Below are positions 1-64,000 of a stretch of DNA of 64,000 nucleotides, piece by piece. Position numbers and translations under genes: made by a program. The stretch comes from Beijerinckiaceae bacterium. Its GTDB lineage: Bacteria > Pseudomonadota > Alphaproteobacteria > Rhizobiales > Beijerinckiaceae. Positions within the stretch are counted from its first letter, which is position 1. Each line of letters starts with the position of its first letter. Location of the stretch: NCBI GenBank assembly GCA_019745195.1, contig JAIETL010000021.1, positions 1 through 64,000 of the forward strand, given 5' to 3'. The notes beneath the pieces are model-generated. The model did not search any database. It was not told the origin of the DNA and was given only the letters and a program-made list of their open reading frames with translations.

Positions 1-70
1 GGTCATCGGCGATTGCCGGTTAGGTTTGGGTTGCGAACGCAAACCCTGAACCGAGAGATCCCCGATGACC
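1..70. repeat. Long imperfect inverted repeat / hairpin, possibly continuing left of the window
   Basis: GGTCATCGG...CCGATGACC outer arms (9 bp) with inner GGTT..GGGTTGCG-aa-CGCAAACCC..AACC arms. Confidence 0.6.
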
Positions 71-219
71 GACGAGAACGATTCGAGCCGACGGCACGAT
101 AATCCCGGCGCCCATCGCGAATTCGGCAGACTGGAGCGGTGTTGGGGCAAATATTGGGGTGTTTGTTGAAATTACCAGAAGATACCGAATTGATTCAGGT
201 ATTTGATCGAATTCCATGG

Positions 220-306
220 CGGACAGGGCGGGATTCGAACCCGCGATACGGTTTCCCGTATACACACTTTCCAGGCGTGCGCCTTCAACCACTCGGCCAC
301 CTGTCC
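220..306 (-). tRNA. tRNA-Ser(GGA)
   Basis: Minus strand GGACAGGTGGCCGAGTGGTTGAAGGCGCACGCCTGGAAAGTGTGTATACGGGAAACCGTATCGCGGGTTCGAATCCCGCCCTGTCCG: 7-bp acceptor stem, long variable arm, T-loop GGTTCGAATCC, anticodon GGA. Confidence 0.95.
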
Positions 307-453
307 GGCGGGCTGCTTATGACCGCCGCGCCGGTGACTTTCAAGGGCCGATCGCATCGTTCCGTCACAATCGGAAAGGCGCGGCATCCCGGTTGCAATG
401 ACGGGCGCGAATGGGCACATCCGGTCTGCGGGGCGGCGCGTAGGTTTTGGCGG

Positions 454-777
454 ATGATCAGGTTCCTGGTGCGGTTGCTCGGTTATGGCCTTGTCGCGGC
501 CGGCTTCGTCTCGCTCGTGATCGACGGGGCCCGCTCGATCGCCAATTCCGCGCCGATGATCACGCCGCTGGGCGAGACGCTGTCCCTGCTGCTGCGCGAG
601 CGCTACGCGCTGATCCAGCCCGCGATCGAGCGCAACATCCATCCGCTGCTATGGGACCCGGTGCTGCTCTGGGTGACGCTGGCGCCGACCGCGCTGGTGG
701 CGCTCGGGCTCGGCTTCCTGCTGGTGCGGCTCGGCGCGAGACCCGACGCGGAGATCGGCATCGTCACGCGACGGTGA
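454..777 (+). CDS. Small membrane protein (two hydrophobic segments; resembles proteins labelled PetM-family in rhizobia)
   Basis: [36 protein letters not shown]...; internal ATG of the 139..777 ORF. Confidence 0.7.
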
Positions 778-860
778 AGCGCCGTGCGCCGGCTTTGGCC
801 TGTGCGAAAGACACGGGAATGCCTATCTTGGCCTCTACAGAGCCGATGATGGAGCCGACC

Positions 861-1517
861 ATGTTCTTCATGCGCAAGAAATCCGAACTGCCGCAGCCGG
901 GCCAGGCGCTGCCGGGCCGCGCTGCAGCGATCCCGACCGCCGAGCGGCATTTCCTGAACAAGAGGCCGCTGAAAGGACCTTATCCGGAAGGCCTGCAGAC
1001 GGCCGTCTTCGGGATGGGCTGCTTCTGGGGCGTAGAGCGCAAGTTCTGGCAGCTCGGCGAGGGCGTCTTCGTCACGGCCGTCGGCTATGCAGCCGGCCAG
1101 ACGCCGAACCCGACCTATGAGGAGGTCTGTTCGGGCATGACCGGGCACAACGAGGTGGTGCTCGTGGTGTTCGATCCGCAAAAGCTGCCTTACGAGACGC
1201 TGCTCAAGACGTTCTGGGAGAGCCACGACCCGACGCAGGGGATGCGCCAGGGCAACGATTCCGGTACGCAATACCGCTCCGGCATCTATGTCGCGAATGC
1301 CGACCAGCGCGAGGCGGCCGAACGCTCGAAGACCGAGTACCAGCGCGCCCTCAAGGCGCGGGGCTATGGGCCGATCACTACGGAAATCCTCGATGCGACG
1401 GAATTCTACTTCGCCGAGGACTATCACCAGCAATATCTCGCCAAGAACCCGGCCGGCTATTGTGGCTTGGGCGGCACGGGCGTGACCTGCCAGATCGGCA
1501 CCGGCGTCGCAGCCTGA
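861..1517 (+). CDS. msrA: Peptide-methionine (S)-S-oxide reductase MsrA
   Basis: [11 protein letters not shown] active-site motif, [11 protein letters not shown]-terminus; start chosen at MFFMRKK (846/849 also possible). Confidence 0.93.
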
Positions 1518-1542
1518 GCGCGAACCGCCCGGCGAATTCCGG

Positions 1543-1573
1543 AAGCCCCGCGAGCTCCGCTTGCGGGGCTTCT
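1543..1573 (+). terminator. Terminator-like hairpin after msrA
   Basis: AAGCCCCGC-gagctccgctt-GCGGGGCTT followed by CTTC. Confidence 0.6.
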
Positions 1574-1618
1574 TCGCATCGTGGCAGAAGCGAGGGCCAG
1601 CGACCGACGGGACCGACG

Positions 1619-2173
1619 ATGAGCGAGCACGCAGAGAAAGCCGGACCGGCGGACTACACCCCCAACCGGGTCGAACGGAAACTGGAGGGTTTTCTCTCCG
1701 CCAGCCGCTGGCTGCTGGCGCCGTTTTATGTCCTGCTGGTGGTCGCGCTCGGCGGGCTCCTGCTCAAGGCGCTGCAGGAGGCCTGGCACTTCATCAGCCA
1801 CGTCTTCACCGCCACCGAGGCCGAGGTCATCCTCGGCGTTCTCTCGCTGATCGACCTGACCTTCACCGGCTCGCTGATCGTGATCGTGATCTTTTCGGGT
1901 TACGAGAATTTCGTCTCGAAGATCGATGCGGGCCGGCATCGCAACTGGCCGGAATGGATGTCGCGGATCGACTTCTCCGGGCTGAAGCTCAAGCTGATCT
2001 CGTCGATCGTCGCGATCTCGGCGATCCAGGTGCTGAAGGCCTTCATGAACGTGAAGGCGACCAGCGACCGCGACCTGATGTGGCTCGTGATCATTCATGT
2101 CGTCTTCGTCGGCTCGGGCCTGCTGATGGCGTGGACGGACCGGATTTCGGGCGAGGGCGGCAAGGGTCACTGA
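1619..2173 (+). CDS. YqhA/UPF0114 (TIGR00645-like) family membrane protein
   Basis: MSEHAEKAGPADYTPNRVERKLEGFLSASRWLLAPFYVLLV..., IDLTFTGSLIVIVIFSGYENFVSK. Confidence 0.8.
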   Translation: MSEHAEKAGPADYTPNRVERKLEGFLSASRWLLAPFYVLLVVALGGLLLKALQEAWHFISHVFTATEAEVILGVLSLIDLTFTGSLIVIVIFSGYENFVSKIDAGRHRNWPEWMSRIDFSGLKLKLISSIVAISAIQVLKAFMNVKATSDRDLMWLVIIHVVFVGSGLLMAWTDRISGEGGKGH

Positions 2174-2296
2174 CCTTGCAGGCGGCGGGCGTTGCGCCGA
2201 CGCATCAGCGCGTCAACTGGGCAGCGTCACAAGATTTCGGTTGATCGGCGGGCCAAAGCCCAAGACAGTGCCTCCCTTCACCGGGAGATCGACCTC

Positions 2297-3277
2297 ATGT
2301 CACTGCATTTTCGCTCGAAATTCGCTGCCGCGGGCCTCGCGCTCGGCGGCGTCGCGCTGGCGGCCGGCGTCGCGCTCGCCCAGGCCCCGGCCTTCTTCCG
2401 GATCGGCACCGGCGGCACGGCGGGCACCTACTACCCGATCGGCGGGCTGATCGCGAACGCGATTTCGACGCCGCCGCAACTGGTCTCGACCGCGGTCGCC
2501 AGCAACGGTTCGGTCGCCAATGTCAACGCCATCGTCGGCGGCGCGGCCGAGTCGGGCTTCGTCCAGGCCGACGTCGCCTACTGGGCCTATTCCGGCACGG
2601 GCGTGTTCGAGGGCAAGCCGAAGATCGCCGATCTGCGCTCGATCGCCAACCTCTACCCCGAGAGCGTGCATCTGGTGGTGCGTAAATCGGCCAATGTGAA
2701 GAGCGTCGCCGATCTCAAGGGCAAGAAGGTTTCGATCGACGAGCCGGGCTCGGGCACGCTGCTCAACGCCAAGGCAATCCTGGCCGCCTTCGGCGTCGGC
2801 GAGAAGGACATCACGCCTGAATATCTCAAGCCCAACCAGGCGGCCGAGAAGATGAAGGACGGCTCGGTCGACGCCTTCTTCTTCACCGGCGGGTTCCCGG
2901 CGGCGGCGATCTCGGAGCTGGCCTCGACCGGCTCGGGCATCGACATCCTGCCGATCACCGGGCCTGCGGCCGAGAAGCTCGCCAAGGACTTCCCCTTCTT
3001 CGCCGTCGACGAGATTCCGGCCGGCACCTACAAGGATGTCGGCGCGGTCAAGACGGTCGCGGTCGGCGCGCATTGGGTGACCTCGGCAAAGGTGTCGACC
3101 GATACGGTCTATGCCGTGACCAAGGCGCTCTGGAGCGACAAGACCCGCGCCGCGCTCGATTCCGGCCACGCCAAGGGCAAGGCGATCCAGAAGGCGACCG
3201 CGCTGCAGGGTCTGCTCGGCGTGCCGCTGCATCCCGGCGCGGAGAAGTTCTACAAGGAAGCGGGGTTGCTGAAGTAA
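2297..3277 (+). CDS. TRAP transporter solute-binding protein, TAXI family
   Basis: Signal peptide then FFRIGTGGTAGTYYPIGGLIANAIS, typical TAXI motif. Confidence 0.92.
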   Translation: MSLHFRSKFAAAGLALGGVALAAGVALAQAPAFFRIGTGGTAGTYYPIGGLIANAISTPPQLVSTAVASNGSVANVNAIVGGAAESGFVQADVAYWAYSGTGVFEGKPKIADLRSIANLYPESVHLVVRKSANVKSVADLKGKKVSIDEPGSGTLLNAKAILAAFGVGEKDITPEYLKPNQAAEKMKDGSVDAFFFTGGFPAAAISELASTGSGIDILPITGPAAEKLAKDFPFFAVDEIPAGTYKDVGAVKTVAVGAHWVTSAKVSTDTVYAVTKALWSDKTRAALDSGHAKGKAIQKATALQGLLGVPLHPGAEKFYKEAGLLK

Positions 3278-3293
3278 GGTGCGGGTAGCACCG

Positions 3294-3381
3294 CCGTCTT
3301 TGCGAGGAGCGTAGCGACGAAGCAATCCAGCGGGCGTAGAGCACGCGGCTCTGGATTGCTTCGCTGCGCTCGCAATGACGG
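3294..3381. repeat. Palindromic repeat family A, copy 1
   Basis: GCGAGGAGCGTAGCGACGAAGCAATCCAG...CTGGATTGCTTCGCTGCGCTCGCAATGACGG; homologous to 12629..12708 and 62878..62955. Confidence 0.85.
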
Positions 3382-3407
3382 GTTTGTCTCATCCTGAATC
3401 GTCCTGC

Positions 3408-3504
3408 CCTCACCCCTGCCCCTCTCACTGATCTCGGGCTCGCCCGAGATCAGCACTCCGAGTGAGCGAAGTCGGAAACATCCGACTTCGCTGCGGGAGA
3501 GGGG
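3408..3504. repeat. Multi-hairpin palindromic element (family E-like)
   Basis: Outer CCCCTCTC/GAGAGGGG arms; inner perfect hairpins CTGATCTCGGGC-tc-GCCCGAGATCAG (3428-3453) and CGAAGTCGGA-aaca-TCCGACTTCG (3467-3490). Confidence 0.75.
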
Positions 3505-3527
3505 TTCTCCGTCGAGTTTCCTCTGCC

Positions 3528-5693
3528 ATGACCGCCCAGCCCTCCGCCGCCGAACTCGCAAAACTCGAGGAAGAGCTCGATCCCGAGATGCAGTTCCGCA
3601 AGGTGCCGCATCGCACGGCGCTGATCGTCGGCGGGCTTCTGCTCGCGCTGTCGGCCTTCCATTACTACACCGCAGGCTTCGGCCTGATGCGGGAGACGAC
3701 GCATCGCGGCATCCATCTCGCCTTCGTGCTCGGGCTGATCTTCCTCGTCTTCTCCGCGCGCAAGAGCGATGCAGGGTTCGTTCATCCCTCGACGACATTC
3801 AGGCCCGGCGGCATTCCGCTCTACGACTGGGTCTTCGCCGTCGCGGTCGCCGTTTCCAGCCTGTATGTGCCTTGGATCTTCGAGGACATGGTCTTCCGGA
3901 TCGGCAACCCGTCGATGCTCGACGTGGTCATGGGCTCGATCACCATCATCCTGATGATCGAGGCGACGCGGCGCGCCATCGGCTGGGGGCTGCCGATCAT
4001 CGCGCTCTTCGCCATGGTCTATGCGCTCTACGGCAACTGGTTTCCCGGCATCTTCCTGCATCCGGGCGCGACCTGGGCGACGCTGGTCAACCATCTCTAT
4101 CTGACCAGCCAGGGCGTCTACGGCGTCGCGCTCGGCGTCGTCGCGACCTATGTCTTCCACTTCGTCCTGTTCGGCGTGCTCGCCACCCGCATCGGGCTCG
4201 GCCGGCTGTTTCTCGGCGTCGCGGCGGCTGTGGCGGGTCGCTTCGCGGGAGGGCCGGCGAAGGTCTCGATCTTCGGCTCGGCGCTGTTTGGGATGATCTC
4301 GGGTTCGTCGGTCGCCAACACCGTCACCGTCGGCTCGCTGACGATCCCGATGATGATCCGGCTCGGCTACCAGCGGCACTTCGCGGCAGCCGTGGAATCG
4401 ACTGCCGCGACGGGGGGCCAGATCACGCCCCCGATCATGGGCGCTGCCGCCTTCCTGATGGTCGAGTTCCTCAACCTGCCCTACGCCACCATCGTCATCG
4501 CCGCGATCATCCCGGCCTTCATGCATTTCTTCGGCGTGCTGATGCAGGTGCATTTCGAGGCGCGCAAGAACGGCATGAAGGGCATGACCGACGCCGACGC
4601 GCCCAAACTCTCCGAAGTCTTCGCCCGCGACTGGCCGACCATCGCGCCGCTGTTTGCGCTGATCATGGTGCTGTTCACCGGCTACACGCCCTACCTCGCC
4701 GCCTTCTGGGGCATCACCGGCTGCATGCTGGTCGGCCTCGCGCAGCACCGCGCGGCTTCGGCCATGGTCTTCGCGCTCGCCATCGGCATCGCCGCCCCGA
4801 CCGAGTTCCTGCGCGTGCCGGGCGTCAACTTCGCCTTCACGGTGGCCGCCTTCGCGGTGATGGCCCATGGCGTGCTGATGCGCACGGCGGAAGGGCGCAA
4901 GCGTGCCAGCGACATGGTCGACGCCTTCATCCTCGGCGCGAAATACGCCATCGGCGTCGGCGCGGCGGCCGCCACCGTCGGCATCATCGTCGGCGTGGTG
5001 ACGCTGACCGGCGTCGGCTTCAAAATCTCCTGGATCGTCACCTCGCTCGCCGACCAGTGGGCGCGCGGCGTCACCGGGCTTTTGCCCTTCCTGCCCTTCG
5101 ACCTGAAGAGCGCGACGCTGTTCTTCACCCTGCTGCTGACCGGCATGGTCTGCATCCTGCTCGGCTGCGGCGTGCCGACGACCGCGAACTACATCATCAT
5201 GGTGACGGTCGCCGCGCCGGCGCTCGGCATGCTCGGGGTCAACCCGCTCGTGGCGCATTTCTTCGTGTTCTATTACGGCGTGCTGGCCGACATCACGCCG
5301 CCGGTCGCGATCGCCGCCTATGCCGGGGCGAGCATGGCCGGCGCGGACCCCTTCAAGACCGGCAACACCGCCTTCCGCCTAGCGCTCGGCAAGGTGCTGG
5401 TGCCTTTCGTCTTCGTGTTCTCGCCCTCCATGCTGATCATGGCGCCGGGTTTCACCTGGAGCGAACTGATCGGCTCGACGGCGTCCTGCATCGCCAGCAT
5501 CACCCTGCTTTCGGCCGCCTTCGCCGGCTGGTTCCTCGCGCCGTTGCGGATGTGGGAGCGCTGGCTGATCGCGCTCGCGGCGCTGCCGATGATTCTGGCG
5601 ACGCCGACGAGCGTGATGATCGGCCTCGCCATCGCCGCGCCCGTGCTGCTGCGGCAGATCGCGGCGCGGAAAGCGGCGCTGGCAGCCGCGTGA
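3528..5693 (+). CDS. TRAP transporter fused permease (DctQ-DctM / 4TM-12TM), TAXI type
   Basis: Polytopic membrane protein; GSALFGMISGSSVANTVTVGSLTIPMM and GVPTTANYIIM motifs; adjacent to TAXI receptor. Confidence 0.93.
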   Translation: MTAQPSAAELAKLEEELDPEMQFRKVPHRTALIVGGLLLALSAFHYYTAGFGLMRETTHRGIHLAFVLGLIFLVFSARKSDAGFVHPSTTFRPGGIPLYDWVFAVAVAVSSLYVPWIFEDMVFRIGNPSMLDVVMGSITIILMIEATRRAIGWGLPIIALFAMVYALYGNWFPGIFLHPGATWATLVNHLYLTSQGVYGVALGVVATYVFHFVLFGVLATRIGLGRLFLGVAAAVAGRFAGGPAKVSIFGSALFGMISGSSVANTVTVGSLTIPMMIRLGYQRHFAAAVESTAATGGQITPPIMGAAAFLMVEFLNLPYATIVIAAIIPAFMHFFGVLMQVHFEARKNGMKGMTDADAPKLSEVFARDWPTIAPLFALIMVLFTGYTPYLAAFWGITGCMLVGLAQHRAASAMVFALAIGIAAPTEFLRVPGVNFAFTVAAFAVMAHGVLMRTAEGRKRASDMVDAFILGAKYAIGVGAAAATVGIIVGVVTLTGVGFKISWIVTSLADQWARGVTGLLPFLPFDLKSATLFFTLLLTGMVCILLGCGVPTTANYIIMVTVAAPALGMLGVNPLVAHFFVFYYGVLADITPPVAIAAYAGASMAGADPFKTGNTAFRLALGKVLVPFVFVFSPSMLIMAPGFTWSELIGSTASCIASITLLSAAFAGWFLAPLRMWERWLIALAALPMILATPTSVMIGLAIAAPVLLRQIAARKAALAAA

Positions 5694-5696
5694 CGC

Positions 5697-5724
5697 GAAA
5701 AAGGGCGGCGCGAGCCGCCCTTCT
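5697..5724. terminator. Bidirectional terminator-like hairpin between convergent genes
   Basis: AAAAAGGGCGGC-gcga-GCCGCCCTTCTC. Confidence 0.7.
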
Positions 5725-5741
5725 CATAACGGAGCGGACTC

Positions 5742-7340
5742 TCAACCGATCGGGTTGATATCGTCCACCAGCCGCAGCAGATCGACCATGGTGAATGTTC
5801 CAGCCTTCGCCGAGGGCAGCGTCGGCTTCCAGTTCTTCTCGCGCCAGATATAGGATTGCGGGTCGCCATGGACGAGGCCGACGAAGACCTCCGAGACGAT
5901 GACCGAGCCGACAGGCCCGAGCCGCTCGCCGTTCTTGCGGACCTGCGCTTCCTTGAGGATGTAGTACCAGAGCGGGGTCGCCTTATCGAGACCCTGCTTC
6001 TTCGCCTCGATCCCGTCGGGCCCGGTCGCGATTTCGGCCGGCGTCAGCGGGTTCTTGACCTTGAGATGGGCCGCCACGTCCTGTCCTGACGGCAATCCCA
6101 GCATGACGCCGCGCTTGAGGTTGCGGAAGGCGAGATTGCCGCCGCCGCCCGGCAGATTGTGCAGTTCCTCGACGAGAAGCGGATCGAGCCGCCTTGTCGG
6201 GTTGAAGGCGAAGTTCGGCGTGCCTGCCGGCGTGCCGAGATCGTAGAAACGCCGCCAGTCGATGATCCAGTTGCTCGGCAGTTTTTCGACCGGAAGCGGC
6301 CCGCCCGGCGGTGGATTGGGCATCAGGTCGCCGATGATCTGCCCGGACAGCCCGGTGAAGCCGAAGAGCAGGTCGAAGCCGATGTCCTGGAATACGCGGT
6401 TGTGGCTGTAGCGCTGCCTGACCATCGAATGGCCGAGCCGGTAGGCTGCGGCCGAGAACTCGACCGGCATGTAGGGCGTGCGCTTGAAGCGGTAGAACTT
6501 GCGCCCGTCATGCAGGATCTTGGCAACGATGCCGGGCTCGGTCAGGCGCTCGACGAAATCATGCAGCACGAGCCACTGGTAGTGCCAGGTGACGATGCGG
6601 CGCGCCTCGGCGAAGAGATCGAGCGGCGGATTGGCCCCTCCGCTGAGGATGTCGCAGACCTTGTTGTGGAACTTCAGGAAGGCGAGATGGGTCTGCGCCA
6701 CCAGCAGGTTCTCGTCGTTGCGGTGGTCGCCGATGATCGCCATGCCCTCGGGCGAGCGCGGCAGATCGTTGAAAAAGTCGCCGGTGACGCCGCCGAAGCC
6801 GACGGTGATGTTCTTGCCGATCACGAATTTCGGGCCGTGCTTGGAGAAACCCGGGCCGCTGCGCGCATAAAGCTGCGGCGAGCCGTCCGGCCCCAAGCCG
6901 TAGAGCGCGTCGAGATCGAGGCTCGGCGTGCGAAAATTCTCGACGCCGAGCGGGTCCTTCTGCTTGTCGCCGAGCGAGGTCAGATCGAGCGTGATGTCGT
7001 GATCGACGAACTGCCCGAGATAGGTGAAGCCGGCCGGGATGTTGGGATTGTCTTTGGCGGTGTCGGCCGGGTCGGCGTCGAGCATCGCCTCGGCCAGCGC
7101 CTTGAGCTTGGCGTCCGAGACCTGCAGCGGCGCAAGTTTCGGAAACATCCGGCCGAACATGCCGGGGTCCTTGTGTCCCGATAGCGCATCCAGCACCTCG
7201 CGGGTGGCGTGCCGGCCGGCGAGGCCGTGGCCGGGCGTGACCTTGACGGCGTTGGCCTTGGCCATCGGCGTGATCAAGAGTTCGGCGGGAAGGCTCGCGC
7301 CCGATTTGGTGACGGGCGGCAATGTCGCGGTGTCAGGCAT
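5742..7340 (-). CDS. Animal-type heme peroxidase family protein
   Basis: MPDTATLPPVTKSG...; FTYLGQFVDHDITLDLTS distal His motif, RTPSLDLDALYG, AAYRLGHSMVRQRYS proximal His motif. Confidence 0.9.
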   Translation of the reverse strand: MPDTATLPPVTKSGASLPAELLITPMAKANAVKVTPGHGLAGRHATREVLDALSGHKDPGMFGRMFPKLAPLQVSDAKLKALAEAMLDADPADTAKDNPNIPAGFTYLGQFVDHDITLDLTSLGDKQKDPLGVENFRTPSLDLDALYGLGPDGSPQLYARSGPGFSKHGPKFVIGKNITVGFGGVTGDFFNDLPRSPEGMAIIGDHRNDENLLVAQTHLAFLKFHNKVCDILSGGANPPLDLFAEARRIVTWHYQWLVLHDFVERLTEPGIVAKILHDGRKFYRFKRTPYMPVEFSAAAYRLGHSMVRQRYSHNRVFQDIGFDLLFGFTGLSGQIIGDLMPNPPPGGPLPVEKLPSNWIIDWRRFYDLGTPAGTPNFAFNPTRRLDPLLVEELHNLPGGGGNLAFRNLKRGVMLGLPSGQDVAAHLKVKNPLTPAEIATGPDGIEAKKQGLDKATPLWYYILKEAQVRKNGERLGPVGSVIVSEVFVGLVHGDPQSYIWREKNWKPTLPSAKAGTFTMVDLLRLVDDINPIG

Positions 7341-7784
7341 GGAAAATCTCCTGTCGCTATGGCGCGCGGCGGCGCCGCTCACGTGAAAGGTTCACCCCCC
7401 AAATCCCCATGGCTTCGATGCGATGCGCGCTCCCGTGGCGTCTGCGGCCTCCCTTGCGCAACCCGGATAGCGTCGATTTAGTTTTAAATTCGAAATGATC
7501 GTATTTATGTCGCGCATCGCGATTTTGTCTAATGCGAATCCTTTTCCATGACAAGCAAGCGTATTCGGTTTACAATTAAACTATCAGAATTTGCTATGAT
7601 CGTCGCCGCGATTGCTAGGTAATATCTTTTTCCTATGGCCCGCCACGACAACTGACGGTCGCGGTCTACTGAGTTTTTCGATTTCGAGACACGGCACAGA
7701 ATAACCCTCGAACAGGTTCACGTTCCGTTCTTGCCAGATGCGGTCGGCTCGACTAGGCTCCTCTTGGGACAGGGGCAGGCAGCG

Positions 7785-9323
7785 ATGGTGACGCGGGTCG
7801 CGACGGTGGCGTTCGAGGGCATCGAGGCGCGCGCCGTCGACGTCCAGGTACAGGTGACCTCCGGCAATGTGAACTTCATCCTGGTCGGCCTGCCCGACAA
7901 GGCGGTGGGCGAGAGCAAGGAGCGGGTGCGCGCGGCCCTGATCGCCTCCGGCCTTGCGCTGCCGGCCAAGCGCATCACCGTCAATCTCGCACCGGCCGAC
8001 CTGCCCAAGGAGGGCAGTCATTACGACCTGCCGATCGCGCTTGGCGTGATGGCGGCGATCGGGGCGATACCGGCCGATGCGCTGGCCGGCTACACGGTGC
8101 TCGGGGAGTTGGCGCTCGACGGCTCGATCACGGCGGTCGCCGGCGTGCTGCCGGCCGCGATCGCGGCCTATGGGCGCGGACAGGGCCTGATCTGCCCGCA
8201 TGCGTCAGGCCCGGAAGCGGCCTGGGCGGCGGCTGACATCGACATTCTCGCGCCCCGCTCGCTGATCCAGCTCGCCAACCATTTCAAGGGCACGCAGGTG
8301 ATGGCGCGGCCCGAGCCGGCGGTGGCGCGGCAATCGGGCCCGCTGCCCGACCTCGCCGACATCAAGGGCCAGGAGAGCGCCAAGCGCGTGCTCGAGATCG
8401 CGGCCGCCGGCGGGCACAACCTGCTGATGAACGGGCCGCCGGGCGCGGGCAAGTCGATGCTGGCGAGCCGCCTGCCCTCGATCCTGCCGCCGCTGACGCC
8501 GCGCGAACTACTCGAGGTATCGATGGTGCTCTCGGTCGCAGGCCATCTCGCCGATGGCGCGCTGACCGACCGGCGGCCTTTTCGCGCGCCGCATCACTCG
8601 GCCTCGATGGCGGCGCTGGTCGGAGGGGGCTTGCAGGCAAAGCCCGGCGAGGTCTCGCTCGCCCATCACGGCGTGCTCTTCCTCGACGAGTTGCCCGAGT
8701 TCCAGGCTCAGGCGCTCGACGCGCTGCGCCAGCCGATGGAGACCGGCGACGTGCTGATCTCGCGCGCCAACCACCGCGCCGTCTATCCGGCGCGCTTTCA
8801 GCTCGTCGCGGCGATGAACCCGTGCCGCTGCGGACGGGCGACGGAGCCCGGCTTCGCCTGTCGCCGGCAACCCAACGAGCGTTGCATGGCGCAGTACCAG
8901 ACGCGCATCTCCGGCCCGATGCTGGACCGGATCGACATCACCATCGACGTGCCGGCGGTGACCGCGGCCGACCTGATCCTGCCCGCCGCCAGCGAGGGCT
9001 CGGCCGAGATCGCGGCGCGCGTCGCCGCCGCGCGGCGGCTGCAGACCCAGCGTTACGCCGTGCTTGGCCTGCCCGGCATCGGCACCAACGCCGCCTGTCC
9101 GGCCAATGTGCTCGACGAGGTCGCGCGGCCCGACTCCGCCGGTCTTGCTCTGCTGCGCGATGCGGCCGATGCGATGCGCCTGACCGCGCGGGCCTATCAC
9201 CGCGTCCTCAAAGTGGCGCGCACGCTGGCCGATCTCGACGGGCAGGACAAGGTCGGCCGCATTCATCTTGCCGAGGCGCTGTCCTACCGCTCGCGCGTCG
9301 ATCAGGTGGCGCAGGCGGCGTGA
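7785..9323 (+). CDS. YifB/ComM family Mg-chelatase-like AAA ATPase
   Basis: VNFILVGLPDKAVGESKERVRAAL, Walker A NGPPGAGKSMLA, FRAPHHSAS, LDELPEF, MNPCRCG. Confidence 0.95.
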   Translation: MVTRVATVAFEGIEARAVDVQVQVTSGNVNFILVGLPDKAVGESKERVRAALIASGLALPAKRITVNLAPADLPKEGSHYDLPIALGVMAAIGAIPADALAGYTVLGELALDGSITAVAGVLPAAIAAYGRGQGLICPHASGPEAAWAAADIDILAPRSLIQLANHFKGTQVMARPEPAVARQSGPLPDLADIKGQESAKRVLEIAAAGGHNLLMNGPPGAGKSMLASRLPSILPPLTPRELLEVSMVLSVAGHLADGALTDRRPFRAPHHSASMAALVGGGLQAKPGEVSLAHHGVLFLDELPEFQAQALDALRQPMETGDVLISRANHRAVYPARFQLVAAMNPCRCGRATEPGFACRRQPNERCMAQYQTRISGPMLDRIDITIDVPAVTAADLILPAASEGSAEIAARVAAARRLQTQRYAVLGLPGIGTNAACPANVLDEVARPDSAGLALLRDAADAMRLTARAYHRVLKVARTLADLDGQDKVGRIHLAEALSYRSRVDQVAQAA

Positions 9324-9424
9324 CGCAAGCTTTTGCCATCGTTAACGAATTGCATCACGCTATCCCTAGACTTCGAGGATAAGCCAAACTCTTTCTCAAG
9401 GCGCGCCTGCTACAGCTTGTCTTC

Positions 9425-11518
9425 ATGGACATCCCGTCGTCGAACGCAGCCCTGTCGATCGCCGCCGCCATCGCGGTTCTGGCCTGCGTCGGCCTGATCG
9501 TCATGGCGATGCAGCGCGCCCGGACGATCGCGCAGGCGACGGAGCTTGCCCGCGACGTCGAGACGCTGAACGACCGGCTCTGGGCGCTGGCCGACAGCGA
9601 AGAGCGCTATCGCAGCCTGATCGAGGCGCAGGGCGACCTGATCGTACGGCGCGACGGCAACCGCATCGTCTACGCCAACGCCGCCTATGCCGCGCTGCTC
9701 GGGCTGGACGAGACCAGCGTGATCGGCGCGACCGACGAGCCCAGGCGGATCGCGCTGCGCCCGGCGGACACGCTCGACGACGGCGCGCGCGTCTTCGACG
9801 AATGCCTCGCTGCGCCCGATGGCGACGGCGTCACCGAACGCTGGATTTCCTGGGTCGAGACCGCCGTTCCGGTCGCCCATGGCAAGACTGTGCTGCAGCG
9901 CGTCGGCCGCGACATTTCGGCCCGCATCGCTAGCGAGCAGGCGCTGGTCGAAGCCCGCGCCAGGGCGGAAGGCGCCAACGAGGCCAAGTCGCGCTTCCTC
10001 GCCACCGTCAGCCACGAATTCCGCACGCCGCTCAACGGCATCCTGGGCATGGCGGACCTGCTCGACGACACGCGGCTCGACCCCGAGCAGGCCACCTATG
10101 TCCGGGCGCTGCGCACGTCGGGCGAGGCGCTGCTGGCGCTGGTCGACGATATTCTCGACTTCGCCAAGGTCGAGGCCGGCAAGCTGGAACTGGTCGAGGC
10201 GCGTTTCGATCTCGCGCTGATGGTCGAGACCGTCGCCGAACTGATGGCCCCGCGCGCCCAGGCCAAGGGGATCGAGGTGGCGACGCTGGTCTCGGCCGAT
10301 CTGCCGAGCCATATCGTCGGCGACCATGACCGTTTGCGCCAGATCCTGCTCAACCTCGTCGGCAATGCGATCAAGTTCACGCAGAGCGGCGGCGTCGGCG
10401 TCAGGCTGTCGCGGGACGCCGAGCGCCTCGTCATCACCGTCGCCGATACCGGTCCGGGCATTCCGGCCGACCGGCTCGATGCGATCTTCGAAGAGTTCGA
10501 GCAGGCCGACCAATCGGCGGCCCATCAGCACGGAGGTACAGGGTTGGGGCTCGCCATCGTGCGCCGGCTCGCGACCCTGATGGGCGGAACCGTCGATGTC
10601 GAAAGCCGGCCCGGCGAGGGCGCGGTCTTCCGGCTTGTGCTGCCGCTGGTCGCCGCCGATGCTCCGGCCAGTGCCGCGACGCCGGACTGGGGCGGCAAAC
10701 GCATGCTGCTGGTTTCGCCCGCCCCATTCAGCGCCCGGTTCCTGGCCGAAGCCATGCTCGCGACGGGCGCGACCGTCGCGCGCGCCGTGACGGCCTATGA
10801 GGCGTCGACCCTGCTCGCGAGCGCGCGTTTCGACGCCGCGCTGGTCGATCTGGCGCTCGGCGATGCGTCGGTCAAGGCGATCGCCGAGACGGCGCGCGGC
10901 CGCGGCGTGGCGGAGCGGCTCATCCTCCTGTCGCCATTGCAGCGGCGCGAATTCGGCGCGCCGGCGGCCGCCGGCTTCAACGGCTTCCTGATCAAGCCGG
11001 TCAGGGCGCGCACGCTCTATGAGCGGCTGTCACCGCGCCCGGGCCAGACGACGGTCGAAACCCCGCCGGCGGCGGACGCCCAGCCGGCAGGCCAGCCCGG
11101 GCCGCGCCTGCGCGTGCTGGTGGCCGAGGACAATGAGATCAACGCGCTGCTGGCGACGCGAACGCTCGAGCGGCTGGGCTGCTCGGCGGTGTGGGCGCGC
11201 GACGGCAAGGCCGCACTGCGGACGCTGGAAGAGAGCTTGACGCCTGATGCAGAGCCTTTCGACCTCTGCCTGCTCGACATCCGCATGCCGGAGCTGGACG
11301 GACTGTCGGTGGCGCGCTCCATCCGCGCGATCGAGGCCGGGCACGGCGGGACGAGGCTGCCGCTGATCGCGGTCAGCGCCAATGTCGCGGCCTCCGACCG
11401 CAAGGCGGCGCTGGCGGCCGGCATGGACGACTGCCTGGCCAAGCCGCTGGAACGGGCCGCGCTGGCGCGCTGGATCGGCCGGATCGGCAGCCGCCCGACG
11501 CTCGAACTGACCGGCTGA
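9425..11518 (+). CDS. Hybrid sensor histidine kinase (TM-PAS-HisKA-HATPase-REC-REC)
   Basis: [19 protein letters not shown]-box, [44 protein letters not shown]...[11 protein letters not shown]; first REC degenerate. Confidence 0.93.
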
Positions 11519-11549
11519 CGACAACCTCAGCCCGGGCCAAGTCACCAGT

Positions 11550-11582
11550 CTGACGCAATCCTGTCGCGATCCTGTCAATTGC
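11550..11582 (+). promoter_or_regulatory. Candidate Pho (PhoB) box with three 11-nt units upstream of olsB
   Basis: CTGACGCAATC|CTGTCGCGATC|CTGTCAATTGC, matches CTGTCAT-N4-CTGTCAT spacing; 54 nt from the olsB ATG. Confidence 0.6.
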
Positions 11583-11635
11583 GCGGCGCTAGCGTTTCCG
11601 ATTGCCAGAATCGTCGGCAAAGGAACAATAGCGCC

Positions 11636-12622
11636 ATGGCGTTCGATGTTTTCCGCGGTCTGAGGCAGCCGGCAAAGAGTCTCCCGGCCAAGGCGCCTTC
11701 GGCGAATGGCCTGCCTGCGGGCCACCCGTTCCTGTCGCGGCTGCCGTTCAAGCTGATCTCCGGCGATGCGATGCGCCGGATCGGCCGCTGGCCTGCGCCG
11801 GAGGACGCGCTGACGGGGACGCTCGGCCGCTGCGGCTCGCTGGAGGTCAGGCTGGCGCGGGGGCCTTCGGAGGTCTGGCGCGCGCAGCGGCTGCGCTACC
11901 GGGTGTTCTATCAGGAGATGTCGGCCAAACCCGACGCCGTCTCGCGGATGTTCCGCCGCGACGCCGACCGGTTCGACGCCGCCTGCGATCATCTGCTCGT
12001 GATCGACCACGCGGCGCGCGGACGCTTCGGCGGGACGCGCTCCAAGGTGGTGGGCACCTATCGGCTGATGCGCCAGAGCGCGGCGAACCGGCTCGGCGGC
12101 TTCTACACGCAAGGCGAGTTCGATCTCGCGGCCCTGATCGCCCGGCATCCCGGAGCGCGCTTCCTCGAACTCGGCCGCTCCTGCGTGCTAAAGCCCTACC
12201 GCACCAAGAAGACGGTCGAGCTGCTCTGGCACGGCATCTGGGCCTATATCCGCCACCACAGGATCGACGCGATGTTCGGCTGCGCCAGTTTCGAGGGCGC
12301 CGACCCCGACGCCCTCGCCTTGCCACTGAGCTTCCTGCACCACCACGCCAGGGCCGAGGGCGACTGGAGCGCCTGCGCCCGGCCCGAGCGACATGTCGCG
12401 ATGGACCGGCTGCCGGCCGCGACGATCGACGCCAAGCTCGCGCTGAAGCAGCTCCCGCCGCTGATCAAGGGCTATCTCAGGCTTGGCGCGCGCTTCGGCT
12501 CCGGCGCGGTCATAGACCGGCAGTTCGGCACGACCGACGTGCTGGTGATCCTGCCCGTCGCCGCGATCGACCGGCGCTATGTCGACTACTATGGCGACGA
12601 GGGCCAGCGCTACGCGGCGTGA
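11636..12622 (+). CDS. olsB: L-ornithine N-alpha-acyltransferase (OlsB-like, ornithine lipid synthesis)
   Basis: LRYRVFYQEM, FDAACDHLLVIDHA, FLELGRSCVLKPYRTKKTVELLWHGIWAY, IDAMFGCASFEG, PPLIKGYLRLGA, all typical OlsB blocks. Confidence 0.88.
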   Translation: MAFDVFRGLRQPAKSLPAKAPSANGLPAGHPFLSRLPFKLISGDAMRRIGRWPAPEDALTGTLGRCGSLEVRLARGPSEVWRAQRLRYRVFYQEMSAKPDAVSRMFRRDADRFDAACDHLLVIDHAARGRFGGTRSKVVGTYRLMRQSAANRLGGFYTQGEFDLAALIARHPGARFLELGRSCVLKPYRTKKTVELLWHGIWAYIRHHRIDAMFGCASFEGADPDALALPLSFLHHHARAEGDWSACARPERHVAMDRLPAATIDAKLALKQLPPLIKGYLRLGARFGSGAVIDRQFGTTDVLVILPVAAIDRRYVDYYGDEGQRYAA

Positions 12623-12628
12623 CGCCAT

Positions 12629-12708
12629 CGTCATTGCGAGCGCAGCGAAGCAATCCAGCCGTCTCGCTCTACGTCTCCTGGATTGCTTCGCTGCGCTCGC
12701 AATGACGG
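12629..12708. repeat. Palindromic repeat family A, copy 2
   Basis: CGTCATTGCGAGCGCAGCGAAGCAATCCAG...CTGGATTGCTTCGCTGCGCTCGCAATGACGG between convergent genes. Confidence 0.9.
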
Positions 12709-12715
12709 GAGAGCG

Positions 12716-13582
12716 TCACTCGCCGCTTTCGGCCAACGCCGTCAGCGCCTCGCGATAGCTCGGATAGCGGAAGGCGTAGCCCAGTTCCCGCTTCGCCAGC
12801 GCATTCGAGACGCGCTTGTTCTCGCCATAGAAACTCGCTGCCATCGGCGACAATTTCGACGCGTCGTAAGGCTGCTCGGGCGGCGGCTCGACGCCGATCA
12901 GTCCGGCGGCGAAGGTGACGACATCCTGCGGCGGAGCCGGCTCGTCGTCGGTGACATTGTAGACCGCGCCGTTGCGGGGCCGCGCCAGCGAGGCCAGCAG
13001 CACGCCGGCGATGTCTGCGACATGGATGCGGTTGAAGACCTGGCCCAGCTTGACCAGCCTGCGCGCCGTGCCCTCGCGCAGGTTGACGATGGCGTTGCGG
13101 CCCGGGCCGTAAATGCCGGATAACCGGAAAATCTGCACGGCCTTGCCGGTGCGCCGCCCGAAGGCGAGCCAGGCCTCGTCGGTCTCTAGCCTGAGCTTTG
13201 AGCGGGCATAGCCGGGCCGGGTTTCGGCCGTCTCGTCGATCCACGCGCCGCCATGGTCGCCATAGACGCCAATGGTCGAGAGATAGCCGATCCAGCGCAG
13301 ATTTGGCGCGGCTTCGAGCTGGGCGGATAACGTCGCCAGCACAGGATCGCCGTCCTCGCCCGGCTGCACCGAGACCAGCACGGCATCGGCCTCCGTGATC
13401 GCGGCGGAGAGCCGCGAAGAGACGGCGAAGCCTCCAAAAACCAGCGTCGGGATGCCTTCGCCGCTGAGTTTCGCCGCCTTGTCTGCCGAGCGCACCGTGC
13501 CGGTGACCTGCCAGCCCTGCACGATCGCGGCGCGCGCGAAGAACCCGGCGGAATAGCCGAGACCGAGGATGACGAGCTTCAT
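12716..13582 (-). CDS. NAD-dependent epimerase / SDR family protein
   Basis: MKLVILGLGYSAGFFARAA..., STIGVYGDHGGAWIDE, RLSGIYGPGRNAI. Confidence 0.85.
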   Translation of the reverse strand: MKLVILGLGYSAGFFARAAIVQGWQVTGTVRSADKAAKLSGEGIPTLVFGGFAVSSRLSAAITEADAVLVSVQPGEDGDPVLATLSAQLEAAPNLRWIGYLSTIGVYGDHGGAWIDETAETRPGYARSKLRLETDEAWLAFGRRTGKAVQIFRLSGIYGPGRNAIVNLREGTARRLVKLGQVFNRIHVADIAGVLLASLARPRNGAVYNVTDDEPAPPQDVVTFAAGLIGVEPPPEQPYDASKLSPMAASFYGENKRVSNALAKRELGYAFRYPSYREALTALAESGE

Positions 13583-14718
13583 GCGGCACGATCCGGTGGG
13601 GACAAGAGGGCGAGCCATTCGTGGCGAACGGCGGCGTCGGGCTCGGCGGCGAGACGAGCGGTTGCGAGCAGGGCAGACCGGCCGGGCGCGAGCCGTGCCA
13701 GCGCCCAGACCGCCATGGCGCGGACCAGCGGCGAGATGTCGTCGAGAAGCGCCTCGGCGCTCCCGGCGAGGTCGGGCCTGCCGCTGTTGCCGATGGCGAT
13801 CAGGACATTGCGGATGAAGCGGTCGCGGCCGGTGCGCTTCACCGGCGTGCCGGCAAAAAGCGTCCTGAAGCCGGCGTCGTCCAGCGCCGCCAGTTCGGAG
13901 AGCGGGCGGGCGGCCAGATCGTCCTTTAGCGCCAGCCGCGTCTCCTGTGCGGATGCCGCGAACTTGTTCCAGGGGCAGACGGCGAGGCAATCGTCGCAGC
14001 CGAAGACGCGGTTGCCGATGCCGGGTCGAAGCTCGGCGTCGATATGGCCCTGATGCTCGATCGTCAGATAGGCGATGCAGCGGCGGGCGTCGAGTTGGTA
14101 GGGCTGGGGGAAGGCGTCGGTCGGGCAGATGGCGAGGCAGCGCCGGCAGGAGCCGCAATGGTCTTGCTCGGGCGCATCGGCCGGCAGTTCAGCCGTTGTG
14201 TAGATCGCGCCGAGGAAAAGCCAGGATCCGTGCTCGCGCGAGACCAGAACCGTGTGCTTTCCCTGCCAGCCGAGGCCGGCCGCCTGCGCCAGCGGCTTTT
14301 CCATCACCGGCGCGGTGTCGACGAAGACCTTCACGTCCACGCCGCCACGCGCCGCCAGCCGGCCGGCCACGCTCTTGAGCTTGCCCTTGATGACATCGTG
14401 ATAGTCGCGCCTGCGGGCATAGAGCGAGATCGCTGCCTTGTCGGTTTCAGCCAGGATCGCGAGCGGGTCCGAGTCCGGGGCGTAGCTCATGCCGAGCATG
14501 ACGACCGAGCGCACCTCGCTCCAGAGCGCCTGCGGGGCGGCGCGTTCGGCGACGCGCTCGGCCATCCAGCCCATCTCGCCGTGATGGCCGGCGGCGAGCC
14601 ATTCACGGAGTTGGGCGGGAGCATCGGGGATCGAGTCGGCTGCGGCGATGCGGGCGACGGAGAAACCTTCGGACAAGGCCCGCTCGACCACCGCCTGTTT
14701 CAGGCGCTCGCCCGACAT
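13579..14718 (-). CDS. queG: tRNA epoxyqueuosine(34) reductase QueG
   Basis: CGSCRRCLAICPTDAF and CDDCLAVCPWNKFA 4Fe-4S motifs; VDTAPVMEKPLAQAAGLGWQGKH. Confidence 0.95.
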   Translation of the reverse strand: MSGERLKQAVVERALSEGFSVARIAAADSIPDAPAQLREWLAAGHHGEMGWMAERVAERAAPQALWSEVRSVVMLGMSYAPDSDPLAILAETDKAAISLYARRRDYHDVIKGKLKSVAGRLAARGGVDVKVFVDTAPVMEKPLAQAAGLGWQGKHTVLVSREHGSWLFLGAIYTTAELPADAPEQDHCGSCRRCLAICPTDAFPQPYQLDARRCIAYLTIEHQGHIDAELRPGIGNRVFGCDDCLAVCPWNKFAASAQETRLALKDDLAARPLSELAALDDAGFRTLFAGTPVKRTGRDRFIRNVLIAIGNSGRPDLAGSAEALLDDISPLVRAMAVWALARLAPGRSALLATARLAAEPDAAVRHEWLALLSPPDRAA

Positions 14719-14737
14719 GATGCCTTTGGACCCCGAG

Positions 14738-14839
14738 CCCTCATCCTGAGGAGAAGCCGCAGGCTTCGTCTCGAAGGATGCTCCAGAGCGCGCTGGATGA
14801 TCCTTCGAGACGGCGCTGCGCGCCTCCTCAGGATGAGGG
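14738..14839. repeat. Palindromic repeat family B, copy 1
   Basis: CCCTCATCCTGAGGAGAAGCCGCAGGCTTCGTCTCGAAGGATG...ATCCTTCGAGACGGCGCTGCGCGCCTCCTCAGGATGAGGG; homologous to 58917..59019. Confidence 0.9.
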
Positions 14840-14855
14840 CTGTGGGTGTCGGCCT

Positions 14856-15548
14856 TCAAAAATCCAGGTCGTCGTAATGGGCGCTCGGGGCCATTCCCGG
14901 CACGCGGTCCGCCAGCAGCGGCCGGAAGCTCGGCCGGGATTTGATCCTCGCATACCATGCGCGCGCGGCCTCGTCCTCGTCCCAGGGCACGTCGCCGAGA
15001 TAGTCGACGCAGGAGAGATGCGCCGCGGCGGCGAGATCGGCATAGCTCAGATCGGGCCCGGCCAGCCAGTTCCGCTTGGCGGTGAGCCACGCGATGTAGC
15101 GCAGATGATAGCGCACATTGGCGCGCCCCGCGCGGATCGCGCCCATTTCGGGCGGGCCGCCGCCCTCCTCGCGCCCCATGAAGCGCTTCATCACCTTTTC
15201 CAGCACGAGCGGGCCGGTGATCTCGGCGTCGAACTTGCCGTTGAACCAGTCGAGCAGGCGGCGGACCTCGACGCGCTCGGCGGGCCCGTCTGGCATCAGC
15301 CGATTCTGGCCGAGCGCCAGCCCGCGCGTCTCGTCGAGATATTCGGCGATGACGCCCGCGCCGGGCACCGCAAGGCCCGAATCCTCGCGGAAGACGGGCG
15401 TCGTTCCGGCCGGGTTCATCTCCAGGAACTCGCGCCGGCGCTCCCAGACGCGCTCCTCGACGAGATCGGCCTCAAGGCCGAACTCGGCCAGGACGAGCCG
15501 GACGAAACGCGAATGCGGACACAGCGGATAGTGGTGAAGCGTCGCCAT
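14856..15548 (-). CDS. Glutathione S-transferase family protein
   Basis: MATLHHYPLCPHSRFVRLVLAEFGLEADLVEE..., thioredoxin-fold N-terminus. Confidence 0.88.
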   Translation of the reverse strand: MATLHHYPLCPHSRFVRLVLAEFGLEADLVEERVWERRREFLEMNPAGTTPVFREDSGLAVPGAGVIAEYLDETRGLALGQNRLMPDGPAERVEVRRLLDWFNGKFDAEITGPLVLEKVMKRFMGREEGGGPPEMGAIRAGRANVRYHLRYIAWLTAKRNWLAGPDLSYADLAAAAHLSCVDYLGDVPWDEDEAARAWYARIKSRPSFRPLLADRVPGMAPSAHYDDLDF

Positions 15549-15705
15549 GGCACTCTTGAAACAGGCGGATGCGGCGCAAGCGGGGCCGAGGGAGAAGCGT
15601 GGCGCGGTCATGCGCGAGACGCGTGATGTCGGCGCCTGCTATAGTCCCGAGACTGCCGGCTCACAAGCCGCCGCCCCGTCTCCGCTTCGATTTGACCCGG
15701 TCGTC

Positions 15706-15732
15706 TTGGCGAAGTGGTAACCAATTCGCAAA
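15706..15732. promoter_or_regulatory. Near-perfect 27-nt inverted repeat upstream of uppP (possible operator)
   Basis: TTGGCGAAGTGGTAACCAATTCGCAAA. Confidence 0.4.
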
Positions 15733-15813
15733 GAGGCTGGGCGCAAGAGATAGGCCGGTTTACCTCTCCCGAGGCCGACCCGGCTGCGCCTACCCGTCCC
15801 AGAGACCCTCGCC

Positions 15814-16611
15814 ATGGAAAACCTGTTCGAAGCGATCGTGCTCGGCATCGTCGAGGGGCTGACGGAGTTTCTCCCCGTCTCCTCGACCGGGCATCTGCTG
15901 CTGCTCGGGCATTTCCTCGGCTTCGAATCGAACGGCAAAACCTTCGAGGTACTGATCCAGCTCGGCGCGATCCTGGCGATCATGCTGGTCTATTTCCGCC
16001 GCCTGCTCGACATCGCGCTCAGGCTGGGTTCGGACCCCGCCGCGCGGCGCTTCGTCATTGGCGTGCTCGTCGCCTTTCTGCCGGCCGCGCTGATTGGAGC
16101 CGTGCTGCACGGCTTCATCAAGAGCGTGCTGTTCAATCCGTTCCTGGTCTGCTGTTCGCTGATCGCAGGCGGGCTCGTGCTGATGGTGGTCGACGAGCTC
16201 GAGCTCGAGGTCAAGCACAGCGACGCCACGGCCTTCCCGCTCTCGATGTATGTCAAGATCGGCTTCATCCAGTGTCTTGCGATGATCCCCGGCGTCTCGC
16301 GCTCGGGCTCGACCATCGTCGGCGCGATGCTGCTGGGGGCGAGCAAGCGCTCGGCGGCCGAGTTCTCCTTCTTCCTCGCCATGCCGACCATGGCCGGGGC
16401 CTTCGCCTACGACCTGCTCAAGAACTACAAGATCCTGACCTTCGACGACACGATGCTGATCGTGGTCGGCTTCGTGGCGGCTTTCCTGTCGGCGCTGGTC
16501 GTGGTCCGCGTCTTCCTCGACTATGTCTCGAAGCGGGGTTTCGCGCTCTTCGCCTGGTGGCGGATCATCGTCGGGCTGTTCGGGCTGGCGGGGTTGTGGA
16601 TCGTGGGCTGA
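15814..16611 (+). CDS. uppP: Undecaprenyl-diphosphatase
   Basis: [19 protein letters not shown] and [10 protein letters not shown] motifs. Confidence 0.96.
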
Positions 16612-16623
16612 CAGCTCCGGCAG

Positions 16624-18336
16624 TCAATGCGGCCCGGTCTCGCTTAGCGTCGGCGCGGGGCTCGGCCGCGCGCCGGGCAGCGAGCCGGTCTGGCGCTCGA
16701 TCATGCGGTGGACCACCGGCGGAACCGGGCCCTTGTGCAGGGCGCGGACGCGCTCGCCGATCTCGGCGTCGGCCTGCGTGACGCGCTGGTTCTGGCGGAC
16801 ATATTCGACCCAGGTCGGGCTGTCGTAACGCTCGATCCAGAGTTCGGCATTGGTCAAATCGCGCAGCAGCGCCCAATGCCGCGCGCCGTCGCGGCGGCGG
16901 ATACGACGGCGCTCGGCCATCGCGCTCAGGAAGGCGACGACGTCCTCCTCGGCGATAACGTATTCGATCGTGACGATGACCGGGCCGCTGCGCGGCTCGA
17001 TATCGACCGCGACCTTGGGTTCGCGCCAGCGGCTGAGCGGATCGAGATTCAGCGCCTCCAGCGGCGGCAGCGCATAGCGCAGGCCGAGCGCAGCGCCGGC
17101 GAGCAATGTGAAAGCCGCGACGAGAAGCGTCTGCTCGGTGCCGATCTGGAGGATCGCCCGGCCCCAGACCCAGCTCCCCAGCGCCATGCCGCCGAACGCG
17201 CCCATCTGGTAGAGCGCCAGCGCCCGGCCGACGACCCAGCGCGGGGCCGAGAGCTGCACGGTGGCGTTGAAGGTCGAGAGGGTCATCACCCAGCACCCGC
17301 CGGTGACGCAGAGCGCCGGCATGGTCAGCCAGAGGCTGGTGCTGACCGCCATCACCGCCACGGCGACGGCGAAGGCGGCGAAGGTCAGCCGCACCAGCGC
17401 CTCGGTGGTCAGCATCCGGCGCAACCGCGCGCTCAGGAACGCGCCGGCGACCGCGCCGGCTCCGAATGCGCCCAGAAGCACGCCGAAGACCAGCGGGCCG
17501 CCCTTGACCAGATCGCGCGCGACCAGCGGCAGCAGCGCCAGCACGACGATGCCGCCAAAGCCGAAGGCGAAGGCGCGCAGGATGACGCTGCGGATGTTGG
17601 GCGACATCGCGACATAGCGCAGGCCGGCGCTCATCGCGATCCAGAGCGTCTCGCGCGGCAGAAGCCGCTCGACCTTGGGCGGCGTCCAGCGCCAGAGCAC
17701 GGCGAGCAGCGCGACGTAACTCACGGCGTTGATGGCGAAAGCGGCAAACGCGCCCGACGCCGCCACGATCGCGCCGCCGATGGCGGGGCCGACGCTGCGG
17801 GCGATGTTGAAGGCGACGCTGTTCAGCGTCACGGCGGCCGGCACGTCCTGCCGCGGAACCATGTCGCCGACCGAGGACTGCCAGGCCGGGTTGTTCAGCG
17901 CCGTGCCGCAGCCGAGCAGGAAGGTGAAGGCGAGCAGGGTCCAGGGCGTCAGCCAGCCGAACCAGGCGAAGACGGCGAGCATGATCGAGACACAGAACAT
18001 GAAGAACTGCGCCGTCAGCATGATCCTGCGGCGGTCGTAATTGTCGGCGATCGCGCCCGCCGCCAGCGAGAACAGCATGATCGGCAGCGTGGTCGAGGCC
18101 TGTACCAGCGCGACGAGATCGGCGGAGGCGGCGATCGCCGTCATCAGCCAGGAAGCGCCTACGGCTTGGATCAGGCCGCCGAAATTGGAGGCGAGGCTGG
18201 CGAACCAGACCGCGCGGAAGACCGGCTGGCGCAAAGGCACGAAGGGCGAGGCCCGTTCCGGCAGCGCGACACCCTCGGCCGCGAGTTCGGCGGCTGCGAC
18301 GTCCTCGACCGGCTGGGCTTTGAGATCGGCAGGCAT
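16624..18336 (-). CDS. MFS transporter (MFS_3 / DUF894 family)
   Basis: FRAVWFASLASNFGGLIQAVGASWLMT, FLLGCGTALNNPAWQSSVGDMVPRQDVPAAVTLNSVAFNIARSVGPAIGG, C-terminal monooxygenase-like tail. Confidence 0.92.
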   Translation of the reverse strand: MPADLKAQPVEDVAAAELAAEGVALPERASPFVPLRQPVFRAVWFASLASNFGGLIQAVGASWLMTAIAASADLVALVQASTTLPIMLFSLAAGAIADNYDRRRIMLTAQFFMFCVSIMLAVFAWFGWLTPWTLLAFTFLLGCGTALNNPAWQSSVGDMVPRQDVPAAVTLNSVAFNIARSVGPAIGGAIVAASGAFAAFAINAVSYVALLAVLWRWTPPKVERLLPRETLWIAMSAGLRYVAMSPNIRSVILRAFAFGFGGIVVLALLPLVARDLVKGGPLVFGVLLGAFGAGAVAGAFLSARLRRMLTTEALVRLTFAAFAVAVAVMAVSTSLWLTMPALCVTGGCWVMTLSTFNATVQLSAPRWVVGRALALYQMGAFGGMALGSWVWGRAILQIGTEQTLLVAAFTLLAGAALGLRYALPPLEALNLDPLSRWREPKVAVDIEPRSGPVIVTIEYVIAEEDVVAFLSAMAERRRIRRRDGARHWALLRDLTNAELWIERYDSPTWVEYVRQNQRVTQADAEIGERVRALHKGPVPPVVHRMIERQTGSLPGARPSPAPTLSETGPH

Positions 18337-18373
18337 GAGCCAAGGGTTAGAGGCTCAGGCGGGCGCTGCCAAC

Positions 18374-18394
18374 CTCGCTCCTCAGGATGAGGGC
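18374..18394. repeat. Half copy of palindromic repeat family B overlapping the msrQ stop codon
   Basis: CTCGCTCCTCAGGATGAGGGC equals the right arm of 14738..14839. Confidence 0.6.
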
Positions 18395-19293
18395 TGATCC
18401 GCGACCGGCGAAACTGCAGCCCGCCGCCCGCGCGGCTGCCTTGCCGCCGGGGCGCGCCAGGCGTGCAGCCCCGCGACGACGAGACCCGTCAGCGCGACCC
18501 AGTGGCCCGGCCGCAGGAAGGCCAAGTCCTGATAGGCCACGACGTCGAGATTGGCTTGAAACACCATCCAGGCCGATACGCCGGTGGTCAGCGCGTACCA
18601 GGCGGTTTCGCAGATCGCGGTCGCGAGGCCCGTGGCGAGCGCGGCGGCGACCAGCACCGGCGTGGAAAAACCGATTTTCCAGCGGGCGAGCCCGCGATAG
18701 ACGAGCAGCAGGGCGAAGAGCCCGTTCATCAGCGCCGGCTCGGTGACGTCGATCTTCGACTGCAGCGCGAAATGCAGCAGGCTCAGGCCCGTGATCAGAT
18801 AGACGAGATTGTGCAGGCGCTGCCAGTTCTTCGTCCCCATGCGCCGGATCATGCCGTCGGTCGAGGTGACGCCAAGCGCGACCAGCCCCGTCAGCGCCAC
18901 GATTCCGACCGTGAGATAGAAGCGCTTGATGATCTCGGAGACGATCAGCCCCCAGTCGAAGGCGAGATCGATGCAGTAGAGCATCAGATGAGCGGCCGCA
19001 TAGGCGAGCGCGGAGAGACCGAGCATGCGGCGCACGCCGATCAGCTTGCCCCAGTCGAGAATCTTCCGCAGCGGCGAGACGGCCAGCGTGATCAGCAAAA
19101 GCCGCATCGCCTCCGTGCCGGTGTCGTGGACGGCGCGGGTCCAGGGTTTGGAGCCGAGCTGGTGCGTCCATGCCTGCCAGACCAGGATCAGCGCCGGGAC
19201 GACGACGAGCGCTAAGGCGGCCGCGCGCAGCGCGGAAAAGCGGCCCTGCCGGTCGAGCCAGGGCAGATAGCTGTTCAGGCTGGCAGTCGCCAT
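18382..19293 (-). CDS. msrQ: MsrQ-like heme-binding ferric-reductase transmembrane protein
   Basis: WTRAVHDTGTEAMRLLLITLAVSPLRKI, RRMLGLSALAYAAAHLMLYC, WQRLHNLVYLITGLSLLHF. Confidence 0.88.
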   Translation of the reverse strand: MATASLNSYLPWLDRQGRFSALRAAALALVVVPALILVWQAWTHQLGSKPWTRAVHDTGTEAMRLLLITLAVSPLRKILDWGKLIGVRRMLGLSALAYAAAHLMLYCIDLAFDWGLIVSEIIKRFYLTVGIVALTGLVALGVTSTDGMIRRMGTKNWQRLHNLVYLITGLSLLHFALQSKIDVTEPALMNGLFALLLVYRGLARWKIGFSTPVLVAAALATGLATAICETAWYALTTGVSAWMVFQANLDVVAYQDLAFLRPGHWVALTGLVVAGLHAWRAPAARQPRGRRAAVSPVADQPSS

Positions 19294-19410
19294 GCGTCGT
19301 CACCGCCCCTTACATTCTTGCACCGGATACGCCACGGAGCTTGCCTCTGTCTCGCACATCGGCACACAAGAGCGTGACTGCGATCCTGCCTGCAACCTGC
19401 GGACCCGAGC

Positions 19411-20025
19411 ATGCCTTCACGCCAGCCCACCATCGTCTTCGACGTCGGGAACGTCCTGATCCGCTGGGACCCGCGCCTGCTCTATCGCGACCTCATTCCC
19501 GACGACGAGAAGCGCGACTGGTTCATGGCCAATGTCTGCACGGCGGCGTGGAACATCGAGCAGGATCGCGGCCGCTCCTGGGAGGAGGCCGTGGCGCTGC
19601 TGGTCGCTGCGCACCCGGAGTGGGAGCGCGAGATCAGGGCCTATGACCAGCGCTGGCACGAGACCGCGCCCTATGTGCTCGACGAGAGCGTCGCGATCCT
19701 CGCCGAACTGAAGGCAAAGGGCGAAAAGGTCTACGCCATCACCAATTTCTCGCGCGAGAAATGGGCGGAGTGCCTGATCCGTTTCCCGTTCCTGCAGAGC
19801 TTCGACGGCGTCGTCGTCTCGGCGCATGAGCGCCTGATCAAGCCCGACCCCGCGATCTACCGCGTGCTGCTGGAGCGCTATGAGCTGGTGGCCGGGGACT
19901 GCATCTTCGTTGACGACAGCGAAAAGAACGTCGATGCGGCGCGCGCGGTCGGCATGCAGGCGGTACATTTCGTCGAGCCGATCGACCTGCGCGCGGCGTT
20001 GCGGGGCCTGGGAGCGGCTTTGTGA
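19411..20025 (+). CDS. HAD-IA family hydrolase
   Basis: IVFDVGNVLIRWDP, ITNFSREKW, KPDPAIYRVLLERY, IFVDDSEKNVDAARAVGM. Confidence 0.92.
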   Translation: MPSRQPTIVFDVGNVLIRWDPRLLYRDLIPDDEKRDWFMANVCTAAWNIEQDRGRSWEEAVALLVAAHPEWEREIRAYDQRWHETAPYVLDESVAILAELKAKGEKVYAITNFSREKWAECLIRFPFLQSFDGVVVSAHERLIKPDPAIYRVLLERYELVAGDCIFVDDSEKNVDAARAVGMQAVHFVEPIDLRAALRGLGAAL

Positions 20026-20056
20026 GCCGGCATAGGACGAAGCGGCGCGAGCAGCG

Positions 20057-21001
20057 GTGAGATCAATGCTCTGGCTGCGTTGGACAGCCGTGGCGGGCGT
20101 CGGAGCCGGCACGGCCGCGACCTTGCTCGGCGGGCTTGCGCCGCTGATCCCCTATCTCGAACTGGTCAACCAGTTCCGGCCCTTCCTCGTCGCGGCAAGC
20201 CTCGCCGTGCTGGCGCTCTGCGCCCTGGCGCGACGGCGGCGGCTGGTCGCGGCCGGCGTGGCGCTCGCCTTCGCCAATATCGCGCTGATGCTCCTTCCGC
20301 TGCGGCTCTCCGCACCGCTGCCGACGGGCGCGGTGGCCGGCCCGCGCGACCAGATCAGCATCCTCACTTTCAACGTCTGGTACGCCAACACGACGCCCGA
20401 GCGCGTCGTCGACTATGTCCGGGCGGTCGATGCCGACCATGTCGTGCTGCAGGAGGCGTTTCCCGATCTCGCGCCACGCCTCGTCGAGCCGCTCCGGGCG
20501 CTCTACCCGTTCGTCATGTCGCTTCCGCAGAACAGCGGCGGCGTGCATCTGCTGTCCAAGGCCGAGCCGACCGCGCGGGGCTTCGTCAGCGGCAGCCCGC
20601 AGACGCCGCCGCTGGTCTGGGCGAGCTTTCCGGCATCAAGCGGCCGATCCTATACCGTGACCGGCATCCATCTTGCTTTCCCATTCGAGCCGCAATGGCA
20701 GGAGGCGCAGACGCGGTTTCTGGCGGAACGGCTGAGAGCCGCGCCGGGGCCACAGATCCTCGTGGGCGACCTCAACCTCGCCCCCTTCACCTGGAAGCTG
20801 GACCGGCTGACCCGAAGCACGGGGCTGCTCCGGCACGCCACATTCGCCCTGACCTGGCCGGCCCACCGCTTCGTGCCGGTGGTGCTGCTCGACAACCTGC
20901 TGGCCTCGCAGCAGTTCCGGTCCGCAGCCGTGACGATCGGCCCCGACGGGCTGGGATCGGACCACAGGCCGCTTCTGTTCAGGCTCGCGCTCGATCCGTA
21001 A
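20057..21001 (+). CDS. Endonuclease/exonuclease/phosphatase family protein with N-terminal TM helices
   Basis: ISILTFNVWYANT, VLQEAF, ILVGDLNLAPFT, GSDHRPLLFRLAL. Confidence 0.9.
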   Translation: MRSMLWLRWTAVAGVGAGTAATLLGGLAPLIPYLELVNQFRPFLVAASLAVLALCALARRRRLVAAGVALAFANIALMLLPLRLSAPLPTGAVAGPRDQISILTFNVWYANTTPERVVDYVRAVDADHVVLQEAFPDLAPRLVEPLRALYPFVMSLPQNSGGVHLLSKAEPTARGFVSGSPQTPPLVWASFPASSGRSYTVTGIHLAFPFEPQWQEAQTRFLAERLRAAPGPQILVGDLNLAPFTWKLDRLTRSTGLLRHATFALTWPAHRFVPVVLLDNLLASQQFRSAAVTIGPDGLGSDHRPLLFRLALDP

Positions 21002-21027
21002 GCACCAGCAGCGCTTACCCGTGCAAC

Positions 21028-21055
21028 GACCGCCTGCCGTGGCCGGCAGGCGGTC
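21028..21055. terminator. Terminator-like hairpin between convergent genes
   Basis: GACCGCCTGCC-gtg-GCCGGCAGGCGGTC. Confidence 0.6.
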
Positions 21056-21076
21056 CTCAGGGCCGAATGAGCCCGA

Positions 21077-21379
21077 TCAACGCGCGCGGGCGCGCCAGTC
21101 GAAGCGGCGGCGGCCGCCATAAAAGCGCCGACGGCGATAATAGCCATAGGGCCGGCGGTAGTAATAGCGCCTCCGCCAGCGCGGTCGCCTGCGGTAGTAG
21201 TAATATTGCGAGAATTCGGCGTCCGTCTTGTCGAGCGCCGCGCTGTCGAGCCCAAGCGCGTCATCGCCAGGCACGAGCTTTGGCTCAACCGGGCCGGCGG
21301 CCTGCGCGACCGCCACGCCGCCGAGGCCGGCTGCGGCGAACCCGCCGATCAGCGTGGTGAGAAAGGAACGTCTGTCCAC
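21077..21379 (-). CDS. Tat-signal secreted protein with Tyr/Arg-rich C-terminus
   Basis: GTG start, VDRRSFLTTLIGGFAAAGLGGVAVAQA then YYYYRRRPRWRRRYYYRRPYGYYRRRRFYGGRRRF. Confidence 0.7.
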   Translation of the reverse strand: MDRRSFLTTLIGGFAAAGLGGVAVAQAAGPVEPKLVPGDDALGLDSAALDKTDAEFSQYYYYRRRPRWRRRYYYRRPYGYYRRRRFYGGRRRFDWRARAR

Positions 21380-21573
21380 TGCGTATCCTCCGCTTATGCG
21401 CCGCGACCTGCCAGTCGCGACGGCTGGTCGCACCCAAAGGGAAAACGCGGAGGGGCGGGCGGGGTTCCGGCCACCCTCGCGGCGAACCTCATGCACCGGA
21501 GATTAACGCAAGCCGCCTAGACAGAACGAAACCGGAATCCTAGATTCGAGCATCCAGATTTGCCGGGGTTTCG

Positions 21574-22716
21574 ATGCAGCCGACCTTCTACGAGTTCTTC
21601 GCCGGCGGCGGCATGGCGAGAGCCGGTCTCGGCGAGGGCTGGCGCTGCCTGTTCGCAAATGATTTCGACCCCAAGAAAGGCACGAGCTACGTCGATAACT
21701 GGGGCGACAAGGAGTTTCGCCTCGGCGACATCCACAAACTGAACGCATCGGATTTGCCGGGGCGCGCCGATCTCGCCTGGGCTTCGTTTCCGTGTCAGGA
21801 TTTGTCGCTGGCTGGGAATGGCGCGGGGCTGGAAGGCGAGCGCTCAGGCGCGTTCTGGGGCTTCGATCTGCTGGTCCGCGGCTTGCGTCGCGAGCAGCGC
21901 GCGCCGAACATCCTCGTCATCGAGAACGTCGTCGGCGCGATCACCTCCAATCGCGGGCGCGATTTCGATGTGCTGTGTCGGTCGCTGTTCGAGCTTGGTT
22001 ATGTGTTCGGCGCGCTGACGATCGACGCCGTGCATTTCCTGCCGCAGTCGCGGCCGAGGCTGTTCATCGTCGCGGTGCGCAAGGATGTCTCGATCGCCAG
22101 ATCGCTGGTCGCTGAAGAGCCGGGCAGCGCATTCGCCTCCGCCGCGCTCTGCAAGGCGCATGCGGCGCTGCGGCCGGACCTGCGCAAGGCGTGGCGCTGG
22201 TGGCGGTTGCCGTCGCCTCCAAAGCGCAACGTCAGTTTCGATGCACTGATCGACGAAAGCGCCGACATCTCATGGCATTCGCAGGTCGAGACCGACCGTC
22301 TCGTCGCGATGATGTCGGAGGTCAACCGCGCCAAGTTGCAGACCGCCATCGACAAGGGCGGCCGGCTATTTGGGACCGTCTATCGCCGCACGCGGCTCGA
22401 TCAGGCAGGCGAAAAGGTGCAGCGCGCCGAAATCCGCTTCGACGGCGTCGCCGGCTGCCTGCGCACGCCCGAAGGCGGCTCCAGCCGGCAGACCGTGGTG
22501 ATGGTCGAGCACGGACGCGTGCGCTCGCGGCTGATGACGGCACGCGAGGCGGCGCGGCTGATGGGCGTGGCGGAGGGCTATAGGCTGCCGACGCGCTACA
22601 ACGAGGCATATCACCTGTTGGGGGACGGGGTGGCGGTGCCGGTTGTGAGGTTTCTGGCGGAGAACCTGCTTTCACTAATCGTCAGGTCGTCGAAATTCGT
22701 GCTCGTGACCGCGTAG
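21574..22716 (+). CDS. DNA (cytosine-5-)-methyltransferase
   Basis: FAGGGMARAGL (motif I), FPCQDLSLAG (IV), IENVVG (VI), QSRPRLFIVA (VIII). Confidence 0.95.
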   Translation: MQPTFYEFFAGGGMARAGLGEGWRCLFANDFDPKKGTSYVDNWGDKEFRLGDIHKLNASDLPGRADLAWASFPCQDLSLAGNGAGLEGERSGAFWGFDLLVRGLRREQRAPNILVIENVVGAITSNRGRDFDVLCRSLFELGYVFGALTIDAVHFLPQSRPRLFIVAVRKDVSIARSLVAEEPGSAFASAALCKAHAALRPDLRKAWRWWRLPSPPKRNVSFDALIDESADISWHSQVETDRLVAMMSEVNRAKLQTAIDKGGRLFGTVYRRTRLDQAGEKVQRAEIRFDGVAGCLRTPEGGSSRQTVVMVEHGRVRSRLMTAREAARLMGVAEGYRLPTRYNEAYHLLGDGVAVPVVRFLAENLLSLIVRSSKFVLVTA

Positions 22717-23459
22717 TGACGAAACCTCAAAAGACCAGACCGAAGCGCACCGAACCGCCGTTCGAGACGGCGGAGCTGAGGAAGGGCCTGACGGCGTTTC
22801 TCCGGCAGGCGCCGCCTTTCGACTGCGAGATCAGGACGATCGGCGGCTTCAAATGGGGCGTCTACGCCTTTTTCGATTATGACGGCGAGCCGATCTATGT
22901 CGGGCAGACCCTTGAGGGGCTGAGCAGCCGAATCGGGCGACATCTGACGAACCAGCGCACCGACGCTGTGGCAATGTCGGTTCTCGATCCCTTCGAGGTC
23001 TATGAGATCGAACTGTTTCCCTTGCCCGAATTGCAGGGAGCGAACTCCAAGGACAAGATCGCCAAGGCCAAGCTGAACAGCCTGGAGTTGGCTGTTTTCC
23101 AAAGGTGCATTGCTGGCAGCGCCTTTGGAAAAATCCTGAACGAGAAGGACCCCGCGCCGGCTGACCCGTTGGAGCGCTTGCCCGTGTCGATACGCGGGCG
23201 CATCGTGTCCGACGACGTGAAGAAGTTTCGGAGCCATCCCGATACGCGGATCGCGCGCCGGGCGCAGACGATCGCTCGGCTGGCCCAAACGATCTCGGAA
23301 CGACAGGTGCAGAGCGGGCTTCGGAGAACGCTACTTACACAAGCGCTGAGGCTTGAATCGCTGGCGAAGAAGCAATTCGCCGATGTCGGCGGCGAAGACG
23401 CCGTCGAAGAGAAAGACCCCGACACCGATGAATCCGATGACGCGACGGACGAAAGCTGA
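22716..23459 (+). CDS. GIY-YIG nuclease domain protein, probable type II restriction endonuclease
   Basis: GVYAFFDYDGEPIYVGQT-LEGLSSRIGRHL GIY-YIG signature; GTG start overlaps the methyltransferase stop (TAGTG). Confidence 0.82.
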   Translation: MTKPQKTRPKRTEPPFETAELRKGLTAFLRQAPPFDCEIRTIGGFKWGVYAFFDYDGEPIYVGQTLEGLSSRIGRHLTNQRTDAVAMSVLDPFEVYEIELFPLPELQGANSKDKIAKAKLNSLELAVFQRCIAGSAFGKILNEKDPAPADPLERLPVSIRGRIVSDDVKKFRSHPDTRIARRAQTIARLAQTISERQVQSGLRRTLLTQALRLESLAKKQFADVGGEDAVEEKDPDTDESDDATDES

Positions 23460-23847
23460 TCGCTCCGCCGTCATGCGTGCGGTCAGATCGCGCGACACTA
23501 CGCCCGAGCGCGCCGTCCGAAAGCTGCTCCGCCCGATCGCGCCGGGCTACCGCTTGCACCGCAAGGACATACCCGGCCGGCCGGACATCGCCTATCCGGG
23601 CCGGCGCATCGCGATCTTCGTGCATGGCTGCTTCTGGCACGGGCATGATTGCGCGCGTGGGGCGCGCTTGCCGAAGGCCAATGCGGAGTATTGGTCGGCG
23701 AAGATTACGCGGAACCGGGCGCGCGATCTGGCGACTTTGGCGACGCTCGAAGGCAGAGGCTGGCGTTCGCTCGTCGTCTGGGAATGCGAGTTGCGCGACC
23801 CGATTGTGGTGACGGCTAATCTGGCCGCACTGCTTGGTGGAGCCTGA
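23428..23847 (+). CDS. vsr: Very short patch repair endonuclease Vsr
   Basis: MRAVRSRDTTPERAVRKLL, GRPDIAYPGRRIAIFVHGCFWHGHDC, NRARDLATLATLEGRGWRSLVVWECEL. Confidence 0.95.
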   Translation: MNPMTRRTKADRSAVMRAVRSRDTTPERAVRKLLRPIAPGYRLHRKDIPGRPDIAYPGRRIAIFVHGCFWHGHDCARGARLPKANAEYWSAKITRNRARDLATLATLEGRGWRSLVVWECELRDPIVVTANLAALLGGA

Positions 23848-23854
23848 TCCGAGT

Positions 23855-24094
23855 CTACTTCGTCACGGCCAGCGGCAGCGTCACGGAACGCCCGCCTGCT
23901 TCGATCGTCAGAGATGGCTCGCTTGTAATCGCTAATTGCCGTCGCGCATCGAGCAATTCGATGCCGTAGATCACACCATCCGAATCGAAATCGATGAGAA
24001 GGTCGTGGTTGACCTCAACGGTTTTCAGGCCGCGCGGCTCCTTGCCGAGGGTAATGTAGGCGGCGTTGACGGTCGGATCGTAGGTGATCTGCAT
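23855..24094 (-). CDS. DUF2283 domain-containing protein
   Basis: MQITYDPTVNAAYITLG...VNHDLLIDFDSDGVIYGIELLDAR. Confidence 0.85.
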   Translation of the reverse strand: MQITYDPTVNAAYITLGKEPRGLKTVEVNHDLLIDFDSDGVIYGIELLDARRQLAITSEPSLTIEAGGRSVTLPLAVTK

Positions 24095-24109
24095 CGGAAC
24101 GCCCGTCTC

Positions 24110-25915
<1,806 letters not shown>

Positions 25916-25988
25916 GGCGCGCAGATAGCAGCGTTGCCGCATTGCGCCAAGGGTTTGCAGTGGCGCAGGCGCGCCGTCGGAACCGCGT

Positions 25989-26789
25989 TCAGGCCGGCTG
26001 CATCGTGCCGGCCGGCGCGCGCTGCGGGGTCTCGGGCTGCGCGGGCTTCGCCCAGGTCAGGGCGCGATAGTCGAAACCCGCCTCCAGCGTCGGCTTGACC
26101 ACAGAAAAATAGGGCGAAATGTCGAAATCGCGCGGCATGTAGAGCGAATGATGCCGGATATGCAGGATCTCCTCGGCGTCGTCCTCGTCCATCGCCTGCG
26201 CATATTCGACCGTCGGCAGAACCGGATAGCGCGCCGCCTCGAAGGCCTGCGCGATCATGGTCGAGCAGATCGCCCGCGTCGGGTCGCCCGAGCCGATCGC
26301 GATCATGCGCCGGCGCAGGCGCGAGGGCACCCAGGGCAGCGGCACGAGCCAGCGCAGCAGGTCGATGATGTTCTTGAGGTCGTATTGCGTGCCGAGCCGG
26401 CCGAGCGCATAGGCGACCACCGTGTCGCGGCCGGCGGAATCGAGCCCCTGCGGCCGGCAGATGCGCGTGCCGAACGCGCCGTATTTCGACAAAGGCGAGA
26501 GCACGCAGCCGACATCCATCTCGACCTCGGCCAGCACAAGCGGCTCGCCGGTCTCGCTGAATTGTCCGGTGTCGCCGACATAAAGCGCCGCGTGAGACCA
26601 GGTCGACTGGGTGAGATATTTGATCGCGGTCGAGACCTTCATGCCGCCTTCGACCAGCAGCACGTCGCCAGGGCGAAGCGCGTTGTTCAACCGCGCCAAG
26701 GCCTTCGCATCGACCGGGCCCGCATCGTGCCGGTTGCGGGTGATGAAACGGACGACGGAGCGTCCGAGAAAGTCCAGTCCCCTGTTCAT
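25989..26789 (-). CDS. YiiX/YebB-like permuted NlpC/P60 cysteine hydrolase
   Basis: [51 protein letters not shown]. Confidence 0.82.
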
Positions 26790-27055
26790 CGCGCCCCTCC
26801 CCTCTTGTCACGTCCCCGGCGGCGCCGTTGACGGCGTCCTTTGACATCATTGATGCGCGAAACCTGTGACTTTTCCGCAAATCCGGCGGCCTGGACGATC
26901 CGACCGGGAGGCCCAATTCGAATTGTAGTGAAAACCGCGTTCACGACGCGTCACGAGCGCGCCCCCCGCGATCACATCGGCGCAGCTTGACGCACAGCGT
27001 CGCGATCGATCTATTTCCATGATCTGATCTTGATAATCTTATATAATGGAATGTA

Positions 27056-27664
27056 ATGCCGAGCATGGAAACCATGGTCGATCTCGAGCTGGACCAGCGC
27101 CTCGGCGCACGCATCAAGGCGCTACGGCTGGCTGGCGGCCTGACGCTCGACCAGTTGGCCGATCGCTCGGGCGTCAGCCGAGCGATGATCTCGCGCGTCG
27201 AACGGGCCGAGTCGAGCCCGACGGCGGCGCTGCTCGACCGGCTCTGTGTCGGGCTCGGCATCGTGCTGTCGGCGCTGTTCCGCGAGGATACCCAGGCCAG
27301 CCCGCTGGCGCGACGCGCCGATCAGCCGGTGTGGACCGATCCCGGCAGCTTCTATGTCCGGCGCAGCGTCTCGCCTCCGGGAACCGGCTCGGCGATCGAG
27401 ATCGTCGAGGTCGAAATGCCGCCGGGCGGGCGCGTGCTGCTCGACGCGGCGCGCGCGGCGCAGCGGCTGGACCAGCAGGTCTGGGTGCTGGCGGGCGAGA
27501 TGGTCGTGACGCTGGGCGAGACCGCACACCGACTGGCTGCCGGGGACTGCCTGCAGATGCTGCTCGACGGGCCGATCGCCTATCACAATCCCGGCGCGCT
27601 GACCGCCCGCTACGCGGTCGTGCTGACGGGCCATGACAGACCGGCCTTCGGGGGACGACCATGA
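27056..27664 (+). CDS. XRE-family regulator with C-terminal cupin domain
   Basis: HTH LTLDQLADRSGVSRAMISRVERAESSPTAALLDRL; cupin VWVLAGEMVVTLGETAHRLAAGDC. Confidence 0.92.
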   Translation: MPSMETMVDLELDQRLGARIKALRLAGGLTLDQLADRSGVSRAMISRVERAESSPTAALLDRLCVGLGIVLSALFREDTQASPLARRADQPVWTDPGSFYVRRSVSPPGTGSAIEIVEVEMPPGGRVLLDAARAAQRLDQQVWVLAGEMVVTLGETAHRLAAGDCLQMLLDGPIAYHNPGALTARYAVVLTGHDRPAFGGRP

Positions 27665-28194
27665 TGGAAGCGGACGCGATCGCAATCGAAACCGTGACGG
27701 CCGCCGCCGTGCGAGAGGCCGTCCCGGCCCTGGCCCGGGTGCTGGCCGATTGCGTCGCCAATGGCGCGTCGCTCGGCTTCATGCACTGGAACACCCGCGC
27801 CGATTACGAGAGATTCTGGGAAGGCGTCGCGGCCGACGTCGAGGCCGGGCGGACAGTCCTGTTTGCGGCGCGGCGTGACGGCGAGATCGTGGGCACCGCG
27901 CAGCTCCATCTGATCGGCAAGCCCAACCAGCCGCACCGGGCCGAGATCGCCAAGGTGCTGGTCCATTCAACTGCCCGCCGGCAGGGACTGGGCGAGACGC
28001 TGATGGGGGCCGCGGAGGCTGCGGCGCGTGCGGCCGGCCGGACGCTGCTCGTGCTCGACACCGATGCCGACAGCGCGGCGCGCCGGCTCTACAGACGGCT
28101 CGGCTGGACCGAGGTCGGCACCATTCCGCGTTTTGCGCTGATGCCGGACGGGGCCGATTGCGCCTCGACGTTCTTCTACAAGGCGCTGGACTGA
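27661..28194 (+). CDS. GNAT family N-acetyltransferase
   Basis: AEIAKVLVHSTARRQGLGETLMGAAEAAARAAGRTLLVLDT; 4-nt overlap with the upstream gene. Confidence 0.9.
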   Translation: MMEADAIAIETVTAAAVREAVPALARVLADCVANGASLGFMHWNTRADYERFWEGVAADVEAGRTVLFAARRDGEIVGTAQLHLIGKPNQPHRAEIAKVLVHSTARRQGLGETLMGAAEAAARAAGRTLLVLDTDADSAARRLYRRLGWTEVGTIPRFALMPDGADCASTFFYKALD

Positions 28195-28201
28195 CGGCCT
28201 C

Positions 28202-28456
28202 TCAGGCCTCAGGCTCGGCGGCCTTGCGGAAATACGGCTCGACCTCGCCCTTGAGCTTGACCGTCATCGGGTTGCCGAAACGGTCCTTGGCGTTGCCTGC
28301 CGTAAGGCGGACCCAGCCCTCGCTGACGCAATACTCCTCGACATTGCTCTTCTCGACGCCCTTGAAGCGGATGCCGACATCGCGGGACAGCAGTTCCTCG
28401 TCGTAGAACGGGCTGTTGGGATTGGAGGACAGGCGGTCGGGCAGGGTGTCGGTCAT
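28202..28456 (-). CDS. DUF3297 family protein
   Basis: MTDTLPDRLSSNPNSPFYDEELLSRDVGIRFKGVEKSNVEEYCVSEGWVRL. Confidence 0.85.
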   Translation of the reverse strand: MTDTLPDRLSSNPNSPFYDEELLSRDVGIRFKGVEKSNVEEYCVSEGWVRLTAGNAKDRFGNPMTVKLKGEVEPYFRKAAEPEA

Positions 28457-28549
28457 GGCGGTCTCGCAGATGATGTTCACGAAAAGCGCAGGTGATTTTC
28501 AGGCAGCGTTAGCCCGGCGGAGGCGTAAAGCCAATCCGCTTCGCGACGA

Positions 28550-28942
28550 TCAGCACTGCCAGTCCTCGACGGAAAGCCCCTCGACGCGCGAGAATTCCGC
28601 GACATTGTTGGTGACGAGGATCAGCCCGCGCGCCAGCGCCTGCCCCGCGATCAGCACGTCATAGGGGCCGATCGGCGTGCCGCGGGCGCGCAGGGCGGCG
28701 CGAACCTCGCCGGCGCGGCGGGCGTCGGCGTCGGTGAAGTCGAGGCACTCCAATCGCAACTCGTCGAGCCGATAAAGTGTGTCCCGAGTACGCGTTCCGT
28801 GAAACGCGCCGTAGTAATATTCATGTGTGACGATACTCGAAACAACGATATTCTCTGCTTTCGTCAGAAGCGCGCGGGGCCTCAAAATCGGATGTCCACG
28901 CATCAATGCAGTCAGCGCATTGGTGTCGAGAAGATAGATCAT
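28550..28942 (-). CDS. vapC: PIN-domain toxin, VapC family
   Basis: MIYLLDTNALTALMRGHP...IGPYDVLIAGQALARGLILVTNNVAEFSRVEGLSVEDW. Confidence 0.92.
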   Translation of the reverse strand: MIYLLDTNALTALMRGHPILRPRALLTKAENIVVSSIVTHEYYYGAFHGTRTRDTLYRLDELRLECLDFTDADARRAGEVRAALRARGTPIGPYDVLIAGQALARGLILVTNNVAEFSRVEGLSVEDWQC

Positions 28943-29229
28943 TTGAAAAATTCGTCGAGTTCGGGCCGCTCCTGCTGCGGCACCTCCTCGTTGATGGCGG
29001 CCTCGAAATCCGCGTCGAACTCGCCCGTAATTTGATCGAGCCAGGCCCAGTCGTTCTCGATCGGCTCCAGCACGACGCGCCGCCCCTCTCGCCTGATGCG
29101 CACGGCGTTGCCCTCGAAGCGAAACTCTTTGGGCAGCCGGACCGCCTGCGAACGCCCGGTCCAGAATATCTTCGCCTTGTCGGGTATGGCCGCTGCCGCC
29201 TTCGCCGTCTTGCGCTTGGCTGTGGTCAT
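28939..29229 (-). CDS. vapB: VapB-family AbrB-like antitoxin
   Basis: KIFWTGRSQAVRLPKEFRFEGNAVRIRREGRRVVLEPI; 4-nt overlap with vapC. Confidence 0.9.
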   Translation of the reverse strand: MTTAKRKTAKAAAAIPDKAKIFWTGRSQAVRLPKEFRFEGNAVRIRREGRRVVLEPIENDWAWLDQITGEFDADFEAAINEEVPQQERPELDEFFK

Positions 29230-29290
29230 GGCGCGCTCCGCTTTGATACCTATCAATGGTATATAGCACGGATCGGCGCGGCGGCCAGTT

Positions 29291-30379
29291 CTACCGCCCG
29301 CCATCCAGCAGCCGCCCGACCACCTTGGCGGTGTAATCCACCATCGGCACGATGCGGGCATAGTTCAGCCTCGTCGGGCCGATAATGCCGACGACGCCGA
29401 CGATGCGCTGCTCGGCGTCGCGGAAGGGCGCGGCCACCATCGAGGAGCCCGACATCGAGAACAGCTTGTTCTCCGAGCCGATGAAAATGCGCACGCCGTC
29501 GCCGGCCTCGGCGCGGGAGAGCAGGTCGATCACGTCGGTCTGGGTCTCGAGATCGCCGAACAGAAGTCGGATGCGCTCCAGATCCTCCTGCGCCCGCAAA
29601 TCCTCCAGCAGATTGGCCTGGCCGCGCACGATCAGGTGTCGGTCGCTCGAAGGGCCCGAGGAGGTGGCGATGCCGCTCTCGACCAGCCTGGCCGTCAGCA
29701 CGTCGAGCTCGCGCTCCATCTCGCTGCGCTTCTCGGCGATCTCGCGGCGCAGGTCGCCAAGCGTCTTTCCAAGGATGCGGGCGTTGAGGAAGTTGCCGGC
29801 TTCCGTCAGCGCCGAGGCCGGCAGTCCCGGCGGCAGCGCCAGCAGCCGGTTCTCGACCGTGCCGTCATCGGCGACGAGCACGACCAGCGCGCGGGCCGGG
29901 TCGAGCCTGACGAACTCGATGTGCTTCAACCGCGCATTGGCCTTGGTGGTGACGACGACGCCGGCCCCGCGCGAGAGACCCGACAGCAGCGCGGACGCCT
30001 CCGTCAGCGTGCCGTCGAGCGTGCGGCCCGTCGCGGCGGCCTTCATCTGCGCCTCGATGCGGGTGCGCTCGTCCGAGGTCAGGTTGCCGACCTCCATCAT
30101 CGCATCGACGAAGAAGCGCAGGCCCCGTTCGGTCGGCAGGCGGCCGGCGGAGGTGTGCGGCGCGTAGATCAGCCCGGCCAGTTCGAGGTCGGTCATAACG
30201 TTGCGCACGGTCGCGGGCGACAGCGACATCGGCAGCAGCCGGGCGATGTTGCGCGAGCCCACCGGCTCTCCGGTGGCGAGATACCCGTCGATGATCTGGC
30301 GAAAAATCTCGCGCGAGCGCTGATCGGTCTCGACCAGGCCGCCGGGCGATTCGGGGCGCGTCGGCGTGTGGGCGCTCAT
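29291..30379 (-). CDS. hrcA: Heat-inducible transcriptional repressor HrcA
   Basis: [74 protein letters not shown]. Confidence 0.97.
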
Positions 30380-30466
30380 GCTTGGCGAAAGACCGGGATT
30401 GTCATCGGGGCATTCTCGGCTCGGGCAAGGGGGGTATCAAGCAAAAACGAGATGTAACTGCGCGAC

Positions 30467-30573
30467 TTCCCCCCTCGTGGGGAGGGACCGAGGGTGGGGG
30501 GCGAACGACTGGGCGAGCGCTCACCAGGCGGAACGCCCCCCACCCCCATCCCCTCCCCACGAGGGGGAGGGGA
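30467..30573. repeat. Palindromic repeat family D, copy 1
   Basis: CTTCCCCCCTCGTGGGGAGG...GGGCGAGCGCTCACC...CCTCCCCACGAGGGGGAGGGGA; homologous to 43533..43641. Confidence 0.88.
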
Positions 30574-30644
30574 AGAGCCTTGCCTTGCTCCGTAGAGCCC
30601 GACCGCCTACAAGCCGCAAACTCAAAAACAATCAGGATCACCCC

Positions 30645-31361
30645 ATGCGACCCTCCAAACGCGCTGCCGACGAGATGCGCAAGGTCACGCTCGAACGCGG
30701 CGTCGTGCGCTATGCCGAGGGCTCCTGCATGGTCTCCTTCGGCGAGACGAGGGTGCTCTGTGCCGCGACCGTCGAAGAGAAGGGCCCGCCCTGGCTGCGC
30801 GGCACCGGCAAGGGCTGGGTCACGGCCGAGTATTCCATGCTTCCGCGCGCGACGCATGAGCGCACCCGCCGCGAGGTCACCTCCGGCAAGCCGTCCGGGC
30901 GCACGCAGGAAATCCAGCGGCTGGTCGGGCGCTCGCTTCGCGCCGTGGTCGACCTGACCGCGATCGGCGAGCGCCAGATCGTGGTCGATTGCGACGTGAT
31001 CCAGGCCGATGGCGGGACGCGCACCGCCTCGATCACCGGGGCCTGGGTCGCGCTGCACGACGCGCTGAAATGGATGGAGGGGCGCGGCATGCTCAAGGGC
31101 GCTAACCCGCTGAAGGATCATGTCGCGGCGATCTCCTGTGGCATCGTCGCCGGCAACCCGGTGCTCGACCTCGACTATGTCGAGGATTCAGGCGCGCAGA
31201 CCGACGCCAACTTCGTCATCACCGGCGCTGGCGGCCTCGTCGAGGTGCAGGGCACGGCCGAGGGCGCGCCGTTCTCCGAGGAGGAACTGATGGCGCTGCT
31301 CAGGCTGGCCAAGGACGGGGTCGGCAAGCTGGTGACGCTGCAGAAGGCGGCGGTGGCGTAA
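30645..31361 (+). CDS. rph: Ribonuclease PH
   Basis: [44 protein letters not shown]. Confidence 0.97.
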
Positions 31362-31376
31362 ACCCGGAGACCTGCG

Positions 31377-31571
31377 ATGGAGTGGCTGACAACGATCTTG
31401 GGTGTGGTGGTTGGCCTCGCATTTGTCGGAGCGATCATTGTCGTTGCTTTCAGGGCTGAAACATCGCCGAATCGAAAGCGCTCCCGTCTCTCAAACACTT
31501 CTGTCCATGAAAATACCGGTGACGGCCACCCTCCAGCTTCAACCAACTCCACTCCAGCATCTGGCGATTGA
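31377..31571 (+). CDS. Small single-TM protein of unknown function
   Basis: 64 aa, MEWLTTILGVVVGLAFVGAIIVVAF + Ser/Thr/Asn-rich tail; GGAGA upstream of ATG. Confidence 0.5.
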   Translation: MEWLTTILGVVVGLAFVGAIIVVAFRAETSPNRKRSRLSNTSVHENTGDGHPPASTNSTPASGD

Positions 31572-31580
31572 AACGAACTC

Positions 31581-32216
31581 ATGGCTCAGCATCGCCTCCT
31601 TACCGGAAAAGTCGTGCTCGCGACCCACAACAAGGGCAAGCTCGTCGAGATGCGCGAGCTGATGGCGCCCTATGGCATCGAGCTGGTCTCGGCCGGCGAG
31701 CTTGGCCTGCCCGAGCCCGAGGAGGACGGCTACATGTTCTCCGAGAACGCCGCGATCAAGGCGGTCGCGGCGTGCAAGGCTTCCGGTCTGCCGGCGCTGT
31801 CGGACGATTCAGGGCTTTGCGTCGATGCGCTCGACGGCGCACCGGGGCTGTTCTCGGCCAACTGGGCCGGGCCGGGGAAGGATTTCGGGCCTGCGATGGC
31901 GCGCGTGCTGGCGGAACTCGCCAAGCGCGGCGCGACGACGCCTGAGCAGCGGCGGGCGCATTTCACCTCGGCTTTGGTAATCGCCTGGCCGGACGGGCAT
32001 CAGGAACTGTTCGAGGGTCGCGTCTTCGGAACCATCGTCGATGCGCCGCGCGGCACGGGCGGCTTCGGGTACAACCCGATCTTCCAGCCAGACGGCTATC
32101 CAGAGACTTTCGCCGAGATGACGACCACGGTGAAGAGCGGCGCGGACGAGGCGCTGTCGCATCGGGCGCGCGCCTTCGCGCAGCTCGCCGCCGCCTGCCT
32201 GCGCAAACCCGCGTGA
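31581..32216 (+). CDS. rdgB: Non-canonical purine NTP pyrophosphatase (RdgB/HAM1)
   Basis: VVLATHNKGKLVEMRELM, SDDSGLCVDALDGAPGLFSANWAG, GTGGFGYNPIF. Confidence 0.97.
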   Translation: MAQHRLLTGKVVLATHNKGKLVEMRELMAPYGIELVSAGELGLPEPEEDGYMFSENAAIKAVAACKASGLPALSDDSGLCVDALDGAPGLFSANWAGPGKDFGPAMARVLAELAKRGATTPEQRRAHFTSALVIAWPDGHQELFEGRVFGTIVDAPRGTGGFGYNPIFQPDGYPETFAEMTTTVKSGADEALSHRARAFAQLAAACLRKPA

Positions 32217-33415
32217 GCGCGCTCGCGGCCCTCAGCCGGCGGCCGATGGTCCCTGACCATCCGACCAAGGCGGCCGGCTTCGCGGTCTATGTGCACTGGC
32301 CCTTCTGCCTGGCCAAATGCCCCTATTGCGACTTCAACAGCCATGTCAGGCTGCAGCCGCCCGACCAGGCCCGCTTCGTCGCGGCCTTCCGGCGCGAAAT
32401 CGCCCATCGTGCTCAACTTGCGCCTGGCCGCACCGTCTCCTCGATCTTTTTCGGGGGCGGCACGCCCTCGCTGATGGAGGGCCGCACGGTCGGGGCGATT
32501 CTGGATGCTATCGGCGAACACTGGGCGATCGATCCGGATTGCGAGGTCTCGCTGGAGGCCAATCCGACCAGCGTCGAGGCCGGGCGCTTCGCCGATTTCC
32601 GCGCGGCGGGCGTGAACCGCGTCTCGCTTGGCGTGCAGGCGCTGAACGACGCGGACCTCAAGGCGCTCGGCCGGATGCATTCGACGCAGGAGGCGCTCGA
32701 CGCGGTCGCGATCGCGCGAAAGTATTTCGAGCGGTTTTCCTTCGACCTGATCTATGCCCGCTCGCCGGAGCAGACGCCGGCGCTCTGGCGGGCCGAACTC
32801 GAGCTGGCGATCAGCCACGCTGCCGAGCATCTTTCGCTCTACCAGCTGACGATCGAGCCGGACACCGCCTTCGAGCGGCTGTTCAAGGCGGGCAAACTCG
32901 CCATTCCCGACCACGAGTCCGGGGCCGTGCTCTACGAGATCACGCAGGAAATCACGGCCAGGCACGGTCTGCCGGTCTACGAGATCTCGAACCACGCCCG
33001 TCCGGGCGCGGAATGCCGCCACAACCTGGTCTACTGGCGCTATGGCGAATATGCCGGCATCGGGCCGGGCGCGCATGGAAGGCTGGTCACGGCGGAGGGC
33101 CGGATGGCGCAATCGACCGACAAGCGCCCCGAGACATGGCTCGCCCGCGTCGAGGCGGAAGGCCATGCGCTGATTGAGGACGAGAACCTCAACGCCGAAG
33201 CGCAAGGCGACGAATACCTGCTGATGGGTCTGAGGCTTGTCGAAGGGATCGATCCGGCGATTTTCGCGGCGCTGTCGGGACGGGAGCTGAAGGCGCAGCG
33301 CGTGAACAGCCTGATCGCAGATGGTCTCCTGACCCACAAACCGGGCGGCAAGCTCGGCTGCACGCCCGACGGGGCACTGCTGCTCGACGCAGTCGTGGCT
33401 GACCTGGCCGCGTAA
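32213..33415 (+). CDS. hemW: Radical SAM HemW (coproporphyrinogen III oxidase-like)
   Basis: YVHWPFCLAKCPYCDFNSH, SIFFGGGTPSLM, RVSLGVQALND. Confidence 0.96.
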   Translation: MSALAALSRRPMVPDHPTKAAGFAVYVHWPFCLAKCPYCDFNSHVRLQPPDQARFVAAFRREIAHRAQLAPGRTVSSIFFGGGTPSLMEGRTVGAILDAIGEHWAIDPDCEVSLEANPTSVEAGRFADFRAAGVNRVSLGVQALNDADLKALGRMHSTQEALDAVAIARKYFERFSFDLIYARSPEQTPALWRAELELAISHAAEHLSLYQLTIEPDTAFERLFKAGKLAIPDHESGAVLYEITQEITARHGLPVYEISNHARPGAECRHNLVYWRYGEYAGIGPGAHGRLVTAEGRMAQSTDKRPETWLARVEAEGHALIEDENLNAEAQGDEYLLMGLRLVEGIDPAIFAALSGRELKAQRVNSLIADGLLTHKPGGKLGCTPDGALLLDAVVADLAA

Positions 33416-33418
33416 GAC

Positions 33419-34672
33419 TTACTGCGTGCGCGGCCCCAGATCGCGCGGGGCTGCGTTGACCGTCACGATCTGGCCGTTGCGCAGTTCGAGCACCGCGAGA
33501 CCGCGTTCGACGCGACCGTCGGGGCGGAAGCGGAAGACGCCGTCGGCCCCGGCAAAGCCAGACGGGTTGGTCAGGACGCTCTCGGAAAACCGCTGCGAGC
33601 CCTGCGTGCGCGCCAGCGCCGCCGCCAGCGAGACCGCGTCGTAAGCGAGCGTCGCGGTGCGGGTCGGGGCGCTGTTAAAGCGCTGCTGGTAGCGGCCGGC
33701 AAAAGCGTTGAAGCCCGCCGTGTCGGGCGAGGCGAACCAGCCGCCCTGGATCGCCGGCACGCGGGCGACATTGGCGTCGTTCCAGACGCCGGTGCCGAGC
33801 GGCTTGACCTTGGCGGGATCGTAGCCGCCCTGCTGCAGTGCCAGGCCCAGCGCCGGCATGGTGTCGGCCGCGGCTGGGACAAAGAGCGCATCGGCCTGGG
33901 CAAGCGCGGGGCTGAGCCGCGTCACCGCCGCGCGCATGGCGTTGGCGTCCGCGCCGAAACGCTCGATGGCGACCGCGCGCGCGCCGCGATCGGCCACCGC
34001 CTGCCGGAAGGCCGCCTCGACGACGCTGCCATAGGCCGTGTCGGGGATCAGCGCCGCGAAGGATTTGCGCCCCTGCTGCGAGGCATAGGCAATCACGCGG
34101 TTGACGTCGTTCTCGGGCGGGAACGACAGCAGATAGACATTGCGGCCGGCGACGTTGCTGTCGCTGGAGAAGGCCATCACCGGCCTGCCTCCGCCGCGCG
34201 CGACCTGCGCCGCGGCCTGCACGGAGGGGGCGAAGAGCGGACCGATGATCAGTTCCGCCCCCTCTGACAGCGCCTCCTGGGCCGCGGCCTGCGCGCCCTG
34301 GGGCGTCCCGCGATCATCCTTGACCAGCAGCGTCAGGTCGGCGCCCGGAAACTCGGCCAGCGCCATTTCGGCCGCGTTCTTCAGCGCATTGCCGACGGTC
34401 GCGCCCTGCCCTTCGGCGGTCAGCGGCAGGATCAGCCCGACCCTGACCTTGCCCTGCCCGATGGTCTGGCCGGTGGGCGCGGTCCCGCCCGGCGGCTGAG
34501 CCTGCTGGTTGTCGAAGCCCGGCAGACCGGAGGTGCCGCCGCTGCAGGCGGCGAGCGCCAGCGAGAGCGCCAAAGCGGGGGCGGCCAACCTGACGGCCGG
34601 CGCGGAATAGACCGAGACGCTAATCCAGCGACGCAACACGGGAGATCTCCAGTCCTGGGTCAGTCGTTCCAT
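33419..34672 (-). CDS. LpoA-like / periplasmic-binding-protein lipoprotein (penicillin-binding protein activator)
   Basis: Lipobox LALAACSGG, RVGLILPLTAEGQGATVGNALKNAAEMALAEF; divergent from rsmI. Confidence 0.85.
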   Translation of the reverse strand: MERLTQDWRSPVLRRWISVSVYSAPAVRLAAPALALSLALAACSGGTSGLPGFDNQQAQPPGGTAPTGQTIGQGKVRVGLILPLTAEGQGATVGNALKNAAEMALAEFPGADLTLLVKDDRGTPQGAQAAAQEALSEGAELIIGPLFAPSVQAAAQVARGGGRPVMAFSSDSNVAGRNVYLLSFPPENDVNRVIAYASQQGRKSFAALIPDTAYGSVVEAAFRQAVADRGARAVAIERFGADANAMRAAVTRLSPALAQADALFVPAAADTMPALGLALQQGGYDPAKVKPLGTGVWNDANVARVPAIQGGWFASPDTAGFNAFAGRYQQRFNSAPTRTATLAYDAVSLAAALARTQGSQRFSESVLTNPSGFAGADGVFRFRPDGRVERGLAVLELRNGQIVTVNAAPRDLGPRTQ

Positions 34673-34841
34673 GCCGGTGCGGCGCGAACCCACCCGACAG
34701 CGCAGTCCCCCGACCGTGAGGCTTTCCTGCCAGTCCGGCATGGTATTTTCAAGTTGTTAACTCTGGGTTGCGATCGCGGCAAGGCGGGCAAGCCGCCGCC
34801 CGGTCGTGGCGTTGGCCGCGCGGCTGTGGCAGTTTGCGACG

Positions 34842-35750
34842 ATGTCGAGCCCCCCGCCTGCCCCGCGCCAGCCGAGCTATACCGCCTTCGGGCTCAAGGC
34901 GGAGGCTGAGCCTCTCGCTCCGGGCCTGCATATCGTCGCGACGCCGATCGGCAATCTGCGCGATATCTCGTTCCGGGCGCTGGCGACGCTGGCCGCGGCC
35001 GATGCGGTGCTGGCCGAGGACACCCGCACCTCCAAGACGCTGCTGGCGCATTACGGCATCTCGACGCCGCTCCACCCCTATCACGAGCATAATGCCGAGC
35101 AGATGCGGCCCAAGATCCTCGGCAAGCTGCGCGAGGGCGGCAGGCTCGCCCTGATTTCGGACGCCGGCACGCCTTTGGTCTCCGACCCCGGCTACAAGCT
35201 CGTGGCCGAGGTCGTCGCCGAGGGCTTGCCGGTCACCGGCATTCCCGGTCCGTCGGCCGTGCTGGCGGCGCTGGTGCTGGCGGGGCTCCCGACCGACCGC
35301 TTCTTCTTCGAGGGTTTTCTGCCGCCCAAAGCGGCGGCGCGGCGCGGGCGGCTGACCGAACTCGCCGCGATCCCCGGCACGCTGGTCTTCTTCGAATCGC
35401 CGCGCCGGCTGGCCGACATGCTGGCGGATGCGGCGGCCGTGCTAGGCCCGCGCCCTGCGGCCGTGGCGCGCGAACTGACCAAATTCTACGAGAATGTCCG
35501 GCGCGGGCCGCTCGCGGAACTCGCGGCGCATTACGAGGCGGACGAGGAGCCGCGCGGCGAGATCGTGGTGATCATCGGCCCGCCCGGCGCGACCGAACTC
35601 GTCTCCGCCGGCGACGCGGTCACCGAAAAGCTGCAGGCGGCCCTCGCATCGGTCTCGCTGAAGGAGGCGGTCGCGCAGGTCGCCGCCGAAACCGGCCAGC
35701 CGCGCCGAAAAGTCTATGCCCGCGCGCTCGAACTCACGCGGGAGCCTTGA
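34842..35750 (+). CDS. rsmI: 16S rRNA (cytidine(1402)-2'-O)-methyltransferase RsmI
   Basis: LHIVATPIGNLRDISFRAL, AEDTRTSKTLLAHY, SDAGTPLVSDPGY. Confidence 0.97.
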   Translation: MSSPPPAPRQPSYTAFGLKAEAEPLAPGLHIVATPIGNLRDISFRALATLAAADAVLAEDTRTSKTLLAHYGISTPLHPYHEHNAEQMRPKILGKLREGGRLALISDAGTPLVSDPGYKLVAEVVAEGLPVTGIPGPSAVLAALVLAGLPTDRFFFEGFLPPKAAARRGRLTELAAIPGTLVFFESPRRLADMLADAAAVLGPRPAAVARELTKFYENVRRGPLAELAAHYEADEEPRGEIVVIIGPPGATELVSAGDAVTEKLQAALASVSLKEAVAQVAAETGQPRRKVYARALELTREP

Positions 35751-36127
35751 GCAAAGCCGGCCGCAGCGCCCGCGCCAGGCGATCCGGCAAGGTCGGGCTG
35801 CGTTCGGAATGGCTCGCCATCGCCTGGCTCTCGCTCAAGGGCTACCGGCTGCTGGCGCGGCGCTTCGGCGGCAAGGGCGGCGAGATCGACCTGATCATGA
35901 AGCGCGGCCGCCTCGTCATCTTCGTCGAGGTCAAGCGGCGCGGCATGATGGAGGAGGCGCTGGTCTCGATCACGCCGAAGAAGCGACGGCTGGTAGCGGC
36001 CCGCGTCCGGCAATGGCTGGCGCTGAATCCCTGGGCGATGGACCACGATCTGCGGTTCGATGCGGTGTTCCTCGCGCCGCTGCGCTGGCCGAGTCATCTG
36101 GCAGGGGTGTTCGAGCTTGTCCTATAA
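35747..36127 (+). CDS. YraN/UPF0102 family nuclease-like protein
   Basis: [33 protein letters not shown]. Confidence 0.93.
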
Positions 36128-36200
36128 GAGGCGCGCTCCCACTTGCCGATGCGGCGCGCGCTGGACCATAAGGGCGCGCGAGACAGCCGGAGCGCCTGCT

Positions 36201-37139
36201 ATGACCCTCACCGTCGCCATCCAGATGGACCCGATCGAGCGCATCCGGATCGCCGGGGACACCGGCTTCTCGCTGATGCTGGAAGCGCAGGCGCGCGGCC
36301 ACACGCTCTATGCCTACACGCCCGACCGGCTGACGCTGCGCGACGGCAAGGTCACGGCCCGCATTCGCCCCGTCACGGTGCGCGATCAGGAGGGCGACCA
36401 TTTCACGGCCGGCTCCGAGGAGCGCGTCGACCTCTCGACGCTCGACGTCGTGCTGCTGCGGCAGGACCCACCCTTCGACATGGCCTATGTCACGACGACG
36501 CACCTGCTGGAGCGCATCCACCCCAAGACGCTGGTGGTGAACAACCCGACCGAGGTGCGCAACGCGCCGGAAAAAATCCTCGTCACGCATTTTCCAGAGC
36601 TGATGCCGCAGACGCTGATCACCCGCGACAGGGCCGAGATCGAGGCCTTTCGCGACGAGTTCGGCGAGATCGTGATGAAGCCGCTCTACGGACATGGCGG
36701 CGCGACCGTGTTCAAGACCGGCAAGGACGACCCGAATTTCGGCTCGCTCTACGACCTCTTCGCCGGCATTTTTCGCGAGCCCTGGGTGGTGCAGCGCTTC
36801 ATGAAGGAGGTCTCGGCCGGCGACAAGCGCATCATCCTGATCGACGGCAAGGCGGCGGGCGCGGTCAACCGCGTGCCGGCCGAAGGCGACCTGCGCGCCA
36901 ACATGGTCCGCGGCGGCGCGGCGAAGCCGACCGACCTGTCGAAGCGCGAACTCGAAATCTGCGAGGCGATCGGCCCGACTTTGCGCGAGCGCGGCCTGCT
37001 GCTCGTCGGCATCGATGTGATCGGCGGCAATCTGACCGAGATCAACGTGACGGCGCCGACCGGCGTGCGCGCGATCAAGAAGCTCGGCGGGCCGGATCTC
37101 GCGGCGCAGCTCTGGGACGTGATCGAGAGCAAGCGCTGA
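36201..37139 (+). CDS. gshB: Glutathione synthetase
   Basis: [53 protein letters not shown]. Confidence 0.97.
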
Positions 37140-37149
37140 GCACGCCCGT

Positions 37150-38898
37150 TCAGCGCCTGATGCCGAGTTCGTCCTTCACATAGCCCTTCCAGCACGTCCC
37201 CAGCGCGATCTCGCGCCGGCCGGTCATCGCCGGCGCATAGATCGCCTTCAGCGCCTCGTTAGCGACCGTGATCGGACAGAGCGGCTCCAGGATCAGGTCG
37301 GCCGCTGCGACGGCCGCCAGTGCATCGGCCTCCAGCGCCGGCACGGCGCGGAACGGATCGGCCCCGATCGCGATGTGGCGGACGCCTGTGCGCTGCATCA
37401 GATACGGGAAGGGGTTGGTGAAATTCAGGCTCATGATCGTCTCGAAGCGCGCGCCGGTCGCCGCCTCATGCGCGAGGATGGCCGCGACGCCGGAATCAAT
37501 CGCCAGCAGCCAGAGCGCCTGGAAATCGAGATCGGCATAGAGCGTGTGGCTCGGCAGCATCTTTCTGTCGGCGATCTCGCGATAGGTCGCGCGATGCGTC
37601 GCATAGATGTCGCGCATGGCGCGCGCCCGGTCGATCACGTCGCGATGCTGCGAGACGAGGCCGAGACGGCCGAGATGCGCGTGCGGCAGGGCGACATAGC
37701 CGGTCTGGGCGAGCAGGCTGCGCCCGGCTCTTTGCAAAACCGTCTCGGCGGGGGGAATCGCGGTGGCGGCGACGAGCGCCATGACGAGGAAGGCGCCGCG
37801 CGAACTGCGGCCGATCCAGTCGCGCAGGATCATCAGCAGGACGGGCCAGGCGAAGACGAAGGCCTGCCCGCCGGTGTTCTGCGTCTCGAAGAACAGGCCG
37901 GCGAAGAGCGCGACCGCGAGCCAGAACGGGCCATGATCGGCGAGCCGGTTCTGCGCCGGCCAGGAGCGCGCGCGGATGAACGCCGCCGCGTCAGCGGCGA
38001 TCGCCTTCCGCTCGAGCACCAGCAGCGTCGCGATCAGCGCGCCGCCGGCGGCGACGATGTCGAGATGCAGCGAGCCTGCCTGCAGGAAGCGCGGCAGGAT
38101 GCCGCCGGCGTTGATGCGGACCAGCGCGACGATGCTGCCGAGATAGGCGCTGACGAGGCCTGTCGCGAGTTCGAGACCAAGCAGCGCCAGCGCCGCCCCC
38201 CCTGCGGCCGCCAGGCTGCCGCGCCAGTCGAGCCGGCCGGCCGCCAGCGCGAAGGCCGCGAGCAGCCCGCCGGCGAGGAAGCCGGTGATCTTGATCAGCA
38301 GCAGGGCCAGCAGGGTCCAGAGCAGGACGAGCGACAGAACGCGCCGGTCGCGCATGAAGACGAGCGCGCTCGCGAGCACATAAAGGACGATGCTGACCTG
38401 GCGATTATAGATGCCGAAGCCATCGACGCCGGGAAAGAACGAGTGCTGCTCGACATTGACCGGCAGGACCTGAAAAATCAGATAGGGCAGCAGCAGCGCG
38501 AACGCGGTCAGCCGCGAATGTCGATCGACCTCGCGCAGAACCAGCGCCAGCGCCGGCGCGGTGACCAGAAAAACCGACCACTGCACCAGCAGCAGCGGCT
38601 GCGACTGTGGAAAGAGCCGGCCCAGGCCCGAAAAGAGCCAGTAGCCGAGCGGGCCGACCGGCGCGAAAAAGTCGAGCGAGGGCGTCTGGCCGGTTCCGAT
38701 GCGATTGGCGGCGTCGAGATAGACCACCAGATCCCAGTACATCGCGCCGAGCGGCAGCCTGACCGGCAACGTCAGCAGCGCGGCGCAGGCGAGGACGGCA
38801 AAAGCCAGCACGACCAGCGGCGAGCCCGCGAGAGCGAGCCCGCGCCGCGCCGCATTCATATCCGGACGGAGCTCGCCCCGACTCCCCGCCATCGACAT
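37150..38898 (-). CDS. Polytopic membrane protein, glycosyltransferase-like
   Basis: 582 aa with about 10 hydrophobic segments; MYWDLVVYLDAANRIGTGQTPSLDFFAPVGPLGYW resembles GT-C-type proteins. Confidence 0.6.
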   Translation of the reverse strand: MSMAGSRGELRPDMNAARRGLALAGSPLVVLAFAVLACAALLTLPVRLPLGAMYWDLVVYLDAANRIGTGQTPSLDFFAPVGPLGYWLFSGLGRLFPQSQPLLLVQWSVFLVTAPALALVLREVDRHSRLTAFALLLPYLIFQVLPVNVEQHSFFPGVDGFGIYNRQVSIVLYVLASALVFMRDRRVLSLVLLWTLLALLLIKITGFLAGGLLAAFALAAGRLDWRGSLAAAGGAALALLGLELATGLVSAYLGSIVALVRINAGGILPRFLQAGSLHLDIVAAGGALIATLLVLERKAIAADAAAFIRARSWPAQNRLADHGPFWLAVALFAGLFFETQNTGGQAFVFAWPVLLMILRDWIGRSSRGAFLVMALVAATAIPPAETVLQRAGRSLLAQTGYVALPHAHLGRLGLVSQHRDVIDRARAMRDIYATHRATYREIADRKMLPSHTLYADLDFQALWLLAIDSGVAAILAHEAATGARFETIMSLNFTNPFPYLMQRTGVRHIAIGADPFRAVPALEADALAAVAAADLILEPLCPITVANEALKAIYAPAMTGRREIALGTCWKGYVKDELGIRR

Positions 38899-39082
38899 TC
38901 TTCGCCCCGCGTCCCGGACAGTCTCATTGCGGAAAGAGTCTGAACTACGGAGGTTAAAGACAGGCTTACCGGCTTAGTCCGTTCGACAAGAGGCCGATCG
39001 ATGAGCGACTCGACCGATCCCGGCGCGACGACACACCAAGCGAGCTGACATCATATGCAAGCCGGCCACCGAGGTGCCGGCG

Positions 39083-39859
39083 CTACCGGGCAGCGCCGCT
39101 TAGCGGGTTCGACGGGTCCCAGCGATAGCGCATCGTATCGAAACGCATCGTCATCGCATCGACGAGCAGCAGCTTGCCGACCAGCGGCTCGCCGAAACCG
39201 GTGATCGCGCGGATCACCTCCAGCGCCATCAGCGAGCCCATGACGCCGGCCAGCGCGCCGAGCACGCCGGCCTCGGCGCAAGGCGCGACCGTGCCCGGCG
39301 GCGGCTCGTGCGGGAACAGGCAGCGGTAAGTCGGGTTCGGCGTCCCGTCCGCACCGCGCTCATGGGCGCGGATCGTCGTCAGCGAGCCGTCGAAGCGTCC
39401 CAGCGCGGCGGTGACCAGCGGTTTGCGCTCATGGAAGCAGGCGTCGGAGACGGCGTAGCGCGTGGCGAAATTGTCGGAGCCCTCGGCGACGACGTCGTAG
39501 AAGGCGATCAGCGCCCGGGCGTTGTGGGCGTCGATGCGGGTGACGTGCTCCTCGACGACGACATTCGGGTTCAGCCGCGCCACGAAGGCGGCGGCCGCGA
39601 CGGCCTTGCGCGCGCCGATATCGGCCGTGCCGAAGATAGTCTGGCGCTGCAGGTTGGAGAGCGAGACGACATCGTCGTCGACGATGCCGATCTTGCCGAC
39701 GCCCGCCGCCGCCAGATACTGCAGCAGCGGCGCGCCGAGCCCGCCGGCCCCGACCACCAGCACGCGCGCATTCTTCAGCCGGTTCTGGCCCGGCCCACCG
39801 ATCTCGGGCAGCACCAGATGGCGAGCGTAGCGCTCGATCTCGTCGTCGTTCAGGCTCAT
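39083..39859 (-). CDS. moeB: HesA/MoeB/ThiF family adenylyltransferase
   Basis: RYARHLVLPEIGGPGQNRLKNARVLVVGAGGLGAPLLQYLAAAGVGKIGIVDDDVVSLSNLQRQ. Confidence 0.93.
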   Translation of the reverse strand: MSLNDDEIERYARHLVLPEIGGPGQNRLKNARVLVVGAGGLGAPLLQYLAAAGVGKIGIVDDDVVSLSNLQRQTIFGTADIGARKAVAAAAFVARLNPNVVVEEHVTRIDAHNARALIAFYDVVAEGSDNFATRYAVSDACFHERKPLVTAALGRFDGSLTTIRAHERGADGTPNPTYRCLFPHEPPPGTVAPCAEAGVLGALAGVMGSLMALEVIRAITGFGEPLVGKLLLVDAMTMRFDTMRYRWDPSNPLSGAAR

Positions 39860-40026
39860 GCGGGCGCGCTCATGGCTGAAAGGGTTAAGCCGGGACGCGG
39901 CGGTGGGCAATCGCCGAAAGCTCACGCAATCGCGCCCCAAGCCGGCTTGGCCGCGCGGGAAAGCCGTGCCATCGTAGGTGTATCAAGGGGTGGACCAACC
40001 GCCCCGGCATCGAACAGGGGATATCC

Positions 40027-41028
40027 ATGCGGTTGAAGTCTCTCGCGCTGGCGCTGGCCGGCGTTGCCCTCTCGGCTGTGGCGGCCATGGCCCAGACGGC
40101 GATCAAGCCTGCGATCGTCTACGACAAGGGCGGCAAGTTCGACAAATCCTTCAATGAGGGCGTCTTCGGCGGGGCTGAGCAGTTCAGGAAGGAGACCGGC
40201 GTCGAGTTCCGCGACTTCGAGCCGACCAATGACGCCCAGATCGAGCAGGCGCTGCGCCGCTTCGCGCGCGACGGCCATTCGCCGATCATCGCGGTCGGTT
40301 TTTCGCAGGCGACAGCGCTGCAGAAGGTCGCGGCCGAGTTCCCGGCGCTGAAGTTCACCATCATCGACATGGTGGTGGAACTGCCCAATGTGCAGTCGGT
40401 CGTGTTCAAGGAGCATGAGGGCTCCTATCTCGTCGGGCTGCTTGCGGGCCTCGCCTCCAAGTCCAACAAGGTCGGCTTCGTCGGCGGCATGGACATCCCG
40501 CTGATCCGCAAGTTCGCCTGCGGCTATGTCCAGGGCGTCAAGGCCGCCAAGAAGGACGCCGAGATCTTCCAGAACATGACCGGCTCGACGCCGGCCGCCT
40601 GGAACGACCCGGTCAAGGGCGGCGAACTCGCCAAGTCGCAGATCGACCGCGGCGCCGACGTGATCTACCACGCCGCCGGCGGCACCGGCATCGGCGTGCT
40701 GCGCGCCGCCGCCGACGCCGGCAAGCTCGGCATCGGCGTCGACTCCAACCAGAACAGCCTGCAGCCCGGCAAGGTGCTGACCTCGATGCTCAAGCGCGTC
40801 GATGTCGCGACCTACGCCTCGTTCAAGGCGGCGCGCGACGGTAACTGGAAGGCCGGCATTTCCGTGCTCGGCCTCAAGGAGGACGGCGTCGGCTGGGCGC
40901 TGGACGACGCCAACAAGGCGCTGGTGACGCCGGAGATGAAGGCCGCCGCAGACAAGGCGCGCGCCGACATCATCTCGGGGGCGGTCAAGGTGCATGACTA
41001 TATGAGCGATTCGAAGTGCTCGATGTGA
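40027..41028 (+). CDS. BMP-family ABC transporter substrate-binding protein (nucleoside)
   Basis: PAIVYDKGGKFDKSFNEGVFGGAEQF, YLVGLLAGLASKSNKVGFVGGMDIPLI. Confidence 0.95.
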   Translation: MRLKSLALALAGVALSAVAAMAQTAIKPAIVYDKGGKFDKSFNEGVFGGAEQFRKETGVEFRDFEPTNDAQIEQALRRFARDGHSPIIAVGFSQATALQKVAAEFPALKFTIIDMVVELPNVQSVVFKEHEGSYLVGLLAGLASKSNKVGFVGGMDIPLIRKFACGYVQGVKAAKKDAEIFQNMTGSTPAAWNDPVKGGELAKSQIDRGADVIYHAAGGTGIGVLRAAADAGKLGIGVDSNQNSLQPGKVLTSMLKRVDVATYASFKAARDGNWKAGISVLGLKEDGVGWALDDANKALVTPEMKAAADKARADIISGAVKVHDYMSDSKCSM

Positions 41029-41230
41029 GAGATCGTTTGATCATTCTGCCGGGGCGGCCGTCTGACGCAATTGTCTGCGCTTCCGGTGCTCACGGACAGA
41101 AGTCCGCTGCGCTCCGGTTCTCGACAACCACGCCAGCCGGCTCACCCCAGCGAATGCTGAAACGATCTCCGGCCCGCGCCGCTGCTCCTGCCTCCTTCCT
41201 TCGGGGAGGGGTTCGCGTCGCGACTGCGCA

Positions 41231-41964
41231 ATGATCATCACCATTCTCGGCTCCGGCGACGCCTTCGGCACGGGCGGGCGGTTCAACACCTGCCTTCATG
41301 TCGAGGCGGGCGCCGAGCGGCTGCTGCTCGATTGCGGCTCGTCGAGCATGGTCGCGCTGAACCGGGCCGTCGTCGACCGCAACGGAATTTCGACGCTGCT
41401 GTTCACGCATTTCCATGGCGATCATTTCGGCGGGCTGCCGGCCTTCCTGCTCGACGCGCAGTTCGTCTCGCGGCGGAAGGAACCGCTGACGATCGCGGGG
41501 CCAGTCGGCATCGAGCACCGTACGCGGCACGCGCTGGAGACCGATTTTCCCGGCGGTTCGACCAATCGCTGGCGCTTCCCGATCTCTTATGTGGAGATCG
41601 CGCCCGAAGCGCCGGCGACGCTGGCCGGCATCGAGGTCACAGCCTTCCCGATGGTGCATGACGAGCGCGCCGGCCCCTGCCAGGGCTACCGGCTCACGGC
41701 TGGCGGCACGATCTTCGCCTATAGCGGCGACACGGCCTGGACCGAGGCGCTGATTCCACTGGCTGCGGGCGCGGATGCGCTGCTGGTCGAGTGCTACGCC
41801 TGGAACGCCAAGCTCGCCAACCATCTCGACTACGAGACGCTTGCGCAAAACCGCGACCGGCTGTCGGCGGCGCGGATCGTGCTGACGCATATGGGGGTCT
41901 CGATGCTCGCCCATGACGAGCCCTTGCCCGAGGAGCGGGCGTTCGACGGCATGGTGCTCGCGCT

Positions 41965-41968
<4 letters not shown>
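41231..41968 (+). CDS. MBL-fold metallo-hydrolase (RNase Z-like)
   Basis: ITILGSGDAFGTGGRFNTCLHVE, LFTHFHGDHFGGLPAFLLD, FAYSGDTAWTE, RIVLTHMG. Confidence 0.93.
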
Positions 41969-43500
<1,532 letters not shown>

Positions 43501-43532
43501 TGGGGTACTTCACCCAGAATGGGTCCGGCTCT

Positions 43533-43641
43533 TCTCTCCCCCCTTGTGGGGGAGAGATAGAGAGGGGGGGCGTCCCGCCTGGTGAGCGCTCGCCCGGTCG
43601 TTCGCCCCCCACCCCAACCCCTCCCCACAAGGGGGAGGGGC
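43533..43641. repeat. Palindromic repeat family D, copy 2
   Basis: CTCTCCCCCCTTGTGGGGGAG...GCCTGGTGAGCGCTCGCCCGGTCGTTCGCCCCCCACCCC...CTCCCCACAAGGGGGAGGGG. Confidence 0.88.
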
Positions 43642-43675
43642 TCCCGCGCCTTTCCTTCAAAGCGGCTGGCGCACC

Positions 43676-44776
43676 ATGACCGCCGCCCCCATCACCCTCC
43701 CGCGCTGGGCGGATGCAGGCCTCGTCCCACTGGTCTCGGTCGCCGCCGCGCTCGTCGTCGCGGGCCTCGTCGTCATCGGCATCGGCGAGAGTCCGCTGGA
43801 GGCCACCGCGCTTTTGCTGCGCGGGTCGCTCGGCAGCGCCGAGGGGCTGGCCTTCACGCTCTACTACACCACCAACTTCATCTTCACCGGGCTCGCCGTC
43901 GCGGTCGCCTTCCATGCCGGGCTGTTCAACATCGGCGGCGAGGGGCAGGCGACGATCGCCGGCATTTTTGCCGCGCTCGCCTGCCTCTGGCTCGCGCCGC
44001 TGCCGGGCATCCTGCTCGTGCCGCTGGCGATTCTGGCGGCTGCGGCGGGCGGGGCGCTCTACGGCTTCATCCCCGGCTGGCTGCAGGCGACGCGCGGCAG
44101 CCATGTCGTGATCACCACGATCATGCTGAACTTCATCGCCGCGACGCTGCTGGTCTACCTGCTGGTCGAAAAGATCGGCAAGCCCGGCTCGATGCAGCCC
44201 GAAACGCCGGACTTCGCCAAGCACGCCATCCTGACGCCGATGCACCAACTGCTCGCGCCGCTCGGCGTCACGCTGCCGGCGACGCCGCTGAACTCGGCCT
44301 TCCTGCTGGCGCTGGCCTGCCTCGTCGCGGTCTGGGCGCTGATCTTCCGTTCGCGGCTCGGCTACGCCATCCGCACCACCGGGGCCAATCCCCGAGCCGC
44401 CGCCTATGCCGGCATCTCGCCAGCCCGCATCACCATGGTCGCGATGGCGATCTCGGGCGCGCTTGCCGGCGGGCTCGCGGTCAACGAGGCGATGGGGGTT
44501 CAGCACCGGCTCGTGCTCGATTTCACCGGCGGCTACGGCTTCGTCGGCATCGCGGTGGCGCTGATGGGGCGCGGCCACCCGGTCGGCGTGGCGCTCGCCG
44601 CCTTCCTGTTCGGCATCCTCTATCAGGGCGGGGCGGAGCTCTCCTTCGACAAGCCGACCATCACCCGCGACATGGTCGTCGTCATCGGCGGCGTGATCAT
44701 CCTGTTCGCCGGCGCGCTCGACGGGCTGTTCCGGCGCGTGGTGGCGAGCGGTCTGCGGCTGGGGCGGGTGCTATGA
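43676..44776 (+). CDS. ABC transporter permease (nucleoside)
   Basis: FTGLAVAVAFHAGLFNIGGEGQATIAGIF, THVVITTIMLNFIA-like block. Confidence 0.95.
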   Translation: MTAAPITLPRWADAGLVPLVSVAAALVVAGLVVIGIGESPLEATALLLRGSLGSAEGLAFTLYYTTNFIFTGLAVAVAFHAGLFNIGGEGQATIAGIFAALACLWLAPLPGILLVPLAILAAAAGGALYGFIPGWLQATRGSHVVITTIMLNFIAATLLVYLLVEKIGKPGSMQPETPDFAKHAILTPMHQLLAPLGVTLPATPLNSAFLLALACLVAVWALIFRSRLGYAIRTTGANPRAAAYAGISPARITMVAMAISGALAGGLAVNEAMGVQHRLVLDFTGGYGFVGIAVALMGRGHPVGVALAAFLFGILYQGGAELSFDKPTITRDMVVVIGGVIILFAGALDGLFRRVVASGLRLGRVL

Positions 44777-44828
44777 GAGCGCACCCACGACCGGGCGAGA
44801 CCGGCCGCCATCGTTCGACAAATCAGTA

Positions 44829-44876
44829 CCCCGTCGTGGGTTCCGGGTCCTTCGCTGCGCGAAGCCCCGGAATGAC
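44829..44876. repeat. Palindromic repeat family C, single arm
   Basis: CCCCGTCGTGGGTTCCGGGTCCTTCGCTGCGCGAAGCCCCGGAATGAC. Confidence 0.8.
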
Positions 44877-44885
44877 ATCGGGGGG

Positions 44886-45869
44886 ATGCTGAGCATGGAG
44901 TGGGTGCAGACACTCGCGGTCATCCTCGATTCGGGCGTCAGGCTGTCGATCCCGCTGCTCTGCGCCGCGATGGCCGGCCTGTGGTCGGAGCGGGCGGGCG
45001 TCGTCGATATCGGGCTCGAGGGCAAAATGCTGGTCGCGGCCTTCGCGGCGGGCGTGATCGCGTATCAGAGCGGTTCCGCCTGGGCGGGGCTCGGGGCCGG
45101 CATGCTGGCGGCCATCCTGCTCTCGCTGGTCCATGGCTTCGCCGCCATCACCTGGCGCGGCAACCAGATCGTCTCGGGCGTCGCGATCAACATGCTGGCG
45201 GCGGGGCTGACCGTGATCCTCGGCAATGCCTGGTATGGGCAGGGCGGGCGCACCCCTTCGCTGGAGGGCGCGGCACGCTTTCCCGACATCGCCCTGCCCT
45301 TCGCAGCCGCCGCGCGCCAGAGCATTCCCGTGATCGGGACGCTCTACGACGAGGTCGTCTCCGGCCATGCCGCGCTGGTCTACCTCGCCTTCGCCAGCGT
45401 GGCGCTGACCGCCTTCGTGCTGAAGCGGACGCGGTTCGGACTGCGCCTGCGCGCGGTCGGCGAGAACCCGGCGGCTGTCGACACCGCCGGCATCTCGGTC
45501 GCCGGTCTTCGCTATGCGGCGGTGGTGATCTGCGGCGCGCTGTGCGGGCTCGGCGGGACCTATCTCGCCGTCTCGCAATCGGCGGGCTTCCTGCCGCATA
45601 TGACCGCCGGGAAGGGTTTCATTGCGCTGGCCGCCGTGATCTTCGCCAATTGGCGGCCGGTTCCGGCGCTCTGGGCCTGTCTGCTCTTCGGGATGCTGGA
45701 TGCGGTGGCGATCCGGTTGCAGGGCGTCTCGCTGCCCGGCATCGGGCTCGTGCCCGTGCAGGCGATCCAGGCCCTGCCCTATCTGATGACGATCATCCTG
45801 CTCGCCGGTTTCATCGGCAGATCGACCCCGCCCAAGGCGTCCGGATTGCCCTATGTCAAGGAACGCTGA
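44886..45869 (+). CDS. ABC transporter permease (nucleoside)
   Basis: VRLSIPLLCAAMAGLWSERAGVVDIGLEGKML; start may be 44895 (MEWVQ). Confidence 0.95.
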   Translation: MLSMEWVQTLAVILDSGVRLSIPLLCAAMAGLWSERAGVVDIGLEGKMLVAAFAAGVIAYQSGSAWAGLGAGMLAAILLSLVHGFAAITWRGNQIVSGVAINMLAAGLTVILGNAWYGQGGRTPSLEGAARFPDIALPFAAAARQSIPVIGTLYDEVVSGHAALVYLAFASVALTAFVLKRTRFGLRLRAVGENPAAVDTAGISVAGLRYAAVVICGALCGLGGTYLAVSQSAGFLPHMTAGKGFIALAAVIFANWRPVPALWACLLFGMLDAVAIRLQGVSLPGIGLVPVQAIQALPYLMTIILLAGFIGRSTPPKASGLPYVKER

Positions 45870-46287
45870 CCCCATCCCGGCCGCCGCGCCGGATTTCGAC
45901 GCCTTGTTCTCGGCCGCCGCCGCCGCCCAGGCGCGCGCCTATGCGCCCTATTCGCGGTTCAAGGTCGGCGCGGCGCTCATCGCCGATGACGGCGCGGTCT
46001 ATGCCGGCTGCAATGTCGAGAATGCCGCCTATCCGTCGGGCAGTTGCGCCGAGCAGGGCGCGATCTCCGCGATGATCGCCGGCGGCGGGCGCGCGATCAT
46101 GGCGCTCGTCGTCTATGGCGAGGGCGAGGAGCTGGTGACGCCCTGCGGCGCCTGCCGGCAGCGCATCCGCGAGTTCGCGCAAGCCGACATGCCGGTCGCC
46201 ATTGCGGGGCCCGAAGGCATCCGCGCCCGCTTTTCGCTGTCCGCGCTGTTGCCAGCCTCGTTCGGACCAGCCAATTTGCGGCGGTGA
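45853..46287 (+). CDS. cdd: Cytidine deaminase
   Basis: YAPYSRFKVGAALIADDGAVYAGCNVENAAYPSGSCAEQGAI, PCGACRQ. Confidence 0.97.
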   Translation: MSRNADPIPAAAPDFDALFSAAAAAQARAYAPYSRFKVGAALIADDGAVYAGCNVENAAYPSGSCAEQGAISAMIAGGGRAIMALVVYGEGEELVTPCGACRQRIREFAQADMPVAIAGPEGIRARFSLSALLPASFGPANLRR

Positions 46288-46349
46288 TTTGCACCGGCCC
46301 AACCCCGGCCCCGCGTGACGAATTGCACAGGCTCCGGGGGCGGACCGAG

Positions 46350-47162
46350 ATGGCGGTGGATGCGATCTTCGACAAGGCGGCTTCGACGCTGATCGACCGG
46401 GGCGTCGATGGCCCGATCGACTGCGCGCTCGTGCTCGGCACCGGGCTCGGCCGCATCGCCGACGACATGCTGGTCAAGGCGACGATCCCCTATGCCGACA
46501 TCCCCGGCTTCCCGAAGGGAGAGGTCTCCGGCCATGCCCGCCAGCTCTCCTACGGCTCGCTCTATGGCAAGCAGGTTCTGATCTTCCAGGGCCGGGCGCA
46601 TTACTACGAGACGGGCGACGCCGCCGTGATGCGGGTGCCGATCGGCATGCTGGCGGCGTTCGGCTCGCCGCCGCTGATCCTGACCAATGCGGCGGGCTCG
46701 CTGAAACCGGACCTGCGCCCCGGCGGCATGGCGCTGATCACCGACCACATCAATTTCAACGGCCCCAACCCGCTGGTCGGCGAAGAGGGCGACGGCCGCT
46801 TCGTGCCGATGGTCGACGCCTACGACCCGCATCTGCGGATGCGGCTGAAGAAGGCGGCGGCGACCGCCGGCGCGCATATGGGGGAGGGCGTCTATATGTG
46901 GTTTGCCGGCCCGAGCTTCGAGACGCCGGCCGAAATCCGCATGGCAAAGGCGATGGGCGCCGATCTCGTCGGCATGTCGACCGTGCCGGAGGTCATTCTG
47001 GCGCGGCGTCACGGCATCCGGGTGGCGGGGCTCTCGATCGTCACCAATATGGGCGCGGGGCTGATGGGCGGCGCGCCGAGCCATGGCGAGACGCGCGACA
47101 CCGCGCTCACCGCGCTGACCGGCCTGCGCCGCCTGCTGCGCGCCTTCATGGCGGATCTCTGA
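46350..47162 (+). CDS. Purine-nucleoside phosphorylase
   Basis: CALVLGTGLGRIAD, GFPKGEVSGHARQL, FQGRAHYYETGD, LTNAAGSL. Confidence 0.96.
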   Translation: MAVDAIFDKAASTLIDRGVDGPIDCALVLGTGLGRIADDMLVKATIPYADIPGFPKGEVSGHARQLSYGSLYGKQVLIFQGRAHYYETGDAAVMRVPIGMLAAFGSPPLILTNAAGSLKPDLRPGGMALITDHINFNGPNPLVGEEGDGRFVPMVDAYDPHLRMRLKKAAATAGAHMGEGVYMWFAGPSFETPAEIRMAKAMGADLVGMSTVPEVILARRHGIRVAGLSIVTNMGAGLMGGAPSHGETRDTALTALTGLRRLLRAFMADL

Positions 47163-47163
47163 C

Positions 47164-47934
47164 ATGTCCGACGCCGCCATCGCCGCCCGCGCGCTCTCCC
47201 TGCTCGACCTGACCGACCTCGGCGACGAGGCGACGGAAGCAGGCGCGCTGGCGCTCTGCGCGAAGGCGCTCGCGCCGCCCGTGCCGGTCGCGGCGATCTG
47301 CCTCTGGCCGCGCTTCGTCGGCGCGGCGCGCAAGGCGCTGGGCGACGGGCCGATCAAAATCGCGACCGTGGTCAATTTCCCCGAGGGCGGCACCGCGATC
47401 GCCCCCGTGCTGCGCGAGACCGAGGCCGCGCTGGCCGACGGGGCGGACGAGATTGACCTCGTGCTGCCCTGGAGCGTGGTGCTGACCGGCTACACCACCA
47501 GCGCCAAGGCCATGGTCAGCAACGTCAAGGGCCGCTGCGGCGACAAACTGCTCAAGGTCATCCTGGAGACCGGCGAATATCCCGACGCCGCGAAGATACA
47601 GGCGGCGAGCGAGCTCGCCATCGCCTGCGGGGCCGATTTCATCAAGACCTCGACCGGCAAGACGCAGCGCTCGGCGTCGCTGGCGGCGGTGCGGGTGATG
47701 CTGGGCGTCATCGGGCTGACGCTGCGGCCAATCGGCATCAAGCCGTCCGGCGGCATCCGCACGCTCGCCGACGCCAAGAGCTATCTCGCGCTCGCCGACG
47801 CCATGATGGGCGAGGGCTGGGCGACGCCGCAGACCTTCCGCTTCGGCGCGAGCGGGCTGCATCAGGTGCTGCTCGACACGATCGCGGGCGAGACGGGCGG
47901 CAAGGGAGCCACCGAGGCGAGCGGACCCTACTGA
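47164..47934 (+). CDS. deoC: Deoxyribose-phosphate aldolase
   Basis: [46 protein letters not shown]. Confidence 0.97.
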
Positions 47935-47935
47935 G

Positions 47936-49264
47936 ATGAAACTGACCCAGGAGATCATCGCGGCCAAGCGCGACGGCGCGACATTGCCGGCTCAAGACAT
48001 CCGCCAGCTCATCGTGGGCCTGACCGACGGCTCGGTCAGCGAAGGGCAGGCGGCGGCCTTCGCGATGGTGGTGTTCTTCCGCGACATGGACGCCGACGAG
48101 CGCGTCGCGCTGACGCTGGCGATGCGCGATTCAGGCACGGTGCTGAACTGGGACGATCTGCCGGGGCCCGCGCTCGACAAGCACTCGACCGGCGGCATCG
48201 GCGATACGGTCAGCCTGCCTCTGGCGGCGGCTGTGGCCGCCTGCGGCGGCTATGTGCCGATGATCTCCGGCCGGGGGCTCGGCCATACCGGCGGCACGCT
48301 CGACAAGCTCGACGCCGTGCCGGGCTATGTCACGCAGCCCGACAACGAGCTCTTCCGCAAGGTGGTGCGCGAGCAAGGCTGCGCCATCATCGGCCAGACG
48401 GCCGACCTCGCCCCGGCCGACAAGCGGCTCTACGCGATCCGCGACGTGACGGCGACGGTGGAATCGCTACCGCTGATTACGGCCTCGATCCTGTCGAAGA
48501 AGCTCGCCGCCGGCCTGCATGGGCTGGCGATGGATGTGAAATTCGGCTCCGGGGCGTTTCTGCCCGACCCGGCCAAGGCGCGCGAACTCGCCGAAGCGCT
48601 GGTCGGCGTCGCCAACGGGGCCGGGCTGCCGACGACGGCGCTGCTGACCGACATGGCCGAGCCGCTGGCGAGCGCGGCGGGCAACGGCCTCGAGGTCGCC
48701 TATGCGCTCGACCAGCTGACCGGCAAGCGCCGCGAGCCGCGCTTCCATCAGGTCACGGTCGCGCTCGCCGCCGAGATGCTGCTGCTGGGCAGGCTGGCGG
48801 CGGACATCACTGAGGCTGCCGCGAGGATCGAGGCCGCCTTCGCCAGCGGGGCGGCGGCCGAACGCTTTGCCCGCATGGTCGCGGCGCTGGGCGGGCCGTC
48901 CGACCTGATCGAGAATCCGGGCCGACATCTCGCCGCCGCTCCGATCGTGAAGCCGGTCTTTGCATTGCGGCCTGGCGTTGTGCAGCGCATCGACACGCGC
49001 GCGGTCGGACTGGCCGTCGTGACGCTGGGCGGTGGGCGCACCCGCCCCCAGGACGCGATCGACCATGCCGTCGGGATCGTCGCGCTTGCAGGCATCGGCG
49101 ACGCCGTCGGCGCGGACAACCCGCTCGGCATCGTCCATGCCCGCAGCGAGGCGGGCTTCGAGGCGGCCCAGGCGCGCCTGCGTCAGGCCTATCATCTCGG
49201 TGAAGCGCCCGCCGGACACGGCGCGCTGATCACCGACCGCATCACGGAGAGTTCGAGCCGATGA
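47936..49264 (+). CDS. deoA: Thymidine phosphorylase
   Basis: [48 protein letters not shown]. Confidence 0.98.
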
Positions 49265-50205
49265 GCCTGCTGCTGGCGATGACGGGATGGCATGTCGAGG
49301 ACTGGCGCGCCCGCTTCAAGGCGGAACTGCCCGACATGCCCGTCGTGATCCTGGGGGAGGCGTTCGACCGCCGCGCGGTGCATTATGTCGCGAGCTGGAA
49401 GCACCCGCCGGGCAGCCTCGCCGGCCTGCCCAACCTCGCCGCGATCTTCTCTCTGGGGGCCGGCGTCGATCATCTGATGTCGGATGATCGCCTGCCCGAC
49501 GTCGCCATCGCGCGCGTGGTCGACCCCGACCTGACGACTCGGATGAGCGAGTATGTCGTGCTGCATTGCCTGATGGCGCTGCGCCAGCAGCGCCGTTACG
49601 ACGCCCAGCAGCGGGCGGCAAGCTGGGAGGACGACCGCAACCAGCCGGCGGCGCGCTCGGTGCGCGTCGGCGTGATGGGGCTGGGCGAACTCGGGCTCGA
49701 CGCCGTGCGCAAGCTCCGGATCATCGGGTTCGACGTCGCCGGCTGGAGCCGCTCGCCCAAGGCGGTCGAGGGTCTGGCGACCTTCGCAGGGACCGATGGC
49801 ATGGCCGCGTTTCTGGCCCGCACCGACATCCTCGTCTGCCTGCTGCCGCTGACGCCCGATACGCGCGGCGTCATCGACGCGACACTGATCGCCGGGCTCG
49901 CCCGGGACGGGCGGCTGGGCGGGCCGTTCCTGATCAATGCCGGGCGCGGGGGCTTGCAGGTCGAAGCCGACATTCTGGCGGCGCTGGAGGCGGGCGCGTT
50001 GAGGGCTGCGACGCTCGACGTGTTCGAGACCGAGCCGCTGCCGGCGGAATCCCCGCTCTGGAGCCATCCGGCGGTGACGGTGACGCCGCATAATGCGGCG
50101 ATGTCGGAGCCCGAGGCTGTCGCCAGCCTGATCGCGGCGCAGATCAGGCGGCTGGAGGCGGGCGAGCCGCTGGAGCATGTGGTGGAGCGTGGGCGGGGGT
50201 ATTGA
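49261..50205 (+). CDS. Glyoxylate/hydroxypyruvate reductase A-like dehydrogenase
   Basis: [67 protein letters not shown]. Confidence 0.92.
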
Positions 50206-50213
50206 GACCCTAT

Positions 50214-50342
50214 TGTCATTCCGGGGCTCGCGAAGCGAGAACCCGGAACCCACGACGGGGTGAGCCTGATCGACCGGGTAGGACAGGCTTCTCCCGGTCA
50301 TGGGTTCCGGGTGCGGCCCTTCGGGCCGCCCCGGAATGACAG
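50214..50342. repeat. Palindromic repeat family C, full copy
   Basis: TGTCATTCCGGGGCTCGCGAAGCGAGAACCCGGAACCCACGACGGGG...CCCGGTCATGGGTTCCGGGTGCGGCCCTTCGGGCCGCCCCGGAATGACA. Confidence 0.92.
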
Positions 50343-50436
50343 AGGTGGATCGTCATCGCTCCGTCATCCGGTCGTCGTCGCGCTGAAACGCGGCCTCGCC
50401 ACATCCTCCGGGCTATTCCCGAACCTGGAGCGTCCC

Positions 50437-51795
50437 ATGCGCCTGCCCCTGATCGCCGCCCTGTTGCTGTCCTCAACCATGCTCGCCGGCGCGCAGGAGG
50501 CGCGGAAGGAGTTCCCGGCCAAGCTGCTGGGTCACGCGCTGCTGCCGGCCAGCACCATGGTCGCCGCGCCTGCGGACGCGCCCGCCGACCTCAAGGTCTC
50601 GGGCAAGTTCACCACGCCGGGCAAGCGCGTCGAGGCCGTCGGCACGGTGATGGGCCTGTCGGGCGGCCGTCCGACCGGGCTCTCGACGCCGTTCCAGGGC
50701 CAGCCGGTGCAGGGCTTCTCCGGCATCCGCTCGCTGGGAAACAGCGAATTCCTGACGCTGACCGACAATGGCTTCGGCTCCAGGGCGAACTCGCCCGACG
50801 CGATGCTTTTCTTCCATCGCATCAAGGCCGATTTCGCCGGGGGCAAGATCGAGCGGCTTTCGACCACCTTTCTGCACGATCCCGACAAGAAGGTTCCGTT
50901 CCGCATCGCCAACGAGGGCACCGACAAGCGCTACCTGACCGGTGCCGATTTCGACCCTGAGTCGATCCAGCCGGTCGGCGGCAAGGTCTGGATCGCCGAG
51001 GAGTTCGGCCCCTATCTCATCCGCGTCGACGCTGCCGGCAAGGTCGAGGCCGTGTTCGAGACGATGGTCGAGGGCAAGCCCGCCCGCTCGCCCGACCATT
51101 TCGCCGTGACGACGCCGGCCGCGCCGAACCTGCCCGTCGCCTTCAATGTGCGCCGCTCCAAGGGCTATGAGGGCATGGCGCAGTCGCCCGACGGGCGCTT
51201 CCTCTACCCGCTGCTGGAAGGCCCGCTCTGGGACGACGCCACCAAGGGCAACGAGCAGCGTGACGGCAAGGAGGTGCTCCGCATCCTCGAGTTCGACGTC
51301 CAGGCTGAAAAATGGACCGGCCGCTTCTGGTTCTTCCCGCTGGAGCAGGCCGGGCTCGCCATCGGCGACTTCAACATGATCGACGCGACGACCGCGCTGA
51401 TCATCGAACGCGACAACGGCGAGGGCACGGCCGACAAGGCCTGCGCGCAGGGCCAGCGCGGACCCGACTGCTTCCATGATCTGGCGAAATTCAAGCGCGT
51501 CGTGAAGATCGAGATGACCGAGGCCAATGTCGGCAAGGCGGTTCGCAAGATCGGCTTCATCGACCTGATGAAGATCGCCGACCCGGACGGCAAAGCGAAG
51601 CAGGGCGCGATCGACGGCGTGCTGCCTTTCCCGTTCTTCACCATCGAGAACGTCGACGTGGTGGATCGCGCGAACGGCGTCATCGTCGTCGGCAACGACA
51701 ACAACCTGCCATTCTCGTCGTCGCGCGACCCGAAGAAGGCCGACGACAACGAGCTGGTGCTGCTCTCGGTGAAGGAGCTGCTGGAGGCGAAGTAA
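50437..51795 (+). CDS. Secreted esterase-like-activity-of-phytase domain protein
   Basis: Signal peptide; GFSGIRSLGNSEFLTLTDNGFGSRANSPDAM, WIAEEFGPYLIRVD, YEGMAQSPDGRFLYPLLEG. Confidence 0.88.
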   Translation: MRLPLIAALLLSSTMLAGAQEARKEFPAKLLGHALLPASTMVAAPADAPADLKVSGKFTTPGKRVEAVGTVMGLSGGRPTGLSTPFQGQPVQGFSGIRSLGNSEFLTLTDNGFGSRANSPDAMLFFHRIKADFAGGKIERLSTTFLHDPDKKVPFRIANEGTDKRYLTGADFDPESIQPVGGKVWIAEEFGPYLIRVDAAGKVEAVFETMVEGKPARSPDHFAVTTPAAPNLPVAFNVRRSKGYEGMAQSPDGRFLYPLLEGPLWDDATKGNEQRDGKEVLRILEFDVQAEKWTGRFWFFPLEQAGLAIGDFNMIDATTALIIERDNGEGTADKACAQGQRGPDCFHDLAKFKRVVKIEMTEANVGKAVRKIGFIDLMKIADPDGKAKQGAIDGVLPFPFFTIENVDVVDRANGVIVVGNDNNLPFSSSRDPKKADDNELVLLSVKELLEAK

Positions 51796-51800
51796 GGAAC

Positions 51801-52011
51801 TCCCCTTCTCCCCTTGCGGGAGAAGGTGGCTCGGCGAAGCCGAGACGGATGAGGGGTTGTCGCTCCCTTTATCGTCATGGTGGGCCTTGTGCCGGCCATC
51901 CACGTCTTTGCGGCTCAGAACGTGGGTGCTCGGGACAAGCCGGAGCATGACGAAAAGCTCAGCCCGACCCCTCACCCCAACCCTCTCCCGCAAGGGGAGA
52001 GGGGGCATGTC
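51801..52011. repeat. Composite palindromic element: family E arms enclosing a nested different repeat
   Basis: Left arm CCCCTTCTCCCCTTGCGGGAGAAGGTGGCTCGGCGAAGCCGAGACGGATGAGGGG, right arm CCCCTCACCCCAACCCTCTCCCGCAAGGGGAGAGGG, enclosing ATCGTCATGGTGGGCCTTGTGCCGGCCATCCACG...CGTGGGTGCTCGGGACAAGCCGGAGCATGACGAA (51871-51954). Confidence 0.85.
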
Positions 52012-52015
52012 GGCG

Positions 52016-52795
52016 CTACCCCCGCAACGCTCCCGGCCCCGGCGTCGCGCCGGCCGGACACTTCCCCGAGATGATCATCCCCAGCACCTCGTCCTGCGTC
52101 ACGTCGGCGACGCGGGCCGTGCCGACCACCCGCCCGTTCTTCATCACGCTGACGCGGTCGGCGAGGTCGAAGACGTCGTGCAGATCGTGGCTGATCAGGA
52201 AGATGCCGATGCCCTGCTTCTTCAGCTCCAGGATCAGCTCGGCGACCTGCTTGGTCTCGGCCGGCCCGAGCGCCGCCGTCGGCTCGTCCATGATCAGCAC
52301 GCGGGCGTTGAAATAGATCGCGCGCGCGATCGCGACCGACTGGCGCTGGCCGCCCGAGAGCGCCTTGACCGGCTCCTTGAAGCGGCGGAAATGCGGGTTG
52401 AGCCGCCCCATCACCTTTCGCGTTTCCGATTCCATCGTGGCGTCGTCGAGCGTCAGCCAGGGCGTCAGCAATTCGCGGCCGAGGAAGATGTTGGCGGCGG
52501 CATCGACATTGTCGGCCAGCGCCAGCGTCTGGTAGATCGTCTCGATGCCGTGTTTCTTGGCGTCGCGCGGCGATGAGATCGCGACCGGCTCTCCGGAGAC
52601 GCGGATCTCGCCGGCATCGGCCTTGTAGGCCCCCGACAGGATCTTGATCAGCGTCGATTTGCCGGCCCCGTTATGGCCGAGCAGGCCGACGACCTCGCCG
52701 GCATGCAGATCGACGCTGGCGCCGTCGACCGCCTTGATGCCGCCGAAGGCAATGGAGATGTCGCGCATCTCGACCAGGGGCGTGGTCATGTCCAT
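52016..52795 (-). CDS. Sugar ABC transporter ATP-binding protein (XylG/FrcA-like, single NBD)
   Basis: [60 protein letters not shown]. Confidence 0.95.
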
Positions 52796-52811
52796 GGGCG
52801 GGCGCCCTCCT

Positions 52812-52942
52812 TGTCATTCCGGGGCGCTGCGCAGCAGCGAACCCGGAACCCACGACCGGGCGAGCGCGATCGACGCGTGTTCCTTTGAGGGGTCGCCCGG
52901 TCGTGGGTTCCGGATTCTCGCTTCGCGAGCCCCGGAATGACA
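52812..52942. repeat. Palindromic repeat family C, full copy between permease and ATPase genes
   Basis: TGTCATTCCGGGGCGCTGCGCAGCAGCGAACCCGGAACCCACGACCGGGCGAGCG...CGCCCGGTCGTGGGTTCCGGATTCTCGCTTCGCGAGCCCCGGAATGACA. Confidence 0.93.
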
Positions 52943-52964
52943 GAGGTGGTTTCCGCCATCGCGC

Positions 52965-54281
52965 TCACCCCAGCCGCTTGCGATAGATGCCGTCGAGCCA
53001 GACGGCGACGACGAGGACGAGGCCGACAACGATGTTCTGCAGCGGCGTGTCGACCCCGATCAGCACCATGCCGGACTGGAGCGACTGCATGACGAGCGCG
53101 CCCAGCATCGCGCCGGCGATGGTGCCGACGCCCCCCGCAAGCGAGGTGCCGCCGATCACGGCCGCCGCGATGACGTAAAGCTCGTCGAGCTGGCCGGCCG
53201 AATTCGTCGCGGCGTTGAGGCGCGCCGTCGAGATGCAGGCGGAAATTCCGACAAGCGCGCCCATCAGCCCGTAAACCAGCGTCAGCACCTTGCGCGTGTT
53301 GACGCCGGAAAGCTGCGCCGCTTCGGGATTGCCGCCGATCGCGAAGACATAGCGTCCGAAGCGCAGCCGCGTGGTCAGAAAGGTGATGGCGACCCCGACC
53401 GCCAGCGCCAGCAGCACCGGCACGGCCAGACCATGGCCGATGAACAGCCCGCCAGGCGGCCAGACCAGCCCCTTCGCCTCTGTCAGGCGGCGCGCAATGC
53501 CGGCCGGCAGCGGATAGGCGTTGGCGATGGCGACCGTGACCAGCACCGCGCCGCAAGCGACGCCGGCGACCAGCCCCTCGGCCCAGAGCGGGCGCAGCGC
53601 GAAACCGAAACGGCGACGGCGGCGACGCGCCAGCACGATGCCGGCAAGGATCAACCCGCAGATGACGAGGCCGATCGCCCAGGAGGCGCCAGTTCCGATC
53701 GCACCCTCGATGCCGCCGCCGAGCGGGCGGAAGCGCGAATCCATCGGGGCGATGGTCTGGCCTTGCGTGACCCACCAGGCCGCGCCGCGCCAGACCAGAA
53801 GGCCCCCGAGCGTAACGATGAAGGAGGGAATGGCGAGATAGGCGATCAGAGCGCCCTGGAACATGCCGAGCATGCCGCCGAGCCCGATCGCGACAGTGAG
53901 GCTGACGATCCAGGTCAGCGGATGCTCGAAGCCCCAGATCTCGGGCAGCAGCCGGACCTGTACGAGGCCGACGACCATGCCGACGAAGCCGAGCATCGAG
54001 CCGACCGAGAGGTCGATGTTGCGGGTCACGATGACCAGCACCATCCCGCAGGCCATGACGGCGATCGAGGCCGTCTGGACCAGCAGGTTCCAGAGGTTGC
54101 GCGGCGTCAGGAAGGCCCCGCCCGAGAGCCAGTTGAAGCCGAGCCAGATCACGGCCAAAGCCGCGACCATGCCGATCATGCGCGGATCGACCTCGATCTC
54201 GCGCATACGGTCGGCGAGCGACCGGGCCTGCGCCGGCGATTCCTGCGCCGGGGTTGCCGACGCCGGGGCCGTCTCAGTCAC
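52965..54281 (-). CDS. xylH: Sugar ABC transporter permease (XylH-like)
   Basis: [51 protein letters not shown]. Confidence 0.92.
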
Positions 54282-55326
54282 AAGCGGCGACCTTGCCGGC
54301 CGCGACGCCCTGGCACACCGCCGACTTCGGAGCCCAGCCGGCGTCGATCACGACCTTGAGGTTGTCCTTGGTCACCGGCACGGGCTTGAGGAACAAGGCC
54401 GTCATCGCCTGCTTGGACGGGCCCTGGTTCCAGGCGGTCGCGCCCGCGACCTCGGTCAGCTTGGCGCCGCCGGCGAGCTTGATCGCGATTTCGGCGGCGT
54501 TGCGGCCGAGTTCGCGCGCGTCCTTCCAGATCGTCACGGTCTGCGTTCCGAGCGCGATGCGGTTCAGCGCGGCGCGGTCGGCGTCCTGGCCCGAGACCGG
54601 CACGGAGCCGGCGAGCCCTTGGGCCGCCATGGCCGCGATCGCACCGCCGGCCGTGCCGTCATTGGCCGCCACCACTGCGTCGACCTTGTTGGCGTTGCGG
54701 GTGAGGAACTGCTCCATGTTCTTCTGCGCGTTGGCCGGCAGCCAGCCATCGGTGAAGGCCTCGCCGACATTCTTGATCTTGCCGGCGTCGATGGCAGGCT
54801 TGAGCACCTCGATCGAGCCCTGGAACAGGAAGCCGGCGTTGGGATCGGCCGAGGAGCCCTTGATGAAGACGTAGTTGCCCTCGGGCTTCGCTTTGAGGAT
54901 TTCGCGGCCCATCATCCGGCCAACCTCGACATTGTCGAAGGTCAGGTAGAAGGCCTGCGGGATCTCGATCAGCCGGTCATAGCCGACGACCGCGATGCCC
55001 TCGTCGACCGCCTTCTGCACGGCCGGGCGGATCGCCTGCGCGTCCTGCGCCAGCACGATCAGCGCCTTGGCTCCACGCGCGATCAGGCTCTCGACATCGG
55101 TGAGCTGTTTTGCGGGCGAGGATTGCGCGTCGGCCGAGAGATAGGTGCCGCCGACCTTCTCGATCGCGGCCTTGATCGCGGCCTCGTCGGTCTTCCAGCG
55201 CTCCTCCTGGAAGTTCGACCAGCTCACCCCAATGACGGGGCCCTTGGCCTGGGCGAAAGCGGCGGCGGACAGGCCGGCGGACGCGGCGAGCGTCAGGCCG
55301 GCGGCAACAAGCATGCGTGCGATCAC
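54274..55326 (-). CDS. xylF: Sugar ABC transporter substrate-binding protein (XylF-like)
   Basis: GTG start; [64 protein letters not shown]. Confidence 0.92.
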
Positions 55327-55576
55327 GGCGATGTCTCCCGAACGTTTCCCTGCCGCACGCTCTCCTGGGGCCGGCTCCTCGAGCCGCCGGGCGTCTGGCT
55401 TTCCGGAGGTGAGCTTATCGCGAGGCGCGCTGTCAAGCCGCGCGACGACGGCCCGACGACGCAATCCTGGCGAGCGCCTTGCATCGACGCAGCCCCGTCA
55501 TTCGCGCAAACCCGTGGCCAAAATCACAGCCTCGCGCATACTGCACGCATCACGCATACGAGGAGAAGACCAAGCC

Positions 55577-57040
55577 ATGCCGACGCCTGCCTACGACATC
55601 GTCATCCGCGGCGGTACGCTCGCGACTGCGTCCGATGTGTTCAGGGCAGATCTGGGCATCAGGGGCGAGACGATTGCGGCGATCGGGCAAGGTCTTCCGA
55701 CCGGCGCGAGCGAGATCGACGCCTCGGGCAAGCTCGTGCTGCCGGGCGGCGTCGATGCGCATTGCCATATCGAGCAATTGTCGGGCGGCGGGCTGATGAA
55801 TGCCGACACCTTCGAGACCGCGACGCGCTCGGCCGCTTTCGGCGGCACGACCTCGGTGATCTCGTTCGCCGCGCAGCATCGGGCCAAGAGCCTCGCGACC
55901 ACCGTCAGCGATTACGCGGCGCTGGCGAAAAAGGGCGCGATCGTCGACTACGCCTTCCATTTGATGGTGGCGAACCCCGACGAGCAGACCATCGCCACCG
56001 ACCTGCGGGCGCTGATTTCGGCCGGGCACCGCTCGGTCAAGGTGTTCATGACCTATGACGCCGTTCAGGTCGACGACCAGCAACTGCTCGACGTGATGCT
56101 CGCCGCGCGGCAAGCCGGAGCGCTGGTCTGCGTCCACGCCGAGAATCACGGGCTGCTGAAATGGATGGGCGAGCGGCTGACCAAGCGCGGCTATGTCGCG
56201 CCGAAGTACCATGCCGTCAGCCATCCGCGCGCGGCCGAAGTCGAGGCCTTCCACCGGCTGATCGCGTTTTCGGAACTGCTCGACCAGCCGATCTGTATTT
56301 TTCACGTCTCGACCGCCGAGGGCGCCAAAGTGATCCGCGAGGCGCGCGGGCGGGGCGTCAAGATCTATGCGGAGACCTGCCCGCACTACCTGCTGATGAC
56401 GGCGGCCGAGCTCGACAGGCCCGGCATCGAGGGCGCGAAATGGGTCTGCTCGCCGCCGCAGCGCGAGGCCGCCGACCAGGAGGCGCTGTGGCAGGCGCTG
56501 GCGCTGGGCGACCTGCAGATCCTCTCCTCCGACCATGCGCCCTATCGCTTCGACGAGAGCGGCAAGCTCTCGGCCGGTCCGAACCCCGGCTTCAAGCAGA
56601 TCGCCAACGGCATGCCGGGGCTGGAGATGCGGCTGCCGGTGCTGTTCGACGCGATGGTCTCGAAGGGGAAGCTCGGCTTGCGCAAATTCGTCGAGCTGAC
56701 CGCGACCGCCCCGGCGCAGATCTACGACCTGCCCGGGAAGGGATCGCTCGCCATCGGGATGGATGCCGATATCGCGATCTGGGATGCGGAGCGAAAGGTG
56801 ACGCTGGCCGACGATCTGCACGACAACACCGGCTACAACCCCTTCGCGGGACGGACCATCACCGGCTGGCCGGAGACGGTGCTGCGGCGCGGCGAGATCG
56901 TGGTCGAGGACGGCGCGCTGCGAGCTGCCGCCGGGTCGGGCCGGCTGATGCTGCGCGCGGCCGGCGAGGCGACGAAGCCGACGGGGCGGTTGTCGCCGGA
57001 GTTCGACGAAGGCCGCAATTTCGGGGCGAAGCTGTACTGA
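55577..57040 (+). CDS. Dihydropyrimidinase / D-hydantoinase
   Basis: YDIVIRGGTLATASDVF, GGVDAHCHIEQ, SVKVFMTYD, CVHAENHG, SSDHAPYRFDE. Confidence 0.95.
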   Translation: MPTPAYDIVIRGGTLATASDVFRADLGIRGETIAAIGQGLPTGASEIDASGKLVLPGGVDAHCHIEQLSGGGLMNADTFETATRSAAFGGTTSVISFAAQHRAKSLATTVSDYAALAKKGAIVDYAFHLMVANPDEQTIATDLRALISAGHRSVKVFMTYDAVQVDDQQLLDVMLAARQAGALVCVHAENHGLLKWMGERLTKRGYVAPKYHAVSHPRAAEVEAFHRLIAFSELLDQPICIFHVSTAEGAKVIREARGRGVKIYAETCPHYLLMTAAELDRPGIEGAKWVCSPPQREAADQEALWQALALGDLQILSSDHAPYRFDESGKLSAGPNPGFKQIANGMPGLEMRLPVLFDAMVSKGKLGLRKFVELTATAPAQIYDLPGKGSLAIGMDADIAIWDAERKVTLADDLHDNTGYNPFAGRTITGWPETVLRRGEIVVEDGALRAAAGSGRLMLRAAGEATKPTGRLSPEFDEGRNFGAKLY

Positions 57041-57102
57041 TGCGCCTGGCGCTTCGCGAGAGCCAACTCCGCCCTCATCCACCAAGTTGAACGGAACCAC
57101 CC

Positions 57103-57765
57103 ATGTCCGGCACCATCTTCGTCATCAACCCGAACTCGACGGAAGCCGTCACGGCCGGCATCGACAAGGCCGTCGAGCCGTTGCGCTCGAGCGACGGCCC
57201 GGCGATCGAATGCCTGACGCTGGCCGAGGGCCCGCCCGGCATCCAGTCGCAACGCGATGTCGACGGGGTCATAGGTCCGCTGCTGAAGCGGGCGGCCGGG
57301 CTCGAGAACGAGGCGGCGGCCTTCGTCGTCGCCTGCTTTTCCGACCCCGGCATGCATGCCTTGCGCGAGCAGAGCCGGCGGCCGGTGCTCGGGATCGCGG
57401 AATCGGGCGTGCTGCAGGCGCTGACGCTCGGCCAGCGCTTCGGCGTGATCGCGATCCTGCCGACCTCGATCCCGCGCCATCTGCGCTATTTCGGCGCGAT
57501 GGGCGTGATGGCGCGCTTCGCCGGCGACCTCTCGATCGGGATGGGCGTGACCGAGCTGTCGAACGAGGAGAAGACGCTGGAGCGCATGACCGCGACGGCC
57601 AAGACGCTGCGCGATGTCCACCATGCCGATGTCGTGGTGATGGGCTGCGCCGGCATGGCCCGCTTCCGGCGGCCGCTGGAGGAGGCGCTGGGCATCCCGG
57701 TGGTCGAACCGACGCAGGCCGCGACCGCGATGGCTGTCGGCCGCGTCAGGCTGGCGGCGGCCTGA
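57103..57765 (+). CDS. Asp/Glu/hydantoin racemase family protein
   Basis: IFVINPNSTEAVTAGID, FVVACFSDPGMHALRE, VVVMGCAGMARFR. Confidence 0.92.
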   Translation: MSGTIFVINPNSTEAVTAGIDKAVEPLRSSDGPAIECLTLAEGPPGIQSQRDVDGVIGPLLKRAAGLENEAAAFVVACFSDPGMHALREQSRRPVLGIAESGVLQALTLGQRFGVIAILPTSIPRHLRYFGAMGVMARFAGDLSIGMGVTELSNEEKTLERMTATAKTLRDVHHADVVVMGCAGMARFRRPLEEALGIPVVEPTQAATAMAVGRVRLAAA

Positions 57766-58377
57766 TCAGAACTCGATCCCCGCCTGCGCCTTCACGCCGG
57801 CGGCAAAGTGGTGCTTGACCAGCGTCATCTCGGTGACGAGGTCAGCGGCCGCGATCAGCTCCGGCTTGGCGTTGCGGCCGGTGACGACGATGTGGAGATC
57901 GGTGCGGCGGGCCGACAGCGCGGCCACGACATCGGCGAGCGGCAGATAGTCGTAGCGCAGCGCGATGTTGAGTTCGTCGAGCACGATCAGGCGGATCGTC
58001 TCGTCGGCCATCAGCTCTTTCGCCTTCTCAAATGCGCGCCCGGCGGCGGCGATGTCGCGGGCCTTGTCCTGCGTCTCCCAGGTAAAGCCCTCGCCCATGG
58101 TGTGCCAGGCGATCCGCTCGCCGAAAGCGTCGAGCGCCCTGCGCTCGCCGGTCTCCCAGGCGCCCTTGACGAACTGCACCACGCCGACGCGCCAGCCATG
58201 GCCGAGCGCGCGCAGCATCAGCCCGAAGGCGGCGGTCGATTTGCCCTTGCCGGGGCCGGTGTTGACGATCAGCAGGCCTTTTTCGACCGTTTTCGAGGCG
58301 ACCTCGGCGTCCTGCACCGCCTTGCGCTTGACCATCTTCGCCTTGTGGCGGGCGGCCTCGTCGGCATCCGTCGTCAT
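57766..58377 (-). CDS. cobO: Cob(I)yrinic acid a,c-diamide adenosyltransferase
   Basis: LLIVNTGPGKGKSTAAFGLMLRALGHGWRVGVVQFVKG, IRLIVLDELNIALRYDYL. Confidence 0.97.
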   Translation of the reverse strand: MTTDADEAARHKAKMVKRKAVQDAEVASKTVEKGLLIVNTGPGKGKSTAAFGLMLRALGHGWRVGVVQFVKGAWETGERRALDAFGERIAWHTMGEGFTWETQDKARDIAAAGRAFEKAKELMADETIRLIVLDELNIALRYDYLPLADVVAALSARRTDLHIVVTGRNAKPELIAAADLVTEMTLVKHHFAAGVKAQAGIEF

Positions 58378-58892
58378 CACTTCACCTGCATCGGTAGTCC
58401 CGCGACCATGAAGACCACGCGCCCGGCCCGCGCCGCAAGGCGCTGGTGCAGCCGGCCGGACTCGTCGCGGAAACGCCGGGCGAGCGCGTTGTCGGGCACG
58501 ATGCCCAGACCGACCTCGTTGGAGACGAGAACGACGGGGCTGGCGGCGGCTGCGCAGGCGGCGATCAGGTCGTCGCAGGCGGCAAGGGTATCGCGTTCGG
58601 CGAGCATGAGATTGGTGAGCCAGAGCGTCAGGCAATCGACGAGCATGGGACGGGCCCGCGGAGCCCCGCGAATCGCGTCTGCCAAGTCGAGCGGCGCATC
58701 GACCGTGATCCAGTCGGCGGAACGCCGGAGCCGATGCTCGGCGATGCGAACCGCCATCTCGTCGTCCCAGGCCTGCGCGGTGGCGATATAGGTCCAGGGC
58801 GCGGGCAGAGCCTCGACCAGCGCCTCGGCATGCCGGCTCTTGCCGGAGCGCGCGCCGCCGAGGACGAGAGTGAGATGGGGGAGGTCCTGCAT
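58377..58892 (-). CDS. cobP: Adenosylcobinamide kinase / adenosylcobinamide-phosphate guanylyltransferase
   Basis: LTLVLGGARSGKSRHAEAL, VVLVSNEVGLGIVPDNALARRFRDESG. Confidence 0.96.
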   Translation of the reverse strand: MQDLPHLTLVLGGARSGKSRHAEALVEALPAPWTYIATAQAWDDEMAVRIAEHRLRRSADWITVDAPLDLADAIRGAPRARPMLVDCLTLWLTNLMLAERDTLAACDDLIAACAAAASPVVLVSNEVGLGIVPDNALARRFRDESGRLHQRLAARAGRVVFMVAGLPMQVK

Positions 58893-58916
58893 CGTGGCGG
58901 CCCGTGACGAAACAAA

Positions 58917-59019
58917 CCCTCATCCTGAGGAGAAGCCGCAGGCTTCGTCTCGAAGGAGCCTCCAGTGCGCGCTGGACGATCCTTCGAGACGCCGCTTCGC
59001 GGCTCCTCAGGATAAGGGT
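58917..59019. repeat. Palindromic repeat family B, copy 2
   Basis: CCCTCATCCTGAGGAGAAGCCGCAGGCTTCGTCTCGAAGGAGCCTCCAG...ATCCTTCGAGACGCCGCTTCGCGGCTCCTCAGGATAAGGG. Confidence 0.9.
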
Positions 59020-59079
59020 CGGGAAGAAGCGAGCGAGTTGCATTGCACACCAGCCCGCACATGGCTAATGATCATGCAC

Positions 59080-59236
59080 GACGGTGCCCCGGCAACGGGG
59101 TGAAAAGGGAACGCGGTGAAATGCCGTGGCTGCCCCCGCAACTGTAAGCGGCGAGCCTCGCGCCATCGGCCACTGGGAGCGATTCCGGGAAGGCGGCGAG
59201 AGGTCTTAGACCCGCGAGCCAGGAGACCTGCCGTCG
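59080..59236 (+). promoter_or_regulatory. Cobalamin riboswitch
   Basis: GGTGCCCC...GAAAAGGGAACGCGGTGAAA...GCTGCCCCCGCAACTGTAAGCGG...GCCACTGGGAGCGATTCCGGGAAGGC...GACCCGCGAGCCAGGAGACCTGCC (B12-box). Confidence 0.95.
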
Positions 59237-59364
59237 AGACTGCTTCTCATGGGCCCATCGGACGGGGTGTTCCGACGGCGGCTGTGTCCGTGCGGCCGCT
59301 TTGGGCGCGCGGCTCCGTCTGTGGGAGCGTTGGCCGGCCGCAAGGCTGGCTGCCTTTGACGGAG

Positions 59365-60018
59365 ATGACCACGATGACGCTGCTCGCCCGCCTGCACCTT
59401 GCACGTTTTCTGCCTGCCCTCGCCTTGGCCGCGCTCTCGGCCTCCCCCGCGCTGGCTCACCATCCGATGGGCGGCGTGACGCCGTCGACCGTGAGCGAGG
59501 GCCTGCTGTCCGGCCTCGGCCACCCCATCCTCGGGCTCGACCATCTCGCCGCCCTGATCGCGGTCGGGCTGGTCTCCAGCCGCTTCGCCTCGGGCACGCT
59601 GATGCTGCCCGTGCTCTGGATCGTCGGCATGGGGGTCGGCGCCTTCGTGCATATGCGCGGCATCGACCTGCCGGCGGGCGAACTCCTCGTCGCGGCCAGC
59701 GTCATCCTGATCGCGGCACTCGCGATCTGGCGGCCGGCGCTGCCGCTGCCGGCGATCGGCACGCTCTTCGCGGCCGCCGGCTTCGCCCATGGCCATACGC
59801 TGGCGGAGGCCATCATCGGCGCGGACCGTCTCGTCGTCGGGGCTTATCTGGTCGGCCTCGTCGCGATTCAGGCGGCCGTCATGGTCGGCGCCACCCTGCT
59901 GGCGCGCCGCCTGTTCTCCGCCGAAAGCGGCTCGCCGCTGCCGCTGCGCGCGATCGCGGCCGGGCTCGCCGTGGTCGGCGTCGTGTTCCTGGCCTCGGCG
60001 CTTCCCGGCGCGGCCTGA
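59365..60018 (+). CDS. HupE/UreJ family protein (putative cobalt/nickel uptake)
   Basis: HHPMGGVTPSTVSEGLLSGLGHPILGLDHLAALIAVG, AAAGFAHGHTLAEA; downstream of the B12 riboswitch. Confidence 0.93.
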   Translation: MTTMTLLARLHLARFLPALALAALSASPALAHHPMGGVTPSTVSEGLLSGLGHPILGLDHLAALIAVGLVSSRFASGTLMLPVLWIVGMGVGAFVHMRGIDLPAGELLVAASVILIAALAIWRPALPLPAIGTLFAAAGFAHGHTLAEAIIGADRLVVGAYLVGLVAIQAAVMVGATLLARRLFSAESGSPLPLRAIAAGLAVVGVVFLASALPGAA

Positions 60019-60031
60019 GCCGCAACCAGCC

Positions 60032-60451
60032 ATGACCGACGCCCTGCAAAGGCCGCGCCCGGAGACGGGCGCGGACACGGTGCGCATTCTCGTTTGTGCA
60101 AGCTGCCGCGCCGTCGGCGGCGAGCCCGATTCGGCGCGTCCCGGCGCAATTCTGGCCGCCGCTCTCGGTGCGGCTCTGGCCGAAGGCGACAATACCGATA
60201 TCGCCGTCGAGACAGTCGAGTGCCTGTCGGTGTGCAAGCGGCCCTGCACGGTTGCGCTGACCGGGGCGGGACGCTGGACCTACATCTATGGCGATCTCGA
60301 CCCCGACGCCGGGGCCGCAACGCTGCTCACCTTCGCGCGCCAGTACCGCGAGACGACCGACGGCATCGTACCCTGGCGCGAGCGCGCCGAGGCGATCCGC
60401 AAGGGCGTCGTGGCGCGCATTCCTCCCCTTCCGCTTGCGAGAACCCCGTGA
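60032..60451 (+). CDS. DUF1636 domain-containing protein
   Basis: RILVCASCRAVGGEP...VECLSVCKRPCTVALTGAGRWTYIYGDLD. Confidence 0.9.
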   Translation: MTDALQRPRPETGADTVRILVCASCRAVGGEPDSARPGAILAAALGAALAEGDNTDIAVETVECLSVCKRPCTVALTGAGRWTYIYGDLDPDAGAATLLTFARQYRETTDGIVPWRERAEAIRKGVVARIPPLPLARTP

Positions 60452-61488
60452 CCTCACCTGCCCTCACCAAGACCCCCTGCACGATCATCACCGGCTTCCT
60501 CGGCGCGGGCAAAACCACGCTGGTGCGCCATCTGCTCGAGCACGCGCAGGGCAAGAGGCTGGCTGTGCTCGTCAACGAGTTCGGCGATCTCGGCTTCGAC
60601 GGCGAGTTCCTGAAAGGCTGCGGCATCGAAGGCTGCAGCGAGGACGACGTTGTCGAACTGCCCAATGGCTGCATCTGCTGCACCGTCGCGGATGATTTCG
60701 TGCCGGCGCTGGAAAAGCTCCTGAACCGCGCCAATCCGCCCGAACATATCCTGATCGAGACCTCAGGCTTGGCGCTGCCAAAACCGCTGGTCACGGCCTT
60801 CAACTGGCCGGCGATCCGGGCGCGCGTCACAGTCGACGGCGTCATCGCCGTGATCGACGGGCCGGCCGTCGCCGAGGGTCAGTTCGCCGACGATCCGGAC
60901 GCGATGGCCGCTCAGGCGTCGCAGGACGCCTCGGTGGAGCACGACAACCCGCTGGAGGAGGTGTTCGAGGACCAGATCCTGTGCGCCGACCTGATCCTGC
61001 TCAACAAGAGCGACCTCGTCGACGAGGCGGGACGGGCGCGGGTCAAGGCGGAGATCGCGCAACATCTGCCCAAGGCAATCAAGATCGTCGAGACGAGCCA
61101 TGGCAAGGTCGAGCCGGCGCTGATCGTGGGACTTGGCGCGGCCGCCGAGGCCGACCTCGCGGCGCGCCCCTCGCATCACGGCGAAGGCGAGGACCACGAC
61201 CATGACGATTTCGACAGCGTGAATTTTCCGCTGCCCGAGACGGTCTCGCCCGAGGCGCTGGCCGCCCGCGTCGCGAAGGCGGCGCAAGCCGAGGGCGTGC
61301 TCCGGCTCAAGGGTTTCGCCGCCGTTCAGGGCAAGCCGATGCGGCTTGTGGTGCAGGGCGTCGGCCAGCGCGTCGGGCATCATTTCGACCGCGCGTGGGG
61401 CGCTGGCGAAGCACGCGACGGCAGGCTCGTGGTGATCGGCCTCAAAGGTTTCGACCAGGCGGCGGTCGCGGCTGCGCTGAACGGGTGA
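60448..61488 (+). CDS. cobW: CobW GTPase, cobalamin-associated
   Basis: GTG start; IITGFLGAGKTTLVRHLLEH, GCICCTVADDF, LIETSGLALPKPL, His/Asp-rich GEGEDHDHDDFD. Confidence 0.96.
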   Translation: MTSPALTKTPCTIITGFLGAGKTTLVRHLLEHAQGKRLAVLVNEFGDLGFDGEFLKGCGIEGCSEDDVVELPNGCICCTVADDFVPALEKLLNRANPPEHILIETSGLALPKPLVTAFNWPAIRARVTVDGVIAVIDGPAVAEGQFADDPDAMAAQASQDASVEHDNPLEEVFEDQILCADLILLNKSDLVDEAGRARVKAEIAQHLPKAIKIVETSHGKVEPALIVGLGAAAEADLAARPSHHGEGEDHDHDDFDSVNFPLPETVSPEALAARVAKAAQAEGVLRLKGFAAVQGKPMRLVVQGVGQRVGHHFDRAWGAGEARDGRLVVIGLKGFDQAAVAAALNG

Positions 61489-61498
61489 CATCGAGCCC

Positions 61499-64000
61499 AT
61501 GCACCTTCTCCCGACCAGCGAGATCAGGCTCGACGACGGCGAGGACGCCGTCGATCTCGATCTGCCGCCGGGGGATGTGCTGGTGCTCTCCTACGCCGAC
61601 AGCGACCTTTCGGCGCTCGCGGTGGCCGCGCGCGACAGCGGGCTGTCGGTCCGGCTGGCCTCGCTGCGGCGGCTGAGGCACCCGCTTTCGCTCGATCTGC
61701 TGGTCGAGAAGACGGTGGCGACGTCGCGCTTTGTGCTGGTCCGCTGCCTCGGCGGGCTCGACTACTGGCGCTATGGCGTGGAGCGGCTGGCGGAGATCTG
61801 CCGGGCGCAGGGCGTGGCGCTGGCGGTGCTGCCGGGAGACGACCGCGCAGATGTCAGGCTGGCGGAGTACGGCACTGTGCCGGAGACCTGTGCGGAGGCT
61901 CTGCTTGGGTATTTCCAGCCCGGCGGCGTCGAGAACATGCGCCGGCTGCTGGGGGGGATCGAGCGTGTTCTGCTTGCTCGGTGCGACCCCTCATCCGGCG
62001 CTTCGCGCCACCTTCTCCCGCAAGGGGAGAAGGGAAGAACCGGCATCGTGTTTCCCTTCTCCCTTTGCGGGAGAAGGTGGCCCGGCGAAGCCGGGACGGA
62101 TGAGGAATCGCTCCGACCTCTCGATCTCTCGCCTATCCCGCTGCCACCACTCTTCGCACTCAGCCCCGATGACTCCCCGCTCGACTGGCGCTCGGCGCTC
62201 GCCGCCCTGCCCGCCGATAGCGCCCTCATTCCCATCCTGGTGTACCGCTCGGGCGTCACGGCGGGCGACGCCGCCATGGCGCAGTCGCTCTCGGCTGCGC
62301 TTGCCGCGCACGGTCACGCCCCGCTCGTCCTCGCGCTGACCAGCCTGAAAGACACGGCCGTCACATCCGAACTCGCGGCGCTGATCGCGCTCCGCAAGCC
62401 TACGCTGATCGTCACCACAACGGCCTTCTCCGCGCGCGACGGTCAGGGCTTCGTGCTCGACGCCGCCGACTGTCCGATCCTGCAGGCAGTGCCCGTCGGC
62501 AGCGCGCGCGAGGCCTGGACCGCCTCGCCGCGCGGGCTCTCCGCCGTCGATCTCGCCATGCAGGTGGCGCTGCCGGAATTCGACGGGCGGATCGGGGCTG
62601 TTCCGGTCGCCTTCAAGGCGGATGCCAAGGACGCCGCGACCGGACTGACGATCCGCCGGCTGGTGCCCGATCCCGACGGCGTCGCGGCGCTGGCCGACCT
62701 CGCCACAGGCTGGATCGCGCTGGCCGGGAAGTCTGTCGGCGAACGCAGACTCGCGCTGGTGATGTCGGACTATCCCGCACGCGGCGGCCGGGCCGGTTTC
62801 GCGGTCGGGCTCGACACGCCCGCGAGCGTCGCGGCAATCGATGCGCTGCTGGCGGAGGCGGGTTATGACGTCGATCCCCGTCATTGCGAGCGGAGCGAAG
62901 CAATCCAGCGTCTCACGCCGACCTCTGGATTGCTTCGCTCCGCTCGCAATGACGGCAAGGATGCATCCGCGCTGATGGAGAGGCTTACCGCAGGCCCAGC
63001 CGATCTGGCTTTGCCGCTCTCCGCCTACCGCGCCTGGCTCGCCACCATTCCGGCCGCCGCCCGCGACGCGCTGATCGCCTCCCATGGCGACCCGGCCGCC
63101 GACCTCGCCTGCGACGGCGAGACCTTCCGCTTCCGCGTCGTCATACGCGGCAATCTCACCGTCGCGCTCCAGCCGCCCCGCGACGCCACGCCCGACCGCA
63201 AGGCGCGCTATCACGACCCCGACGCCCCGCCCTGCCATGGCTATCTCGCCTTCTACCGGGCGCTGCGGGAGACGGCCCGCATCGACGCTCTGATTCATCT
63301 CGGGACCCATGGCACGACCGAATGGCTGCCGGGCAAAGCGGTGGCGCTGTCTTCCGCCTGCTGGCCGCGCCTCGTCACGCAGGGGCTTCCGGTGGTCTAT
63401 CCTTACGTGGTCGACGACCCCGGCGAGGCCGCCCCCGCCAAACGCCGGCTCTGCGCGATCACGCTCGGCCATCTCCCGCCTCCCTTGGCCGAGACGGGGG
63501 CAGGCGGCGAGGTCGCGCTGCTGCGCGATCTCGTCGAGGAGTTTTCGCAGGCGCAGGTGATGGACCCGCGCCGGGCGGCGATCGTCGCGCGCGAGATTCT
63601 GGACCGGGCGCAGGCCGCCGGCCTGAGCGAGGCCTGCGGCGTCACGCCGGGCATGGACATAAGCGAGGCGCTGACGCGGCTCGATGCCCAGCTCTGCGAT
63701 ATCACGGAACTGCCCTTCCGCGACGGGTTGCACGTTTTCGGGCGGTCAGTGGAAGACCCGGTTTCGGCAATGCACGAACGCGAAAACCTGCTGCGCGCAC
63801 TCGACGGGCGCTTCGTGCCGCCCGGCCCCGCCGGCTCGCCGCATCGCGGCCGGCCCGATGTGTTGCCGACCGGCCGCAACCTCTCGACCCTCGACCCGCG
63901 CGCAATTCCGACGCGCGCGGCGGCGCGGCTCGGCACGCGCGCAGCACAGGCCGTGATCGCACGCCACCTGCAGGACCAGGGGGATTATCCGCGCCGGATC
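61499..64000 (+). CDS. cobN: Cobaltochelatase subunit CobN, truncated at the window end
   Basis: Manual translation from ATG 61499 is open to base 64000 (no stop, so absent from the ORF track); LALVMSDYPARGGRAGFAVGLDTPAS, HLGTHGTTEWLPGKAVALS, CWPRLVTQGLPVVYPYVVDDPGEAAPAKRR. Confidence 0.95.
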   Translation, partial: MHLLPTSEIRLDDGEDAVDLDLPPGDVLVLSYADSDLSALAVAARDSGLSVRLASLRRLRHPLSLDLLVEKTVATSRFVLVRCLGGLDYWRYGVERLAEICRAQGVALAVLPGDDRADVRLAEYGTVPETCAEALLGYFQPGGVENMRRLLGGIERVLLARCDPSSGASRHLLPQGEKGRTGIVFPFSLCGRRWPGEAGTDEESLRPLDLSPIPLPPLFALSPDDSPLDWRSALAALPADSALIPILVYRSGVTAGDAAMAQSLSAALAAHGHAPLVLALTSLKDTAVTSELAALIALRKPTLIVTTTAFSARDGQGFVLDAADCPILQAVPVGSAREAWTASPRGLSAVDLAMQVALPEFDGRIGAVPVAFKADAKDAATGLTIRRLVPDPDGVAALADLATGWIALAGKSVGERRLALVMSDYPARGGRAGFAVGLDTPASVAAIDALLAEAGYDVDPRHCERSEAIQRLTPTSGLLRSARNDGKDASALMERLTAGPADLALPLSAYRAWLATIPAAARDALIASHGDPAADLACDGETFRFRVVIRGNLTVALQPPRDATPDRKARYHDPDAPPCHGYLAFYRALRETARIDALIHLGTHGTTEWLPGKAVALSSACWPRLVTQGLPVVYPYVVDDPGEAAPAKRRLCAITLGHLPPPLAETGAGGEVALLRDLVEEFSQAQVMDPRRAAIVAREILDRAQAAGLSEACGVTPGMDISEALTRLDAQLCDITELPFRDGLHVFGRSVEDPVSAMHERENLLRALDGRFVPPGPAGSPHRGRPDVLPTGRNLSTLDPRAIPTRAAARLGTRAAQAVIARHLQDQGDYPRRI
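61987..62106. repeat. Palindromic repeat family E, complete, inside the cobN coding sequence
   Basis: CCCCTCATCCGGCGCTTCGCGCCACCTTCTCCCGCAAGGGGAGAAGGG...CCCTTCTCCCTTTGCGGGAGAAGGTGGCCCGGCGAAGCCGGGACGGATGAGG. Confidence 0.92.
62878..62955. repeat. Palindromic repeat family A, copy 3, inside the cobN coding sequence
   Basis: CCGTCATTGCGAGCGGAGCGAAGCAATCCAG...CTGGATTGCTTCGCTCCGCTCGCAATGACGG. Confidence 0.93.

Follow-up and report, generated by a model that had tools for sequence, protein, structure and literature searches.

Unrelated palindromic repeats, among them a CGTC-tagged REP-like dimer, occupy one loop of CobN in frame across Bosea

The closest described relatives of the repeat considered here are the CGTC-tagged REPs, which have been reported inside genes and for which neutral insertion into linkers or loops has been suggested (Di Nocera, De Gregorio, and Rocco, 2013; PMC3733652). 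As stated in the same paper, these repeats have no dedicated transposase, and different REPs were found at about the same recB site in two Xanthomonas species. Two of the Rickettsia palindromic elements (RPEs), RPE-4 and RPE-6, are also CGTC REPs (PMC3733652), and about half of RPEs lie inside genes (PMC10969869).

The window, meaning the whole 64,000-nt stretch of Bosea DNA that was analysed, ends within cobN, which encodes a cobaltochelatase subunit (61499..64000, + strand; the open reading frame runs past the window to contig position 65002, giving 1167 aa). Inside this gene, at 62878..62955 (no strand assigned), lies a 78-nt CGTC-tagged REP-type inverted dimer. Its left arm (62878..62908, + strand) and right, inverted arm (62925..62955, - strand) are each 31 nt long and consist of one CGTC...CCA unit, CGTCATTGCGAGCGNAGCGAAGCAATCCA, with the CGTC ends outermost. 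The arms are 100% complementary and enclose a 16-nt spacer, forming a perfect palindrome that as single-stranded DNA folds into one hairpin (-44.6 kcal/mol, z = -13). The element adds 26 codons, at about CobN residues 461-486, and its translation, RHCERSEAIQRLTPTSGLLRSARNDG, stands within a cobN frame that is open on both sides, as an earlier note on this DNA had read it. That note had also pointed to two relatives elsewhere in the window, and half-site matches (near 3352-3380 and at 12629-12707) and arm pairing show both to be real: a partly decayed dimer at 3318..3380 and a copy with 30-nt perfect arms at 12629..12707 (neither with an assigned strand). Five half-site matches occur in the window against none expected from shuffles, and an Rfam search gave no match at the gathering threshold. 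The note's further claim, that two independent repeat families share this cobN, is borne out by an unrelated palindromic element of the HLLPQGEKG family in the same gene (62004..62084, no strand assigned), also in frame, with 33-nt arms that are 94% complementary.

The element resembles the CGTC-tagged REPs (PMC3733652) in having a CGTC end and an unpaired CCA tail in both arms, many dispersed copies, an alphaproteobacterial host, some in-gene copies and no associated transposase. Half-sites number 93 in forward and 93 in reverse orientation in the genome, dimers of 77-86 bp make up 58/70 sampled elements, and nearly all of the 70 sampled copies are intergenic, with few in genes besides cobN. 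The single unit departs from the published form, however, having a 5-bp outer stem with two inner pairs (z = 0.25) where a stem of 8-9 bp and a loop of 4-5 nt have been described; for this reason it is called CGTC-REP-like and is not assigned to any of the four published families. Like the RPEs, these palindromes stand in frame in conserved genes, but here the in-gene share is only a few per cent (cobN and a few of the 70 sampled copies), and the host, Bosea, is a free-living genus. With the REPIN/RAYT systems, which are built of GTAG REPs, the element shares an inverted REP pair that apparently moves as a unit, but it is CGTC-tagged, and a search of the genome for Y1_Tnp (RAYT-type) genes, the transposase type sought, returned no match with positive controls included. 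A RAYT transposase encoded in the genome was thus rejected, in keeping with what the paper on CGTC REPs states about their transposase (PMC3733652).

In one congener (G050), a copy elsewhere in the genome has nearly the same spacer as the cobN insert and 99% identity; the whole dimer therefore appears, from this sequence likeness, to move or be copied as a unit. At about 80% identity, the closest empty sites have diverged too far for junctions, or a target-site duplication (the MITE criterion), to be read. The CobN loop described below is a system in which the machinery mobilising CGTC REPs can be sought.

The coding capacity of the element is a property of the repeat. At least one open frame is present in 57/58 dimers, and stop-free frames amount to 65% in the element set versus 45% in shuffles, so that the element is unusually open. 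The set is mostly intergenic, and the openness is therefore not due to coding selection but follows from the repeat motif. As an adaptation, the open frame that the earlier note suggested the elements keep for acting as protein linkers is therefore not supported. The cobN copies of any one family are all read in the same frame; this was considered as a sign of selection on the peptide and proved uninformative, as the other frames hold stops in many inserts. RHCERSEAIQ-like peptides in protein databases should be read with caution, as translated repeats.

The host gene is intact over 1167 codons. Two things had been named beforehand as speaking against an in-frame insertion, a broken alignment at the junction and a pseudogene beside a second intact cobN, and neither was seen. 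Repeat-free CobN orthologues align continuously across the junction, and a search of this Bosea genome revealed no other intact cobN, the sole paralogue being 31-34% identical and probably the magnesium-chelatase H subunit. Comparison with the cobN of locus L019 gives differences of 0.126/0.092/0.368 at codon positions 1/2/3, which indicates that the insert-bearing gene is constrained and thus under purifying selection. A pseudogene or duplicate cobN was rejected on these grounds. An artefact, in which cobN were a pseudogene or the insert were removed or bypassed and so never translated, is barely credible: no point in its support was found, the frame is open in occupied orthologues despite many independent changes, and CobT is present in the same genome.

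An AlphaFold2 model of CobN (15 sequences, mean pLDDT 76.5) matches the fold of M. tuberculosis CobN (7c6o). Its pLDDT falls below 50 at residues 163-208 and 462-486, which are the two inserts, each flanked by confident helices, although gaps in the alignment columns account for part of this low confidence. The REP-encoded residues are thus predicted to be disordered.

In CobN sequences from related genomes (55 distinct, of which 54 are from Bosea and one from Microvirga), the loop that holds RHCERSEAIQ... here, between ..AGYDV and LM.ALT.GP, proved highly variable. The genus is Bosea, as CobN sequences of the same genus match named Bosea loci without difference. Across the 54 Bosea proteins it contains CGTC dimers, VIPG-, HPEEP- or PPACGGEG-type palindromes, collapsed remnants or nothing, and every insert is in frame. 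Five families were assigned by eye from peptide and DNA motif: A, the CGTC dimer; B, GTCATCCCGGGC, with the peptide VIPG..TRDP..LTRLVRDD and a subtype B2 (RRSGIHSG); C, CCTCATCCTGAGGAGCCGCG, with the peptide SPHPEEPRSGVSKD; D, CCCCTTCCCCCCGCTTGCGG, with the peptide PLPPACGGEG; and E, seen in one species. Families A, B and E start with (C)GTC and C with CCTC, while D starts otherwise, and on these shared starts A, B, E and C may belong to a single superfamily with D outside it. The family B unit fits the CGTC-REP fold, with an 8-bp stem and a 5-nt loop. Collapsed hairpins occupy the loop in L036, L050, L062, L065 and L073, and it is empty or nearly empty in about 16 of the CobN sequences collected. 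Twelve nucleotides resembling CGTCATTGCGAG are kept there in three sister species of L025 (as CGTCAGTGCGAG in L019); we infer that these remnants are deletion scars. On a maximum likelihood tree of 1042 core columns, with B and B2 scored as separate states, at least 22 changes of state are needed at the loop, or 20 and 19 once branches with support below 80 and 95, respectively, are collapsed.

The loop has been filled, emptied and refilled about 20 times by at least four unrelated families and is thus a place in a working enzyme where selfish DNA naturally lands. The earlier note had proposed large loop-tolerant insertion points in CobN, and the evidence for this part of it is strong: in-frame palindromes are accommodated at four sites across Bosea, the inserts coincide with the segments predicted at low confidence, and the gene is under purifying selection. 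That one loop receives at least four unrelated families is beyond what that single-sequence note contained. The kind of element is published, but recurrent turnover of several families at a single loop throughout a genus is not in the CGTC-REP paper (PMC3733652), and no report of such behaviour was found in the open-access literature. The loop amounts to a replicated natural experiment on the passage of non-coding selfish DNA into protein, with about 20 changes at one place in dozens of species and several stages of decay, and it makes directly testable the long-standing question of whether intragenic REPs and RPEs are neutral or shape protein evolution.

What is observed is a repeated palindrome, in frame in the only intact cobN found, at a loop that in relatives holds other families or none. 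The explanation we favour, and hold to be likely, is that a dispersed, non-autonomous CGTC-tagged REP-type dimer inserted into a permissive CobN loop and that survival was filtered. Palindromes would land at many places in the genome, and in genes they would survive only where the net length is a multiple of three, the frame is stop-free and the loop is structurally free. The CobN loops between conserved blocks would be very permissive, allowing unrelated families to enter, collapse, be deleted and be replaced repeatedly, and the peptide encoded by the insert is probably a passenger without fixed structure. In favour of this insertion and filtering, other in-gene copies likewise lie in linkers: in a glycosyltransferase, where families A and C alternate in frame among congeners; in a large protein that carries family C in frame and that we take to be DUF2126-type; and in BchB, between two Pfam domains. 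The same neutral insertion has a precedent in the suggestion already made for intragenic CGTC REPs (PMC3733652).

One result is unexpected for a neutral passenger and counts against it. In G008, G073 and G050, a stretch of 113 nt made up of the insert and its flanks is the same in all three species, although their cobN genes differ by 9-10%; no longer run of this kind occurs in the gene, and 0/2000 codon shuffles reached it. This identity, together with the commonness of inserts in Bosea CobN, could suggest that the peptide, or a hairpin in cobN DNA or mRNA, was recruited as a linker or regulator and kept by selection. Such a function is nevertheless very improbable, given that different families place unrelated peptides at the same position and that the insert is collapsed or absent there in many species.

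The patchy distribution of the identical tract on the tree is also consistent with a hotspot at the DNA level, in which the loop DNA or an earlier palindrome draws insertions through hairpin-directed integration or homing-like conversion between alleles. The concentration of palindromes in cobN is extreme: in 16 cob loci of 11 kb each (15 Bosea or Boseaceae records and one Rhizobiales), cobN, with 56 kb, contains 15/15 strong in-gene inverted repeats and the genes in the 124 kb of flanks contain none, the seven strong inverted repeats there being intergenic. An operon-wide hotspot was rejected, the flanking genes having no strong in-gene palindrome. Within the genome itself, an unbiased census of 864 kb of 5.4 Mb found 71 strong inverted repeats, only four of them in coding frames and two of these in cobN; in-gene copies were called by a codon-score test on both flanks, which replaced rules of GC by codon position after these had given ambiguous candidates. 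As cobN inserts far outnumber those of the other sampled genes, tolerance alone may not explain them. The element at the second CobN site has palindromes nested at matching positions in its two arms, which points the same way, and REPs are known as insertion sequence targets (PMC1525189). Against such attraction, insert boundaries in the loop differ from species to species by several codons, a common mechanism would be needed for at least four unrelated families, and the glycosyltransferase linker with families A and C behaves alike, as tolerance explains. A DNA-level hotspot is on balance unlikely; if true, it would mean that the gene of a housekeeping enzyme harbours a landing site in the chromosome for palindromes of different origin.

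The three further CobN sites with in-frame palindromes, which take additional families, lie at about residue 46, at residues 159-210 (the site of the HLLPQGEKG family, site II) and at the C-terminus. At site II of L025, L038 and L060, both arms of the HLLPQGEKG element have additional palindromes, PPISGLPEMGNPECQSRQQPTL, nested within them in frame; the hairpin in one of the L038 arms is a different one. Directly after cobN in L009 (4946-6424, contig C13), the translation of an apparent cobG, read by eye, suggests an in-frame repeat of the PLPPADCGGEGRGG type, the arms of which are too degenerate for the strong-palindrome scan. The BchB insert is a decayed CGTC half-element in frame between the Oxidored_nitro and PCP_red domains (G000, contig C7, 62652-62687). 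L204 (G000, contig C38, about 18138-18168) is a lone CGTC half-element translated as SGLLRSARNDG; the open frame around it is long, and the sequence to either side looks coding. A strong inverted repeat is present in 33/54 Bosea CobN sequences versus 7/62 outside the genus, some of the latter at other loops. In Methylobacterium, L111 and L147 have different palindromes at one other CobN loop (codons about 511-618), and at another place in its CobN L147 also has the CGTC element, read in a different frame (TVIASEAKQS).
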